Shown one piece after another: positions 1-64,000 of a stretch of 64,000 nucleotides of DNA; the stretch's first letter is position 1; every line of letters starts with the position of its first letter. The notes beneath the pieces are model-generated. The model saw only the letters and a list, made by a program, of their open reading frames with translations, searched no databases and was not told where the DNA came from. The DNA comes from Caldicellulosiruptor owensensis OL (GTDB taxonomy: Bacteria > Bacillota > Thermoanaerobacteria > Caldicellulosiruptorales > Caldicellulosiruptoraceae), in assembly GCF_000166335.1 (NCBI RefSeq), contig NC_014657.1, positions 2,214,501-2,278,500 on the forward strand, written 5' to 3'. The position numbers and the translations under genes are program-made.

Positions 1-1
1 C

Positions 2-241
2 CTTGCAATTGGAAACATAACAGGTGCTATGGTGTTCCAGTCATCTGTCCCTGTTGTTTTTGGTATAATCTTTACACCCTGGAACTTGAAAGGAATTACA
101 ATGGTATCTGCGATTTTGGCTTTTTCGTCTACTGTTTTAAATCTTTTGTGGGTTAAAATTAGAAAGAATGTCAATCCATTTACACTTTTGTTTGGTGGAG
201 TACTGTATCTTATATTTATAGCTTATGTTTTCTGGATATAA
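2..241 (+). CDS. Sodium/calcium antiporter family membrane protein, C-terminal part
   Basis: The reading frame is open from the left window edge, so only the last 79 or so residues are present and the start lies outside. The stretch GNITGAMVFQSSVPVVFG is typical of the second conserved alpha repeat of CaCA-family Na+/Ca2+ exchangers. It is followed by two further hydrophobic segments separated by a short basic loop, ending FIAYVFWI. The family exchanges cations across the cytoplasmic membrane. An internal ATG at 29 exists but is not a plausible start because the conserved motif begins before it. The exact ion cannot be told from this fragment. Confidence 0.7.
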   Translation, partial: LAIGNITGAMVFQSSVPVVFGIIFTPWNLKGITMVSAILAFSSTVLNLLWVKIRKNVNPFTLLFGGVLYLIFIAYVFWI

Positions 242-311
242 TTGTATAGATTTTTATTTCATGTTTGTGTTATAATTAAGAAAAACAAGCAAAACTTTAA
301 GGAGAAAAGCA

Positions 312-854
312 ATGAGTGATAGGGAAATACTGGAATTAATACTGGAAAAGGTTACTGTGCTTGACCAAAAGGTTGACAGGCTTGAAAAGAGGGTCGAAAG
401 CCTTGAAAAGAAAGTTGAAAGCCTTGAAAAGAGAGTTGAAAACCTTGAAAAGAAAGTTGAAGCCCTCGAAAGGAGAGTTGAAAGCCTCGAAAGAAGAGTT
501 GAGAGTCTCGAAAGAAGAGTTGAAAGCCTTGAAAAGAGAATGGATGCACTTGAGGCAAGAGTTGAAAGGTTAGAATTGCAGGTTGCAGAAAACACTCAGA
601 TTCTAAAAGCCTTGGAGCACTTAGCACAGGTAAACAAAGCAGAACATGACAATTTTACTCATCAGCTTGCACGGATTGAAGGCCTACTTTCTTCTGAGAT
701 ATCGAAAAATAAAGAAGAACATCAGATGCTTTTTGTTAAAACCGAAGAAAATTCTGAAAAGATAACAAGGCTTGAAAAAGACATGGTTGTAATCGAATCT
801 GTTTGCGGAAAGAATATGCAAGATATAGCTTTTTTGAAGGGTGTGAAGAATTAA
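312..854 (+). CDS. Heptad-repeat coiled-coil protein, function unknown
   Basis: This 180-residue protein is almost entirely coiled coil. Residues about 15-95 form near-perfect seven-residue repeats of the type LEKRVES, with Leu and Val at the a and d positions and alternating Glu and Lys/Arg. The rest (about 95-180) is a less regular helix containing LARIEGLLSSE and ITRLEKDMVVIES. There is no signal peptide or membrane segment, so it is probably cytoplasmic. The start follows AAGGAGAAAAGCA. It stands alone between the antiporter and the ABC operon, closed by its own terminator. The repeats are also repeated at DNA level, so length may vary between strains. Similar coiled-coil proteins are annotated only as hypothetical, and I cannot assign a role. 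Confidence 0.85.
   Translation: MSDREILELILEKVTVLDQKVDRLEKRVESLEKKVESLEKRVENLEKKVEALERRVESLERRVESLERRVESLEKRMDALEARVERLELQVAENTQILKALEHLAQVNKAEHDNFTHQLARIEGLLSSEISKNKEEHQMLFVKTEENSEKITRLEKDMVVIESVCGKNMQDIAFLKGVKN
381..575 (+). repeat. 21-bp tandem repeats encoding coiled-coil heptads
   Basis: About nine imperfect copies of a 21-bp unit (consensus like cttgaaaagagagttgaaagc) lie in phase with the reading frame, each encoding one heptad. Because the unit is a multiple of three, copy-number change would lengthen or shorten the coiled coil without a frameshift. Confidence 0.8.
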
Positions 855-870
855 AGAGCATTTACATACA

Positions 871-905
871 AAAAGCTGCCAATATATGCGGCAGCTTTTT
901 TATTT
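871..905 (+). terminator. Rho-independent terminator after the coiled-coil gene
   Basis: The stem AAAAGCTGCC / GGCAGCTTTT with a 7-8 nt loop is followed by a T run. It lies 17 bp after the stop codon of the coiled-coil gene. Confidence 0.9.
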
Positions 906-1034
906 TCTTCTTTGCAATATTTTCACCTCTATCTATTTTTTTATTTAACAAATTGTTAACACATTGTGATAAAGTTTATACTATAATTAAAGTTGAGCAC
1001 TTATATTTTATTGATTTTGGAGGAGGGATAATTT

Positions 1035-1988
1035 TTGATAAAGGTCGAACATTTAACCAAAAAGTACGGCCAGCACTATGCAATTCACGACATCTCATTT
1101 GAAGTGCAAAAGGGGGAGATTGTTGGTTTTCTAGGTCCAAACGGTGCTGGTAAATCTACTACAATGAATATAATCACAGGATACCTATCACCTACCGAAG
1201 GTACTGCATACGTCGACGGATTTGACATCTTAGAAGAACCAGAAGAAGTGAAAAAAAGAATTGGATACCTTCCTGAAAATCCACCGCTTTATATGGACAT
1301 GACTGTGCAAGAATACCTTGACTTTGTGAGCGATATCAAAAAGGTGGATAAAAAAGAGAAAAAAAGAAGCATGGATAAGATAATGGAAACTGTTGGCATT
1401 GCTCATGTGAAAAACAGGCTCATAAAAAATCTTTCAAAGGGATACAAGCAGAGGGTTGGACTTGCTCAGGCTTTAATTGGCAATCCTCCTGTTTTAATTT
1501 TGGATGAGCCAACAATTGGACTTGACCCAAAGCAGATAATTGAAATAAGGTCTGTTATAAAGTCGCTAAGAAGTGAACATACAATAATCTTAAGCTCACA
1601 TATCCTGCCAGAGGTAAGCGCAGTGTGTGAAAGAGTTCTGATAATCAACAAAGGCAAGATAGTTGCAAGCGACACACCCGAGAATCTATCTAAAAGACTT
1701 ACTCATGGAAGCAAACTTCAACTGAGGATTTTGGGTCAAAGACAAAAGGTTTATGGAATCCTTGAAAAGGTGCCAGGAGTAAAATACATAGAATTCATTG
1801 GACCAAAAGAACCAAACACTGTTGAGGTTATTGTTGAAGCAGAAAACGATATAGATATAAGGGCAGATATATTCTATGCACTGAGCGAAGCAAAACTTCC
1901 TATTTTGATGATGAGAGCGGTTGACCTGACACTTGAAGAAATCTTCCTGCAGCTTACAACCGAGGAGAAGGAGGCTGAAGCTGTATGA
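1035..1988 (+). CDS. ABC transporter ATP-binding protein (GldA/CcmA-like)
   Basis: This 317-residue ABC ATPase energises an ABC-2 exporter. Visible motifs are Walker A GPNGAGKST (about 33-41), the signature LSKGYKQR, Walker B VLILDEPTIGLD and the switch His in SSHIL. The C-terminal 100 residues are the extra domain common in export-type ATPases. The start is a TTG preceded by GGAGGAGGG, the only good ribosome binding site here. It overlaps the permease gene by four bases (ATGA), and the order ATPase, permease, GldG-like, DUF4340 matches the gliding-type (Gld) ABC cluster also found in non-gliding Firmicutes. The substrate is unknown. Confidence 0.92.
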   Translation: MIKVEHLTKKYGQHYAIHDISFEVQKGEIVGFLGPNGAGKSTTMNIITGYLSPTEGTAYVDGFDILEEPEEVKKRIGYLPENPPLYMDMTVQEYLDFVSDIKKVDKKEKKRSMDKIMETVGIAHVKNRLIKNLSKGYKQRVGLAQALIGNPPVLILDEPTIGLDPKQIIEIRSVIKSLRSEHTIILSSHILPEVSAVCERVLIINKGKIVASDTPENLSKRLTHGSKLQLRILGQRQKVYGILEKVPGVKYIEFIGPKEPNTVEVIVEAENDIDIRADIFYALSEAKLPILMMRAVDLTLEEIFLQLTTEEKEAEAV

Positions 1989-2848
1989 GTGCAGTTTTGA
2001 AAAAAGAGCTAAAAATATATTTTTCAACACCAACAGGTTATATATTCATGGGATTTTTCCTTTTGATTTCGGGATTTTTCTTTGCAGTGTCAAACCTGTT
2101 CCCAGCGAGCCCGAACTATACATCAGTGCTGGGTAACATAACATTCATATTCTTAGTTGTTGTGCCAGTGTTGACAATGAGACTTTTGAGTGAAGAGGCA
2201 AGAACAAAGACAGACCAGCTCCTTTTAACATCGCCTTTAAAACTGACAGACATTGTGCTTGGCAAGTATTTGGCTGCTGTTACTGTTTTTGTTATTACCA
2301 TTGCCGTTACCATTTTGTATCCCATAATACTTTCTTTTTACGGCGACATTCCTGTTGCAGAAACACTGGGTGCATATATAGGATTTTTCCTTCTTGGATG
2401 CTCATTTATTTCAATAGGTCTTTTTATATCATCACTGACAGACAACCAGTTCATTGCAGCTGTGGTGACATTTTCTGCACTGCTTTTGACATGGGTTGTG
2501 GACTGGCTTGAGTCTGCACTCCCAACAGACAGAGTTGCAGGATTTATATTTGTGCTAATTCTTATTGGGATAGTTAGCGCATGGATTTACCTTACGATAA
2601 GAAATATAATTGTCAGCGTTTCAGCAGGAGTGGCAGGAGCAGCAGCATTTGTTGCGGTGTACATCTTAAAACCTGACTTTTATGACAATGCTATAGTTAG
2701 ATTTTTCAAGTGGTTTTCGCTTTTAAGTAGATATCAAAAATTCACAAACGGACTTCTGGATTTGTCATCAATAGTCTACTATCTATCTTTTATATTTGTT
2801 TTTATATTCCTTACAATAAGAGTACTTGAAAAAAGAAGATGGAGCTAA
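1985..2848 (+). CDS. ABC-2 type transporter permease (GldF-like)
   Basis: This 287-residue integral membrane protein has about six hydrophobic helices. The N-terminal segment KKELKIYFSTPTGYIFMGFFLLISGFFF and the later LRLLSEEARTKTDQLLLTSP are characteristic of the ABC-2/GldF permease family. It is translationally coupled to the upstream ATPase by a four-base overlap and continues into the GldG-like gene. It should form the membrane channel of the exporter. The transported substrate is not evident; in this family links to cell-surface functions are known but not universal. Confidence 0.9.
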   Translation: MSAVLKKELKIYFSTPTGYIFMGFFLLISGFFFAVSNLFPASPNYTSVLGNITFIFLVVVPVLTMRLLSEEARTKTDQLLLTSPLKLTDIVLGKYLAAVTVFVITIAVTILYPIILSFYGDIPVAETLGAYIGFFLLGCSFISIGLFISSLTDNQFIAAVVTFSALLLTWVVDWLESALPTDRVAGFIFVLILIGIVSAWIYLTIRNIIVSVSAGVAGAAAFVAVYILKPDFYDNAIVRFFKWFSLLSRYQKFTNGLLDLSSIVYYLSFIFVFIFLTIRVLEKRRWS

Positions 2849-2862
2849 AAAGGGGGAAGAAC

Positions 2863-4320
2863 ATGGTGAAACTTGATTTTAAAGCTATTAAGAGCTCGTT
2901 CAAAACAAGAAAGTTCAAATATGGCGGATACGCTGCTATGCTAACTGCATCTGTAATCGCTATCCTGATAGTTTTGAACCTTTTGGTTGGTCAAATTCCA
3001 GCAAAGCTTGACCTTACACACAACAGACTTTATTCACTTTCAAAACCTACGGTTGACCTTTTGAAAAACCTAAAAAAAGATGTCACAATTTATGCTCTTT
3101 TTCCGACCGGAAATGAAAACCCTGTGATCTCTGAGTTTATCCAGAAATATGCTGAGAAATCCTCACATGTAAAGATTAAATACATAGACCCTTATAAAAA
3201 TCCAGGGTTTGTTAAAAAATATGATACAAGCGGTTCTGGCATTGATGAGGGTTCGCTTATTGTCGAAAGCGGAAATAAGTTTAGAGTAATCAACAGATAC
3301 GACATGGTTGACTACTCATATAACGAACAGACAGGTAGTACAAATGTAACAGGTCTTACAATAGAACAAAAACTGACACCTGCAATCTTGTATGTTACAT
3401 CGGACAAAAGCCCTGTTTTGTACGAGCTAAAAGGTCACGGAGAGGACACGCTAATTAGCCTTGGCATTTCAAGCGAAATTGAGGCTGCAAACTATGAGAT
3501 AAGAGATTTAAACCTTTTAACTGAAAAGAGCGTACCTCAAGATGCAACAGCTGTTGTAGTAATTTCTCCAAAAACAGATATCTCAGACATTGAGCTCAAA
3601 AAATTAAAAGATTATATAAATGGCGGCGGGCGTGTAATGTTTTTAATGGATCTATTGAAAGATGAGCTCAAAAACTTCAACAGCCTGTTTGAAAGTTTGG
3701 GAGTAAGGCTTGAACATGGAATTGTCATGGAAGGTGACAATAACTACAACGCAGGAAACCCTGTGTGGATACTGCCAAAACTTGAATCCCATGATATTGT
3801 AAACCCAATTGATCTTAACAACATGTATATGCTCATACCAAATGCCCAGCCAATTGTAGAAACAAAGTTCAAGAAAAGAACAATCACCATCGAAAAACTT
3901 CTTACAACAACATCTAATTCCTGGCTTAGAAAAGATTTGAACTCAACATCGCTTAACAAAGAAAAAGGTGATGAGAGCGGTCCGTTTACTTTGGCTGTTG
4001 CTATTACTGATAAAGCAGATACCCTCAACGCAAAATTAAGACCAAGAGACGCAAAAATTGTAATAGTTGGCAACGCAACATTTTTGAATGCTCAGTTTTC
4101 AAAAAACGTCCCAGGGAATTTGAACTTTGTTGTAAATGCCCTTAACTGGTTGCAAGACAAAAAAGATACTCTACAGATTCAACCAAAAGATCTTACAACA
4201 TTCAGGCTAAATCTTAGTACAACACAGGCCATGATCTGGTCGGTAGTTACTGTGGTTGGAATACCTCTTGTTATCTTAATATTAGGACTTACAATCTGGC
4301 TTAGGAGGAGACATCTATGA
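2863..4320 (+). CDS. GldG-like ABC transporter auxiliary protein
   Basis: This protein of about 485 residues has one N-terminal transmembrane helix (around 25-50), a large extracytoplasmic domain and a C-terminal helix followed by WLRRRHL. The sequence LDLTHNRLYSLSKPTVDLLKNLKKDVTIYALFP is the hallmark of the GldG/ABC-type uncharacterised transport domain. An in-frame ATG lies 24 bases upstream inside the end of the permease gene, but GGGGGAAGA precedes the ATG at 2863, which I prefer. The stop overlaps the next gene by four bases (ATGA). Its role is probably to extend the exporter outside the membrane; the mechanism is not known. Confidence 0.85.
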   Translation: MVKLDFKAIKSSFKTRKFKYGGYAAMLTASVIAILIVLNLLVGQIPAKLDLTHNRLYSLSKPTVDLLKNLKKDVTIYALFPTGNENPVISEFIQKYAEKSSHVKIKYIDPYKNPGFVKKYDTSGSGIDEGSLIVESGNKFRVINRYDMVDYSYNEQTGSTNVTGLTIEQKLTPAILYVTSDKSPVLYELKGHGEDTLISLGISSEIEAANYEIRDLNLLTEKSVPQDATAVVVISPKTDISDIELKKLKDYINGGGRVMFLMDLLKDELKNFNSLFESLGVRLEHGIVMEGDNNYNAGNPVWILPKLESHDIVNPIDLNNMYMLIPNAQPIVETKFKKRTITIEKLLTTTSNSWLRKDLNSTSLNKEKGDESGPFTLAVAITDKADTLNAKLRPRDAKIVIVGNATFLNAQFSKNVPGNLNFVVNALNWLQDKKDTLQIQPKDLTTFRLNLSTTQAMIWSVVTVVGIPLVILILGLTIWLRRRHL

Positions 4321-5759
4321 GAAAGAAAAAAAACAGGCTTTTTACAGTTATATCTGTTCTTTTAATTTTAGTACTTGTAATTGGTGCATATTTCTATGTA
4401 AGCTATATAAATAAAAAAAAGAAAGAGGCTGAAGAAAAAAAGTCTCCATCTACTATATGGATAGCAAACTTTGACAGAAATAAGATTACAAAGATAGACA
4501 TCAAGCATGACGATGTTCACCTTGTCCTTGAAAAGGTAAAAGACAAGTGGATTGTAAATGGGATCAACAACCCTCTTTATTTTGACCAGGACAAGATCGA
4601 CGATATAGCATTTTCGTGCGCTCAAATGATAGCCGAAAAAATAGTTGACACTAACCCAAAAGACCTCAAAAAATACGGGCTTGACAACCCAAAATCAATT
4701 GTTGAGGCAACTTTCAGCGACGGGAAAAAGGTCACATTTTATCTTGGGTCTGAAACGCCAATAACTTCGACCTATTACTTAATGAAAAAAGGTGACCCAA
4801 AAGTTTATGTTGTGTGGACAAACCATGCAGAAAACTTTACTATAAAACCTTCTAAGCTTTTGAGTGTCAAAATACCAGAAATAGATACGCAAAATATTAC
4901 CTATGTCAAACTTGTCAGAAAAGGACAACCTACAATTGAAATTAAAAAAGTTAATGAAAAAAACAAAGAAGACAATGAATGGAAATATTATGTGAGACTT
5001 TGGAGCCTTATTCAGCCATATAGCCAGCCTGTTGGAGTTGCAAGTGACAAGTTTTCAGAATTTATAGAGAATGTTCCAAATTTCAGTCCTGAAGATGTTG
5101 TTGGTGAAGATGTTTATAATTCTAAGTACGGACTGCAATCACCAAAAATTGAGCTCATTGTGAAAGACAATAAAAATACTTTGCATCTTTTTGTGGGTAA
5201 CAATGCAGACGATTCAACTGTCTACTGCAAAACGGCAGACTCAAAAGTTGTATTTACAATGTCAACTTATAAGACAGAGTTCATGAACAACATAAAACCA
5301 TTTGACCTCATAGAAAAGTTTGCTTATATTGTAAATATAGACTATGTTGACAAGATTGAAATATTCACACCAGATAAAAAACACACCCTCATACTTGACA
5401 AAAAGCTTATTAAAAAAGCTACAAGCGAAGAAGAAACTGATGAGTACAAATATAACTTTAAGGCAGATGGTCGAAAGATTGATGAAGATACTTTCAAGAA
5501 ATTCTATCAAGAAATTATTGGCCTTTTAATTGACGGCGAAAACGACAAAAAACCGACAGGCACACCCGAGGTTACCATGAAATTCTATCTTGTCAACAAA
5601 AAGGTTGATGTGATGGAGTACATTCCTTACAACGACGATTTTTACATGGTTGTTCGAAATGGAAAGTCTGATTTTGTGATTGCAAAAGAACAGGTTCAAA
5701 AGGTGCTGAAAGATTTAGAAGACTTGGTTGCAGGCAAGTACAAACCGCCAGAGAACTAA
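4317..5759 (+). CDS. DUF4340 domain membrane-anchored protein
   Basis: This 480-residue protein has an N-terminal transmembrane helix (about 9-30) and repeated alpha/beta units such as WIANFDRNKITKIDIKH and LVLEKVKDKWIVNG, typical of DUF4340. DUF4340 genes characteristically follow GldG-like genes, as here, with a four-base overlap. A C-terminal DUF4340-like repeat begins near residue 240 (VVGEDVYNSKYGLQSPKIEL). It is the last gene of the operon, followed after 8 bp by a terminator hairpin. The function is unknown. Position and anchoring suggest it works with the exporter on the outer face of the membrane. Confidence 0.85.
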   Translation: MRKKKNRLFTVISVLLILVLVIGAYFYVSYINKKKKEAEEKKSPSTIWIANFDRNKITKIDIKHDDVHLVLEKVKDKWIVNGINNPLYFDQDKIDDIAFSCAQMIAEKIVDTNPKDLKKYGLDNPKSIVEATFSDGKKVTFYLGSETPITSTYYLMKKGDPKVYVVWTNHAENFTIKPSKLLSVKIPEIDTQNITYVKLVRKGQPTIEIKKVNEKNKEDNEWKYYVRLWSLIQPYSQPVGVASDKFSEFIENVPNFSPEDVVGEDVYNSKYGLQSPKIELIVKDNKNTLHLFVGNNADDSTVYCKTADSKVVFTMSTYKTEFMNNIKPFDLIEKFAYIVNIDYVDKIEIFTPDKKHTLILDKKLIKKATSEEETDEYKYNFKADGRKIDEDTFKKFYQEIIGLLIDGENDKKPTGTPEVTMKFYLVNKKVDVMEYIPYNDDFYMVVRNGKSDFVIAKEQVQKVLKDLEDLVAGKYKPPEN

Positions 5760-5766
5760 TCAAAAA

Positions 5767-5801
5767 AGGAGCTGTCAAACCACGGCAGCTCCTTATATTT
5801 T
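5767..5801 (+). terminator. Terminator of the Gld-like ABC operon
   Basis: The stem GGAGCTG / CAGCTCC has an 11-nt loop and is followed by a T-rich tail, immediately after the DUF4340 stop codon. Confidence 0.8.
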
Positions 5802-5845
5802 TGTCATGTGGTTTGGCTTAATATCTTTATATCATTTTTAGTTTT

Positions 5846-5874
5846 TTGATATTGTATGTCTACTTGTTGATAAA
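5846..5874 (+). promoter_or_regulatory. Candidate promoter of the GH2 gene
   Basis: TTGATA (5846-5851) and GATAAA (5869-5874) are separated by 17 bp, about 60 bp before the GH2 start codon. The match to sigma-A consensus is moderate and unproven. Confidence 0.4.
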
Positions 5875-5883
5875 GTAAAATGA

Positions 5884-9015
<3,132 letters not shown>

Positions 9016-9021
9016 AAAATC

Positions 9022-9060
9022 AAAAGGGCTTGTCCAAAGTCTATAGGAACAAGCCCTTTT
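9022..9060. terminator. Bidirectional terminator between GH2 and GH43 genes
   Basis: The stem AAAAGGGCTTGT / ACAAGCCCTTTT (12 bp) has a 15-nt loop with T/A runs on both sides. It sits between two convergent genes. Confidence 0.9.
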
Positions 9061-9071
9061 GAAAATTTTTT

Positions 9072-9950
9072 TTATATGATTTCTAAATCTTTTTCATCCA
9101 CCTTTACAAACAAAGGTATCTCATTCCCTCTTGAATTCGGGCTGTGGACTGAAAGCATAAGTTCACCTTCAAAGGTTCTAAAAAGCATGCCATGCCCACC
9201 ATCATCTGAAAAAATTAGCTCTGGTTTGTGCTGCCATGGACCTAAAATGCCACCTGACAGTGACTTTGCAACTCCAACACAGTACCTCTTTTCTCTATCA
9301 AAGCTTGACCAGAGTATTAAAAGACTGCCATTTTGGGTTCTGAACAAAAACGGACCGTCTGTCACAAAACATTCCCTGCCGTCTTTGACTTTAATACTTG
9401 CTGTCCATGGTGCACTGGAGGCTGTAAAAAGTAAAATGGGCTTACCAATAATTCTTTTCAAATCATCTGAAAGTCCTGCTGCCCAAATTTGCCCGTCATA
9501 AACCTCTATCCATTCACGGCAGAAAACAAGCCATGGATTTGAATCCTGGTCAATATACAGAGTCCCATCAAGGCACATCCAATTTGGTGGCGTAACAGGT
9601 CCATCGCTGTGTTCAACGTACGGTCCTTCTAAAGAGCTTGATACCAGAACCTGAGTGCCTCTTTTCCCATCAGGTGAACAAAATGTTGCAAACATATAAT
9701 ACTTGCCATTATAAAAGTGTACCTCAGGTGCCCAGAAATTTCTGTCTGCCCAAAAACCCTCAGGCGGTCTGAATGCCGGATATGGTCCATCAAAATTTTC
9801 AAGGTCAGATGTCGCATAATAGTCAAAACCAGTTGCTTTTTCATTACCCCAGCAGTTTTTATCAGTTGTGCCAAACATGTAGTATACTCTTTTTCCTTTT
9901 ACAGGCACAATGAAAGGGTCACGAATATACACATCCTGCCTTTTTAACAT
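9072..9950 (-). CDS. GH43-type five-bladed beta-propeller glycosidase
   Basis: This 292-residue protein matches the single-domain core of clan GH-F/family 43 (arabinanases, arabinofuranosidases, xylosidases). Recognisable pieces are the N-terminal IRDPFIVPV with the likely catalytic base Asp, FWAPEVHFYNGKYYMFAT, LDGTLYIDQDSNPWLVFCREW, and a late GHGMLFRTFEGELML strand. It has no signal peptide, so it should act on imported oligosaccharides. Its start codon directly abuts the stop codon of the histidine kinase gene, so it is translationally linked to the YesMN/ABC operon and is probably an intracellular enzyme for the sugar that system senses. The specificity within GH43 cannot be decided. Confidence 0.82.
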   Translation of the reverse strand: MLKRQDVYIRDPFIVPVKGKRVYYMFGTTDKNCWGNEKATGFDYYATSDLENFDGPYPAFRPPEGFWADRNFWAPEVHFYNGKYYMFATFCSPDGKRGTQVLVSSSLEGPYVEHSDGPVTPPNWMCLDGTLYIDQDSNPWLVFCREWIEVYDGQIWAAGLSDDLKRIIGKPILLFTASSAPWTASIKVKDGRECFVTDGPFLFRTQNGSLLILWSSFDREKRYCVGVAKSLSGGILGPWQHKPELIFSDDGGHGMLFRTFEGELMLSVHSPNSRGNEIPLFVKVDEKDLEII

Positions 9951-11705
9951 TTAATCATTCTCCTTTCCACCTTCAAAGTTAATAGGAAGCTCCATTTTTA
10001 CAACTGTCCCCAAACCCAGCTTGCTCCAAACTTTGAGTTTAAAGTTCTTCCCATAGATGAGTTTTAATCTTTCATTAGTATTCAAAAGCCCAATATGCTC
10101 TGAAAACTCAAAATCTTGTGAAAACCTGCTCTGAACCTCTTCCAATTTTTCTTTGCTCATTCCAATTCCATTGTCTACAACCCAAATTGCGAGGAAATCT
10201 GAATCATTTTTTAGCCTTTTTATTCTGATTTTTATCCCACATCTTTTTTCTGAAGGTTTTATCCCGTGATAGATTGAATTTTCTATCAAGGGTTGAAACA
10301 AGAGCTTCATCACTTTTATCTCAAGCACATCTTCACTATAGTCCCAAAACACATCAAATTTCTCTTTATACCTTGCTTTGACAAGCTCAATATATGCTTG
10401 GGTAGCTTTAATCTCATCTCTTAGGAAGATGGTACTTTTTGGATTACTCAGAGAATATTTGAGTATTGCCGAGAGGTTTTCTATCATTTTTGTGATTTCG
10501 TTTGGAGTGCCTGTAAGTGCCAAAGTTTTAAGGTATATGTGTTCAAAAGTATTGAAAAGAAAGTGAGGATTAATTTGAGCTTGCAAAGCTAAAAGTTCCA
10601 AAGCTTGAAGACGTGTTGTTAGATAATGCCTCTCAATAAAGTTTCTTATTACATTGTACATTATATATCCATACTCGTCATTTGAAGTAATTTTTATTTC
10701 TTTTGGCGGTTTTCCTTCTGTTGCTAAATTTATTGTATCTATAATCTTTTTAATATTCCTGTAGTTTACCTTGGCGATGTAGTATGAGGCAGCAAAAGCG
10801 ATAACTATAAAAATTAAAAGTAACACCAGTGTCACCTTGAAAAGCCTGATAGGAATGCTGTAAAGATAATCTTTGGAAACCACCGAAACAAAGGTCAAGT
10901 TGTATTTTTTTGACTCTAATCTTTTTGTGAGATAGTTGTCTGTTCCTTTTTTGGGTAGGACTATACTTAAAGTATTAGAGTCATCTGATTGGTTCGATAC
11001 CAACACATTCCCATTTTGGTCCAATATGTACATTGCATGTTCAGGGATTGAGCTTGGAAGATTTAATAACTTTTTTATTCGGTCGTAGTAAAAATTGAGA
11101 ACAATGACACCCTCATCCACATTAGAATATGCAGATTTTATCTTCTTGTAGATTGTCAAAACATCAATTGACTCTCCAGTAAAGTTGTAAGGCTGGATTT
11201 TCCTTCTTTCCACCCATATTAATTCTCTATGTTTTTTATACTGTTCAAACCACCATTTGTCATAGAAATACTGAAAGTTGGTTATTCCCTCTGGTGTAAC
11301 AATAAAGTTGCCTTCAGGGTTTTCGAAATAAACATAGATGGAATGTATGAACGGCTTTGAATAAGATATCGAATTTAAAACATTTTTGAATATATTAAGT
11401 TGCCAGATATCTTCTAAGGAAAAATACATTGAGTTCAAAATTCTCTTTATCTGAAGGGTAACATCTTTGTTTATCCCAAATACCATATAAAGATAGTCTA
11501 TCTCACCGAGCATAAGCTCGACATTGTTCTTACTCTGTATTAACATTGTCTCTAAATTTTTGTTTATTTCATTTTTGACGTATTGTTCTATAATGATGCA
11601 TGAAAAAAGCCCAAGAATAGTTATTATCACAATGGGCACAATAACTATCTGTACAAAATTCTTTTTGAAAATCTTGCTTTTATAAAGCCCGTTTTTTCTT
11701 TTCAT
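9951..11705 (-). CDS. Sensor histidine kinase, YesM family
   Basis: This 584-residue membrane kinase has a first transmembrane helix (about 17-38), an extracytoplasmic sensor region (about 40-285) and a second helix (about 288-310). A HAMP-like linker follows, then the His_kinase domain with the phosphoacceptor motif INPHFLFNTFEHIYL, then the HATPase with N-box FQPLIENSIYHGI and glycine box DNGIGMS. This layout is that of LytS/YesM sugar-sensing kinases. It lies 6 bp after the partner regulator gene. In the family, the extracellular domain senses oligosaccharides, often with the solute-binding protein, and controls the neighbouring ABC transporter. Confidence 0.93.
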   Translation of the reverse strand: MKRKNGLYKSKIFKKNFVQIVIVPIVIITILGLFSCIIIEQYVKNEINKNLETMLIQSKNNVELMLGEIDYLYMVFGINKDVTLQIKRILNSMYFSLEDIWQLNIFKNVLNSISYSKPFIHSIYVYFENPEGNFIVTPEGITNFQYFYDKWWFEQYKKHRELIWVERRKIQPYNFTGESIDVLTIYKKIKSAYSNVDEGVIVLNFYYDRIKKLLNLPSSIPEHAMYILDQNGNVLVSNQSDDSNTLSIVLPKKGTDNYLTKRLESKKYNLTFVSVVSKDYLYSIPIRLFKVTLVLLLIFIVIAFAASYYIAKVNYRNIKKIIDTINLATEGKPPKEIKITSNDEYGYIMYNVIRNFIERHYLTTRLQALELLALQAQINPHFLFNTFEHIYLKTLALTGTPNEITKMIENLSAILKYSLSNPKSTIFLRDEIKATQAYIELVKARYKEKFDVFWDYSEDVLEIKVMKLLFQPLIENSIYHGIKPSEKRCGIKIRIKRLKNDSDFLAIWVVDNGIGMSKEKLEEVQSRFSQDFEFSEHIGLLNTNERLKLIYGKNFKLKVWSKLGLGTVVKMELPINFEGGKEND

Positions 11706-11711
11706 AGTAGT

Positions 11712-12470
11712 TTATCTCTCCTGAACAAACTCCGAGGGAGACTTGCCAAAATATTTTTTAAAAGCTCTTGTAAAGTTCTTAGGATTTTTGTAACCAACCA
11801 TTTCACCTATCTCATGAAGCTTGTATATGTGAATTTTCATAAGCTGAAGAGCTTTTCTCATTCTGACTTCCATTAGAAAATCAGAGAAGTTCTTGCCAGT
11901 CTTGCATTTAAAAAGCCGACTAAGATAGTAAGGATTCATATAGACAAGCTTTGCAGCATCCTCAAGTGTGGCCTCTTTATAGTTTCTTCTTATATACTCT
12001 TTCACAGTTTCAATCACACTTTCTGGATTGTCAATAGAAATCAAATCTTGCTTTTTGGTTTCTTCACTGTGAATTTGCGGATCTTTTGACTGCTGGTCAA
12101 GCTCTTTTCTTATTAGCCCAAATATCTCTATAACCTCATCATATGTTGCAGGTTTTGTTATGTAGTACCTCACACCATATTTCATGGCTTTTTGAGCAAA
12201 TTCAAAGTCCTGATAGCCACTTATAAAAACAACCTTTACAGGGATGCTGTTTAAAAACAAAATCCTTGCAAGGTCAATTCCACTCATAACAGGCATTTTA
12301 ATATCGCAAAAGACAACATCAACCTTATTTTGCAAAATATAATCTAAAGCCTGCTTTCCATTTTCAAACAGGCCAACAACATCAAAGCCAAGTTTATCCC
12401 ATGGAAAGCAGGTAAAAAGCCCCTTTCTTATTTCACTTTCATCTTCAACAATAATCATCTTGTAAGACAT
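11712..12470 (-). CDS. Response regulator with AraC DNA-binding domain, YesN family
   Basis: This 252-residue protein has a receiver domain (1-120) with acidic pocket EDE and phospho-acceptor Asp in VVFCDIKMPVMSG, a switch Lys in YYITKPA, and a C-terminal AraC-type helix-turn-helix pair (about 150-250; TLEDAAKLVYMNPYYLSRLFK and IGEMVGYKNPKNFTRAFKKYFG). It is somewhat short for YesN proteins (often above 350 residues) because the linker is only about 30 residues. Its gene is between the permeases and the kinase. It probably activates the operon starting at the solute-binding protein gene. Confidence 0.93.
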   Translation of the reverse strand: MSYKMIIVEDESEIRKGLFTCFPWDKLGFDVVGLFENGKQALDYILQNKVDVVFCDIKMPVMSGIDLARILFLNSIPVKVVFISGYQDFEFAQKAMKYGVRYYITKPATYDEVIEIFGLIRKELDQQSKDPQIHSEETKKQDLISIDNPESVIETVKEYIRRNYKEATLEDAAKLVYMNPYYLSRLFKCKTGKNFSDFLMEVRMRKALQLMKIHIYKLHEIGEMVGYKNPKNFTRAFKKYFGKSPSEFVQER

Positions 12471-12560
12471 AATAGGGTTTGCCCCCTTTTCTGCTCTAAA
12501 CCCCTTATAATTTCAATTATATCATCTTTCAAATATCTTTCACAAAACCAATATCTTACT

Positions 12561-13418
12561 TTAACCTTTTATCCCGCTTGTTGCAATTCCTTCAACAAAA
12601 TATTTTTGAGCTGCAAAGAATATAATAATACACGGAAGCATTGCTATCACAGTCATAGCCATGATTTGGTTCCAAGCAATTGCAGCGGCGCTGTCAACAC
12701 ACATTCTAAGTCCAAGAGCAATTGTGTATTTTTCAACACTGTTGATATATATAAGAGGACCTAAAAAGTCGTTCCATGTCCAGATAAACTGGAAAATTCC
12801 CATTGAAATCATTGCAGTCTTGCAAAGAGGTCCTGTTACGCGCAAAAGTATCTGAAAAGAATTACAGCCATCAATTATAGCTGCTTCTTCTATTTCTCGC
12901 GGAAGACCTCTCATAAACTGTATCATCATGAATACAAAAAAGGGCGTAGATGCAAACATTGATGGAATTATAAAGGGTTTATAACTGTCCACCCAACCAA
13001 ATGCATTGAAAAGTATATATCGTGGAATTAGATTTACAGAATCCGGAAGCATCAGTGTAGAAATAAGAATTACAAAAAATAATTTTTTTAGCGGAAAATT
13101 AAATCTTGCAAAACCATAAGCAACAAGTGTAGAGGATGTTATTGTAAAAAACACAACAGGAACTACAAGAATAAAGTTATTTATAAAAAATCTGCCGAAT
13201 GTATACTGTCCAGTTCCATACCACCCTTTTATAAATGCATTTGTAACAATTTTTTGCGGAATGAGTGACAGCGATTTGAATATTTCATCATTCGATTTAA
13301 ATGCTGCTGATACCACCCACAAAAGTGGATAAATCATAAATATTCCAAAGAGAATTAAAAATGCATATGTCAACAGAAGCGAGATTGTATTTTTTGCTTT
13401 TCTGTTTTGGGAGTACAT
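12561..13418 (-). CDS. Sugar ABC transporter permease, MalG/AraQ type
   Basis: This 285-residue inner-membrane permease has six predicted helices. The EAA loop LPREIEEAAIIDGCNSFQILLRVTGPL contacts the shared ATPase, and the N-terminal NTISLLLTYAFLILFGIFMIYPLLWVVSAAFKSNDEIF is the usual MalG-type opening. The C-terminus KYFVEGIATSGIKG is also family-typical. It is 5 bp downstream of the partner permease. No ATP-binding subunit is encoded here, as is normal for CUT1 systems that use a common MsmK-like ATPase. A 90-bp gap precedes yesN. Confidence 0.93.
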   Translation of the reverse strand: MYSQNRKAKNTISLLLTYAFLILFGIFMIYPLLWVVSAAFKSNDEIFKSLSLIPQKIVTNAFIKGWYGTGQYTFGRFFINNFILVVPVVFFTITSSTLVAYGFARFNFPLKKLFFVILISTLMLPDSVNLIPRYILFNAFGWVDSYKPFIIPSMFASTPFFVFMMIQFMRGLPREIEEAAIIDGCNSFQILLRVTGPLCKTAMISMGIFQFIWTWNDFLGPLIYINSVEKYTIALGLRMCVDSAAAIAWNQIMAMTVIAMLPCIIIFFAAQKYFVEGIATSGIKG

Positions 13419-13423
13419 CTTTC

Positions 13424-14320
13424 TTAGAACCTCCCCTCATCATACTCATAGTATGTCCAATAAGTAGAAGACCTAAAGATAAAGGCTGTAAATATCAAAA
13501 TTATTACAAACTGAACCCAGGAAAGTGCTGCTGCATATCCCATTCTGAAATATTTAAAAGCATTGTCATATATGAGCATACTCAAAAGGTAGGTGGAATT
13601 GACAGGTCCACCACCTGTAATGATATATGGCCCTGTGAACTCCTGGAAAGCATTTATGGTTTGCATTACAAGATTGAAAAACATTATAGGAGAAATCATA
13701 GGAAGAGTGATTTTTGCAAACATTTTTAACCTTGAGGCTCCATCAACCAGAGCTGCCTCATAAAGCTCTGATGGAATCTCCTTTAGCCTTGCCAAAAATA
13801 ACACCATCGATGACCCAAACTGCCACACTGCAAGAAAGCTCACTGAAAATATGGCTATCTTCGGATCTCCAAGCCAGTTTATACCTTCTATCCCGAAAAG
13901 GCTTAAGAACTTGTTCACTATACCTTCTTTCATAAATAAAAATCTCCACAAGATTGAGATTGCAACAGACCCGCCAAAGATAGAAGGAAGGTAATATACT
14001 GTCCTAAAAAGATTTATTCCACTTAATTTCATGTTTAATATTATTGCGACAAAAAGTGCAAATGAAATCTTGAGTGGAACAGTTATTATGACATACTTCA
14101 AAGTATTAAAAAGTGCTTTTGGAAACAGTTCATCTTTTGTGAACATATAAATGAAATTATATAGTCCCACAAACCGGGGTGGTTTCAGCATGCTATAATC
14201 ACAAAATGAATATACAAGCGACATTACAAAAGGATACAATTTGAAAACAAGAAAACCTATGAGCCATGGTAAAACATATAAAAGACCAACCAGATCTTTT
14301 CTTTTCAAACTTGCTGTCAT
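13424..14320 (-). CDS. Sugar ABC transporter permease, MalF/LacF type
   Basis: This 298-residue permease has six helices, the opening DLVGLLYVLPWLIGFLVFKLYPFVMSLVYSF, and the EAA loop IPSELYEAALVDGASRLKMFAKITLPMISP. With the downstream MalG-type protein it forms the CUT1 membrane channel that receives sugar from the upstream-encoded binding protein. The ATG follows AAAGGAGTGACAAGTAA. A stable hairpin (14377-14424) separates it from the binding-protein gene and probably lowers its expression relative to that gene. Confidence 0.93.
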   Translation of the reverse strand: MTASLKRKDLVGLLYVLPWLIGFLVFKLYPFVMSLVYSFCDYSMLKPPRFVGLYNFIYMFTKDELFPKALFNTLKYVIITVPLKISFALFVAIILNMKLSGINLFRTVYYLPSIFGGSVAISILWRFLFMKEGIVNKFLSLFGIEGINWLGDPKIAIFSVSFLAVWQFGSSMVLFLARLKEIPSELYEAALVDGASRLKMFAKITLPMISPIMFFNLVMQTINAFQEFTGPYIITGGGPVNSTYLLSMLIYDNAFKYFRMGYAAALSWVQFVIILIFTAFIFRSSTYWTYYEYDEGRF

Positions 14321-14376
14321 TTACTTGTCACTCCTTTTTTAAAGAAATTAAGGATGTCAAAAACTTGAACAAAAAA

Positions 14377-14424
14377 GGGCTGCCAACCTCAAAAGCGGGA
14401 GGGCTTTTGCCTCTTTGACAGCCC
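14377..14424 (-). terminator. Long hairpin between binding-protein and permease genes (attenuating terminator)
   Basis: Read on the minus strand, outer arms GGGCTGTCAA / TTGGCAGCCC enclose an inner perfect hairpin CAAAAGC / GCTTTTG and are followed by TTTTTTG. A partial terminator or mRNA-stabilising hairpin after the binding-protein gene is a common way to make more binding protein than permease. The strength here is inferred from structure only. Confidence 0.75.
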
Positions 14425-14443
14425 AAATAAGCCAATTGCTTTT

Positions 14444-15760
14444 TTATCGGGATTGTAATCTTTTTATCTCATTTAATTTTTGTTTATACAATGCCATAAG
14501 CTTGTCAGCTGCCTGAACTGGTGTTAGTTGGTTGTAGGCAAGCTGTTGAATTACGTCTGTTGCTATTTTTTCGAGTTCTTGGTTTTGAGAAAGTGCATTT
14601 TCAGGTGGCGCTGCTCTTTTTAGAGCTTCTGATGTGATCTGAGTTATTACCGGATCTAAAGCATTTGCTTTTTCAAGCGCATCTCTTGCAGTTGAACTTG
14701 CAGGAACACCTCTGACATCTTTCAATATCAATGCTGCTTGTTTATCATTCAAAAACCAATTGATAAACTTAGCTGCTTCTTTAGCATTCTTAGACAATTT
14801 ATTAACAGCTAACAGCTGCGAGGGTCTCACAGTTACAGCAGTACTTTTTGCATTCTTCATTATTGGTATCATTGTCATTGAAAGGCTTGGTACATTCGCT
14901 TTGTTGGCTGCAAATGTTGAAGTCCAGTTCCAAAGCATACCAAGCTCACCTTTTAACCATTTTGGGTTTTGCTCAGGTTTTCCCTGAAATGGTGCACTCT
15001 CTGAAAATGGTTGAATAGCACCTACTTTAAATAGTTTATCAATATAAGTGAACACTTCGATTAGTGTTTTCCTATCAAACCCCATAGTGTAATCATCATT
15101 TATCCATTTCCCGCCTTTCTTCTGAAGCACATATGTCTTTAAAAGATAATAACAAACTGTTGCATCAAAGTTTAAAAGATAATAATTTTTATCTTTTTTA
15201 TGAATCTTTTCAGCTGTTGTTAAAATATCTTCCCATGTCCATGTTTTGTTCTCTGGAATACCAAATTTCTTAAAGAAATCTTTGTTGTAGTGAATAGCTG
15301 AAGCATTTACACCTGTTGGAAGTCCTATAAGTTTTCCATTTGAATAGCACCAATCCCTTAAAAACTTCTCTTCAAATGGTTTTAAATTTACCTCTCTAAA
15401 AGTCTTAAGGTCTGCAAAGAAATCCCCCTGTGCTGATAGCTCTCCTATCCAAGTAACATCAATCTGGATGATATCTGGGGCTGTTCTTCCCACAAGCTGG
15501 GTAATGAGTTTTTGCATATACCCTTCAATTCCACCATATTCTGCGTTGATTCTTACATTGGGATATTTCTTCATATATGCTTGAATTGCTGACAAAGTTG
15601 CTTTGTGTCTTGCTTCGCCACCCCACCACATGAATCTTAGTGTTACCTTGTTTGACGCTGCTTTGACTTTATCAGACCCTGCGAGTGAAAAGGCTAAGAT
15701 GAGTGACATAGTAAAAAATGCTAATACAAGAGTTGCAATTAACCTTTTACTTTTAATCAA
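14444..15760 (-). CDS. Extracellular sugar-binding protein of CUT1 ABC transporter
   Basis: This 438-residue family 1 solute-binding protein (SBP_bac_1) has an N-terminal export signal (about 5-32, basic KSKR then hydrophobic core, ending KVKAAS). The mature part shows VTLRFMWWGGEARHKATLSAIQAYMKKYPNVRINAEYGG and DIIQIDVTWIGELSAQG, classic for this fold. There is no lipobox Cys, so it looks secreted or signal-anchored rather than a lipoprotein, which is unusual for a monoderm binding protein. The start is a TTG after GGGAGGAAGTCAAA. It heads the operon with two permeases, YesN, YesM and GH43. The ligand is not determinable, but the operon suggests arabino- or galacto-oligosaccharides. Confidence 0.9.
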   Translation of the reverse strand: MIKSKRLIATLVLAFFTMSLILAFSLAGSDKVKAASNKVTLRFMWWGGEARHKATLSAIQAYMKKYPNVRINAEYGGIEGYMQKLITQLVGRTAPDIIQIDVTWIGELSAQGDFFADLKTFREVNLKPFEEKFLRDWCYSNGKLIGLPTGVNASAIHYNKDFFKKFGIPENKTWTWEDILTTAEKIHKKDKNYYLLNFDATVCYYLLKTYVLQKKGGKWINDDYTMGFDRKTLIEVFTYIDKLFKVGAIQPFSESAPFQGKPEQNPKWLKGELGMLWNWTSTFAANKANVPSLSMTMIPIMKNAKSTAVTVRPSQLLAVNKLSKNAKEAAKFINWFLNDKQAALILKDVRGVPASSTARDALEKANALDPVITQITSEALKRAAPPENALSQNQELEKIATDVIQQLAYNQLTPVQAADKLMALYKQKLNEIKRLQSR

Positions 15761-15804
15761 TTTGACTTCCTCCCTTCAATGTTTGTTTTGTTTTAATAGA
15801 TTTG

Positions 15805-15833
15805 ATTGTGCGATTTTATAATAACATGGTCAA
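15805..15833 (-). promoter_or_regulatory. Candidate promoter of the sugar ABC/YesMN operon
   Basis: On the minus strand TTGACC (15833-15828), 17 bp, then CACAAT (15810-15805) lies about 45 bp before the TTG start. A weak -10 box would fit an operon needing activation by YesN. Confidence 0.4.
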
Positions 15834-16134
15834 ATATATTTAAAAAGGCCCTTTACTTTACAATAGGTATCATAAAATTACTTCTTTATTTTGTTTATAT
15901 AATATAAAAATGGGATGTCCGTTTGCTTGTTATTACTAAATGAACATCCCTTTTATTCTTGAAAATATTTTATTATTGATTCTAGTGTAAAAACTCAATT
16001 TTAGAATCTGCTTTTCTGTACTTTGAAAATTTATTCAGGTAAATTGTGGTAATTTATGCCTATGATAACAAAAATCCAGTCTAAAATCTGCCAAGAAAAA
16101 CTTATGTATTATCTTTATAATACGTTACCACCAT
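15834..16134. other. AT-rich intergenic DNA between the ABC operon and the IS transposase
   Basis: No gene is visible. The stretch holds the hairpin GGGATGT (15912-15918) / ACATCCC (15944-15950). Read on the minus strand it is followed by ATTTTTA, so it may terminate transposase transcription. Its left arm may also be the left end of the insertion sequence. Confidence 0.5.
15912..15950 (-). terminator. Hairpin downstream of the IS1182-type transposase
   Basis: The arms GGGATGTtc / ggACATCCC are 7 bp plus a partial extension. The T-rich stretch following it in the minus direction makes it a candidate rho-independent terminator. Confidence 0.55.
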
Positions 16135-17769
16135 TTATTGTATCAATACAGGCACACTTCCCCCCTGGCTCTCTGCAATAGCTTTTTTAACTCGCTCCAA
16201 CATGTATCTCGCAAAACCCTCAAAGTTCTGGGCCAATACCTTTAAACCTGCGTTTACTCTACATTTTACAAGTCCCCTTACTCGAAGCTTCGAAAGACCA
16301 TGACCCCTCTTCAAGGCTGAATTAGTACCTTCTATTGCTGCTCTTTTGCTCTTGTGCCCCTCACACTTACATTCTATCTTTTCCCGTTGTTTGGCTGCTT
16401 CTATCGATTTTAGATTTACCCTCACCACATAATCTTTTTTCTGCTCTTTGCAATAACATTGATTTTTTAATTCACAATTTGCACAGGCTTCTCTTGGAAA
16501 ATGGGCTACCGTCTGCCACTTCTTAACACCGGCATGGATGGGTATTATTCCCCCTGGGCATCTTTTTATCACTTCCGTCTCTTCATCTATTTCATATCCG
16601 GTCACTGATATCCTAACAGGCTTCCTGCCGTTTAAACCAGTAAAATGAAGTTCTACACAGTTCTCTTTTGCAATTTGTACTACTTCTTTGGAGTAATAAC
16701 CACCGTCTACATAGACTTCTTGACATTTTGTATTCTGTTTTACAATAGGTAGTCTCTCTTTTAAAAGCTCTACATCACCTTTTATGTTCTTTTCTACCGT
16801 ATAGTCTGTTATGAGCTGGAAGGGATTTTCTTTTGCACAGGTTTCGCTAAGGTTTAAAACATATCCGCTTTCAGCTTTGTTCCCTTTCTTGCGATAAGTA
16901 GCATCCTCATCGTATGCTGACTGAAGTGAATCGCTGGGTATGCTTTTGCTATCTTTGGCTTTGAGCTTCTTGGTTTCTTCATCGTAGTACGCCTGTTCTG
17001 ACAAAAATCTTTCAAGGATTCTATACGCATCGGAGTTTTTTAGTTCAGAAATGTTTTCAATTGTTTCTTTTGTTTCTTGGCAAAGATTCAAGAGTATTTC
17101 GAGCTTGCTTTCGCCTTCCGAAGGCTTGGTTTTGTGTATCACTTCTGTCCTAAATTCAGGGTTGAAAACTTTTTTTAGGTTCTCTGAAAGTTTGTCTTCA
17201 GGAATGGATTTTACTGCCCTGTAAAGTACATCAAAGGCAAGGGCAACTCTTCCTGCTTTTTTGATGTTTGACATGAACATGGTGGAGTCTATTCGCTGTT
17301 TTTTCATGCATATACCTGCTTCTTTGGTAAAAATCATGGTAAGATTTAAAAACTGCCCAAATATTAAGTCTTCTTGTTCAGGATGTTTTATGAGGTATTG
17401 GTATATCCTTGTTCTAAAGTCATACAAGTTTTTTTCTGAAAGGTTCATACCTCCCAATGTTCTTATTCCTACAGCATAATTTATCAGGTAATTGAAGTTG
17501 AAGTTTTCGATAAGTTCATCATCAGAGTAGTTTTTAAGGTGTTTTATGTATTCCAAGGAAAGAAGTATGTTAACCGGCAAGTTGGCCCTTCCTGTATCAC
17601 TGTATAAAACTGAAAAGTGTTTTTCATCAATGTTGCAGAACACGTATTTATAAAATATGGGTGCCCATGATTTTTCAAGTTTAGTCTTTATCCTTGAATC
17701 CATGAAGTTAACACTTTCAAATAATGATTGTTGGAGATGGTCGTTGTTTTCTCTAAACAAGTGCAACAT
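16135..17769 (-). CDS. IS1182 family transposase, intact
   Basis: This 544-residue transposase has an N-terminal DUF772-type domain (about 45-130; LPVNILLSLEYIKHLKNYSDDELIENFNFNYLINYAVG) and a DDE catalytic domain. The first Asp is likely in IDSTMFMSN and the second in QEVYVDGGYYSKEVVQ. The Glu is in KRAAIEGTNSALKRGHGLSKLRVRG. A Cys-rich insert (CANCELKNQCYC) precedes the last block and is common in IS1182. There are no stops or frameshifts, so it may be active. The start codon lies inside the candidate terminal repeat, with a GGAG about 18 bp upstream. Confidence 0.9.
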   Translation of the reverse strand: MLHLFRENNDHLQQSLFESVNFMDSRIKTKLEKSWAPIFYKYVFCNIDEKHFSVLYSDTGRANLPVNILLSLEYIKHLKNYSDDELIENFNFNYLINYAVGIRTLGGMNLSEKNLYDFRTRIYQYLIKHPEQEDLIFGQFLNLTMIFTKEAGICMKKQRIDSTMFMSNIKKAGRVALAFDVLYRAVKSIPEDKLSENLKKVFNPEFRTEVIHKTKPSEGESKLEILLNLCQETKETIENISELKNSDAYRILERFLSEQAYYDEETKKLKAKDSKSIPSDSLQSAYDEDATYRKKGNKAESGYVLNLSETCAKENPFQLITDYTVEKNIKGDVELLKERLPIVKQNTKCQEVYVDGGYYSKEVVQIAKENCVELHFTGLNGRKPVRISVTGYEIDEETEVIKRCPGGIIPIHAGVKKWQTVAHFPREACANCELKNQCYCKEQKKDYVVRVNLKSIEAAKQREKIECKCEGHKSKRAAIEGTNSALKRGHGLSKLRVRGLVKCRVNAGLKVLAQNFEGFARYMLERVKKAIAESQGGSVPVLIQ

Positions 17770-17827
17770 CCCATTTGTTGTAATTTTTGCTCCTTTGATT
17801 CTAACATAATTTTATATTTATACTTCT

Positions 17828-19393
17828 TTATAAAGAAAAAAGGCTTTTTACACCAGAATCATCAAATATAAAATAATCGAATTCAGCAAAATCTTTTTCA
17901 AAAACTTTTCCTTCAACATCCCTGTTTACACAAAACAGACCAACCTTAGAACCTGTCCATATATCTTCTTTAGGAACAAATTCAATTCCGAATTTAAAAA
18001 ATTCTGTCCCGCCAAAACTGTATAAAAACTTACTATTAGCACATTTTCTCATTCTAAGCTTCAAATATATTTCATTTTGGTTTATTTTCTCGCTTGCAGT
18101 AATTTTTTCATAAACCTTATTGCCTGAAACTTCACCTAAAATTTGTATAAGGTAGTTACCATCCTCTCTTTTTTCAATTCCTATCGCCGAATATGTGTAC
18201 CCACTTACAATAAGTCCTGAAAAACTTCCTTTCGTATTGAAATTCACTTTCATCTTTGTTACAACTTCAAACTCTTCTGCCGGTATCTTTTGAAGTAGTA
18301 GATTTGGCATATAAAACATGCTTCTCTTTTGCTGTAAATTCTTAGCGCAAACAGCAAAAAGTTTTAAGACGCTCCTTTGGGTATCAATACTATACCATTC
18401 ATCTTTCGGGTTTGCATGCCACTGCCATGCCAACGACAGTTCCTCTTTATCAAAATGATCTGAACATTCTATATAAAAATGGCAACTTCCTTCCTCAGTT
18501 GAAGGTTTTCTGTACTCTAAAACTGGTTCCCCAATCCCATCTTGATTCTGATCTACCCCTATTATACACCAATCATCCTCAAACCAAGTCATAGGTTGAA
18601 GATGTACAATTCTCCCGTATGGACCCTTCTGCTGAAAATGTACAAACCAATGCTCGCCTTTTTCAGTCTCAACCCACGCACCCTGGTGCGGACCATTTAT
18701 TGATGTATTTCCCTGGTGCATCACTATCTTTTCTTCATAAGGTCCATAAATGTCTTTAGACCTTAAAACAGTTTGCCATCCATTTTTTACACCACCTGCC
18801 GGCGCAAATATGTAATAGTAACCGTTTCTCTTGTAAAGTTTTGGACCTTCTATTGTCGGCTGAGTAACTGACCCGTCAAATACTATCCTGCCTTCATCCA
18901 AAACACTTAGTCCATCTTCTGACAACCTCGATATACAGAGCTTACTGTTAAATCCCACTCTGCTTTTCGCAAATGCATTAACAAGATACGCTTTGCCATC
19001 ATCATCCCAGAAAGGACATGGATCTATCCATCCTTTTGCTCTTTTTACCAGCACTATATCTGACCACTTTCCAAATGGATCATCCGTATAGCAACAGAAT
19101 ATTCCATCATCTGGCATACTAAAATATATGTAAAACCTGCCATTGTGATATCTTATTGCTGGTGCCCATATACCCTTTCCAATCTGAGGTGTGTCATATT
19201 CAGGAGAGGGAAGTTTTTTCACTGCATAATTTACAAGTCTCCAATGAACAAGATCTTTTGAGTGTAAAATAGGAAGCCCTGGAACACAGTTAAAACTTGA
19301 GGCAACTAAAAAATAATTATTCCCTACCCTTATTACATCCGGATCCGAATAATCTGCATGAATTATTGGATTTTTATATGTCTCTATTTCCAT
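17828..19393 (-). CDS. GH43 beta-xylosidase/arabinofuranosidase with C-terminal beta-sandwich
   Basis: This enzyme of about 521 residues combines an N-terminal five-bladed propeller (1-310) with a C-terminal beta-sandwich of the GH43_C2 type (about 325-520). Catalytic candidates are Asp in IIHADYSDPDVIR (base), Asp in GWIDPCPFWDDDG and Glu in TIEGPKLYKRNGYYYIFAPAGG (acid). It has no signal peptide, so it cleaves imported oligosaccharides. An in-frame TTG 21 bp upstream exists, but it overlaps the ribosome binding site GGGGAGGCG that serves the ATG at 19393. It probably forms a unit with the upstream binding protein gene (85 bp gap). The downstream neighbour is an insertion sequence. Confidence 0.88.
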   Translation of the reverse strand: MEIETYKNPIIHADYSDPDVIRVGNNYFLVASSFNCVPGLPILHSKDLVHWRLVNYAVKKLPSPEYDTPQIGKGIWAPAIRYHNGRFYIYFSMPDDGIFCCYTDDPFGKWSDIVLVKRAKGWIDPCPFWDDDGKAYLVNAFAKSRVGFNSKLCISRLSEDGLSVLDEGRIVFDGSVTQPTIEGPKLYKRNGYYYIFAPAGGVKNGWQTVLRSKDIYGPYEEKIVMHQGNTSINGPHQGAWVETEKGEHWFVHFQQKGPYGRIVHLQPMTWFEDDWCIIGVDQNQDGIGEPVLEYRKPSTEEGSCHFYIECSDHFDKEELSLAWQWHANPKDEWYSIDTQRSVLKLFAVCAKNLQQKRSMFYMPNLLLQKIPAEEFEVVTKMKVNFNTKGSFSGLIVSGYTYSAIGIEKREDGNYLIQILGEVSGNKVYEKITASEKINQNEIYLKLRMRKCANSKFLYSFGGTEFFKFGIEFVPKEDIWTGSKVGLFCVNRDVEGKVFEKDFAEFDYFIFDDSGVKSLFSL

Positions 19394-19477
19394 TAATAAT
19401 TTTCGCCTCCCCAAAGATAATTTAATTATAAGGAGACTTCAGGATTTTTCATCCCAAAGTCTCCTCTTTGCAGATAT

Positions 19478-21061
19478 CTATTGCTTTATATACCTGTCAT
19501 AAGCATTTTGATAGATCTTTATTGCTTCATCTATTTTCATTCTCTTCAATGTCTTTACAAATGCATCATAGTTTGAATATTTTCCTGTCATCATCTTTAA
19601 AAACATTTCATCGTAGAATGTATTAACTGCATTCATAATATTAGCTAATTTGCTTGCCTCCTCCGGTGTAAAGAATAATGATAAAGGTGGCAATGCAATT
19701 TCATTTGTGACTTTCGACCAATTTTTTGATGCTTCTTTTTGCTGTGGAAGCATAAATGAAATTTGCAAACTATATTCTCTTGATTGAATGTAAGCACCTA
19801 ATATCGGTACATATTTACCTAACGCTTCTTTTGGCCCTAATTTAGGATTATTTAAAATCTCGTCAGTGTATATAGGTCTTCCATCCTTTATAACATAAGA
19901 TTTCCCTTTCACTCCAAAATTCATTACTTCATATCCTTCTTTGCTAAACGCCCAGTCCAAAACTTTGCATGCTGCTTGTATATTCTTGCAATTAGTTGAA
20001 ATCGCAGCTCCTCTTCCTGTAAATGGATATTCGTTTTGCCCAATTTTTACTTTTTCACCCTTTTTCAATGATGGATATTGCACACCTATCAAGTCAAATG
20101 ATGTACCTTTCTTTACTGTTAAATAAGTTCCCATTTGTCCACCAATTAAGCCAAGCCACGAACCTATTTTATCTTGAAGAACGTTTGCTTCTATCACTTT
20201 TCGATCCATGGTAATGACATCTGGATCTATCAAGCCTTCTTTCCACCACTTTGCAAGTGTACTCATAAAACTCTTAAATTGAGGTTCTAAAGGACCAAAT
20301 TTAACCTTGCCATTTACTTGGAAAAAGTCAGTTTTAATTCCCCATGCTCCTACCAAGAAACTACAATAATCAAATGCAGCCCTTGGATTTGAAGCGCCTC
20401 TTAAAATAGAAAATGGTCTTTCATCTGCTTGTCCATTCCCATTTGGATCTTTTGTTTTAAATGCTTTCAGCATCTTGTACCAGTCATCCACTGTCTCTGG
20501 AGGATTTATCTTTAACTTTTCAAGCCAATCTTTTCTAATCTGAGGACCATAGTAAGCATCAATTGGTAATTCTTTTAACGATGGAAAACAATAATAGTCT
20601 CCATTAACTGTTAGTATCATCTTTCTTATATCAGGATTTTTCTTTAAAAGATTGTTAAGATTCGGAGCATACTTAGGAATATAATTATTAAGAGGTATAA
20701 TTACCTTATCTAACAACGCTTTTTGAGGCCCGCCTGGATAACCATTCCAGCCCCATTCTATTATATCTGTCATCTGTCTTGAAGCTATCATAAGATTAAA
20801 CTGGTCGTTTGCTGCTGAACTGCTCAGAGGTGGGTGTTTAAATACAATCTTGATACCTGTTTTCTTTTGAAGTATTTGATATGCCGGCAGTTCATTATAA
20901 CTTTTATAATGCAGCGCTTGTTCTGCACCCATAGGTACCCAATAGGTAAGTGTAACTTTGTTTGCAGCCTCTACTTTGGGAAAATTAAAAAAAAGTCCCA
21001 AAGAAATTATTAAAAAGATAGTTGTAAATAACAAAATAACTACATTTTTACACTTTTTCAT
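19478..21061 (-). CDS. Extracellular solute-binding protein, LplA/LipO-like, without cognate permeases
   Basis: This 527-residue family 1 binding protein has an N-terminal export signal (about 6-32, ending KVEAAN) without a lipobox Cys. The segments TLTYWVPMGAEQALHYKSYNELPAYQILQKKTGIKIVFKHPP and DIIEWGWNGYPGGPQKALLDKVIIPLNNYIPKYAPN are typical of the large (above 500 residue) binding proteins that accompany LplB/YtcP permeases. The start follows GAGGAGGAGAAA. Such genes are normally next to two permease genes, but here the following gene is a GH43 and then an insertion sequence. It may use permeases elsewhere, or they may have been lost. Confidence 0.88.
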   Translation of the reverse strand: MKKCKNVVILLFTTIFLIISLGLFFNFPKVEAANKVTLTYWVPMGAEQALHYKSYNELPAYQILQKKTGIKIVFKHPPLSSSAANDQFNLMIASRQMTDIIEWGWNGYPGGPQKALLDKVIIPLNNYIPKYAPNLNNLLKKNPDIRKMILTVNGDYYCFPSLKELPIDAYYGPQIRKDWLEKLKINPPETVDDWYKMLKAFKTKDPNGNGQADERPFSILRGASNPRAAFDYCSFLVGAWGIKTDFFQVNGKVKFGPLEPQFKSFMSTLAKWWKEGLIDPDVITMDRKVIEANVLQDKIGSWLGLIGGQMGTYLTVKKGTSFDLIGVQYPSLKKGEKVKIGQNEYPFTGRGAAISTNCKNIQAACKVLDWAFSKEGYEVMNFGVKGKSYVIKDGRPIYTDEILNNPKLGPKEALGKYVPILGAYIQSREYSLQISFMLPQQKEASKNWSKVTNEIALPPLSLFFTPEEASKLANIMNAVNTFYDEMFLKMMTGKYSNYDAFVKTLKRMKIDEAIKIYQNAYDRYIKQ

Positions 21062-21138
21062 TTTCTCCTCCTCTTATTTTGTTCTTGCTTTTAGTAAGAA
21101 TTATAACATGCATTTTGACAAATTACGCCCGGAATTTT

Positions 21139-21474
21139 TTAAGGATGATTTGACATTATTAAAGTATCACAAATAAGTTCTGAAAATCGGTTTATTATTA
21201 CATTGATTAATAGGCGAAAATGCACTGAAGACTTCAGTATATCTTGCCATAAAAAACTTTGGGTGTATAAATAATTTTGTGTATTTAAGATAAACCGTCT
21301 TTCTTGGTAAGTAATCATTTCATAACCCAGAGTTTCTTCAATCTCTGCTCCTAAAAAACTTTGAAGTACATCCTCAAATGAGTCTTTTAAGCTTTCGTAA
21401 ATATCACTTACACTCTGAATATTGTTTTTTCTTATAAACTCTAAGAGCTGCTTTTTTGTTAAAACATTTTCCAT
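21139..21474 (-). pseudogene. IS256 family transposase, N-terminal remnant
   Basis: The first 50 or so residues (MENVLTKKQLLEFIRKNNIQ, then a segment with LKDSFEDVLQSFLGAEIEETLGYEM) are the recognisable N-terminus of an IS256/mutator-type transposase, normally about 400 residues. After that the frame runs into unrelated sequence and stops at 111 residues. The DDE catalytic region is missing. The ATG is preceded by AAGGAGG, which is held in a 12-bp inverted repeat. It is a dead fragment, probably left by an internal deletion. Confidence 0.75.
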
Positions 21475-21483
21475 AACAAAAAA

Positions 21484-21534
21484 CCTCCTTCTTGGATATT
21501 TTTGTTTATATTCTGATTCTTACCAAGAAGGAGG
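21484..21534 (-). promoter_or_regulatory. Inverted repeat covering the transposase ribosome binding site
   Basis: CCTCCTTCTTGG (21484-21495) and CCAAGAAGGAGG (21523-21534) are perfect 12-bp inverted arms. In the minus-strand transcript the arm nearest the start codon contains the AAGGAGG ribosome binding site, so the hairpin would block translation. In IS10 and IS50, comparable hairpins stop translation of read-through mRNA; that role is inferred here. Confidence 0.6.
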
Positions 21535-21620
21535 TCTTTATACTTTATACAAAATTATCTATAGTCTCTAATAAGTAAAGACCCCTTAACTCTGTTTTAA
21601 ACGTTATTTTCCCCACAAAA

Positions 21621-21668
21621 AAAGAGGGATGCACATTTATGTCTTGTTGCCAATGGGCATCCCTCTTT
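21621..21668 (-). terminator. Terminator of the PL9-SLH gene
   Basis: The arms AAAGAGGGATGC / GCATCCCTCTTT (12 bp) have a 24-nt loop and are followed on the minus strand by TTTTTTTGTGGGG. It lies 25 bp after the stop codon. Confidence 0.85.
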
Positions 21669-21692
21669 GTTATTCTCTCATATATCTATCTC

Positions 21693-24600
21693 TTAAAAAA
21701 CTCCTGCTTTTTCTAAGATTCGATAAAGAATTGCTGCTGCCTCCGACCTTGTTGAATTCTTTTGGGGTTTAAATGTATTATCATTATATCCTGTAACAAT
21801 ACCCAGTCTTGCAGCATTTTCTATAGCTTCCCTTGCCCATGTGCTAATCTGGCTTGCATCAGAATAACTTAATGAAAAATGTTCTTTTTCAAACCCTGTT
21901 AATTTGCTATATGCTCTCATAACAACCATAATCATTTCTTCTCTTTTGATTGGTTCATCTGGTCTAATTTTTTTGCCATTTCCTGCAACAATCCCAGCTT
22001 TATATGCTGCTTCTATAATATTTGCATACCAGGCGTCTTTCTTTACATCTTCGAATTCTCCTTTGTAGTCTTCTTCAGCTATGCCCAAAGTTCGTGCAAC
22101 CATTGCAATGAACTCAGCCCTTGTTACTGCCAAGTTTGGTTCAAATGTTTCCTCAGTTCTGCCCTTGATTATATGCTTTGATGCAAGAATATTTATTGGT
22201 TCATAAGCCCAAAAATCCTTTGGAACATCTTTAAACTGTTTATCATATTCAAATGCTCCATAGGTGGAAAGATGATTTATTTCTACTACAACAACATTTG
22301 ACTTCTTATCAACTTTTCCACCAACATATTCCCATTTTTTGCTTGTTTCATTTAAATAATATATTCCTACTTTTCGAATATCACTTGCATTTTTCACTTC
22401 AAAGGCTAATTGAACAGTAAAACCAGAATTTATTTTTCCTTTGCCTGTTTTCACAGTTATATTGTAGATACCCGAAACAGGTTTTAACCTATCAATTACT
22501 TTTTGTTCTTTATTTTCCAATGCAAACACTATCGAATTAGTTTCGTCTTCTGCACTTGCAATTTCTTTCAATGTCAGAATATTTCTTGAATTAAACTTAA
22601 TGCTGATATCATCAGATTTTATTGAAATTATCTTATCTTTTTCACCTGCGGATTTTACAACATTCATAGGTATTGAAATTTCTTTAACAGGCTTTAAAGA
22701 GATACCAGTGACGTCAAAGCCAATCTCTTTCTTTGTATTTTCTGCAATCTCTTTTGATATTTTATTTAGATCAATGATTACAGTGGCTTTGTTCGTTTGT
22801 TCAACAACTTTTCCGAAATTGGTCTCCTTTTGTTTTTCTGCAGCTACAGTTTGAGTAATTTCTTCTGCTTTTGTTTCTTTTGTTTCTTTCTGTAATTCTA
22901 TTTCAGATTTCTCTACATTTTGCAATATAGTTTCTGTAGATGGAATAATCTGTGGTTGAATTTCAACTGTAGATATTTTAGGAGCAATAAATTTCAAGAA
23001 GTTGCCCCAGATAATATTTCCATTTGAATCCCTACTATATTGAACTGGTTTTTCTAAACTTGCAAAGTTAGATTCTGTAAGTCTAATCCCCTTTTTATTG
23101 ACCGACTCTGTACCGTTCCAAAAATAGTTACTATCACTCACAACGCTTTCCGGGTAAGAGTCTTTAGGTCCTGAAACTGTTCTATATGAAACAAAATTCT
23201 CAACTTTAAACTGAAGAGGTATTCCTGTATAAGAATATAGTGCTATGTTAGAACCCACATTGTTATAAGAAACGCAGTTGTAAATTTGCACTGCAGGATT
23301 GCTGTTGCTAGTAAATCCCGCTCCTCTGTTACCAAAAGCAATAGAACTTTTTACGACATGTCCAACTGCGATACCCTCACCGCCCAGTTTAAATCCATTT
23401 CCGTCACCTTTTGTAACTGTTCCATCAGTTAAATATCCATTTTCGTATGCAACGCAGTCTTCTATTGTAACTGGTCCTATAGCTCCTGTTCCTAATTTAG
23501 TATACAAATCCCATCCATCATCGGTATTATGATGTGCAATGCAACCTCTAAAAACATTTCCTACTCCTGATGTAAGTTTTGCTGCAAATCCATCCGCATT
23601 GTTTTCTGAAGGGTCGCGATTATTATATGAAGTACAATTTATTATTAAGTTATAAGACGGCCAATCTGAAATACTTGAAGATAAATCTGTCCTGCTTATC
23701 TGAAGACCAGTGTCTCCATTTTCATAAAAATTGCACAGTTCAATTACGTTATAGCTACCTCCAATTACAGCTCCTTGAGTGTTCGGAGCAGAGCGTGCAA
23801 AATCGATACCTTTTATATACCAGTAATTGCCGCTAAGAACAAAACCTCCTCCTTTTTTATCAAAATCAATAACAGGTCTTGCCCCAGGAGCAGCAACAAG
23901 GTATTTCATAGCGTTTGGCGCTCCATCGTTATATTTTTTGATTTCCAGCTTAGTGCTGCGGACATATACCCCGTCAAGCAAAATAATTTTTTGTCCTTCT
24001 CTTACAAAATCAATAGCAGTGTCTAAGTCCAAAGGATTTTGTATAGTCCCATCACCATCACTTGTTCCATTAGGTGCCACATATATATCTCCACCTGGTG
24101 CATAGGTCTTCATGGTAACTGTGAAGTTTTTAATAATCCTATCATATGAAGTTAAATATTGAGTATTATCAGGTAGAAATACAATTCTAAAATCTGTAGT
24201 CCCTTCATTTAGTTTTGTTTGAACATTTACTATTTCGTTAGCTTTAACTTGTCTGTCCTGAACGATGGTTTCAGAACCTTTCACAATAGTTATAAATCCA
24301 TCAACATTGCTCCTTACAAGCAAGTTATAATTTTGTTTTGAGGTTTTGTCCAAAGATAGTATACTAAAATCTGGTATAGTTGGACTTTGTGGCGGCATAA
24401 CTCTTGGTGGATCAGTTTCTGAAGCAGTTACTCTAAAATCTATGTTGTAAACCTCGATTTCTGCAACACGTGCTGCAAAAAATCCCACATACATCTTTGG
24501 GGTTTGAACGCTTAGAATGTCTGGTTCATAAAAGATAGCTTCTTTCTCTTCTACCCCATCAAAAAGCTTTCCAATAAAACCACTATTAGTTTTTGCCAAC

Positions 24601-26771
24601 GTGAGCCTATAAGTTTTTGCAGGATAAGTGTTATCAATAGTAGGTTTTTCTTCTTTTAACATTATGTTCTGGATACCTTTACTACCTGTTCCATCAGGTG
24701 ATGTAACTCCTATTCTCATAAAAAGCTGAGTTCCATTAGGTTTTTTAGTACCTCCACTAAAGCCGCCAACGGCTACCATGTTTGATGCAAAAACACTTGA
24801 ATCACCCGGCGTTCCTATTGCATCCCTTGCCATAATACCAAAAGATTCTTGACCATCGTGCGGTGTTTTTGCATAGTTTATTACCTTTATATCTGCTGAG
24901 AGAACAAAATTATCTTTTGTTGCATCTAATTCTGTGTAATAAAATGTTATACCATCATGGTCAGTTGCTACCTTTCCACCACCATCTAAAGCTACAATTC
25001 TAATTGCTCCATCATCCTTAATTTCAACAAAGTTCTTGGTATCTGAGGTAGATTGCCCAAATCTAATTGATTTCCACTCATATTCTTTTCTCTCTCTTAC
25101 AGTAACTTTGAAAATTATCGGGTTTACGCTTAAATTAACAGGGACAATTTTTATATCATATATTCCCGACGTTGAACTATCAAATCTTGAAATATCAATG
25201 GTATATTCGTTTTCCGATAAGATTTCTTTATCTCCATTATCATAAACTTTAGACACTACTAATCCTGTTGGATCAAATGATTCACCTATATAATAAGTGG
25301 TTTTTGGATACGTAGTAACTTCGATTCCAATGAGTTGTTTTTCTTTTACGGTAACCATAAATTTTGTTGACACACCTTTGTATGAAATTGTAACCTCTTT
25401 GTTACCAGCAACAGTAGTGTCAATCGGAGTATATGAATATTCCCCATCCATTAATTTTACCTCTGAATTATCGCTATATTTTGCATAAACAATAAGTCCC
25501 TTTAAATCTAATTCTTCCCCAATAAAATAGTTTACTTTATTCGGTAGACGTTTTATTTCCAAGCCTATAATTTGAGCATCTTTAACATTTACATCGAAAC
25601 TTGTGCTGATTTGTGGATTTTCAACTGAAATTATCATAATAGTCTTCTTACCAGAAGAGTTAAATACATAGCTATCATCAATTGGAATACCTGATATCGA
25701 AAATTTATACTTATCCGATGTCAACTCTAAGGATTTGCCATTGTTATATTTTCCTATAACCACAAGTCCTTCAGGATTGAATTTATCGCCAATATAATAT
25801 TCTGTTTTTATTGGCAGATATTTTATTTCAAGTCCTGTACATACTAGAGGAAGAATATTTATGTTAATAATTTTTGAAACGTTACCATATTGAATTGTAA
25901 CGGGACATACTCCTGGTTTTGTATTATCAAAACCCGTTACAATATAATCATTCTTTGACAGAGTTTCTTCTGTGCCATCTGTATAAATTGCTGTAACTTT
26001 GAGTCCACTTAAATCCAAATCTTCGCCAACAATATACTCAGTTTTCATTGAACTTGTATCAACTCTGAGATCTTTCACTTCCCTAATTTCTACAATTTCA
26101 AAATTACTAAAAGTTATTTCGGCATCTCTTGCCACATATAAACCTGCATAAATGTAGTCACCAAACATGTTATCAAGATTAAATGTCTGGGTTGTACCAT
26201 TACACGAAACAACATATGTATTGCCTGATTTTTTTATACTGAGGTCATATTGCATACCAGTTGTCGGAGTTGTGTTTATTAGTGTTATTTTGGTTTGCTG
26301 TCCACTTTCCTTATATACAGCCTTCATAACAGTGTCAAGAGCACCAACTAAAATGTAATTTGACGTTTGAGTTGTCGAATCTCCATTTGCTCCAACCTTT
26401 TCTCTGAGCATAATTCCAAAAGATTTTTGGTTTGGTGTACTGATACTACTGTTGCTATTAAAACTTATAACAGCTGCTTTTGCTCTTATTTCAAAACTTG
26501 CATCTGAAGCAATAGTTTTGAAATAAAAAGATATGCCTTCATCCGTACTTGCTATTTTTCCACCAGTAGCTTTCAATGTAATTGAACCATCTGAATTAAA
26601 TGTAGGCAGAGGATTTTTATCAGCACTTGTATTGCTGCCAAATGCTCTAAATTCCCAATCACTTAAGATATTGCTTGTCCCTTCAGCAAAAACAAAACTT
26701 AGCTGGCTTAAAATTAAGCTTAAAATAAGTAAAAAACTCAAACTTATTTTTGTCAATTTATAAAATTTCAT
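21693..26771 (-). CDS. Cell-surface PL9 pectate lyase with Ig-like and three SLH domains
   Basis: This secreted protein of about 1692 residues has a signal peptide (MKFYKLTKISLSFLLILSLI..FAEG). A first concanavalin-like beta-sandwich covers about 30-225, four Big_3 bacterial Ig repeats (YxIGExxDLxGLxVxAxY) about 225-560, a second beta-sandwich about 565-790, and one Ig-like unit follows. The PL9 right-handed beta-helix is about 905-1240, starting GDIYVAPNGTSDGDGT and including NNADGFAAKL and HNTDDGWDLYTK, the calcium and catalytic-Lys region of the family. A linker region leads to three SLH domains (last about 180 residues) that bind cell-wall polymer. It should cut polygalacturonate by beta-elimination at the cell surface. 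The ATG at 26771 follows CGGGGGGTAGCTAAA; the frame extends 47 codons upstream into a decayed copy of another gene's leader. Confidence 0.9.
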   Translation of the reverse strand: MKFYKLTKISLSFLLILSLILSQLSFVFAEGTSNILSDWEFRAFGSNTSADKNPLPTFNSDGSITLKATGGKIASTDEGISFYFKTIASDASFEIRAKAAVISFNSNSSISTPNQKSFGIMLREKVGANGDSTTQTSNYILVGALDTVMKAVYKESGQQTKITLINTTPTTGMQYDLSIKKSGNTYVVSCNGTTQTFNLDNMFGDYIYAGLYVARDAEITFSNFEIVEIREVKDLRVDTSSMKTEYIVGEDLDLSGLKVTAIYTDGTEETLSKNDYIVTGFDNTKPGVCPVTIQYGNVSKIININILPLVCTGLEIKYLPIKTEYYIGDKFNPEGLVVIGKYNNGKSLELTSDKYKFSISGIPIDDSYVFNSSGKKTIMIISVENPQISTSFDVNVKDAQIIGLEIKRLPNKVNYFIGEELDLKGLIVYAKYSDNSEVKLMDGEYSYTPIDTTVAGNKEVTISYKGVSTKFMVTVKEKQLIGIEVTTYPKTTYYIGESFDPTGLVVSKVYDNGDKEILSENEYTIDISRFDSSTSGIYDIKIVPVNLSVNPIIFKVTVRERKEYEWKSIRFGQSTSDTKNFVEIKDDGAIRIVALDGGGKVATDHDGITFYYTELDATKDNFVLSADIKVINYAKTPHDGQESFGIMARDAIGTPGDSSVFASNMVAVGGFSGGTKKPNGTQLFMRIGVTSPDGTGSKGIQNIMLKEEKPTIDNTYPAKTYRLTLAKTNSGFIGKLFDGVEEKEAIFYEPDILSVQTPKMYVGFFAARVAEIEVYNIDFRVTASETDPPRVMPPQSPTIPDFSILSLDKTSKQNYNLLVRSNVDGFITIVKGSETIVQDRQVKANEIVNVQTKLNEGTTDFRIVFLPDNTQYLTSYDRIIKNFTVTMKTYAPGGDIYVAPNGTSDGDGTIQNPLDLDTAIDFVREGQKIILLDGVYVRSTKLEIKKYNDGAPNAMKYLVAAPGARPVIDFDKKGGGFVLSGNYWYIKGIDFARSAPNTQGAVIGGSYNVIELCNFYENGDTGLQISRTDLSSSISDWPSYNLIINCTSYNNRDPSENNADGFAAKLTSGVGNVFRGCIAHHNTDDGWDLYTKLGTGAIGPVTIEDCVAYENGYLTDGTVTKGDGNGFKLGGEGIAVGHVVKSSIAFGNRGAGFTSNSNPAVQIYNCVSYNNVGSNIALYSYTGIPLQFKVENFVSYRTVSGPKDSYPESVVSDSNYFWNGTESVNKKGIRLTESNFASLEKPVQYSRDSNGNIIWGNFLKFIAPKISTVEIQPQIIPSTETILQNVEKSEIELQKETKETKAEEITQTVAAEKQKETNFGKVVEQTNKATVIIDLNKISKEIAENTKKEIGFDVTGISLKPVKEISIPMNVVKSAGEKDKIISIKSDDISIKFNSRNILTLKEIASAEDETNSIVFALENKEQKVIDRLKPVSGIYNITVKTGKGKINSGFTVQLAFEVKNASDIRKVGIYYLNETSKKWEYVGGKVDKKSNVVVVEINHLSTYGAFEYDKQFKDVPKDFWAYEPINILASKHIIKGRTEETFEPNLAVTRAEFIAMVARTLGIAEEDYKGEFEDVKKDAWYANIIEAAYKAGIVAGNGKKIRPDEPIKREEMIMVVMRAYSKLTGFEKEHFSLSYSDASQISTWAREAIENAARLGIVTGYNDNTFKPQKNSTRSEAAAILYRILEKAGVF

Positions 26772-27097
26772 TTTAGCTACCCCCCGTTCTTCATTTATCT
26801 TGTTTATTGCCTGTATAGCCTCACGCAACCGGCCATTGCCCCGCCAATGCTTTTTCATGCAGTACTGACCCAAAATCCAAAAAAACATTTGCAAAAAACA
26901 AAATCGCAACAACTAAAAATTTAGTATCCTTTTTCTCCCCACCATTTGACATCCTTTACATTTGATAATTTGTTATTAACTATAAAATTTTAAATTATTG
27001 CTTACTCACCTCCCTTTTTTATAGGATAATTAGCCTTTTGTAGAAACGCTCAATATGAGTGTTATCAAGCTTTATAAAGATTCAAAAAAGTCTGGTC
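26772..27097 (-). other. Upstream region of the PL9-SLH gene
   Basis: This gap holds the decayed duplicate of the promoter, leader and signal-peptide region of the FN3 protein gene (26801-27032), and then about 60 bp up to the first arm of the hairpin in front of the decayed transposase. No intact gene is present. The promoter of the PL9-SLH gene is likely inside the duplicated block. Confidence 0.6.
26801..27032 (-). repeat. Copy B of duplicated promoter, leader and signal-peptide segment (copy A at 38301-38530)
   Basis: About 230 bp match 38301-38530 at high identity by eye, including gcaaccggccattgcc, ctttttcatgcagtactg, tttgataatttgt and taaaattttaaattattg. Relative to copy A, this copy has extra T residues in the signal-peptide region that shift the frame, and TGG changed to TGA (GCGTGAGGC). 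The signal peptide it once encoded is therefore dead. The upstream (promoter) half is well kept and may still drive the PL9-SLH gene. Confidence 0.85.
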
Positions 27098-27163
27098 ACC
27101 CTCCTCCTAGTTGTAGTAAAATACGATTATATAAAACAAATTTTCTACTATGAGGAGGGGTCC
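27098..27163 (+). promoter_or_regulatory. Inverted repeat covering the ribosome binding site of the decayed transposase
   Basis: The first arm (27098-27122, ccctcctcctagttgtagta) pairs imperfectly with the second arm (27140-27163, tactatgaggaggggtcc). The second arm carries the GAGGAGGGG ribosome binding site of the ATG at 27167. The arrangement is the same as at 21484-21534 in front of an unrelated transposase. Confidence 0.55.
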
Positions 27164-27166
27164 AAA

Positions 27167-28610
27167 ATGTTAAACAACAAACCTAAACAACTTTCTTTAC
27201 CAGAATCTATTTTCCCACCTAAAGGCTTCGGCTCCCTATAACTCTTGATGCCCTCTTGGGCTTGTTCAATAAATTCATCGACTTATCAAACTACATACCT
27301 TCTTTTTTCTACAATGCCTACTACAAATACTTTGATAAGCATAGATGCTTCTCCTTAGAATCTATGCTCCTTTGCTTTTTTGTCCAAAAATTACTCAAAC
27401 TCAATACCCTTACCCAGCTTCGCGCTGTTCTACTTATACTGCCATGAACTTCGTTCCTTCTGTAATTCTTTTTGGCAATGTTCCATCTATTTCAACCTTC
27501 TCTCGCATCAAGAAAATCTTCAACATCGAGATCCATAAACTTTTTCAAAATATCTCTATCCACGCACACAATGTTTCTATTAGGCAGTCCCCTGAACTTG
27601 CTTCAATCTTAATCTTCGATACAACCGGTATTGTCCCAAAGGTCCGTGAGAATAACCCTAAATTCATTCATCTACTGCTGAAAAATACCTCAAAAGCTAA
27701 CCCTGAGCTGTCCTCTGATAAAATCTACTCTCTTGTTGTTTATTCTTCTTTGCCTAAAACTGCAAATAGCTTTTTCTAATATCCGTCTTATGTTCATAAA
27801 TGGCCATTTCTGCTGGGCTTTAAAATTCGCTGTCATCATAAGCGCTCTCGGTATTCCTTTGGCTTTAGTACCTCTGTTTAACTCTGATTCTCCTTCTTCT
27901 GACCCTCAAGAAGCAAAGGCTATCTCTGACTTCTTTTGCCTTATTTCCTTCGCTCGAAACTCTATTCTCTTACATTCCCAAAAATTTCTCCACTTTCATC
28001 GCTGACAGTGCCTTGGATGCACATAACATCTACTCAACTTTAAAAAACACTTTCAACTTCTCCAAAATCATTATCCCTCTAAATCCAAGAGCCTCTAAAA
28101 ATACTATACCTACATCAAGCCCTAATATCGTTATATCTGAAGATGGTGTCCCTATCTGTAAAAAGTTCAATCAACCTTATTAAGCCTGAAGGCAAATGTC
28201 AGGGTAAAAATCGTTCTGTCCCTCTTAAATGGACTTGTCCTATGTCGTCTTACAAAGATGGCAAACGCATTTGCCTTGCCCTTAAGCCTTGTTACTTTCT
28301 CTAAATCTGGCAGCAATAGTCTACACTTACCCTGATGATTTTCGCTCTTTTCCAGGTATCAACAGAAATTCTCAAGAGTTTTTAGACCTCTACAATAAAC
28401 GTGTCGTTTGTGGAGCAGACTATTTATCACCTAAAATCCTATATGGGCTCCGATGTCATCTGTACTTATGACCATATTTCTATCTTCTCTGATTTTTTAC
28501 TCTCTGCAATTACTTACTCACTTTTGTTTATACTTGCTCACAATATCAAACTCTATTGTTCTAAATTAACTATCAAAAAGCTTAACAAACTCAAAAAACT
28601 TATCGCTTAA
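27167..28610 (+). pseudogene. Degraded DDE transposase, several frameshifts and stops
   Basis: Conceptual translation jumps between frames. It starts with MLNNKPKQLSLPESIF, then FNKFIDLSNYIPSFFYNAYYKYFDKHRCFSLESMLL, then IFDTTGIVPKVRENNPKFIHLLLKN, then NGHFCWALKFAVIISALGIPLAL, then FSTFIADSALDAHNIYSTLKNTFNFSKIIIPLNPRASKN. This order looks like an IS4/IS5-superfamily DDE transposase, the first Asp probably being in IFDTTG and the second in IADSALDA. At least four frame interruptions make it inactive. I cannot assign the exact IS family. Confidence 0.7.
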
Positions 28611-28965
28611 AACTACAATTTTTCTTAAATCATTAATCTACCAAAAATTTGTGACTTTGTTTTTTACTTAACCTTCTAAAGCCAAGAAGCTAGAAGGCTT
28701 AGGATACTATTGTCTTTTTTGATATTGTTAATTTTTGTCATATGTTTGTTGCTGATTAATTTTGTTGGTATTGATAATATTTGGTTATCATTTTGCTTTT
28801 CTTTTTGTATCTTGATTGTATTTCATGTTAGTATTGGCATCTCTTGCCTTCAATCACCACCCATTTTGCAAACGGTTATATTTTCTTTTTCGTGAAAAAT
28901 TTTTATACAAATAATCCTATGATTATTATAAAGCCCTAAGGAACATTTCTCTAATTTTACTATTT
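28611..28965. other. AT-rich intergenic DNA downstream of the decayed IS
   Basis: It contains the IS-end hairpin (about 28671-28698) and a small hairpin AATAATC / GATTATT (28910-28927) that could end transcription of the SLH protein gene on the minus strand. A 61-codon hydrophobic plus-strand frame (28710-28895) has no ribosome binding site and looks like chance in T-rich DNA. Confidence 0.5.
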
Positions 28966-30612
28966 TTATTTTAACTGCTGTGTATAGTAGCTATTTATTA
29001 ATCTGTATATAATAATAGCAACCTCAGCTCTCGATGCATTATCGGCAGGTTTCAAAATATTGTTACTTCCATGGACAAATCCTTCTGCTACAAATTTTTG
29101 TATGCTCTCTTTTGCGTAGTTTGAGATTTTCATTGCATCTTTAAAAGCATTTATATTCATACTCCCGTTTTGATACTTGTAACCTGCAACTTTTAATGCT
29201 CTGTCAGCCATAACAATCATATCCTGTCTTGTAATATACCCCTTTGGATTGAATTTCCCGTCTCCAACTCCATTTACAATACCAAGAGCTTTTGCTATAG
29301 CAACAGCATCATAATAATAATCATCTTTCTTAACATCTACAAAACTATCGTTCTTAACAGGTGCACTGAGTTCAAGAGATCTTACAAGCATCAGTAAAAA
29401 GTCTGCCCTTGTTATTGGTTTTTGAGGTGCAAAGTTATTGTTATCAACCCCGTTTATTATTCCTCTTGATGCTAATATTTCTATTTGTTCTTTTGCCCAG
29501 TTAACATCTTTTATGTCAGCAAAAGTTTTATGGTTTTCTACAACAATATACTTAGCTGAATCTCTTGCTCTAAATGCAATTTCTTTATTGTTTGCAAAAT
29601 ACATACTGCTTGCAACAGGCTCAATCTTGCCATCTTCAGCTACTTTCATCACTGCTAAATACTTTGTTTGAACCCCAATTGAAGGAACATATTTACTTTT
29701 TACAATAACAGGTTTTTGTACATCTTTGTTTGTTAATACTTTATCATCAGCTTTGACCTCAACTTTTAAAGCCATTTCTATGCTTTTCCCTACCAATTGC
29801 TTGATATCATTTAAATCTTCGCTTGAAATTTTACCTATGTTAACACTCAAGTTCTCAACTTTCAATGAACTTGAAACTATATCTGCAGGAACTTTTACCT
29901 GAGCAATATTTGTTGAAATATCAAAAACAACATTTTTATCCACAACAGCTTTTAATGGAATTACTTGTTCGTATTCTAAAACGTTGGTTTTTGTATCAAC
30001 AGAAATCTGAATAATTTTCTCTCCATTCTCATTAGTCTTTACATTTGCTACTATCTGAGATAATGTCTTTTCATCCACTTTAGAGATGGCTACCTCTCCA
30101 ACTACTTGAATTTGAGGTTTAATAACCGTTGACTGCACCTGTTGAGTCTGTTGCTGCTGACTGGTTTGCCCCTGCTGTGTTTGTTGAGTTTGAGTTTGCT
30201 GTTGGGTCTGTTGCTGGGTTGAAGTACTTGTGCTTGGTAAAATAACGCTAACACTTGAAAAACTTGATTGTTGGGTAGTTGTATATGTTATTGTTTTTGA
30301 GATAGGCGCTGCTAAATCTTTTGAGTATATATAAACTGTATAAACACCTTCTGACTTGCCTGCAAGAGAATATTTAAATTCATAAGTTCCATCGTTCCCT
30401 GCAGTTGTCTGATCCAAATAATCTATGTTTCCAAACGGATCTAAGACCTTTACAGTCACACTGGCATTTGTAATTGCCTTGCCATTAATCACAAGATATT
30501 TATTTGAATCTATACTTATATTCACTGTAAAATTTGCCGATAGTACCGGAAAAGCTAAAAGTAATATTGCAGTTGCACAAAATAACGATATAAAATTCTT
30601 TACTCTTTTCAA
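28966..30612 (-). CDS. SLH-domain surface protein with Gln/Thr-rich linker
   Basis: This 548-residue secreted protein has a signal peptide (about 1-26, ending LLAFPVLSANF) and a small Ig-like or CarboxypepD-like domain (about 27-112; NASVTVKVLDPFGNIDYLDQT). A Gln/Thr/Ser-rich linker follows at about 128-165 (runs like QQQTQQTQ), then a beta-rich middle region (165-365), and three SLH domains at the C-terminus (about 366-548; FADIKDVNWAKEQIEILASRGIINGV is the first). There is no catalytic signature. The start is TTG after GGGGGAAATTCAG. It sits in the pectin island directly downstream of the PL1-CE8 gene. It may be a structural S-layer component, an adhesin or a scaffold; the middle region is not recognised. 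Confidence 0.85.
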   Translation of the reverse strand: MKRVKNFISLFCATAILLLAFPVLSANFTVNISIDSNKYLVINGKAITNASVTVKVLDPFGNIDYLDQTTAGNDGTYEFKYSLAGKSEGVYTVYIYSKDLAAPISKTITYTTTQQSSFSSVSVILPSTSTSTQQQTQQQTQTQQTQQGQTSQQQQTQQVQSTVIKPQIQVVGEVAISKVDEKTLSQIVANVKTNENGEKIIQISVDTKTNVLEYEQVIPLKAVVDKNVVFDISTNIAQVKVPADIVSSSLKVENLSVNIGKISSEDLNDIKQLVGKSIEMALKVEVKADDKVLTNKDVQKPVIVKSKYVPSIGVQTKYLAVMKVAEDGKIEPVASSMYFANNKEIAFRARDSAKYIVVENHKTFADIKDVNWAKEQIEILASRGIINGVDNNNFAPQKPITRADFLLMLVRSLELSAPVKNDSFVDVKKDDYYYDAVAIAKALGIVNGVGDGKFNPKGYITRQDMIVMADRALKVAGYKYQNGSMNINAFKDAMKISNYAKESIQKFVAEGFVHGSNNILKPADNASRAEVAIIIYRLINSYYTQQLK

Positions 30613-30645
30613 CTGAATTTCCCCCTTTTTCTTTCTTTATTTTAG

Positions 30646-30676
30646 AGAGGGGAAAGGCAAAAATTCCTTCCCCTCT
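30646..30676 (-). terminator. Terminator of the PL1-CE8 gene
   Basis: The arms AGAGGGGAAnGG / CCTTCCCCTCT have a short AT-rich loop. It lies 33 bp downstream of the PL1-CE8 stop codon and upstream of the SLH protein gene. Confidence 0.7.
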
Positions 30677-30708
30677 GAAAATCAGTATTTTAAATCTCAA
30701 GATAAACT

Positions 30709-33700
30709 TTACTTAAAGGTTGCAATATTGGAAAGATTACCTTTTGTCTTTAACGTATCAACAATGTAAGCTTTTATTACCGGTCCATTTACATTGTTTA
30801 CTTTTAAACCTGCTTTGTATGTTATAGTCTTTCCTGCCTCTATTGATATCTTTTTACCTGCATATGCAACTAATATACCTTTGGAGTCAAATATTCCAAC
30901 TATAATTGTTCCATTTCTTCTAAGTCCCGTATTGTTTTTAACATTTATAGTTACTATTATGTCTTTATTGGAACCTATTGTACTCAAGCTTGTACCCGCT
31001 ATGTTTTTAACTTGAATAATCTGAACTGTAAAAGCATTTGAACCCCAATCAATTTCATAAACAACTTTGAATGTTGTTATTCTAACATTTCCACCTTCAT
31101 CAACAACAACTAAATCTAAGCTATTTTCACCTTCTACCAGTGAATAATCAAAGCTAAACTCTTTATTGGCTTCAACAATTAAACTTCCTAAGGTTTCACC
31201 ATTACGCTTGAACGTCACAGTCCCATTTTTGCTTATTTTAGCTTTTACCGTTACAGTCGACCTTGTTGTCTTTGATACCGGTGCTTGAAGTACTGTTATT
31301 TCAGGTGCATAGTTTATAAAATCAACAGTTAATAGCTTCACTACATTTTCTCCTGCTTTAGAAGCAATAACCAATATATTGTTTGTTCCATCTGCTAGAG
31401 CAACTGGAACAGTTACTTGTGTATTAGCAGTATAGGCAGGATTGGTATAAACAACTTCATTTCCTCTTTTCACTGTCAGTTCACAATCTGAGTCAACAGT
31501 TATGTTAATAGAATAATTCATCTTAGTTGTAGAATCTTTTTGAGAATTTCTAATATAAACCTTAATTGGATCATAAATAGTGTCAATAAAACTATCTGCA
31601 TCCCAACCATCTAAAACATTTTGTTTTGTATAGACTTGTGCCATTACATCATCAAGCTGAGGTCTATATTCATTAATTTTAGCACCAGGTCCATAATTTT
31701 TATATTCATAGAACCTCTCATTTTGTGGATAAAACCAGATTGTATTACCAGAGCTATCAGTTGAACTCATAGATGTCCAGCCATAATCATTAATGTGATC
31801 ACCTAGATACGACTCTCTAATTACAACATTTACCCATCTGTTCAAATCAGCGCTTGGATGCCATGGTCTTCCTAAATACACTGAATTAGCAACTGTTACA
31901 TTAGACAAGAATTTGCAGTTTACAAACAAGAAACCAAAATTGTCAGACTTTCTTGTTGAAGCTGCTGTAATATAACCTTTTGGTGTTATGCCTGGTCTGT
32001 CAACCGAGAATATGGTACTATTTTCAAACACTGCTTGGGCAGCACCAAATATAAAGTCAACATCACCTTCGATGTAACAATTCTTGAAATATTGTCTTCC
32101 TGCATCTGCGTACAAAGTATCCTGATTGCCTATAAATCTACAGTTCTTGAATACCATCTTGTCAGCAAGTGATCTTACAGCAACAGCTTGTTTGCTTGAA
32201 ATTGGCTGGTTCTCATCAAAAGCATTTTCAAATGTGATGTTCTCTGCAGTGAAGTTAATGGCACCACTGTTGATAGTCACACTTGCACTTCCAGATGTTC
32301 CATATGTGCCAGAACCATCTGGTTTGGGCGTGCCTGCTGCAACGTCATAAGTCAAAATTGTGGTAAATGGATCTTCACCAATCAAACTAATATTTGGTGA
32401 ATTAATAGTTATCTTCTCATAATATCTGCCACTCTTTATAAAGATTATGACTCTCTTGGTGTTATTTGAAGGTACACTGTTTACTGCTGCCTGAACTGTC
32501 TTGAATATCTTGACTCCATTGACTATATCTCCATCGTTTCCTGTATAGTTCTTGTCTACCATAATGTCAAAATTAGCAAGGTATATAACATCAAAGCTTT
32601 CTGTTGTTGTATTGCCACTAAAATCCTTAATTATTATTTCTATCTTGTTTCTTCCTTTTTCAAAGTCGATGTTGAAGGTAACCGGGCTATTTGCCTTTAC
32701 ATAATCATTTTGATATACAACCATGTTGTTCTGCATGATAGTCACATAAGCATCCTCATTTGACGAAAGCACCAAGCTGTATGCACTGCTGAGCACTGTT
32801 GGCTGCGGTTTTGATACCCAGCTTATAACTGGCTTTTGATTATCGTATACAACGTTTAAAACAATCTGCCTCGTCTTTGAACCATCTACTGTCTGTAGGT
32901 TTACAGAAATTGTATTGTTACCACTTACAAGCTGTACTGGTACTTCAAACTCAGTTTGTCCACTCACATCCACATTCTTGGTATCTGTGCTTGATGCATT
33001 TGTTACTGTTATCTTTCCATCGACGCTTGCATATCCTTTTATTTTGTATTCTCCAACGTTTGTATAATCATTCTCTGGATTATATATCTCTATAAAGTTA
33101 TCCGAAGTTGTTAAGCTTATATTTGAAAACTTCGCTATGTTATAGTTGTAAATCTGATTTGTCGCCTGAGCAGAATCTACTGCAAATCCTATATAGTACT
33201 CATCGCCTATGTTGAGTGTGTATCTGCCTATCACATTCCATGTCCGACTATCAAGTGAATATGCTGCTTCAACAACAGAACCACTCTTCTTTATTTTCAT
33301 CCACGATACCTCTACATTCACAACTGTGTTCGGTGTGCTTGAATCTACATCACCAGTATTTGCCATTGATGCATTTGCCACCTGTCTTGCAATAAATCTT
33401 ACCGCTGTCGGATTGGTCAGCTTGTCAGCTTTTACATATGACTTTGCTACATACGCAGCAACTGCTCCAGGGTCAAGCGAACTTCTCACCATAAGACCTG
33501 CAAACGCGTTGTGGTCTACCTTTTCCATATAATCTATCTTCGCTATGAGCTCTGCATCTCCATATACCTTCCTGTACACATATCCGAACGTATCAGTTGA
33601 ACCACCTATTTTCCCATTTGCCTTTAATGTCAGTGTTCCGCAATTATCAAGTGATGCGCTTGTCTTTATAGCAGGACTTCCTATATCTGCAACTTTCCAT

Positions 33701-35337
33701 GGCCATTTTACCTCGGGACCATTTGCAAATACTCTCACTGCCGTGGATTGGGTTGAAAGCCCGTTAGAGTCATAAGCTACTGCTACTAAATAATGTGTGC
33801 CTTCTTCAATTGCACCTATGGTGTATGAATATGGTTCTGTTGTGTCCTCTCCTATCTTCACTCCATTGTCATAGAATACTACCTTTGTTATTTTTGCTCC
33901 TCCTAATGCTTTTGCTCTTGCTTCAATCTTCACTGCTGCCCCTGCATCAACAAGTGCATTGTAGTTCGGATTGATTATCTGCACTTCTGGATTTTGTGGC
34001 GCATGGTTCATGTCAACAAGCGAATTGAGGTAGTTCTCAAGATTTGTGTATCCATTGCCAAACTTATATCCGTTCCTGTCACTTGGATCGTTAGGATTCA
34101 GCCCATTTGCTATCTCCCAGCTATCTGGCATACCGTCATGGTCACTGTCCTGTGGCGCCTGTACTGTACTCAGTTCTGGATACCCTCCCACTTCTGCCTC
34201 TGTATTGATAAATCTTCCCAAACCGTTCTTTACTTCATTGACAAGTCTTGCATCAACTGCATCTCTCTTTGGATATACCGCTCCAGCCTTTGCTAATACC
34301 TCTTGATATGCTGTCTGAGCATCCTGAACTGTTACACTTCCAGGTATATCAACAGGTTCTGTCAATTTTGTGTATTGTCCGCTTGCAATTATTCCCGCTT
34401 CATTGTTTGTAGTTACTTCATTGTTCCCTTCAAGGACATTCCCTGATACATACCACGATGATGGATAGCCGTTAGGCGTTGGATTTGCTATTCTTGACTT
34501 CACACTGTCCTGAGTACCAGGACCTGGCTTATAGTAGTTGTTTATAAGGCTCAAAGTTGTATTTTCTCCACCGTATGTGTTGTTAAATCCCCAATTGTAG
34601 ATTACGTTGTTAATAAACTCAACCTTTGCTTCAGGGATTGGGGCACTACCTACATTCACGCGAGGAAGTCTGCTTGTGTGGTTCATCAAAAGATTGTGGT
34701 GCCATGTGGCATTGTATCCACCCCAGATACCACCATAACCATGTCTTCCTTTCCAGTGTCCTGACATTGTCAAGCTCTCTGCTGCTATACACCATTGAAC
34801 AGTCAGATTCTCAACTCTGTATATAGACAGTGTTTCATCAACAGACCAGCTGAACGAACAGTGGTCGATTATAATATTCTTGCTTCCGCCAAAACTGGTC
34901 AAAGCATCTGGTTCTGCACCTATATTTGCACTGCCTGGTCTAAATCTTAAGTATCTAATGATAATATTGCTGCCTGTAATTCTTACTCCATAGCCAGCAA
35001 TGGTAATTCCATCACCAGGTGCTGTCTGGCCAGCTATTGTAATGTTTGAACCGCTTATTACAAGTTCCGACTTTAAATGTATTGTTCCTGATACCCTGAA
35101 AACTATTGTAACATTGCTAAGTTTTACGCCATCTCTCAGCGACCCTGGTCCACTATCATTCAAATTGGTAACCTCGTACACATCTCCTCCACGTCCCCCT
35201 GTTGTGTACATACCAGCTCCTTCTGCTCCTGGGAATGCTGGAACTAATGTATCTGCTCTTGCCACTATCAAATTGATAGGTATTAAACTTAACAAAAATG
35301 CTAAGATTACAAATACACTTATCAGTCTTTTTCTCAC
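30709..35337 (-). CDS. Secreted bifunctional pectate lyase (PL1) - pectin methylesterase (CE8)
   Basis: This protein of about 1542 residues has a signal peptide (VRKRLISVFVILAFLLSLIP..ARADT). The PL1 beta-helix (about 30-370) shows FPGAEGAGMYTTGGRGGDVYEVTNLNDSGPGSLRD, IDHCSFSWSVDE and WHHNLLMNHTSRLPRV with the probable catalytic Arg. Then come a calcium-binding DSDHDGMPDSWE segment (about 400), an Ig-like domain, a concanavalin-like sandwich (about 555-750) and Ig-like repeats. The CE8 domain (about 930-1235) has GNQDTLYADAGRQYF, YIEGDVDFIFG and LGRPWHPSAD carrying the catalytic Asp and Arg residues; Ig-like repeats and a C-terminal sandwich domain end the protein. It would demethylate pectin and cleave the product in one molecule. 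There is no SLH domain, so it is probably released. The GTG at 35337 follows GGAGGTATACAGGA; earlier in-frame starts lack a ribosome binding site. Confidence 0.92.
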   Translation of the reverse strand: MRKRLISVFVILAFLLSLIPINLIVARADTLVPAFPGAEGAGMYTTGGRGGDVYEVTNLNDSGPGSLRDGVKLSNVTIVFRVSGTIHLKSELVISGSNITIAGQTAPGDGITIAGYGVRITGSNIIIRYLRFRPGSANIGAEPDALTSFGGSKNIIIDHCSFSWSVDETLSIYRVENLTVQWCIAAESLTMSGHWKGRHGYGGIWGGYNATWHHNLLMNHTSRLPRVNVGSAPIPEAKVEFINNVIYNWGFNNTYGGENTTLSLINNYYKPGPGTQDSVKSRIANPTPNGYPSSWYVSGNVLEGNNEVTTNNEAGIIASGQYTKLTEPVDIPGSVTVQDAQTAYQEVLAKAGAVYPKRDAVDARLVNEVKNGLGRFINTEAEVGGYPELSTVQAPQDSDHDGMPDSWEIANGLNPNDPSDRNGYKFGNGYTNLENYLNSLVDMNHAPQNPEVQIINPNYNALVDAGAAVKIEARAKALGGAKITKVVFYDNGVKIGEDTTEPYSYTIGAIEEGTHYLVAVAYDSNGLSTQSTAVRVFANGPEVKWPWKVADIGSPAIKTSASLDNCGTLTLKANGKIGGSTDTFGYVYRKVYGDAELIAKIDYMEKVDHNAFAGLMVRSSLDPGAVAAYVAKSYVKADKLTNPTAVRFIARQVANASMANTGDVDSSTPNTVVNVEVSWMKIKKSGSVVEAAYSLDSRTWNVIGRYTLNIGDEYYIGFAVDSAQATNQIYNYNIAKFSNISLTTSDNFIEIYNPENDYTNVGEYKIKGYASVDGKITVTNASSTDTKNVDVSGQTEFEVPVQLVSGNNTISVNLQTVDGSKTRQIVLNVVYDNQKPVISWVSKPQPTVLSSAYSLVLSSNEDAYVTIMQNNMVVYQNDYVKANSPVTFNIDFEKGRNKIEIIIKDFSGNTTTESFDVIYLANFDIMVDKNYTGNDGDIVNGVKIFKTVQAAVNSVPSNNTKRVIIFIKSGRYYEKITINSPNISLIGEDPFTTILTYDVAAGTPKPDGSGTYGTSGSASVTINSGAINFTAENITFENAFDENQPISSKQAVAVRSLADKMVFKNCRFIGNQDTLYADAGRQYFKNCYIEGDVDFIFGAAQAVFENSTIFSVDRPGITPKGYITAASTRKSDNFGFLFVNCKFLSNVTVANSVYLGRPWHPSADLNRWVNVVIRESYLGDHINDYGWTSMSSTDSSGNTIWFYPQNERFYEYKNYGPGAKINEYRPQLDDVMAQVYTKQNVLDGWDADSFIDTIYDPIKVYIRNSQKDSTTKMNYSINITVDSDCELTVKRGNEVVYTNPAYTANTQVTVPVALADGTNNILVIASKAGENVVKLLTVDFINYAPEITVLQAPVSKTTRSTVTVKAKISKNGTVTFKRNGETLGSLIVEANKEFSFDYSLVEGENSLDLVVVDEGGNVRITTFKVVYEIDWGSNAFTVQIIQVKNIAGTSLSTIGSNKDIIVTINVKNNTGLRRNGTIIVGIFDSKGILVAYAGKKISIEAGKTITYKAGLKVNNVNGPVIKAYIVDTLKTKGNLSNIATFK

Positions 35338-35403
35338 TCCTGTATACCTCCTTCTTTCTAAAGACCTTATAATTATATTTTGAGAAAATAAAATTAGGTT
35401 TTC

Positions 35404-35438
35404 GCAGAGGAAGACAATCACTTTTTGTCTTCCTCTGC
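35404..35438 (-). terminator. Terminator after the FN3 protein gene
   Basis: The arms GCAGAGGAAGACA / TGTCTTCCTCTGC (13 bp, perfect) have a 9-nt loop, 50 bp after the stop of the FN3 protein gene. The minus-strand tail is not a pure T run, so read-through into the PL1-CE8 gene is possible. Confidence 0.75.
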
Positions 35439-35487
35439 TTATATTATTCTTGTTTGTCATTTAAAAATATGGTTCTTTATTTACTGG

Positions 35488-38439
35488 CTACTTTATCTCA
35501 ATTGCCGTTGAAAGAGGTATCATCCCATCTATTGAGTTCCAGATAAATGCTTTAGCTTTTAGCGCTGGTGTTGTACTTGGCAATTGAATACCTGCTAAAA
35601 GCTCCTCAGCTGCAGCCGGTTCTACGGTATCGAATGAGATGCTGTACCCTACCATTTGGTTTGCACTGTTATAAAGAACTATTATGAGTGCTAAATCTTT
35701 ACTTACATTTAGCTTATTATCTGCTTTTGCTAAAACAGTTAATGTGGAACCAACTGTTATGCTTGTCACCTGATTCTCATTATCGTCTATAAAACTGATA
35801 TCTTTTATCATGTACTCATAAACTGTGGTCCACTGTGCTGCAGTCTGGTTACCTGCCTTATCTGTTGCCACAAACTCTATTGTGTTTTTACCCTCTATCA
35901 GGGTCAACACGACCTCTTGTTCTTGACCAGAACTGCAATATGTTGCTGTCACAACTGGCTGTCCATTTACTTTTACATCTACATATACATCCTCATCTGC
36001 AACAAACTTTAAGACTGCTGTTGGTGCGATATTCTCATATTCAGGTGGGATTGTCTTGAACACTATCTGTGGTCTTGTCTTGTCATATATAACTTTCAAA
36101 TATGTGGTTGTTGTATATCCATCTGCCGCTGCTCCAACCAGTTCAAATGTATTGATTCCTTCCTGCAACGCTACGTCAATACTATACTGCCTTTCTTGTT
36201 CTACAGAATCGAATGTGGCTATTGTATCCTGCCCCTTCTTTACAATTAACGATGCTCCAGAGAATATCTTACCTGTCATAGTAAATGTGGATTTATTGGT
36301 GTATACCACTTCTTTTTGGTCAACTGTGTAAAGCTGCTTTTTCATCAGTACAAAGTAGAACACGCAACCACTGCTAACACCCTGATACCCGAGCTCTACA
36401 AGCGAACCCTTGCTAAAGGACTTCTTGTAAAGCATATATGTCACCTGCGGGTTGGTCCCATTATCTATTATCCTGTAATCTGTCAATGTCCATGTACTCA
36501 AAAACGGTGGCACCTGGTTAGATGTGTAAAGTCTTGAATCCAGTGCAACATATATGTCAACATCCTCTGTTACTGTAAAGCTTGCTATCACCGGCGTTGC
36601 ATTGTACGACCTCGAAAGATTTGCCGTGCTTATCCAGTATGCGCCTTCTAATACCGTCGGCATCGACACTACCGCATAATCCCTGTCACCAAATATCTTG
36701 CTGCCCACCTGCAAATTGTACTGCAGCGACCAGTTTGCTGCATTGTCCTGATCGTAAACTACCAAGTTTGTAACATAATGCGGTGGCAGTATTGGCATTG
36801 CTGAAACTTCCTGAGCATTGCTGCTTGTTCCACTATTGTTGCTCGCATTCATAGAAATATAATACGTCAGCCCTTCAAGCTTTCTAAATGTATATGAATA
36901 GCTTGAACTGCCATCATCATAAACTGTGGCACCCACTGTGTAGTTCTTCGAACTCTTGCCCAAAAAGATTGTATACTTCTCTGCATCCTCTACCCTGTTC
37001 CATTTCACAGTAAGCTCAAGTACTCCCGGTATTACCTCAAAAGTTGGAACTGCAGGTATCGGATATGGAGTTATAACAACCTCGTCAGAACCTTCACTAA
37101 GCCCTACATTATTTCCAGCGTATAGCCTTAAATAATAAGGCTTTTTGTTAACAAGATTTTCAAACTTGCATTCATAGGTCTGATTTGGCAAACCATTGTC
37201 ATTTATTATCTTCCAGTTTGTATAGTTGTTTGACTCCTCTCCTATATAAACAACATAATACGTCGCTTTCGAAACTGTCTTCCACTTTATTGACACCCAT
37301 CCATCACTGTACGCAGTCTGCAATACTGTTGGTTTTGGCGGAGGTATAGGCTTTTCAGGAATGACCGTTATTACATCTGATTCAACTGCACCATATCCAT
37401 TCTTTGCCCTCACCTTTACATAGTACTGTTTGCCATTGGTAAGTCTATCAATCGTGAAAAAGGCGTTACCTTGAACTACTAAAAGCCCCTCACTTTCCTC
37501 TGTAAGACCACTACCCACAGTGCTGTAATTTGAACCATCTTCCGAAATCAAAACATCATATGAAGTAACATTTCTGTCAAAATTCCACATAAGCTTTGCT
37601 TTAGAGTCGTCACTCTCAACTATAAGCTGGGGTTTTTGAGGAATATTAAAGATATCTGTCAGATTCTGTGGAGCGGTTGTGGTGTCTGCCGTACCTTCCT
37701 TAATCCTCACAAAACTTGTCTGAAGAGTAGCAGGACTTCCATTGCTTCCCTGAATGGCAACGCCAACACCTACATAGAGAGTAGAATTTAAGACACCAGC
37801 ACTGTTTTGGGAACCTATTGGTCCATACCAAGTTATAGTTCCATTACGGCTGTTAACTTCTCCATAATAGACTGCTATGTTTGTTGAAGATGATCTTACA
37901 ATTTTCAAAACACATGGGAACGATATTGCATTTCGCGTAGAAGAACCGGCAGCGCTTCCAAATCTTCTCTGAGCCCTCAAATCCCACTTGGTAGCACTTG
38001 CACTATTGTATTCTATCAACGCAGCGTAATAAGTGTCCTGAATATCAAGCCCATTTCTTACTATTAACCCTCCGCGTGGATAGTTTGAATTGGCTGAAGT
38101 AAAAGAAATTGGGTCTGTAATGTAAACGTATGCCGTGAAAACGGTGTTTGATATAGTAGTATAGACAAATGGAAAATAATCAACTGTGGTCGAAGTTTGA
38201 GTAGGTGTCCTGTTGATTTCTCCTTTTGTGCAGCTAACCGTGATCTTTCCTGTTTCATGGTCAAAAGCAGCTACAGGATTTTCTGGTTGATAAGTGCTAT
38301 TGCCTATTACTGTATAGCCCCACGCAACCGGCCATTGCCCAGCCAATGCTTTTTCATGCAGTACTGTCCCAAAACCCAAAAGAATATTTGCAAAAAACAG
38401 AATCGCAACAACTAAATTTAGTATCCTTTTTCTCCTCAT
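35488..38439 (-). CDS. Large secreted FN3/Ig multi-domain protein of the pectin island, catalytic role unknown
   Basis: This protein of about 983 residues has a signal peptide (RRKRILNLVVAILFFANILLG..KALAGQW). An N-terminal concanavalin-like region spans about 36-250, and three fibronectin type III domains about 260-540 (each with the pattern NGKxYYVKVRAKNGYG). A beta-sandwich follows at about 545-690 (VGSKIFGDRDYAVVSMPTVLEGAYWISTANLSRSY), then two Ig-like repeats ending with conserved KxIYD..RPQI, and a C-terminal domain (about 885-983) resembling the tail of PL1-CE8. The sandwich near 600 resembles modules seen in secreted polysaccharide lyases, but I see no lyase or hydrolase core. It could bind pectin or hold an unrecognised activity. 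The ATG at 38439 is 7 bp from GGAGG; a GTG directly before it is also possible. Confidence 0.82.
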   Translation of the reverse strand: MRRKRILNLVVAILFFANILLGFGTVLHEKALAGQWPVAWGYTVIGNSTYQPENPVAAFDHETGKITVSCTKGEINRTPTQTSTTVDYFPFVYTTISNTVFTAYVYITDPISFTSANSNYPRGGLIVRNGLDIQDTYYAALIEYNSASATKWDLRAQRRFGSAAGSSTRNAISFPCVLKIVRSSSTNIAVYYGEVNSRNGTITWYGPIGSQNSAGVLNSTLYVGVGVAIQGSNGSPATLQTSFVRIKEGTADTTTAPQNLTDIFNIPQKPQLIVESDDSKAKLMWNFDRNVTSYDVLISEDGSNYSTVGSGLTEESEGLLVVQGNAFFTIDRLTNGKQYYVKVRAKNGYGAVESDVITVIPEKPIPPPKPTVLQTAYSDGWVSIKWKTVSKATYYVVYIGEESNNYTNWKIINDNGLPNQTYECKFENLVNKKPYYLRLYAGNNVGLSEGSDEVVITPYPIPAVPTFEVIPGVLELTVKWNRVEDAEKYTIFLGKSSKNYTVGATVYDDGSSSYSYTFRKLEGLTYYISMNASNNSGTSSNAQEVSAMPILPPHYVTNLVVYDQDNAANWSLQYNLQVGSKIFGDRDYAVVSMPTVLEGAYWISTANLSRSYNATPVIASFTVTEDVDIYVALDSRLYTSNQVPPFLSTWTLTDYRIIDNGTNPQVTYMLYKKSFSKGSLVELGYQGVSSGCVFYFVLMKKQLYTVDQKEVVYTNKSTFTMTGKIFSGASLIVKKGQDTIATFDSVEQERQYSIDVALQEGINTFELVGAAADGYTTTTYLKVIYDKTRPQIVFKTIPPEYENIAPTAVLKFVADEDVYVDVKVNGQPVVTATYCSSGQEQEVVLTLIEGKNTIEFVATDKAGNQTAAQWTTVYEYMIKDISFIDDNENQVTSITVGSTLTVLAKADNKLNVSKDLALIIVLYNSANQMVGYSISFDTVEPAAAEELLAGIQLPSTTPALKAKAFIWNSIDGMIPLSTAIEIK

Positions 38440-38530
38440 CACTTGGCCTCCTTTACATTTGATAATTTGTAATTAACTGTAAAATTTTAAATTATTGTTT
38501 ACTCACCTCCTCTTTTTATGGGATAATATT
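38301..38530 (-). repeat. Copy A of duplicated promoter, leader and signal-peptide segment
   Basis: This block covers the first 46 or so codons of the FN3 protein gene, its ribosome binding site AAAGGAGGCC and about 90 bp upstream. Copy B lies at 26801-27032 in front of the PL9-SLH gene. Copy A is intact and is the likely source. Confidence 0.85.
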
Positions 38531-38598
38531 AAATGGGCATTCATATTTTTCGTATTTATTGAATTTTTTATATTACTATCATAATCGTCATGCTACTT

Positions 38599-38641
38599 GG
38601 GGTTAGAGAGGTGGCGAAAATGGTTTTCCATCTCTAACCCC
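38599..38641 (-). terminator. Terminator after the GH28 gene
   Basis: The arms GGGGTTAGAGAGGTGG / CCATCTCTAACCCC form a long, nearly perfect stem 17 bp after the GH28 stop codon. The poly-T tail is poor, but the stem is very stable. Confidence 0.75.
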
Positions 38642-38657
38642 TAACTTTTACTTTTTG

Positions 38658-40001
38658 CTAATCAGTAATGACCTTGTTTGTATTATTTAGACTCAAAATA
38701 TTAGAATAATCTGCTGTATCTTTTGCCCTGCACCTGTAAAACTCTACATTCTCACAATTGTTAAGTTCAAATGCTGCACCTTCCTGATTAATCACAGAAA
38801 CATTCATGAATCTAATGTTTTTAACAGTATTTATTACAAACCCTCTTTTTGCCATTGGCTCTAAATAGCTCATCATGGCAGGAAGTTCAGGTTCAGGGTT
38901 TTGTGCCATCTCAACTGTAACATTCGAAAATACAACATCTTCAATTGGCATCTCGGTAAGACCATACAAAAAGCCTGCTGCGGCTCTTGCCTCTCTCACA
39001 ACAACATCGCTTATATAAATTCTTCTTACCACTGGAGTTGTACTGTCTACAGGATAAGGTGACTTGTCCCAAACCTTCTTTTCTTTCCCGCCTTTGCCGC
39101 AATGATAATACATATAAAATGCAAATGGACACATTACATTTTTCATCACAATATTTGAAACTCTTATATCCTCAACAACTCCTCCACGACCTCTTCTTGT
39201 CTTTATTCTTATTCCTCTGTCTGTGCCCTCAAAAATGCAGTTTGAGATGACCACATTTCTAACACCACCGCTCATCTCACTGCCAATGACAACTCCGCCA
39301 TGACCGTGAGCCATTATACAGTTTGTGATGGTGATGTTCTCACAGGGAATTTTCTGTTTACAGTCTTCAGTACCAGATTTTAATGTCACACAATCATCAC
39401 CCACGTCTATGTAGCAGTTTGATATCCTGACGCCCTTGCACGATTCTGGATTTATCCCATCTGTGTTTGGCGAGTCATAAGGGTTTTGAATCTTTACGTT
39501 GTGAACTGTAACATTCTGGCACTCTATGGGATTTACCGTCCAGCTTGGAGAGTTTACAATCTTTATTCCTTCGATAGTGACATTGTTGCACCTGTAAAAA
39601 CAGATAGAACGAGGTCTAGGATATTTTAACTCTTTATTTCTGTGAAGACGCCACCACTTTTCGCCCTGTCCATCAATTGTGCCAAATCCCACTACTGCAA
39701 CGTTTTCAGCATTTTCAGCATATATCAGTGGAGAATAAACCTGCATTTCTTCGCCTTCCCAGCGGGTATATACAAGCGGATAATCTTCTATGTCCTGTGA
39801 AAACTTTAGCACAGCACCATTTTCTATATAAAGTGTCATGTTACTTTTAAGATGGATTGGACCTGTATGATATATACCTGCCGGGACAAAAATTGTGCCA
39901 CCACCCTGTTTTTCACACTCCTCAATTGCCTTTTTAAAAGCTTCTGTATCCTTGTCAATACCATTGCCCTTTGCTCCAAACTCACGAACATTTACAATCA
40001 T
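38658..40001 (-). CDS. GH28 polygalacturonase, cytoplasmic
   Basis: This beta-helix enzyme of about 447 residues hydrolyses alpha-1,4 galacturonate linkages. All four GH28 signatures are visible: SPNTDGINPESC, DVGDDCVTLKSG (catalytic Asp pair), HGHGGVVIGSE and RGIRIKTRRGRGG. The N-terminal VREFGAKGNGIDKDTEAFKKAIEECEKQGGGTIFVPAGIYHTGPI is the usual family opening. There is no signal peptide, so it likely works as an exo-type enzyme on imported oligogalacturonides. The ATG at 40001 follows AGGAGGTACAAAGCAAAG; an in-frame frame extension to 40055 would overlap the GH105 gene and lacks a good ribosome binding site. It is co-transcribed with GH105. Confidence 0.93.
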   Translation of the reverse strand: MIVNVREFGAKGNGIDKDTEAFKKAIEECEKQGGGTIFVPAGIYHTGPIHLKSNMTLYIENGAVLKFSQDIEDYPLVYTRWEGEEMQVYSPLIYAENAENVAVVGFGTIDGQGEKWWRLHRNKELKYPRPRSICFYRCNNVTIEGIKIVNSPSWTVNPIECQNVTVHNVKIQNPYDSPNTDGINPESCKGVRISNCYIDVGDDCVTLKSGTEDCKQKIPCENITITNCIMAHGHGGVVIGSEMSGGVRNVVISNCIFEGTDRGIRIKTRRGRGGVVEDIRVSNIVMKNVMCPFAFYMYYHCGKGGKEKKVWDKSPYPVDSTTPVVRRIYISDVVVREARAAAGFLYGLTEMPIEDVVFSNVTVEMAQNPEPELPAMMSYLEPMAKRGFVINTVKNIRFMNVSVINQEGAAFELNNCENVEFYRCRAKDTADYSNILSLNNTNKVITD

Positions 40002-40030
40002 CTTTGCTTTGTACCTCCTGTCATCAAAAT

Positions 40031-41155
40031 TTACTTGAAAAGCCTTTCTATCCAAGCACTTGCTTTCAAGAATGCTCCAATGCCTTTTAGGTCATTTGTC
40101 TTTATTGGTTCACTGATGTAATACTCGTACGAACCATCTCTGTACGGATTTCCACCAAGTCCTGCCACCATACAAACCCCGTTGAGATTTAAAAGTCCAT
40201 TCTCATCCTCTTCAACAAACCTGTAGATTATTCCTTCATACGCTCTTTCAAGTGCTTTTACATAACTTGAGTCCAAATACCCCTTTTCTATCCCCTTTGC
40301 AAGTGCATATGCAAACATGCATGAAGCTGAAGCCTCAGGATAGTTTCCATTTCTGCCTATAAAGTTAACAACCTGATACCAAACACCTGTCTCAGGGTCT
40401 TGATACTTCAAAACAGCATCAATGAGCTGCTTGAAAATAGCCAAAATTGTTTCTCTTGACTGATGGTCTTGCGGTAGAAAGTCAAGCACATCAACTATTG
40501 CCATTGCAAACCAGCCCATTGCCCTTCCCCAGAAATTTGGCGAGCAGCCTGTGATTTTGTTCGCCCATTTTTGTTCTCTTCTTTCATCCCAGCCATGAAA
40601 GTGAAGCCCTGTGATTGGATCTTTGGTATGCTTTGCACAAAGTATGACCTGTTTTGCAACATCGTCAAATATTTCTTCAGCTTCATCCTGCCCTATCAAA
40701 GTTGCATACTCGGCGTAAAACGGTGAGCCCATATAGATGCCATCAAGCCACATCTGATGTGGATAAATTTTCTTGTGCCAAAAACCACCTTCCACTGTTC
40801 TTGGATGGGTCTTGAGCTGGTCTCGAAGAAGCTGTGCTGCTTTTCTATACTTTTCCTCTCCAGTTTTTCTATATAAAAACAACACTGCTTTCCCGTTGTT
40901 TATATGGTCTATATTGTACTCTTCGGGTGAGTATTTCTTTATACTCCCATCATCCTGAACAAAATAATCTATATTCTTTTTTATATATTCAAAGTACTCT
41001 TCATTTCCTGTGTTTTCATATATATATTCAAAACCCTTGAAAACTACACCGTAATCATACTGCCATTTATCTATAAGTTTCGGAAACTTTGCAAGCACAC
41101 TGTTTGACATTCTTACCGAATAATTTGCTTTTGCAAGTTGTTTTAATTTTTTCAT
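40031..41155 (-). CDS. GH105 unsaturated rhamnogalacturonyl/galacturonyl hydrolase
   Basis: This 374-residue (alpha/alpha)6-barrel enzyme removes the terminal 4,5-unsaturated uronate left by pectin lyases, using a hydration mechanism. Motifs are KWQYDYGVVFKGFEYIYENTGNEEY, HPRTVEGGFWHKKIYPHQMWLDGIYMGSPFYAEYA with the conserved Asp, and NFWGRAMGWFAMAIVDVLDFLP with the second Asp region downstream (CMFAYALAKGIEKGYLD). There is no signal peptide, so it acts inside the cell. It precedes GH28 by 29 bp in the same operon. Its product, 5-keto-4-deoxyuronate, is the substrate of KduI encoded 2 kb away. Confidence 0.93.
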   Translation of the reverse strand: MKKLKQLAKANYSVRMSNSVLAKFPKLIDKWQYDYGVVFKGFEYIYENTGNEEYFEYIKKNIDYFVQDDGSIKKYSPEEYNIDHINNGKAVLFLYRKTGEEKYRKAAQLLRDQLKTHPRTVEGGFWHKKIYPHQMWLDGIYMGSPFYAEYATLIGQDEAEEIFDDVAKQVILCAKHTKDPITGLHFHGWDERREQKWANKITGCSPNFWGRAMGWFAMAIVDVLDFLPQDHQSRETILAIFKQLIDAVLKYQDPETGVWYQVVNFIGRNGNYPEASASCMFAYALAKGIEKGYLDSSYVKALERAYEGIIYRFVEEDENGLLNLNGVCMVAGLGGNPYRDGSYEYYISEPIKTNDLKGIGAFLKASAWIERLFK

Positions 41156-41418
41156 TCCTCAATCCATCCTTTCACACATGACTCATATATCCTAATTGAG
41201 ATTGCAAAAAATCTATCGAAAATTTTATCTGTTTCACTATGCATATTTCATAAATTAATTTTCAACATTTATTTTAATTCGAAAGAGTCCCTTTTGCATC
41301 AAGAAAATATTAAAATACATATGAAAATATTAACATGACAGGGGTTCAGGAACTTTTCAAATTGTCATGGAAATTTTTAAGGTTATAGTGACAATTTTAA
41401 TCATGAAGCTTCATTTCT
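41156..41418 (-). promoter_or_regulatory. Upstream region of the GH105-GH28 operon
   Basis: No gene is visible. The stretch holds the promoter of GH105-GH28 and ends at the LUD gene stop. GTTTCACTATGCATATTTCAT (41231-41251) partly resembles half-sites of the IclR operator at 46226-46250, and gaaaatatta is repeated near 41305 and 41323. A clear sigma-A promoter is not evident. Confidence 0.35.
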
Positions 41419-42057
41419 TTAGAATCCCATCTCGAAAGGAACAATAACAATATTTATACGACCCTCAAATTTCATACCATGGTTTATTATGGTAATATAA
41501 TTACACATTCTCGCCTTAATCTGGCAATCCATGCAGTATCCTGTTTCAACACATGGAGTTTTGTGATTATTCCTTTTTGAATTCATAGGTGCAATCTTTT
41601 TAAGTCTTCTGAATGCTTCATCCAAGTCTTCAACAACCTTGTTAACACCAGCTACAATTATTACCTTTTTGGGCCCAAAAATCATAGCAGATACTCTGTT
41701 ACCTGAGCAGTCCACGTTTACAAGCTCTCCATTTTTAGTAATTGCATTGGTAGATGTGACAAGAACATCTGCTAAAATCGACTGACGCATAAGTTCAATT
41801 CTCTCTTCAGCTGTCATTTGTTTGTACCTATCAAAAAGCTTATATGGACCATTTCTAAATATTTCTAATAAACCCAACTCTTCTATTGTAACAGAACCCC
41901 CGAGGGCTATACTTGAACCCTCGGGGATCAATTCCAAAACTTTTTTTCTTGCATCTTCTAAAGTCGGTGCATAAAAAGCATTGTATTTTCTTCTATTAAG
42001 TCTTTCTACAATGTCCTTTGCAATAAGTTCATTTTGCCATACTTTATACTGGTTCAT
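41419..42057 (-). CDS. LUD domain protein (LutC/YkgG-like)
   Basis: This protein of about 212 residues belongs to the LUD superfamily: ARKKVLELIPEGSSIALGGSVTIEELGLLE, FDRYKQMTAEERIELMRQSILADVLVTSTNAITKNGELVNVDCSGNRVSAMIFGPKKVIIVAGVNKVV and a C-terminal Cys-containing stretch (CVETGYCMDCQIKARMC) that could bind a metal or Fe-S cluster. In Lut systems LutC works with the Fe-S proteins LutA and LutB in lactate oxidation, but neither is present here. It is the last gene of the kdu/kdg operon, 24 bp after KduD. The ATG at 42057 follows GGGGGTTTTTGAT. Its role in uronate metabolism is unknown. Confidence 0.82.
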   Translation of the reverse strand: MNQYKVWQNELIAKDIVERLNRRKYNAFYAPTLEDARKKVLELIPEGSSIALGGSVTIEELGLLEIFRNGPYKLFDRYKQMTAEERIELMRQSILADVLVTSTNAITKNGELVNVDCSGNRVSAMIFGPKKVIIVAGVNKVVEDLDEAFRRLKKIAPMNSKRNNHKTPCVETGYCMDCQIKARMCNYITIINHGMKFEGRINIVIVPFEMGF

Positions 42058-42081
42058 ATCAAAAACCCCCAAAAAACATTT

Positions 42082-42843
42082 TCACCTTGCAAGCCAGCCG
42101 CCATCAACGTTCAAAATACAGCCATTTACATATTCAGACGCATCTGATGCCAAGAACACAACAGCACCCTGCAAATCTTCCGGTGTTCCCCAGCGACCTG
42201 CCGGAATTCTGGAAAGTATCTCAGCGCTTCTGACAGGATCTTCACGAAGCTGCTGAGTATTGTTTGTTGCCATATAACCCGGTGCAATTGCATTGACGTT
42301 TATATTGTACTTTGCCCACTCATTTGCAAGTGCTTTAGTGAGACCTGCAACACCGCTTTTACTTGCTGTGTACGATGGAACTCTAATTCCTCCCTGGAAA
42401 GAAAGCATTGATGCAATGTTTATTATTTTTCCACCTGTTCCTTGCTTGATGAACTGTCTTGCTGCCGCCTGGCAGAAGAAGAACACTGTCTTTAAATTAA
42501 TAGCAATAACATCGTCCCAGTCTTTTTCTGTAAAGTCAATTGCATCGCATCTTCTGATTATTCCTGCATTGTTCACTAAAATGTCAAGCCTGCCAAACTC
42601 CTGAATTGTCTTTTCTATAATCATGTTAATCGGTTCGATTGTCATTAAGTTTGCCTGAATCTCCAAAAACCTTCTTCCAATTGACTCTATTTTCTGTTTT
42701 GTCTCTGTACATGGAACGTAATCAACACCAACAATATCAGCTCCAGCCTCGGCTAAGGCAATTGCCATTCCCTGTCCCAAACCTGTTGAAGCACCTGTTA
42801 CAATTGCAACTTTCCCATCAAGTTTGAATTTATCAAGTATCAT
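42082..42843 (-). CDS. kduD: 2-deoxy-D-gluconate 3-dehydrogenase / 2,5-diketo-3-deoxygluconate reductase KduD
   Basis: This 253-residue short-chain dehydrogenase has Rossmann motif VTGASTGLGQGMA, NNAGI, a catalytic Ser in INIASMLSFQGG and YTASK (YxxxK). The opening MILDKFKLDGKVAIVTGASTGLG and the ending ASEYVNGCILNVDGGWLAR are KduD-like. It reduces 2,5-diketo-3-deoxygluconate from KduI to 2-keto-3-deoxygluconate with NAD(P)H. It sits between KduI and the LUD gene in a five-enzyme operon, which supports the assignment over a generic SDR. Confidence 0.92.
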   Translation of the reverse strand: MILDKFKLDGKVAIVTGASTGLGQGMAIALAEAGADIVGVDYVPCTETKQKIESIGRRFLEIQANLMTIEPINMIIEKTIQEFGRLDILVNNAGIIRRCDAIDFTEKDWDDVIAINLKTVFFFCQAAARQFIKQGTGGKIINIASMLSFQGGIRVPSYTASKSGVAGLTKALANEWAKYNINVNAIAPGYMATNNTQQLREDPVRSAEILSRIPAGRWGTPEDLQGAVVFLASDASEYVNGCILNVDGGWLAR

Positions 42844-42875
42844 TTTAAATACACCTCCGTAATTTTTTATTTTTG

Positions 42876-43706
42876 TTATTTGAGTTCCTTCATTGGCACA
42901 GGTTCAACATCAGAATATGACTGGTTCTCTCCAGCCATTGCCCAGATGAATGTATAGTTTTTAGTTCCAACACCCGAGTGTATCGACCAGCTCGGGCTGA
43001 TTACCGCCTGTTCATTTCTCACAATAATATGTCTTGTCTCCTGCGGCTCTCCCATCAGGTGCAAAACAAACGCATCTTCTGGCATGTCAAAATAGAAGTA
43101 AACTTCCATTCTCCTGTCATGCAAATGGCAGGGCATGGTGTTCCATACATTGTTGGGGTCTAAAATTGTCATTCCCATTACAAGCTGGCAACTTTTTACC
43201 CCGTCTGGATGGATGTATTTGTAGATTGTCCTTTCATTTGACTCAGAAAGCGAACCAAGATGAGTTGCCTCAGTATTTTTTATGTCAATCTTTTCTATTG
43301 GATATTGTTTATGCGCAGGAGTTGATACAAAGTAGAACTTGGCGGGGGTTGCAGGATCGTCACTGCCAAACTCTATTTTCTTTGTTCCCATGCCAATGTA
43401 AAGTCCGTCTCTCTTGTCAAGTTCATACTTCTGTCCATCTGCAACAACATACCCTTTGCTGCCTATATTGATTATCCCAATCTCTCTTCTTTCAAGAAAA
43501 TACTGAGCACCAATCTCTTTGCCATCTTCCAAGATTAGAACTTCTACCGTTGGCACAGCACCACCAACAATTACTCTATCAACATGAGTGTAGACCATGT
43601 TGATTTTTCCATATTCAAACAAGTTTTCAATCAAAAACTCCTTTCGTATCTCATCTGTAGTCAAAGTCTTAAATTGATCAGGATGCATTGCATATTTTAC
43701 TTCCAT
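42876..43706 (-). CDS. kduI: 5-dehydro-4-deoxy-D-glucuronate isomerase KduI
   Basis: This 276-residue cupin-fold isomerase of the usual KduI length converts 5-keto-4-deoxyuronate to 2,5-diketo-3-deoxygluconate. Motifs include NMVYTHVDRVIVGGAVPT, ERREIGIINIGSKG, and the metal-binding region WNTMPCHLHDRRMEVYFYFDMPED with His and Glu ligands, then HSGVGTKNYTFIWAMAGENQ. The ATG follows GGAGGTATTTTCTAAA. It is 32 bp upstream of kduD and downstream of kdgK. Confidence 0.95.
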   Translation of the reverse strand: MEVKYAMHPDQFKTLTTDEIRKEFLIENLFEYGKINMVYTHVDRVIVGGAVPTVEVLILEDGKEIGAQYFLERREIGIINIGSKGYVVADGQKYELDKRDGLYIGMGTKKIEFGSDDPATPAKFYFVSTPAHKQYPIEKIDIKNTEATHLGSLSESNERTIYKYIHPDGVKSCQLVMGMTILDPNNVWNTMPCHLHDRRMEVYFYFDMPEDAFVLHLMGEPQETRHIIVRNEQAVISPSWSIHSGVGTKNYTFIWAMAGENQSYSDVEPVPMKELK

Positions 43707-43731
43707 TTTAGAAAATACCTCCTTTTTAAAA

Positions 43732-44760
43732 TTATCTTTTCATCATACCAGAACTGTCATGCCCAAGTGCCTGTTTAATCTCGTCTTCAGACGTAATGAG
43801 ACTATCACCTTCTACAGTGTGCTTCAAAGCACACATGTATGTTGCTACCTCAAGCATCTTATCGCTCTCAAGCTCTTTTAAAATTCCATATAAAACACCT
43901 GCTGTAAAAGCATCTCCGCCGCCAACCCTGTCGACAACTTCTATCTCGCGCTTTTTCGAAAATACAATGTTGCCATTTTCATCTTTTGTATAGGCAAAAA
44001 AGATGTTTTTGGAAGCAGATATACTCCTTCTTGCAGCAAGAATTATTCTCTCCAAGTTTTGGTACTTTGTTTGCAACCTTTCAAATAAAATCTTTTGCCC
44101 ATCTGTAGTAAGGTCAATGCCTTCAAAATATTTTTCTTCCATATCAATCTTTAAAACTTTTCTCACATGCTCTTCGTTTGTAATTAAAATGTCCACATAC
44201 GACATAAGATCTGAAATCACTTCATTTGCTCTTTCATAGTTCCACAGTTTTGATCTATAATTGATGTCAAACGCCACCTTTGCACCTGTATTTTTTGCTG
44301 TCTTGAAAGCCACTTTTAGTTCATTTAACACATTTTGTGATAAAGCAGCAGTGATTCCTGTTGAGAAAAATATCTTGGTCTTTTTCAAAATATCTTCCCA
44401 GTCGATATCCCCAGGCTGTATCTCATTTATGGCAGAATCTGCCCTGTCGTACACAACAGAAGATGCTCTCTGCCCTACACCCTTTTCAAGAAAGTAAATT
44501 CCAAGCCTTTTACCTTTTCTTTTTATATAGCTTGTGTCAACTCCATATCTTCTCAGAAAGTTTACAGTAGCATCACCAATAGGGTTTTGTGGAAGGAGTG
44601 TAACATAGCTTGTCTTTACCCCAATGTTTGATAGAGCAACAACAACGTTTGCTTCAGCCCCGCCAAAATTGATGTCAAAACTTGTCGCCTGTAAAATCCT
44701 CTGATACCCAGGCGGTGAAAGCCTCAGCATTATCTCACCAAAGCTTGTTACCTCAAACAT
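43732..44760 (-). CDS. kdgK: 2-keto-3-deoxygluconate kinase KdgK (PfkB family)
   Basis: This ribokinase-family kinase of about 342 residues shows an N-terminal FGEIMLRLSPPGYQRILQATSFDINFGGAEANVVVALSNIG and the C-terminal PfkB signature DRVGGGDAFTAGVLYGIL with the catalytic Asp. It phosphorylates KDG to KDPG. The start overlaps the eda stop by one base (TGATG), so the two are translationally coupled. A GTG one codon earlier is also possible. PfkB kinases vary in substrate, but the operon context makes KDG the most likely one. Confidence 0.92.
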   Translation of the reverse strand: MFEVTSFGEIMLRLSPPGYQRILQATSFDINFGGAEANVVVALSNIGVKTSYVTLLPQNPIGDATVNFLRRYGVDTSYIKRKGKRLGIYFLEKGVGQRASSVVYDRADSAINEIQPGDIDWEDILKKTKIFFSTGITAALSQNVLNELKVAFKTAKNTGAKVAFDINYRSKLWNYERANEVISDLMSYVDILITNEEHVRKVLKIDMEEKYFEGIDLTTDGQKILFERLQTKYQNLERIILAARRSISASKNIFFAYTKDENGNIVFSKKREIEVVDRVGGGDAFTAGVLYGILKELESDKMLEVATYMCALKHTVEGDSLITSEDEIKQALGHDSSGMMKR

Positions 44761-45413
44761 CACTCTAATACCTTCCCCTTTGCCATCTTTATTTTTTCAA
44801 CAAACTGTCTGCATACCTCTTCCACTTTGCTAAAGTCTCCATCCTTTGCATACTTTGTTATGTTACTGCCAACACCTACCGCAAACGCACCCGCTTTTAT
44901 CCACTCATCAACATTGTCAAGGTCAACGCCACCTGTTGGCATAAGTCTTGCCTGTGGGATTGGTCCTTTGTATGCTTTTATAATCTTTGGTCCAAAAAGC
45001 TCTCCAGGGAAGATCTTTATAACATCTGCACCACATTCAAGGGCTTCCACAACCTCTTTTATTGTCATAGCACCGGGCATTGAAGCTATCCTGTACCTGT
45101 TACAAAGTTTTACCATTTCAGGATTGAGGTATGGACTTACAACAAACTTTGCACCGGCTAAAATGGCAATTCGTGCTGTTTCGCTGTCAAGAACTGTACC
45201 TGCTCCTATTATAATCTCATCTTCCTTGTACGTGCTTGTAAGATATTTTATTATCTCGTCAGCGCCGGGCACGGTAAAGGTTATCTCAATTGCGCTGGCA
45301 CCACCTTTTATACATGCCTCTGTAATCTTGAGAGCCTTCTCTTTCGACTCTGCACGAACAACAACAACAAGCCCATTGTCATTTATCTTTTGCAGTACCT
45401 GTTCCTTTTGCAT
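44760..45413 (-). CDS. eda: KDPG/KHG aldolase
   Basis: This class I aldolase of about 217 residues splits 2-keto-3-deoxy-6-phosphogluconate to pyruvate and glyceraldehyde-3-phosphate. Visible motifs are GLVVVVRAESKEKALKI with the catalytic Glu region, GASAIEITFTVPGADE, GAGTVLDSE, AKFVVSPYLNPE with the Schiff-base Lys in AGAKFVVSP or the phosphate region, and MPTGGVDLDNV. The ATG at 45413 follows GGAAAGGAGATGT; an upstream in-frame frame would overlap the regulator gene and lacks support. It begins 1 bp after the regulator's stop codon. Confidence 0.93.
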   Translation of the reverse strand: MQKEQVLQKINDNGLVVVVRAESKEKALKITEACIKGGASAIEITFTVPGADEIIKYLTSTYKEDEIIIGAGTVLDSETARIAILAGAKFVVSPYLNPEMVKLCNRYRIASMPGAMTIKEVVEALECGADVIKIFPGELFGPKIIKAYKGPIPQARLMPTGGVDLDNVDEWIKAGAFAVGVGSNITKYAKDGDFSKVEEVCRQFVEKIKMAKGKVLE

Positions 45414-45414
45414 C

Positions 45415-46212
45415 TTACTTACATCTCCTTTCCTTGATAATCTTTTTCTCCTCGACATACCCAAGCCTGTGAGAAATTTTCTTTGCAGTCTCTACAACCT
45501 TTTGCGCTATTTCTTCATCTTTGTGAGGTGGCAGTACACTGGTCGGCGCTGAAATGCTAATGGCAGCAATCATCTCGCCTCTATAGTCATATATGGGTGC
45601 AGCGATACACCTCACACCTTCTTGCAACTCTTCATTGTCAACTGCAAAGCCTCTATTTCGTACAGTCCTTATCTCATACACAAGCTTTTCCACATCCGTG
45701 ATGGTGTTTTGGGTATATGGCTGCAGAAAAATTGTAGATAGCATCTTTTCAACTTCTTCATCTGAAAACTTGCTAAGCATCACCTTCCCAAGAGCCGTGC
45801 AGTATGCAGGGACTCTTTTTCCAATTGAGGAGTAAAGCCTTATTGAGTTTACCTGTTCAATCTTGTCAATGTACACAACATCAGTACCGTCAAGAATTGC
45901 CAGGTGTACAGTGACATTTAACATGGCCACAAGCTCACGCAAAAACGGATGTGCTTCGGTTTTGAGTTCAATGTTGTTAAGATAAAGGCTTGAAATCTCA
46001 ACAAACTTTACACCAAGCTTGTAGCGCAGGGTCTGAGGGTCTTTATGAACATACCCTCTGCTAAGCAGTGTCTGCAAAATCCTGTGGACAGTGGTCTTGT
46101 GAAGAGAAAGTTTTTGGGAAAGTTCACTGATTGAAAGCCCTTTTGGCTCAACAGCCAAAGCTTCGATTATCTCAAACGCCCTTTCAATTGACTGAACAGA
46201 ATTTTGCGACAT
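45415..46212 (-). CDS. kdgR: IclR family regulator of the kdu/kdg operon (KdgR-like)
   Basis: This 265-residue regulator has an N-terminal winged helix (about 8-65; SISELSQKLSLHKTTVHRILQTLLSRGYV) and a C-terminal IclR effector domain (about 80-250; IGKRVPAYCTALGKVMLS, GFAVDNEELQEGVRCIAAPI). IclR-type KdgR proteins bind KDG-type metabolites and repress pectin genes in other bacteria; the same role is inferred here. It is the first gene of the operon. A palindrome directly upstream of its ribosome binding site suggests autoregulation of the whole operon. Confidence 0.88.
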   Translation of the reverse strand: MSQNSVQSIERAFEIIEALAVEPKGLSISELSQKLSLHKTTVHRILQTLLSRGYVHKDPQTLRYKLGVKFVEISSLYLNNIELKTEAHPFLRELVAMLNVTVHLAILDGTDVVYIDKIEQVNSIRLYSSIGKRVPAYCTALGKVMLSKFSDEEVEKMLSTIFLQPYTQNTITDVEKLVYEIRTVRNRGFAVDNEELQEGVRCIAAPIYDYRGEMIAAISISAPTSVLPPHKDEEIAQKVVETAKKISHRLGYVEEKKIIKERRCK

Positions 46213-46225
46213 ATCAGTCTCTCCT

Positions 46226-46250
46226 GTTTCATATTGTGAAACGCTGTTTC
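46226..46250 (-). promoter_or_regulatory. Putative IclR/KdgR operator
   Basis: Two overlapping palindromes occur: GTTTCA-tattg-TGAAAC (46226-46242) and GAAAC-gct-GTTTC (46238-46250). IclR-family operators often have this GAAAC/GTTTC form. It lies between the -10 box (46268-46273, TATAAT on the minus strand) and the start codon, a position where bound repressor would block transcription. Confidence 0.65.
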
Positions 46251-46267
46251 GTATTGCTCACAAAAAT

Positions 46268-46273
46268 ATTATA
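46268..46273 (-). promoter_or_regulatory. Candidate -10 box of the kdgR-eda-kdgK-kduI-kduD operon
   Basis: Minus strand TATAAT lies about 55 bp before the regulator's ATG. A -35 box is weak (TTTTAA at 17 bp). Confidence 0.4.
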
Positions 46274-46321
46274 GCATTCTTTGCTGCTTTTTAAAATAAT
46301 CAATTTTGCTAATTTAAATGC

Positions 46322-46352
46322 TCCCTGCGGGACAAGTCACTTCCCGCAGGGA
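46322..46352 (-). terminator. Terminator of the DeoR/FGGY operon
   Basis: The arms TCCCTGCGGGA / TCCCGCAGGGA (10-11 bp) have a loop of about 9 nt. It lies 27 bp after the stop of the 2-hydroxyacid dehydrogenase gene and separates that operon from kdgR. Confidence 0.85.
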
Positions 46353-46378
46353 AATATTTACCAAAAGGAGATGCTTTA

Positions 46379-47350
46379 TTACTTCTTGTTTAAAACCTCT
46401 TTATTGACAAGTGTTCTTGGAACTCTTCCCTCAATGAAATCTACTATATTGTTTGCTGCAAGCATTGCCATGTCAAGTCTTGACTCTTCTGTTGCAGATC
46501 CAATGTGAGGAAGCATTACAACATTGTCAAGTTCAGCCAGTTCTGGCTCAAACTCGGGTTCTCTCTCATACACGTCAAGCCCTGCCGCAAAAATCTTCTT
46601 TTCTTTTAGTGCTTTGACAAGCGCCTTTTCATCTACAATTGGTCCGCGTGCTGTGTTAATTAAGATTGCCGACGGTTTCATGAGAGAAAATTCTCTTTCG
46701 CCAATTAAATGCCTTGTTTGTGGTGTGAGCGGCACATGGATTGATATAAAATCTGCTTCTTTCAAAAGCTCGTCCAGTGGTACAAACTGAGCGCCCATTT
46801 CATTTTCAAAGCTTTCTTTCCTCTCAAAATCATAGTACAAGATCTTCATGTTAAATCCTTTTGACATTCTTGCAAAAGCCTGGCCAATCCTGCCAGCACC
46901 AATTACACCAAGTGTCTTGCCAGTCACGCCCTTGCCTAAAAAGAGCATCGGACCCCAGCCTTTGTAATGCCCGCCTCTCATAAACTTGTCAGCTTCAACT
47001 ATTCTTCTTGCCGCAGCAAACAACAGTGCCCACGCAAGCTCAGCTGTCGCGTTTGTCAGAACGTCTGGCGTGTTTGTTACATAAACACCTCTTCTTGTTG
47101 CCTCTTCAATATCTATGTTATCGTACCCCACTGCATAGTTTGCAACAATCTTGACATTCGGTGCATGGTCGAAAAACTCACTGTCAACTTTGTCAACAAG
47201 CTGGGTCAAAACTGCGTCCTTGTCAGCTATTGCTTTCAAAAGCTCTTCTCTTGTCATTGGTCTGTCGTGGGGGTTTACTTCAACCTCACCGTACTTTTTC
47301 AAAAGTTCAATCGCCGGTTCCATTATTCTTCTTGTCACAAGTATCTTCAT
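46379..47350 (-). CDS. D-isomer 2-hydroxyacid dehydrogenase (glyoxylate/hydroxypyruvate reductase-like)
   Basis: This 323-residue NAD(P)-dependent dehydrogenase shows the Rossmann motif LGVIGAGRIGQAFARM (about 150-165), a catalytic Arg in INTARGPIVDEKAL, the Glu in the following AAGLDVYEREPEFEPEL and the catalytic His in VVMLPHIGSATEESRLDMA. These, with EGRVPRTLVNKEVL at the end, place it with GyaR/GhrB-type enzymes. It likely reduces hydroxypyruvate, glyoxylate or a related 2-keto acid. It is the last gene of an operon with an FGGY kinase, a class II aldolase and a sugar isomerase. Confidence 0.9.
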   Translation of the reverse strand: MKILVTRRIMEPAIELLKKYGEVEVNPHDRPMTREELLKAIADKDAVLTQLVDKVDSEFFDHAPNVKIVANYAVGYDNIDIEEATRRGVYVTNTPDVLTNATAELAWALLFAAARRIVEADKFMRGGHYKGWGPMLFLGKGVTGKTLGVIGAGRIGQAFARMSKGFNMKILYYDFERKESFENEMGAQFVPLDELLKEADFISIHVPLTPQTRHLIGEREFSLMKPSAILINTARGPIVDEKALVKALKEKKIFAAGLDVYEREPEFEPELAELDNVVMLPHIGSATEESRLDMAMLAANNIVDFIEGRVPRTLVNKEVLNKK

Positions 47351-47398
47351 ATCAACTTCTCCCTCCCGAAAGTATTCATCAATTTATTTTCAAAAACT

Positions 47399-48310
47399 TT
47401 ACAATCTTGCCCATGCTTCGTTCAAAACTCTCTTTGAGCTTGCAAGAACAATTTTTGGGTCCTGCCCTGCCATAGGTGTTACCTCAAAACTCAAAATAGG
47501 TCTCTTGTCCGGATCCATAAATCCAATCTCCTTTAATACTCTCAAAAATTCTATGAGCTCCTCAACATCATTTTCTCCGCCTTCAATTCCGAACATAGGA
47601 TGTTTGTCACCGTATGCAGGATGGTTAGGATCTTTTACAACTGCATTCCCTATATGAACATGTGTAAGATAATCTTTTACTGGCAAGAGTGCTTGCTCTG
47701 CTGTCTCTCTTGTGAGCGGTAAATGGCTCAGGTCAACAATCAAACCAAAGTTGTCATATTCTTTTTTAATCCTCTCTGCAAATCTTGCTGCTAAATCTGC
47801 AGGTCCAATCAAGCTCTTCTTGTCAATGTCAAAGTCAAACACCTCAAGCTCAATCATGAAATTACCTTTCGATTTTGCATAATCACAGAGCTGCAAAGTA
47901 GTGTCAACCAAAGCCTCAAATGCCTCTTCTTTTTTTGCTTCATCATATTGCCTTGATAAAAAGCCAAGTCCTTGAGCCCCAAGCTCAATCGCCTCATCTA
48001 TTCTCTCTTTCAAAAAGTTTATTACCTCTTTTCTCTTCTCTGGGTCCAAATCGTTTGGATTTCGCCCTGTTCTGAGAAGAGTTGGCTGTGCACCATATGC
48101 AACTGCTATATGTGCGTCCTTCAACATTTTTGCTACTCTTTTTCTTACCTCCGGGTCTTTTACCCATGTGATTTCAACTGCATCAAAGTAATCATCTTCA
48201 AGAATTATTTTCAAAGTCTCTTCAATTGGTCCTTCTCCACCAATTACCTCAGGAAACGACATAAAATGAATTGTTCCTATTTTGAAATACTTTTTAATTG
48301 GTTCGTTCAT
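47399..48310 (-). CDS. Sugar phosphate isomerase/epimerase family TIM-barrel protein
   Basis: This 303-residue protein is of the AP-endonuclease-2 (xylose isomerase-like) superfamily. Segments are YFDAVEITWVKDPEVRKRVAKML, ELGAQGLGFLSRQYDEAKKEEAFEALVDTTLQLCDYAKSKGNFMIELEVFDFD, NFGLIVDLSHLPLTRE and HVHIGNAV, giving Glu, Asp, His metal ligands in the expected order, and a last Glu in ILSFEVTPMAGQDP. It may isomerise or epimerise a keto sugar or sugar acid in the pathway of this operon. The exact reaction is unknown. The ATG follows GGAGGTGTAAAAA. Confidence 0.82.
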   Translation of the reverse strand: MNEPIKKYFKIGTIHFMSFPEVIGGEGPIEETLKIILEDDYFDAVEITWVKDPEVRKRVAKMLKDAHIAVAYGAQPTLLRTGRNPNDLDPEKRKEVINFLKERIDEAIELGAQGLGFLSRQYDEAKKEEAFEALVDTTLQLCDYAKSKGNFMIELEVFDFDIDKKSLIGPADLAARFAERIKKEYDNFGLIVDLSHLPLTRETAEQALLPVKDYLTHVHIGNAVVKDPNHPAYGDKHPMFGIEGGENDVEELIEFLRVLKEIGFMDPDKRPILSFEVTPMAGQDPKIVLASSKRVLNEAWARL

Positions 48311-48335
48311 TTTTTACACCTCCACAGATTTTTAT

Positions 48336-49172
48336 CTATATAATGTCATAACTCCCAAAGATTTTGAGTTTCTTAATGGTTTCAAACTTTACAATCTCTC
48401 TGATTCTTTCAAATATCGCAGGGGTCAAATCTTCTATTTGTTTTATAAATTCCGGAAGTTGATTGTTTATAGCAATTGTCAAATCTGTAAATATATTTAT
48501 CTTATTTATACCATATTCTATACATTTTTTAAAATCATCGTCAGAAAGACCAGACCCACCATGAAGCACAAGATAACAGTCAACCCTTTTTCTTATTTCA
48601 GAAAGCCTCTCAAAATCAAGCCGCGGCTCACCTTTATAAACCCCATGTACAGTACCAATCGCAACAGCCAAAGCATCAACATTTGTCTGTGCAGCAAAAA
48701 TCTCTGCTTCTTCAGGTTTTGTGTAAAATTCCGGATTTTTAAAATCCCAGTCGCCTCTGCCCACAACTCCAAGCTCGCCTTCAACACTAACACCAACAGA
48801 GTGCGCTATCTCAACAATTTCTCTGGTTTTTTTTATATTTTCTTCAAACGGCAAGCTTGAACCATCAAACATAACAGATGTAAACCCAGCCTTTATTGCT
48901 CTGATAATATTTTTCAGACTTTTTGCATGGTCAAGATGAACACACACCGGAACAGATGCCCTTTTTGCAAGAAAAATCATAACTTCCGCAATCATCTCAA
49001 AATCAATCCTGTCAACAAACCTGTCAGCAACACCGATAATAATTGGACACCTGAGCTGCTCTGCAGCATCAATCAGTCCTTCATAAAAATCGGCAGAAAG
49101 CCCGTTGAACATCCCCACACCAAACTTTTTTACTTTTGTATAGCTCAACACCTCATTTAGATTTACAAGCAA
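48336..49172 (-). CDS. Class II ketose-bisphosphate aldolase (GatY/KbaY/FbaA-like)
   Basis: This 278-residue zinc aldolase shows MFNGLSADFYEGLIDAAEQLRCPIIIGVADRF, the zinc ligands in PVCVHLDHAKSLKNIIRAIKAGFTSVMFDGSSLPFEENI, the Glu region VSVEGELGVVGRGD, GTVHGVYKGEPRLDFERL and LVLHGGSGLSDDDFKKCIEYGINKINIFTD. This is the full class II pattern. In this operon it likely splits a phosphorylated ketose made by the FGGY kinase into DHAP and an aldehyde. The start is TTG after GGAGGTCTTTATT. It is more like tagatose/other ketose aldolases than the glycolytic enzyme, but specificity is not readable. Confidence 0.88.
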   Translation of the reverse strand: MLVNLNEVLSYTKVKKFGVGMFNGLSADFYEGLIDAAEQLRCPIIIGVADRFVDRIDFEMIAEVMIFLAKRASVPVCVHLDHAKSLKNIIRAIKAGFTSVMFDGSSLPFEENIKKTREIVEIAHSVGVSVEGELGVVGRGDWDFKNPEFYTKPEEAEIFAAQTNVDALAVAIGTVHGVYKGEPRLDFERLSEIRKRVDCYLVLHGGSGLSDDDFKKCIEYGINKINIFTDLTIAINNQLPEFIKQIEDLTPAIFERIREIVKFETIKKLKIFGSYDII

Positions 49173-49191
49173 AATAAAGACCTCCTAACCA

Positions 49192-50685
49192 TCAATATTG
49201 AGAAAGCTTTGTATAAAGGTGAGAAACCGAGTTGTAAAGCTGATTGTAAATTTCATACATTCTGTTATAAACCTCATGGTTTTTAGTATCTGGCTGGTAT
49301 TCAAAAAGTACTTCTCTTTTTTCCTCAATCAAGCTATCTCTTGCACCAACTGCATATGACGCAAGAATCATCGCACCTTTTGATGCTGCCTCCTGTACCT
49401 TTTCAACAACAACCTTTTTGCCCAGAACATCGGCTTTAATTCTGCTCCATACTCTGCTTTTTGCGCCACCCCCCATAGAAACTATACTTTCAACCTTAAG
49501 ATCCATAGACTCTAAAATCTCTATGCACGCTCTTATTTCATACGAAATCCCTTCAAGCACAGCCCTTGCAATATCAGCTCTTGAGTGCGTTAGCGTCAGC
49601 CCGAACAAAACTCCTTTTGCATCAGGGTTCCACCTTGTTGCACGGCTGCCCATGAAAAACGGTAAAAGTAAAACCCCATTTGCACCCGGCTTTGAACTTT
49701 CTGCCTCATTGTCAATCAATCCATAAACGTTCTCACCTTTTTCCTTCTCGCCCCTGTAAAAGTTGTCCCTTACCCATCTTAAAATTGTACCGCTTGTTGT
49801 TATACCCTGCTCAATTAGATAATGGTCCCTTATTACATGGCAGGAACATACAACCCTCGGGTCAAGATTTTCTGGCACTTTATTAGATGACATTGAAACA
49901 TTTGTTGCAGTTCCTGTTGACTCCATAACACGGCTTCCTACAATCCCTGCTCCTAATGCTTCTAAAGGTCTATCTCCACCACCGCTTACAACTGGTATTC
50001 CACTTTTGAGTCCCAGAATTTTTGCAACATCTTCTTTTAAATACCCTATGACTTCATCTGCATAGCAAAGCCTCGGAAATTGAGAAGTTTTTACCCCCAC
50101 AAACTCAAATATATCTTCCCACCACTGTCTTTTGTTTATATCAAACATCATTGTTCTGCTTGCCAGCGAATGGTCGGTTGCAGCTTCACCTGTTAACATG
50201 TATCCTATAAACTCTTTTGGCTGCAGGAAAACATGAGTTTTTTGCAAAATCTCTGGCTGATGTTTTTTGAGCCACAAAAGCTTTGTTGCTGTAAATGTAG
50301 AGTCTGGAATTAAACCTGTTATTTTATGTATCGTGTCTTTTCCAAGCTGCCGTGAAATTTCTTCTGCCTCAGCTCTTGAACGTCTATCCATCCACGAGAT
50401 AGCTCTTGATAGAACATTTCCCTCCCTGTCAAGTGGTACTACTGTCTCCCTTTGAGATGATAGCCCAATTGCCAAAATACCTTCTGCTCCTGCTGCTTGC
50501 ACAACTTCCCTGATACCTTCTACCGCTTCCTTCCACCAATCAAACGGGTCCTGTTCAGCCCATTCAATCTGTGGTGTATATGTAGGATATTCCCTGTTTG
50601 ATTTTGCAAGGATATTGCCTTCAAGGTCAAAAAGTATCACCTTGCAGGCAGTGGTTCCAATATCTATTGTTAAAATCTTTTCCAT
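49192..50685 (-). CDS. FGGY family carbohydrate kinase
   Basis: This 497-residue kinase of standard FGGY length has the first ATP motif ILTIDIGTTACKVILFD, SSQRETVVPLDREGN, the substrate region WMDRRSRAEAEEISRQLG, and the C-terminal GVLLLPFFMGSRATRWNPDAKGVLFGLTLTHSRADIARAVLEGISYEIRACIEIL and SMGGGAKSRVWSRIKADVLG. FGGY kinases phosphorylate xylulose, gluconate, rhamnulose, fuculose or related sugars. The closest-looking subgroup is xylulokinase-like, but the operon has an aldolase rather than pentose-phosphate enzymes, so the substrate may be another ketose from plant wall. It is 49 bp downstream of the DeoR regulator. Confidence 0.88.
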   Translation of the reverse strand: MEKILTIDIGTTACKVILFDLEGNILAKSNREYPTYTPQIEWAEQDPFDWWKEAVEGIREVVQAAGAEGILAIGLSSQRETVVPLDREGNVLSRAISWMDRRSRAEAEEISRQLGKDTIHKITGLIPDSTFTATKLLWLKKHQPEILQKTHVFLQPKEFIGYMLTGEAATDHSLASRTMMFDINKRQWWEDIFEFVGVKTSQFPRLCYADEVIGYLKEDVAKILGLKSGIPVVSGGGDRPLEALGAGIVGSRVMESTGTATNVSMSSNKVPENLDPRVVCSCHVIRDHYLIEQGITTSGTILRWVRDNFYRGEKEKGENVYGLIDNEAESSKPGANGVLLLPFFMGSRATRWNPDAKGVLFGLTLTHSRADIARAVLEGISYEIRACIEILESMDLKVESIVSMGGGAKSRVWSRIKADVLGKKVVVEKVQEAASKGAMILASYAVGARDSLIEEKREVLFEYQPDTKNHEVYNRMYEIYNQLYNSVSHLYTKLSQY

Positions 50686-50734
50686 TAAAGGTTTGCCCCT
50701 TTCAACAAAAATCTTATCTTGGCTATTTAAAAAG

Positions 50735-51496
50735 TTATACCACAGTTATTTTTACACCCTTTTGTCTGAAACTCTCCAGAAGCTCACTACTTATCTCCCC
50801 CGCAGTAATAATTTCAGATACCTTGCTCAGGGTTGCAAATGAAACCATGGCATTTTTCTTGAACTTGCTGCTGTCTGCAACAACTATAACCTCTTTGCTG
50901 CTGTCTATCATTGCTCTTTTTACTTCTGCTTCAAATACATCAGAGGTTGTAAGACCCTTTTCAAGAGAAATGCCACTTGTCCCTATAAAAGCTATATCAG
51001 CACTAAACTGCAAAAATGCTTTTTGTGCCTCAGGACCAACTGTCGAAAAATTGGAATTTTTAACTTTACCACCAACTAAAAATAAGTTGATACTGTTATT
51101 TGTTATAAGTTCATTCACTATATTTATACCATTGGTTATAACAGTTATATGTTGAAAACTTTTGAGTTTTCTTGCTATCTGCTGTGTGGTTGTCCCTGTA
51201 TCCAAAATTACAACCATACCCTCTTTAATTCTATTTATTGCCTCAAACGCAATTCTTTCTTTTTCCTGGATAAACTCTTTTGAACGCTGGGAAATGGGCG
51301 GAACTATTGACACCCCTTCTTTTAAAATAGCTCCACCATAATTCTTCTCGATTATCCCTTCCTGTTCAAGTTTTTTCAAATCTCTTCTGATTGTCTCGTC
51401 AGATACATTGAAAATGTTGCAAAGCTCTGTGACAGTCACACTCTTTTTTTCCATCAATATCTCTTTAATTTTTTGCCTGCGCGTTGCTGAAAGCAT
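50735..51496 (-). CDS. DeoR family transcriptional regulator
   Basis: This 253-residue repressor has an N-terminal DeoR helix-turn-helix (about 5-55; RRQKIKEILMEKKSVTVTELCNIFNVSDETIRRDLKKLEQEG) and a C-terminal DeoRC sugar-phosphate sensor (about 75-235; IVILDTGTTTQQIARKL, FVGTSGISLEKGLTTSDVFEAEVKRAMI). It is the first gene of the sugar operon and probably responds to a phosphorylated sugar intermediate. No operator could be identified with confidence in the 135 bp upstream. Confidence 0.92.
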   Translation of the reverse strand: MLSATRRQKIKEILMEKKSVTVTELCNIFNVSDETIRRDLKKLEQEGIIEKNYGGAILKEGVSIVPPISQRSKEFIQEKERIAFEAINRIKEGMVVILDTGTTTQQIARKLKSFQHITVITNGINIVNELITNNSINLFLVGGKVKNSNFSTVGPEAQKAFLQFSADIAFIGTSGISLEKGLTTSDVFEAEVKRAMIDSSKEVIVVADSSKFKKNAMVSFATLSKVSEIITAGEISSELLESFRQKGVKITVV

Positions 51497-51634
51497 CTTT
51501 CACATCACCTTTTTATATGTGGATTTGTGTGTCAACTTAATAATATTCTACTCAATTTTTTGAGGATTTGCAATATGAAATTCAAAATAATTACACAAGA
51601 TTGGTCAAATATTTTTAAAGGTGAAAATAAAAAA

Positions 51635-51652
51635 AGCAGGCAGCTGCCTGCT
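51635..51652 (-). terminator. Terminator of the cytoplasmic CE8 gene
   Basis: AGCAGGCAGCTGCCTGCT is a perfect 18-bp palindrome, followed on the minus strand by TTTTTTATTTTC. It lies 24 bp downstream of the CE8 stop. Confidence 0.85.
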
Positions 51653-51675
51653 CCTACTTTTTAATACTGTGTAGG

Positions 51676-52893
51676 CTATATTTCTACTTTCCACTCTTTT
51701 AAAACATTTTCCTTTGTATACCTCTCAGCCTCTGTTTCATCAAGTTGAGGTCTTTTGGGATTTTGTTTGCTGCTACCCGGACCAAAATTTCTATATTCGA
51801 AAAATCTCTCATTTTCAGGGCAAAAGCCGTGCATCTCGCACCATCCATCGGGATGAATGTGCTCATCCAAATAGCATTCCTTAAACACAACATTTGCCCA
51901 CCTTTGAGGATCAGAAGATGGATGCCATGGTCTTCCAAGGTAGACACACTCTTTTTCTCTTATATTGGATATAAGCTTGCACCTTATAAACAAGAACCCA
52001 AAATTGCTGTCTGGTTTTGTACTTGCTGCTGTAACATACCCTTTTATTTTTCTGTCTTCCCTGTCAAGCGAACATATCACACATTCCTCGAAAATAGCTG
52101 TTGCTGCCCCAAAAATGAAATCCACATCTCCCTCTATGTAGCATTTATAATAATACTGCCTCCCAAAATCGGCATAGAGAGTGTCCTGGGTGCTTTTAAA
52201 GGCACAGTTGAAAAACATTATCCTGTCAGCCAATACCTTTACAGCAACAGCCTGTCTGTGCTCAATAGGAATATTTCTATCAAAACTATTCTCAAAAGTG
52301 ATATTTTCAACAACAAAGTCCTCTCCAGATATTGTAAATGTAGCAGTGTTTGAGGTATATAAAATCCCCCCGCTTTCTGCAGGAAGTCCTGCTGCCAGAG
52401 AATAAGTCATAATGGTTTTGTTTTTGTCCTCACCAATTAGCATTACCTTTGAGGAATCAAGATCTACTTTTTCTCTATAAATTCCATTTCTTATAAATAC
52501 AGCTTTATATGAAGAGTTTTCTTTTTTAAGGATTTCAACCAAGCTTTTTAAACTTTTGCAAAAAACTATGCCACCTGCAACATCTTTGTCACACCCCGCA
52601 TAGTTTTGGTCAACTATTGCAAATGGTTTTTCAAGATATCTTATACTTTTGTTCAAAACATACCTGTTCCCCTCAAAATTTTCACCTTCAATCTGCAATA
52701 CGTTTTTTCCGCTATTTAGCTCAAAAATTGCGTCCAGAATCTCATCTTCTCTGAGAAACCTTTCTAACCACAGTTCTTGGTTGAGAAACATCTTCACAAA
52801 AATATTTTCATCTGCCCTGACCGAAACCTTCACATATTTGGACAAAGTAGCATCGGGAAGGTAGTTTTTTACTGTAAACAATGTTTTTCTCAC
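51676..52893 (-). CDS. CE8 pectinesterase without signal peptide
   Basis: This 405-residue protein has an N-terminal Ig-like domain (about 1-92; ending VLNKSIRYLEKPF) and a CE8 beta-helix (about 93-400). CE8 signatures are VFIRNGIYREKVDLDSSKVMLIGED, AVAVKVLADRIMFFNCAFKSTQDTLYADFGRQYY, YIEGDVDFIFGAATAIFEE with the catalytic Asp, and VYLGRPWHPSSDPQRW with the catalytic Arg. There is no export signal, so it should demethylate imported oligogalacturonides in the cytoplasm. Both its CE8 core and its N-terminal Ig-like domain resemble the module in the secreted PL1-CE8 enzyme. The start is GTG with a weak ribosome binding site. It is alone on its own transcript. Confidence 0.9.
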   Translation of the reverse strand: MRKTLFTVKNYLPDATLSKYVKVSVRADENIFVKMFLNQELWLERFLREDEILDAIFELNSGKNVLQIEGENFEGNRYVLNKSIRYLEKPFAIVDQNYAGCDKDVAGGIVFCKSLKSLVEILKKENSSYKAVFIRNGIYREKVDLDSSKVMLIGEDKNKTIMTYSLAAGLPAESGGILYTSNTATFTISGEDFVVENITFENSFDRNIPIEHRQAVAVKVLADRIMFFNCAFKSTQDTLYADFGRQYYYKCYIEGDVDFIFGAATAIFEECVICSLDREDRKIKGYVTAASTKPDSNFGFLFIRCKLISNIREKECVYLGRPWHPSSDPQRWANVVFKECYLDEHIHPDGWCEMHGFCPENERFFEYRNFGPGSSKQNPKRPQLDETEAERYTKENVLKEWKVEI

Positions 52894-53014
52894 CTCAGCA
52901 TTTTTTATTTAAATTCTATGGCTTTTCTTTTGTATTTTTCAAGGTAAAAAAATTAAGGAAAAGAGACTTTTATTTAGCTTTTGTAAAGTTTCTAAAAAAG
53001 TGCACAAAATAAAA

Positions 53015-53042
53015 AAGACTGTCGCACATTTTTGACAGTCTT
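53015..53042 (-). terminator. Terminator of the anti-sigma-like kinase gene
   Basis: The arms AAGACTGTC / GACAGTCTT have a 10-nt loop and are followed on the minus strand by TTTTTTATTTTG. Confidence 0.85.
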
Positions 53043-53064
53043 GCCCTCAAACTTAATATTATTT

Positions 53065-53517
53065 TTAAACATAACAATCTTCTTCTTTCTTGAGCCTTCT
53101 TACAGCCACGATTTTGTTCCCTTTCTGGTTCTGCTTGACCTTTTCACACAGAGAAGCAACTATCATAAGTCCGCGACCAAATTCATATAAATCTTCTATC
53201 TCGTCCTTTTCATCATATGGAGTGTATTCTTTGAACACCCTTCCTATATCAAACCCTTCTCCTTCGTCCTCCACAACAATGTAACTGAGTTTTTTGTCTA
53301 CTATTCCAACCTTTACTTTTACAGATTTTGAACTGTCCCCTTTATTGCCATGAATAACAGCATTTATTAAAAGTTCATTTACTATGAGTTTGAACTCTAG
53401 AAGCTCATCTGTTGATATGTTAGTTTCTCTTGTTAAAAACGATAATATTTCCTTTTCTACTACCTTGACCAGCTGGAGATTACTTGTAAACACAAGCTGT
53501 AAAAATTTGTTCTCCAT
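53065..53517 (-). CDS. Anti-sigma factor-like ATP-binding protein (RsbW/HATPase_c_2)
   Basis: This single-domain GHKL ATPase of about 150 residues has N-box FKLIVNELLINAVIHGNKGD, G1 motif VEDEGEGFDI and G2 region DLYEFGRGLMIVASLCEKVKQNQKGN. These are typical of serine-kinase anti-sigma or anti-anti-sigma regulators such as RsbW/RsbT relatives. The gene stands alone; no anti-sigma antagonist or sigma factor is next to it. The start is uncertain: the ATG at 53517 has GGAGG only 2-3 bp away, while an in-frame GTG at 53526 has AAGAAGG at a short spacing. Confidence 0.8.
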   Translation of the reverse strand: MENKFLQLVFTSNLQLVKVVEKEILSFLTRETNISTDELLEFKLIVNELLINAVIHGNKGDSSKSVKVKVGIVDKKLSYIVVEDEGEGFDIGRVFKEYTPYDEKDEIEDLYEFGRGLMIVASLCEKVKQNQKGNKIVAVRRLKKEEDCYV

Positions 53518-53680
53518 TTCCTCCACGCAACCTTCTTTCCACAATTTTTGTACTAACCATCCTGCAAAAATACCACAACTAATTCCTCTTTTGTACTTGA
53601 AAAATCTCTTCTATTTGATATATACCCTCAAATTCTCTACTTTACACATCCAAGTATAAAAACTTACCTATTTAGAAAGC

Positions 53681-54112
53681 TTATCTTCGCTTTTCTTCAA
53701 AGAACCTTTTTAAAAGAAGTCTGCACTCATCTTCACATATTCCTCCTATCACTTCTACCTTATGATTTAAAAAAGGATGTTGTGAAAGGTTAAAGCAAGA
53801 CTCAGCAGCACCCATCTTAAAATCCCTTGCACCAAAGTAAAGCCTCTTTACTTTACTTAAAACTATTGCACTCATACACATTGGACACGGCTCTTTTGTC
53901 ACAAACATCTCGCAACTTCTCAGGTCTTTTGTAGAAAGCTTTGATGTGGCATCAATTATGGCAAGAATCTCTGCGTGGTAAATAGCCTTTTTACTGTCAT
54001 TTCTCTTAATACTAATAATTTTTCCATCCTTTACAACAGCTGCAGCAACTGGGATGTCATTTGAATGGCTTGCATACTCTATTAAAGTTTTCATTACATT
54101 ATATATATACAT
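53681..54112 (-). CDS. Nucleoside/tRNA adenosine deaminase family protein (TadA-like)
   Basis: This zinc deaminase of about 143 residues has the conserved sequence YHAEILAIIDATSKL with the catalytic HAE and FVTKEPCPMCMSAIVLSKVKRLYFGARD with PCxxC zinc ligands. The later GAAESCFNLSQHPFLNHKVEVIGGICEDECRLLLKRFFEEKR is TadA-like, which favours tRNA(Arg) A34 editing over cytosine or guanine deamination. The ATG at 54112 follows AAAGGTGATAAGTTG. It is transcribed away from the membrane-protein gene. Confidence 0.85.
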   Translation of the reverse strand: MYIYNVMKTLIEYASHSNDIPVAAAVVKDGKIISIKRNDSKKAIYHAEILAIIDATSKLSTKDLRSCEMFVTKEPCPMCMSAIVLSKVKRLYFGARDFKMGAAESCFNLSQHPFLNHKVEVIGGICEDECRLLLKRFFEEKRR

Positions 54113-54253
54113 CAACTTATCACCTTTTTCTTTATCAATTTTTAACAAATTTTTTTGAATTTTTTTGTCATCAAAAACTGTCTTCCCATGTTTATTGCAA
54201 CTCTGTTTAGTGATACTATATTTTATAGCTAAATCTTTTTTGGAGTGAACAAA

Positions 54254-55582
54254 ATGGAAAAAGTCAATCAGTTTATTACAAAGTATATATATCTTTTTGC
54301 TATAACAAGCCTTGTTTTTCCAATATTTATTATGTTTTCTTCCATGGTGGCTCCAATAGACTTGTCAAACGTGTTTTTGGCATTTGTTGTCATGGACATT
54401 TTGTTCCTTCTTATTCCTTATCTTATTCGTACAAAGAGCCATGGAATATGGGAAAAGATTTTAAATATCCTGTTTATAATAGTAGTTCCCCAGGGTTTTT
54501 CACTAATTGTGTTAAAGCCCTACGGTTTTTTTGAAATGTTTCTCGGTCAACTTTTTTGCATGGGCCTTTATATACATTCATATTTAATATTCGAAAAAGA
54601 ACAGGTCTCGCTCTCACTGGGAGCAATCTTAGCAGGTCTTTGGGCTATAATAATGGTGGGAGCAGTTTCAAGTTTTATGAACATACCAAGGAATATTATA
54701 AACCAATACACTACCTATTCAATAATATTTTTGGTGACAAGTGTTTATCTTATAAACAGGGTTAACCTTGAAAATCTGCTGAGTAAAAGATATAGAAGAA
54801 AAAACAGTATATCAAACAGTATAAGTTATATTAACCTTTTTTTAAGCATTGGATTCATAGTAATCCTTCTTCTTCTTTTCAAGTTCAAGGGTCTTGCACC
54901 ATACATTGTTGCATTTATTGTGGAAACAATAAAGTTTATACTCATGATAATAAAGAAAATTCTTGATTTTTTAAACTCCTTGCTTGCCCCAACAAAACCC
55001 CAGACAAATGCCGGAAATGGATTAGAAGAATTTTTAAAAAACATGAGGCCTGTAAAAAAGAGTTTATTGGCTCAAATCCTTGATTTTATTGGTTATGTTC
55101 TTGCGCTAACAATCTTGGGATTTTTGGTATACAAGACATTTGGGCTTTTTGTAAACGTTCTAAAGCAAATTATGACAAATTTTTTGCTTTTCCTAAGTAG
55201 CGTTACAAACAATCTACAGATTGAAGAAAGAGGCCAAAACTACACTGATATAAAGACATTTATCTTTACAAAAAAATCGTCCGCTAAAAAATTAAAATCT
55301 GCCCGGGTAAAAAGAGTAAACTTCGAGAAGATAGCCGATTTGAACTTACGCCTTCGCATTATTTTCAAACTTACAATGGAATACTTCTATCAAAAGAAGA
55401 ATTATGTTCTCAAAAGTTCTTACACACCATTTGAGATGGGAAAAATCATCTTAAAAGGTGAACTTTTGAATGCTGATGTTTTGAACAAGCTTGTTGAAGA
55501 ATATAACAAAGTCAGATATAACAAAGAATACAAGGTACTGTCCACCGAAAATTTTGAGCGTTTTTTGAAAAATCTCAAATAA
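54254..55582 (+). CDS. Membrane protein with DUF4129-like C-terminal domain
   Basis: This protein of about 442 residues has seven or so hydrophobic helices in the first 250 residues, a further helix about 280-305, and a cytoplasmic C-terminal domain (about 350-442; LNLRLRIIFKLTMEYFYQKKNYVLKSSYTPFEMGKIILKGELL) resembling DUF4129. DUF4129 proteins usually occur with MoxR ATPase and transglutaminase genes, but none is adjacent. The ATG at 54254 follows TGGAGTGAACAAA; a GTG three codons earlier overlaps that site. Function unknown. Confidence 0.75.
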   Translation: MEKVNQFITKYIYLFAITSLVFPIFIMFSSMVAPIDLSNVFLAFVVMDILFLLIPYLIRTKSHGIWEKILNILFIIVVPQGFSLIVLKPYGFFEMFLGQLFCMGLYIHSYLIFEKEQVSLSLGAILAGLWAIIMVGAVSSFMNIPRNIINQYTTYSIIFLVTSVYLINRVNLENLLSKRYRRKNSISNSISYINLFLSIGFIVILLLLFKFKGLAPYIVAFIVETIKFILMIIKKILDFLNSLLAPTKPQTNAGNGLEEFLKNMRPVKKSLLAQILDFIGYVLALTILGFLVYKTFGLFVNVLKQIMTNFLLFLSSVTNNLQIEERGQNYTDIKTFIFTKKSSAKKLKSARVKRVNFEKIADLNLRLRIIFKLTMEYFYQKKNYVLKSSYTPFEMGKIILKGELLNADVLNKLVEEYNKVRYNKEYKVLSTENFERFLKNLK

Positions 55583-55663
55583 TTCTATCTCTTTCAAACT
55601 TGCATACAAAAAGCAATATTAGAATAAGTTATTTATTGAAGAAATTATTTAATTCTAAAGCAA

Positions 55664-56515
55664 ATGAAATTTAAAAGATATGTTCTTGTGATAATAGAAA
55701 AGACAAAACTAAGCAAGTTCTTCATACCCTTTCTTGCTCTTTTGTGCTGTGTTACATTGCTTCTTGTGTATTTTTTCTACAACCCGAAACCAAAAATAAA
55801 AGAAGCTGCTATCCAAGCATCATCGTATGTTGCTATCATTTTTGAAGATGCTGGAATGGATGAGGAAGAAGTACAAAAGCTTTTGAATATAAACGTACCG
55901 TTTGATATTGCCATTATTCCTTTTTTGCCTTTTTCTAATAAGATCTCTCTGATGTGCCAGGAAAAAGAAAAGGAAGTTTTGCTGCATCTTTCAATGGAAC
56001 CCGAAGATAGCAGTACTATTTGGTTGTGCCCGCGAAGTATAATGAATGTTACTCCTGATGATGAGGTTGAAAAAATTTTCAATGATGCACTGGTAAATGT
56101 AACAAATAGCAAAGGGGTTAGCATTCATCTTGGAACGCTTGTTTGCAAAAATGAAAGAATAGTAAAAAAGCTATGCACTCTGGCAAAAGAAAAGGATATG
56201 GTCTTGATAGATTCTACCTTTTCTGCAGAATCACTTTTTTCAAAAATGGGAAAACAAATAGGTCTTCAGGTTATCATTCCAGACATTATACTTGATTCAA
56301 AAAATGAACTAAAACCGATACAAGACAAGTTTAATATTCTTTTTAACCTGGCAAAGAAGAAAGGTTTTGCTGTGGCAATAGGTCATCTCGGAGTTGATGG
56401 CGGTATCACAACAATTGAAGCATTCAAGCAGGCTGTGGAAAAGGCAAAGAAAGAGAACATAAAATTTGTATTCGTTTCAGAGATTTCGAAACTGGAAAAG
56501 AAAAGCATTAAATAA
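55664..56515 (+). CDS. Divergent polysaccharide deacetylase family protein (YibQ-like)
   Basis: This 283-residue protein has one N-terminal membrane helix (about 20-42) and an extracytoplasmic domain. The pattern VAIIFEDAGMDEEEVQKLLNINVPFDIAIIPFLPFSNKISLMCQEKEKEVLLHLSMEP matches the divergent polysaccharide deacetylase (DUF610) family, with Asp in place of a full NodB metal site and LHLSMEP as the usual second block. Later blocks are IDSTFSAESLFSKMG and GHLGVDGGITTIEAFKQAVEKAK. It may act on cell-wall glycans; whether it is catalytic is unclear. The ribosome binding site is poor. Confidence 0.78.
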   Translation: MKFKRYVLVIIEKTKLSKFFIPFLALLCCVTLLLVYFFYNPKPKIKEAAIQASSYVAIIFEDAGMDEEEVQKLLNINVPFDIAIIPFLPFSNKISLMCQEKEKEVLLHLSMEPEDSSTIWLCPRSIMNVTPDDEVEKIFNDALVNVTNSKGVSIHLGTLVCKNERIVKKLCTLAKEKDMVLIDSTFSAESLFSKMGKQIGLQVIIPDIILDSKNELKPIQDKFNILFNLAKKKGFAVAIGHLGVDGGITTIEAFKQAVEKAKKENIKFVFVSEISKLEKKSIK

Positions 56516-56615
56516 TTTTAATTGAATCTTTCTCCCTATCGCAATATAATTAATATTTAGCAAACATTTCGCAATACAAAAGAATAAATATAGGAAGGAG
56601 ATTATTGAGGAAAAT

Positions 56616-58838
56616 ATGAAGAAAAAGTTCGTGGCTTTTCTGATAGTCTTTGCCTTTTTCATAAATTTAGCTGTTACAGGTACGGCAAAAGTTATTCAAA
56701 CCAACTCAGAAAAATGTTTATTTTCTGTTAGGGCCAAGGATAACTATGTTGAGATTTTAAAGGGCAATCAGGTTGTTGCCAAGATATTACCTCCTGAACT
56801 GTTAAATGAAATTCCAACAAAAAAAGAAGAAACCCAAATTATTTCCTTGCCTTTTATTGAAAACGGGACAATTAACTGGAAGATTGAAAAGAGTGAACCT
56901 TCAGACCTTTTATTTTTGTCAGACGGTAAAAATAATACTTTAAAGCTCAACTTTCATACGTTTGACGTCTTTTATAAAATAACATCACCGTATATTGCTC
57001 TCAAAGATGAATATCAATCTGCCCAGCTTGCCTTTAGCTACAACTTCGAATTTAAAAGGTCACCCCAGCTCAAAGACGATGAGACCATCAATGTGGAAAT
57101 CTCTATTTTTTCTGAAAACAAAACAAAAATACTTTCATTGCCTGAAAAGATAAAGCTAACTGGCGGCAGAGGAACATTTAAAACCTCTTTTTCTATCCCG
57201 GTTGATAGTAAATTTATAAGCTTTGAGATTTCTCAGACAAGCCACAATCTTATAAGCTGTGAGTTTGAAAATTTCAAGATAACCTTTGTAAAACCCTCAA
57301 AGTACACCTTCCTGCTGAAAAACGTTCAGGTTTACAACAACTATATTCAGCAGGAGTTTGAAAATAGTTTCCAAAAGATTATTAGAAAAATATTTATATC
57401 TTCCTCACAGGAGGTTATAAATGTTGAGGAAACTTTAAAGTCTAAAGAAGATCATCAGGTTTTTAAAGAGTACTCCCCCATTGAATTTGAGTCAAGGCCA
57501 CTTTTTATTTTAAAAAGAGATTACAAGCTCGAAAAATTTACAAAACCAATGTACGTTACAGACTCTCTTTCAGATTTCTATTTAAAGCTTGAAAACTGTG
57601 CCATAGGCTATGCAAACAACTATGATTCAATTGAAGTATATAACTTAAAAGACAGGGCAAATGTATTTATGTTTCTTTCAAATTCTGATGATACAAAGTA
57701 TTTTGTAATTGGCAAGAACAAAGAACATATATACACCACAACACAGCTTTTTAGAAAAGGATTTGAAAAGACATATGTGTATTCCATCTTCCCTGAAAAT
57801 TACACATATTCTATAAAATCAAGGTCACCCAATGGCACAAGGGCTATTCTAATATTTTCTCATCACTCTGATTCAAACATGATATCAATCATAAAAGCCA
57901 TGATGTTTGGCACAACAGATTCAAAAGACCCTTCTTATATGAAAAAGGGATTTGTAGGATATAAAATACCAATAACATGGGGATTTTTTTACAAATCAGC
58001 AAGGGGAATACCTGGATTTGATAATCCAGAGTACAGAAAACTCATAGAGTTTTTGGCACAAAAGAAAATAGAGGTGGTTCTGCACACAGCATCGCCAGTT
58101 GCTCAAGAAAACACTCGGCAGCTCATTAAAAAAGCACTGGAAGATACAAGTTATTTAAAACTTGATGACTGGATTGACCACAGTATTTCTGACGGTACAC
58201 GATGCGCAGATTTAAAGAGCGAAGGTGCTATTTACGGCAGCAAAAACTATTCGTTCGACCTTTTCTTAAAATATGGATACAAATATTGCTGGTCGTACCT
58301 TGACGTAAAGCTTGACACGCTCAATATGCTTCAGCCTGACAAGGTTTCCTGGCATCCTCAGATTTTTTTCAAGAACTACAACTTTGGAGAAGGTGACTCG
58401 CTTTACCAGTGGAACTCGGTAAGATATAAAAATCTTCCAAAGATGCTCACCCAAAATAAGCTTGACAGGCTTGTTAGTGAAAATGGAATTAGCATCATCC
58501 ACGACTATTTTGCCCATCCTATGCAGAAAAACAAGCTTTTTGTTGTGAAAAACAAAAATGTATATATCTCACCGCAGTTTGACAAAAGTCTCAGATTAGT
58601 CTCAAACCTCATGAGCAAAAAACTTTTATGGGTACCAGCAGTAAAAGATTTCATCGACTATGAGATTGCATTGAAAAATGTGCAAATAATCCCACTTGAC
58701 AACACAACCCTTGTTGTGGACAATAAAAACTACTCTGAGATAAAAGGTTTTACATTAATTACTCTTTTGCCAAATGGTCAGGAAAAAAGAACCATAGTTA
58801 ATCTTTTACCGGGTATAAATCTCATTACAGTTCCATAA
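56616..58838 (+). CDS. Large secreted protein, family not recognised
   Basis: This 740-residue protein has a cleavable signal peptide (MKKKFVAFLIVFAFFINLAVTGTAK). The first 440 residues are beta-rich with no clear domain. Residues about 440-690 contain KGFVGYKIPITWGFFYKSARGIPGFDNPEYRKLIEFLAQKKIEVVLHTASP, TRCADLKSEGAIYGSKNYSFDLFLKYGYKYCW, and SENGISIIHDYFAHPMQ. They read like a divergent (beta/alpha) deacetylase or glycosidase barrel, but no family signature is certain. The upstream gene (100 bp away, same strand) is a divergent polysaccharide deacetylase, so a joint role in surface glycan processing is possible. A terminator closes the gene. Confidence 0.75.
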   Translation: MKKKFVAFLIVFAFFINLAVTGTAKVIQTNSEKCLFSVRAKDNYVEILKGNQVVAKILPPELLNEIPTKKEETQIISLPFIENGTINWKIEKSEPSDLLFLSDGKNNTLKLNFHTFDVFYKITSPYIALKDEYQSAQLAFSYNFEFKRSPQLKDDETINVEISIFSENKTKILSLPEKIKLTGGRGTFKTSFSIPVDSKFISFEISQTSHNLISCEFENFKITFVKPSKYTFLLKNVQVYNNYIQQEFENSFQKIIRKIFISSSQEVINVEETLKSKEDHQVFKEYSPIEFESRPLFILKRDYKLEKFTKPMYVTDSLSDFYLKLENCAIGYANNYDSIEVYNLKDRANVFMFLSNSDDTKYFVIGKNKEHIYTTTQLFRKGFEKTYVYSIFPENYTYSIKSRSPNGTRAILIFSHHSDSNMISIIKAMMFGTTDSKDPSYMKKGFVGYKIPITWGFFYKSARGIPGFDNPEYRKLIEFLAQKKIEVVLHTASPVAQENTRQLIKKALEDTSYLKLDDWIDHSISDGTRCADLKSEGAIYGSKNYSFDLFLKYGYKYCWSYLDVKLDTLNMLQPDKVSWHPQIFFKNYNFGEGDSLYQWNSVRYKNLPKMLTQNKLDRLVSENGISIIHDYFAHPMQKNKLFVVKNKNVYISPQFDKSLRLVSNLMSKKLLWVPAVKDFIDYEIALKNVQIIPLDNTTLVVDNKNYSEIKGFTLITLLPNGQEKRTIVNLLPGINLITVP

Positions 58839-58845
58839 AAAACAA

Positions 58846-58888
58846 AAGGGGCTTTAGGAACTGAAACTTTACCTAAAGTCCCTTTTTT
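58846..58888. terminator. Bidirectional terminator between the secreted-protein gene and spoVG
   Basis: The arms AAGGG-GCTTTAGG / CCTAAAG-TCCCTT with a 13-nt loop and a TTTTTTT tail on the plus strand lie between convergent genes. Confidence 0.85.
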
Positions 58889-58914
58889 TCCTCCTTTTAA
58901 TTTCAGCCATCGTG

Positions 58915-59181
58915 TTATTCCCCAGCTGAGATTACAGCCTCATACTTCTCAATAACAGCTTTTTGGACCATATCGCGCGTCTCCTGGTTTATTGGATGAG
59001 CAATATCTTTAAACTCGCCCTCAGGCGTTTTGCGGCTTGGCATAGCAATAAAAAGCCCATTTTGCCCCTCGATAATCTTGATGTCATGAACAACAAAACA
59101 GTTGTCAAACGTCACCGACACAATAGCCTTCATTTTTCCTTCATTTGTAATCTTTCTAATCCTAACATCTGTCACCTGCAT
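58915..59181 (-). CDS. spoVG: SpoVG regulator
   Basis: This 88-residue protein is near the usual SpoVG length. The sequence [65 protein letters not shown] contains all conserved SpoVG blocks. It is an RNA/DNA-binding regulator involved in septation and sporulation control in Firmicutes. The ATG at 59181 follows GGAGGATGGACTT. In Bacillus spoVG follows purR and yabJ; here purR lies upstream too, and no yabJ is present. Confidence 0.95.
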
Positions 59182-59301
59182 AAGTCCATCCTCCATGTTA
59201 AAATTTAGTGTTGTTATTTTATATAATTCTCCACTTTTTAATCTTTTCCTTTAGCACTTTTAACAAATTTTTCTTTTCATTTGGGGCATTTTGCCTAATT
59301 T

Positions 59302-60120
59302 TTATGAAATAACCTGAGGGTTGATAGAAAAGGTTATTCTTTTATTTTCGGCATCAAGTTTTTCAAGTATCAAAAGGCTTTTGTAATCTACATCCACAGA
59401 CTTTTTGTCTTTTGTAGCAATGAGCACTCCAACCCCAACCAGGCTTGATTCAAATTCAGAAAGAAGGTCTTTCATCCCTCGCACTGTTCCGCCGCCGCGC
59501 ATGAAATCGTCTATGAATAAAACCCTTGCTCCTTTTTTTATAGCCTTTTTTGCCATTGTCATAGTTTCAATCTTACCTGTTGTACCTGAGATGTACGAAA
59601 TATTGACAGTTGAACCCTCTGTGAACTTGCTTGAGTTTCGTGCAACAACAAGTGGTTTGTTGAAATACTGGGCAACATATGATGCAAGAGCAATACCTTT
59701 TGCCTCAACAGTGGCAATGTAGTCTATTTCTTTTTCTAAAAATAACCTCACAAATATTCTCGCAGCTTTTTTTATAACCTCGGGATTAAAAACAATGTCG
59801 TTTATATATACAAACCCACCCGACACAATTCTCTCGGAATTTTGCAGTTCATTTTTCAGAAAGTTTAAAAACTCTATCTCATCCTCTTTTTTCATGGTAG
59901 GGATGTAATAAACTCCACCGGCAGCACCACTGACTGTTTCAAGTCTCCCCTGCCCTGTCTGCTCAAATATCCGTGAAACTAAATCTATATCCTCACTCAA
60001 GGTGGATTTGGCACAGCTGAGTTTATCACAGAAAAAAGTAAGACTGAAAAGTTTCATGGGATTCTGTACAAGAGTGCTTGTTATAAAAATAAGTCGTTCT
60101 GATTTCCCAATTTTTGGCAC
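59302..60120 (-). CDS. purR: Pur operon repressor PurR
   Basis: This Bacillus-type PurR of about 272 residues has a winged-helix N-terminus (about 1-72; ERLIFITSTLVQNPMKLFSLTFFCDKLSCAKSTLSEDIDLVSRIFEQTGQGRLETVSGAAGGVYYIP) and a phosphoribosyltransferase-like domain with the PRPP loop ARVLFIDDFMRGGGTVRGMKDLL. It represses purine genes and is released by PRPP. The GTG at 60120 follows CTGGAGGTGTTTTTT; an in-frame extension upstream has no ribosome binding site and does not match the family N-terminus. It is 120 bp upstream of spoVG and divergent from murC. Confidence 0.93.
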   Translation of the reverse strand: MPKIGKSERLIFITSTLVQNPMKLFSLTFFCDKLSCAKSTLSEDIDLVSRIFEQTGQGRLETVSGAAGGVYYIPTMKKEDEIEFLNFLKNELQNSERIVSGGFVYINDIVFNPEVIKKAARIFVRLFLEKEIDYIATVEAKGIALASYVAQYFNKPLVVARNSSKFTEGSTVNISYISGTTGKIETMTMAKKAIKKGARVLFIDDFMRGGGTVRGMKDLLSEFESSLVGVGVLIATKDKKSVDVDYKSLLILEKLDAENKRITFSINPQVIS

Positions 60121-60191
60121 AAAAAACACCTCCAGAACAAATAAAAACCTATTCAACCTATTCAATATTAAATATAATATTATTGAAAATA

Positions 60192-60219
60192 ATTATACCA
60201 TAACCCCCGAATGATACAA
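60192..60219 (-). promoter_or_regulatory. Candidate promoter of purR
   Basis: On the minus strand TTGTAT (60219-60214), 16 bp, TATAAT (60197-60192), about 70 bp before the GTG start. Confidence 0.5.
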
Positions 60220-60231
60220 AAATTTTTTGAG

Positions 60232-60241
60232 CGAACGTTCG
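60232..60241. promoter_or_regulatory. Palindrome CGAACGTTCG between purR and murC
   Basis: A perfect 10-bp palindrome in AT-rich DNA sits just upstream of both divergent promoters. CGAAC resembles the core of the Bacillus PurBox (CCGAAC), arranged head to head without the usual spacer. A LexA box would need four more bases between the half-sites. Autoregulation by PurR is possible but unproven. Confidence 0.4.
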
Positions 60242-60255
60242 ATTTAAAAAATATT

Positions 60256-60285
60256 TTAACAAGTCAGGCAAAAAAGAAGTATAAT
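60256..60285 (+). promoter_or_regulatory. Candidate promoter of murC
   Basis: TTAACA (60256-60261), 18 bp, TATAAT (60280-60285), about 60 bp before the ATG. Confidence 0.55.
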
Positions 60286-60343
60286 ATAGAATGTAGGAGT
60301 ATTTCAATATTGAAATTTTCGGCTGGAGGTAAGTTTTTTTAAA

Positions 60344-61711
60344 ATGAACAAGTATTTTTTCATAGGTATTGGTGGAATATCAATGAGTGCCATTGCTCTT
60401 ATACTCAAAAATCAAGGATTTTTGGTTGAAGGTTCTGACATGCAGGAAAGCACTACTACAAAGATGTTAAGAGAAAATGGAATAAATGTATATATCGGAC
60501 ATGATGAAAGTCATTTAAATGGCGATGAAACTGTAATTTACACTGCGGCAATTTCAAAAGATAATCCTGAACTTTTAGCAGCAAAGAGGATGAATCTGAA
60601 AATTTATGAGCGGGCAGAATTTTTAGGACTTTTGATGAAAGATTTTAAAAATGTCATTGCAATCTCAGGGACGCATGGAAAAACAACTACAACCTCCATG
60701 ATTGGTTACATCCTAAAAAAAGCAAATTATAACCCTACAGTTCTTGTAGGTGCATTTGTAAAACAGCTTGGTGGAAATTTTGTGATAGGTTCAAAAGAAT
60801 ATCTTGTTGTTGAAGCATGTGAATATGTAGACAGCTTCTTGAAGTTCAATCCTACAATTGGAGTTATCTTAAACATTGACAATGACCACTTGGATTATTT
60901 TAAAGACATAGATTCAATAAAAAACTCTTTTAAAAAGTTTGCACAGAAAATTCCGGCTTCAGGATTTTTAATAGCAAATTGTGATGATAAAAATGTTAAA
61001 GACATTATAAGTGAACTCAACACCCAGATAATTTGCATATCCACAAAAGAAAAAACTGACATTTTTGCCGACAATATCAGTTGTAGTGATGGATACTATG
61101 AATTTGATGTTAAAAATAATAACGACAAGATTTTAGCTCATATAAAACTCAACATTCCTGGTTTTCATAATGTCTATAACGCACTTGCTGCATTTGCAGT
61201 CGCTTCGAAGCTGGGAGTAGAAAGTATTACAATTGAACATGCTATTGCTGAGTTCTGTGGTGCTTCACGCAGGCTTGAAAAGGCAGGAGAGTTCGACGGA
61301 ATATGCCTTTATGACGATTATGCTCATCATCCTACCGAAATTAAGGCATCGCTTAATACCCTGAAAAAGCTCTCTCAGGGAAAGGTTTTTGCCATATTCC
61401 AACCACACACATTTTCAAGACTTAAAAACCTTTTGAACGAGTTTGCTGAGAGCTTGAGTTTAGCTGACAAAGTTATTATCACAGATGTGTATGCCGCACG
61501 GGAAAAAAATAATTTTGGAATCACATCCGAAAACCTTTGTTTGAAACTTAAAGAAATTGGAGTTGACTGTGAGTATATAAGTAGTTTTGAAGATATTGCC
61601 TGCTATGTAGTAAAAGAAGCTAAAAAAGGTGACATTATTGCAACTATTGGCGCAGGTGACATAAACAAGTGCATAGATATCATTCTCAAAAAAGTTCCTG
61701 TAAAATCATAA
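60344..61711 (+). CDS. murC: UDP-N-acetylmuramate--L-alanine ligase MurC
   Basis: This 455-residue Mur ligase of standard length adds L-alanine to UDP-MurNAc in peptidoglycan synthesis. It has the N-terminal Rossmann motif FIGIGGISMSAIALIL, the ATP loop ISGTHGKTTTTSMIGYIL, the central NIDNDHLDYFKD block, and the C-terminal YDDYAHHPTEIKASLNTL and FQPHTFSRLKNLLNEF blocks. GGAGG lies about 14 bp upstream of the ATG, rather far. It is monocistronic and divergent from purR. An insertion sequence begins right behind it and its end forms the likely terminator hairpin. Confidence 0.95.
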   Translation: MNKYFFIGIGGISMSAIALILKNQGFLVEGSDMQESTTTKMLRENGINVYIGHDESHLNGDETVIYTAAISKDNPELLAAKRMNLKIYERAEFLGLLMKDFKNVIAISGTHGKTTTTSMIGYILKKANYNPTVLVGAFVKQLGGNFVIGSKEYLVVEACEYVDSFLKFNPTIGVILNIDNDHLDYFKDIDSIKNSFKKFAQKIPASGFLIANCDDKNVKDIISELNTQIICISTKEKTDIFADNISCSDGYYEFDVKNNNDKILAHIKLNIPGFHNVYNALAAFAVASKLGVESITIEHAIAEFCGASRRLEKAGEFDGICLYDDYAHHPTEIKASLNTLKKLSQGKVFAIFQPHTFSRLKNLLNEFAESLSLADKVIITDVYAAREKNNFGITSENLCLKLKEIGVDCEYISSFEDIACYVVKEAKKGDIIATIGAGDINKCIDIILKKVPVKS

Positions 61712-61717
61712 AAAAAT

Positions 61718-63523
61718 ACTGAGGCTGTCCAAAAAGATGAGATGACAGCCTCTTTATTTTTACTGTATTTACACTATGATATATTTATGATATAATATCT
61801 CAAAAATGATTACATAAGGAGGATCAATATGCCCCGCAAACATGATAAAATCGTCTTTAAAGAATACAACCCCAACCAATTAATAATGCCAATCGACCCT
61901 GAAGCCTTTATCCCTCAAACTCATCTGGTAAGAGCAATCGATAAAATCGTTGATAAAATAGATATCTCAACCATAATAGAAAAATACAAAGGTGGTGGGA
62001 CTTCCAGCTACCATCCTTTGATGCTTTTGAAAGTTCTTATCTATGCTTACATACAGGGTATATACTCTTCAAGAAAGATAGCAAAGGCGCTTCAAGAGAA
62101 TATAACCTTTATGTGGCTTTCAAAACTTCAAACCCCTGATTTCAGAACTATCAATAGATTCAGAAAAGAAATAATAGGTGATTGCATTGAAGAAATTTTT
62201 GCAGAAGTTATTGAACTTCTTGTAAAACTGGGGTATGTAAACTTTGAGTATTACTATCTTGACGGAACAAAGATTGAGGCAAACGCGAACAAGTATACGT
62301 TTGTATGGGCAAAAAGCACAAGAACATACAAAAGGAAATTAAGAGAAAAAGTAAAAAACATCCTTGATGAAATAGAAAGGATAAACGAGGAAGAAGACAG
62401 AACTCTTGGCGAGTTGGATGTCAATTTAGAAGCTGATTATGATAGCCAAGAGCTTGAACAAAAAGTTGAAGAACTCTCCCAAAAGCTAGCAGAAGCTAGC
62501 TTTGGGAGCAAAAGAAAAGAAAGGAGAGTGAAAAAACTTGTAAAAACTCTCCAAAATGACTGCATATTAAGACTCAAGAAATATGAGTCTTATGAGCAGA
62601 TCTTAAGTGGTAGAAATAGCTTTTCAAAAACAGACCATGATGCCACATTTATGAGGATGAAGGATGACCATATGAAAAACGGGATGACTAAAACCCGGGT
62701 ATAATGTACAAATCGGCACACAGAATCGATTTGTCATAGGTTTTAGCATCCATCAGAGTCCCACAGACACTGTCTGTTTAAAAGAACATCTTGAGCTTGT
62801 GGAGAAGATAACAGGCCACATGCCTAAGAATGTCATAGCAGACAGTGGCTATGGGTCTGAAGAAAACTACCTTCATCTGAAGAAATGTGGCATCAATAGC
62901 TACATTAAGTATAACACATTTGATTTGGAACAGACAAGGAAATTTAAGAAGGACAAGTTCAATAGCAGGAATTGGGAGTATATTGCCTCTGAAGATGTAT
63001 ATATTTGTCCTGCTGGTAAGAAGGTAAAATACTTATATCCGAGGATAGATGTAAATGAGAGGGGATTTGTAAGTTGGGAGAAGATATATCAATGTGAGGA
63101 AGTATGTAATGGATGTGAGTACAGAGATAAGTGTTACAGAGGCAAGAGATGGAAGAAGAGATTTAGGATAAGGCCAAGATTGGAGAAGTTAAAGAATGAA
63201 GTAAGAGAAAGGCTTTTGAGCGAAGAGGGCAAAGAGATTTACAGCAGAAGGAAGATAGAGGTTGAGACGGTATTTGGGTTAATAAAGAATAATAAGGGAT
63301 TTAGGAGGTTCCTGCTCAGGGGCTTGAAGGGTGTGAAGCTTGAGTGGGGTTTGGTTTGTATTGCCTATAACATAGAAAGGTTAGCAAAGATAATAATAGA
63401 GGGTTGGGGCAAAATTGCCAGCCAACCCTCTTGCTTTTTACTGCATAGTTCAATATTAACATTTAATGCCATCAAATGGTTGATTCTGGTTATTAAAAAT
63501 TATTGTTTTTGGACAGCCCCAGT
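61718..63523 (+). mobile_element. IS1182-type insertion sequence with 18-bp terminal inverted repeats
   Basis: The left end ACTGAGGCTGTCCAAAAA (61718-61735) and the right end, read inward, ACTGGGGCTGTCCAAAAA (63523-63506) match at 17 of 18 bases. The element is about 1.8 kb and holds one transposase gene broken by a frameshift. A flanking target duplication is not obvious. The element is distinct from the one near 16-18 kb. Confidence 0.85.
61721..61759 (+). terminator. Terminator-like hairpin at the IS left end, behind murC
   Basis: GAGGCTGTC (61721-61729) pairs with GACAGCCTC (61743-61751) and is followed by TTTATTTTT. One arm is the IS terminal repeat, so the element supplies murC with its terminator and shields its own transposase from read-through. 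Confidence 0.7.
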
Positions 63524-63527
63524 TTAG
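61829..63527 (+). pseudogene. IS1182 family transposase, broken by a one-base frameshift
   Basis: The first part (61829-62704) encodes MPRKHDKIVFKEYNPNQLIM followed by the DUF772-type domain (YHPLMLLKVLIYAYIQGIYSSRKIAKALQENITFMWL), the DDE Asp in YYLDGTKIEANANKYTF, and a helical insert, and ends out of frame after MKNGMTKTRV. The rest (from about 62688, strongest from 62799) continues in another frame: LKPGYNVQIGTQNRFVIGFSIHQSPTDT, NVIADSGYGSEENYLHL, a Cys-rich CEEVCNGCEYRDKCYRG stretch and RRKIEVETVFGLIKNNKGFRRFLLRG with the Glu. One extra base in GGGATGACTAAAACCC restores the alignment. A programmed shift is unlikely because no slippery site is seen. Confidence 0.85.
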
Positions 63528-63530
63528 TTT

Positions 63531-64000
63531 CTATTTTACTATTAAAAGTTTTTGACCGGGCATAATTTCTTCCTTTTCTATTTGATTAAAATCAATAATT
63601 TTTTCTACTGTTGTTCTGTATTTTTTTGCTATTTTCCACAGAGTGTCACCTTTCTGGACAGTATAAATGTACACGCTTGCAAGCCTTTCATCTTCTTTTT
63701 TTATCTCTTCTACAATCTCAACGTCGGACAAAATCTCAATTGAAAGTCCTCTTTTTACCCACACTTCAACTGCAAGATGAATCCTCAGTTCAACTTCTGA
63801 TGTAGAAATAATGGAAAATGATATGTTTTCTATTTCGATATTTGCAAAAGCTCTGTCTGTTTCCTCTGCACCTTCCATATCTAATTTCACATCAAAAGGA
63901 ATTTGCGTGGTTGTATTTTTTATGATATCCTGTGAGTCTTTAGAAAGATAAATTAAAAAGACAACAGCAACACCTTTAATATTTACCTTATTCTTTTCTG
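63531..64000 (-). CDS. DUF3794 and LysM domain protein, 3' part only
   Basis: The frame is open to the right window edge, so about 156 C-terminal residues are visible. The first part (KVNIKGVAVVFLIYLSKDSQDIIKNTT, then IPFDVKLDMEGAEETDRAFANIEIENISFSI) is a DUF3794 (SPOCS) domain. It is followed by a short acidic linker and a C-terminal LysM domain (VYIYTVQKGDTLWKIAKKYRTTVEKIIDFNQIEKEEIMPGQKLLIVK). DUF3794-LysM proteins occur in endospore formers as coat or cortex-associated proteins. A GTG at 63890 is internal to the domain and not the start. The right end of the insertion sequence lies 8 bp after the stop codon. Confidence 0.85.
   Translation of the reverse strand, partial: EKNKVNIKGVAVVFLIYLSKDSQDIIKNTTTQIPFDVKLDMEGAEETDRAFANIEIENISFSIISTSEVELRIHLAVEVWVKRGLSIEILSDVEIVEEIKKEDERLASVYIYTVQKGDTLWKIAKKYRTTVEKIIDFNQIEKEEIMPGQKLLIVK

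Follow-up and report, generated by a model that had tools for sequence, protein, structure and literature searches.

The formation of hybrid promoters at the ends of insertion sequences (IS) is a known phenomenon, and it belongs, together with promoter capture by duplication and the scars left by IS-mediated rearrangement, to the situations closest to the locus described here. A further point of reference is provided by Clostridium cellulolyticum, for which one report describes intergenic stem-loops in processed operons (PMC4423207); hairpins in the pectin cluster considered here are similar to these. A search of the literature on the pectin genes of Caldicellulosiruptor owensensis found no description of the present locus. 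It lies in a 64,000-bp stretch of the C. owensensis OL genome (hereafter, the window), for which a sequence-only reading had proposed that the promoter, leader and signal-peptide region of one pectin gene was duplicated in front of another, placing both genes under shared regulation; the scar of a deletion of an FN3-like gene was offered as an alternative. The stump is real and explainable by ordinary processes: it is a decaying, IS-bounded remnant of an FN3-protein gene, situated where the PL9-SLH gene has been joined to the cluster.

The pectin cluster and its added lyase gene

On the minus strand, the cluster reads GH28, FN3 protein, pectinesterase, SLH protein, IS, stump, PL9-SLH, IS remnant, solute-binding protein and GH43. 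The PL9-SLH gene (21693-26771, minus strand, 1692 aa) is predicted from Pfam and NCBIfam matches to encode a signal peptide, four Big_3 repeats, a PL9 beta-helix (PelX-like) and three SLH repeats. As had been read from the sequence, it begins just behind the copied block, with its start at 26771, a signal peptide of its own and its own G-rich ribosome site (GGGGGGTAGCTAAAATG) in front. The frame remains open backwards through the stump as far as 26912 (26772-26912), and a mechanical ORF call is 47 codons longer; gene callers may therefore add as many as 47 residues to the protein.

In a comparison of 12 genomes, each from one species of the genus and including this one, the other 11 contained no full-length relative of PL9-SLH, matching it only in the catalytic part (46-47%) and in the SLH domains, the latter as in many surface proteins. 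The only match that one scan of genome contigs for a donor gave, at 39%, fell in the repeat region of an unrelated Clostridia MAG. A common N-terminal domain of the PL9-SLH and FN3 proteins was considered and set aside, as the similarity reached only E 0.009 across 39 residues.

Two other species (G002 and G004) carry the same pectin cluster, in which the solute-binding-protein gene comes immediately after the SLH gene, and the PL9-SLH gene, the stump and the IS are all absent from both loci. PL9-SLH and the stump are thus an IS-bounded addition, present only in this genome among the 12 species. The far side of PL9-SLH is marked by an internally deleted IS remnant of Mutator/IS256-like type (21261-21568, minus strand), made up of two pieces of a repeat that is multi-copy in most genomes of the genus and showing a weak Transposase_mut match (E 0.036). 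The pectin cluster of a thermophile has in this way grown by a surface-anchored PL9 enzyme inserted between two dead mobile elements. An IS1182-like transposase gene (16135-17769) also lies in the cluster, downstream of GH43.

The cluster is in addition a recombination mosaic. Against a baseline of about 87%, the FN3 gene is 95-97% identical to that of G002 over 38.8-36.5 kb, while over its last third (36.5-35.5 kb, about 1.0 kb) the identity to both G002 and G004 drops to 62-65%, the two relatives sharing 88-90% with each other in that region (35500-36500). This pattern marks a sharp recombination breakpoint inside the FN3 gene near 36.5 kb. Another mosaic stretch (28966-31500), made up of the SLH gene with the terminal part of the pectinesterase gene, is nearer to G004 (79-84%) than to G002 (65-74%). 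An Rfam search of 20-42 kb of the window gave no match.

A truncated and decaying copy of the FN3 gene end

When 26600-27100 was compared with the window by BLASTN, one other strong match was obtained: 26811-27030 aligns with 38310-38527 at 200 of 220 positions (91%, E 8e-85), the two gap positions representing a single 2-bp insertion. This identity lies above the line of about 70 percent that the sequence-only reading had drawn for a pairwise nucleotide alignment. The repeat it had reported is real, and both of its parts are present, but the dimensions are somewhat smaller than proposed: 220 bp instead of about 230, comprising 85 bp of leader (not 90) and 133 bp, or about 44 (not 46), signal-peptide codons. 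The parent block (38310-38527, minus strand) belongs to the intact FN3-protein gene (35488-38442), of which it holds the leader and the signal-peptide codons, and the copy (26811-27030, minus strand) is a truncated, dead version of that 5' end. These two are the only copies in the whole 2,428,903-bp genome. The orthologous block of G002 is 89% identical to the stump and the counterpart in G004 is more diverged; no second copy was found in the other genomes of the genus, the species itself being represented by one strain.

The death of the signal peptide through extra bases and a TGG to TGA change was borne out. Owing to the 2-bp insertion, the FN3 frame stops after 10 codons, leaving a residual short reading frame within the copy (MVGRKRILNF and stop, 26913-26945, minus strand), and the TGA lies further along. 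The FN3 Shine-Dalgarno sequence AAGGAGG has become AAGGATG, and the GTG-ATG of the FN3 start has become ATG-GTG. Good preservation of the upstream half had also been claimed; at 90.6% identity the leader is indeed well preserved, yet the coding half is no worse off (92.5%, the insertion counted extra): copy and parent differ at 8 of 85 leader and 10 of 133 coding positions (Fisher p=0.62), and changes private to the copy amount to 5/85 and 9/133, respectively (p=1.0). Leader and dead coding half have decayed alike, small numbers leaving room for weak constraint.

The insertion sequence at the block edge

The decayed IS reported directly upstream of the copy is a dead element of 1,848 bp (27031-28878, plus strand), with imperfect terminal repeats (TAGCCTTTTGTAGAA / TAACCGTTTGCAAAA) and many stops in every frame. 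It is 94-96% identical to the same-genome copies L015 and L016 and equals L015 in length. Its end at 27031 abuts the end of the block at 27030 exactly. Unlike three sibling copies in the genome, which retain target duplications (17/17 bases in L015, 15/17 in L018 and 11/13 in L016), this element has no target-site duplication, indicating that it sits on a recombination or deletion junction. Its flanks come from two different places, one being the downstream region of the SLH gene, alignable to G002 and G004, and the other the DNA at position -85 of an FN3 gene, so the IS marks the junction between them.

Origin of the stump

Several observations point to a scar: the block is homologous to the FN3 5' end and has a dead frame, its edge coincides with the IS end, that IS lacks a target duplication, another IS remnant follows PL9-SLH, and G002 and G004 have none of the added DNA. 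The 220-bp block is probably what remains of the 5' end of a second FN3-protein gene, with an upstream edge set by the IS and a downstream edge set by a deletion that would have brought it next to PL9-SLH; of the readings offered earlier, the deletion scar is the one that fits best. Recombination between an IS copy downstream of the SLH gene and another lying 85 bp upstream of an FN3 gene would have produced the stump, or else an IS-adjacent deletion would have done so. The FN3 gene with an IS at -85 might have stood in this genome or in a donor strain, and most of the second gene would have been lost afterwards. Because the FN3 gene now in the cluster has no IS at -85, a tandem-duplication route would require that this site was replaced later. 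No further piece of the supposed second FN3 gene was found in the DNA separating the stump from PL9-SLH, and the 56 bp running from the stump edge to 16 bp inside PL9-SLH have no convincing match to the other intergenic regions of the cluster. A derivation of these 56 bp from intergenic regions or from the rest of the FN3 gene was rejected, as the scores either lay inside the range given by shuffled sequences or just reached its limit. A partner IS or an intact second FN3 gene would support one route, and the scar as such does not need either.

The stump may have originated by duplication within this genome or may have been imported from a related strain. If it was imported with PL9-SLH from an unsampled relative that had an FN3-like gene ahead of the lyase, no duplication took place in this genome, and this is a serious candidate although it falls short of being probable. 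PL9-SLH is without a full-length relative among the sampled species, the cluster is a mosaic, and the stump is about equally distant from the FN3 genes of this genome and of G002 (91% and 89%). With G004 as outgroup, however, four informative sites join the stump to its own FN3 gene versus one that joins the latter to G002, a difference that an AU test does not find significant. An import is one of the two origins that the scar explanation leaves. By contrast, it is very unlikely that the IS carried 220 bp of adjacent FN3 DNA to a new place by one-ended transposition. The IS and the block do form a contiguous unit whose flanks share up to 10 of 14-15 bases, but a similarity of this size ranks at about the 95th-99th percentile for random flanks, was the best from five choices of boundary and fails to convince.

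Possible promoter function of the copied leader

The DNA upstream of the FN3 genes of this genome, G002 and G004 contains, besides a hairpin that follows the stop codon of GH28, one strongly conserved stretch, a 24-bp element (ATTATCYYATAAAANNRGGAGGTG) that is retained at the very edge of the copy (27007-27030, minus strand; 38504-38527 in the parent). From its sequence, the element could represent a -10 box, a transcript start and a distal SD-like sequence. Across the 12 genomes, it occurs with zero mismatches only upstream of these three FN3 genes and in the copy, the search pattern having been drawn up from the FN3 sequences themselves, copy included. A shared regulon motif was rejected on account of this restriction, and matches with three mismatches are about as frequent as in a reversed control.

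The copy begins with the first base of the element, and the DNA upstream has been replaced by the IS end. The 85-bp leader thus starts at or inside the candidate -10, and the rest of the 215-bp GH28-FN3 intergenic region, including the conserved hairpin and any -35 or activator site, is missing. The capture of an intact promoter is therefore doubtful. T-tract-free hairpins precede the FN3 (38599-38641), pectinesterase (about 35400-35440) and SLH (about 30640-30680) genes, those before the FN3 and pectinesterase genes having counterparts in G002 and G004, and they may serve in the processing or stabilisation of the mRNA of a long pectin operon. By analogy with the processed operons of C. cellulolyticum, the FN3 leader may be a processed 5' end, in which case the block need not contain any promoter. 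The called start of the pectinesterase gene at 35460 covers the intergenic hairpin (35400-35460), and comparison with G002 and G004 places the true start probably further downstream.

Functional promoter capture, with PL9-SLH driven by the copied leader and controlled like the FN3 gene, is thus unlikely. The conserved element is retained, the copy has the right orientation about 240 bp before the PL9-SLH start, and the short frame of the stump would interfere less because its SD and start codon are damaged; on the other hand, the copy starts only at the candidate -10, a promoter scan detects no sigma-70-like site on the minus strand of the block or of its parent, and the leader is preserved no better than the dead coding half, which leaves the shared regulation proposed by the sequence-only reading a conjecture. 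A truncated or IS-hybrid promoter is possible. TTGAGC, a -35-like sequence read in the IS end, stands 16 bp from AATTAT, the -10-like sequence of the stump at the junction, and such a hybrid would express PL9-SLH without co-regulating it with the FN3 gene. The pair matches only 8 of 12 consensus positions, under the scan threshold, and matches of this kind are common in AT-rich DNA, making a working hybrid rather unlikely, if compatible with the scar explanation. Under the latter, any transcription of PL9-SLH from the stump would rely on the retained -10-like element and an upstream half supplied by the IS, with no intact FN3 promoter. That a horizontally gained surface lyase has been wired into the pectin response of its host, the IS end and the FN3 -10 and leader forming a new hybrid promoter and the distal SD-like GGGAGGTG stabilising the transcript, is an improbable extension of what the sequence suggests. 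A fragment of a resident gene lies at the join of a PL9 enzyme seen in no other sampled species; if it drives the lyase gene, regulation was acquired together with the new gene, and if it does not, the fragment is an ordinary scar.

Comparison with described systems

As in promoter capture by duplication, a copied leader precedes an unrelated coding sequence and shares its orientation. In contrast to such cases, the copy here is cut off at or within the candidate promoter, and no sign of selective preservation is seen. With the hybrid promoters of IS ends it shares a native -10-like element placed directly against the IS end and reading outward toward a gene, but the consensus match is weak here. 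The locus differs from the scars of IS-mediated rearrangement in that the partner IS and the intermediate duplication are not preserved, so that the exact route is one we infer; as in such scars, the truncated end of a duplicated gene abuts the end of an IS that lacks a target duplication, and the empty site in the related genomes G002 and G004 also matches.
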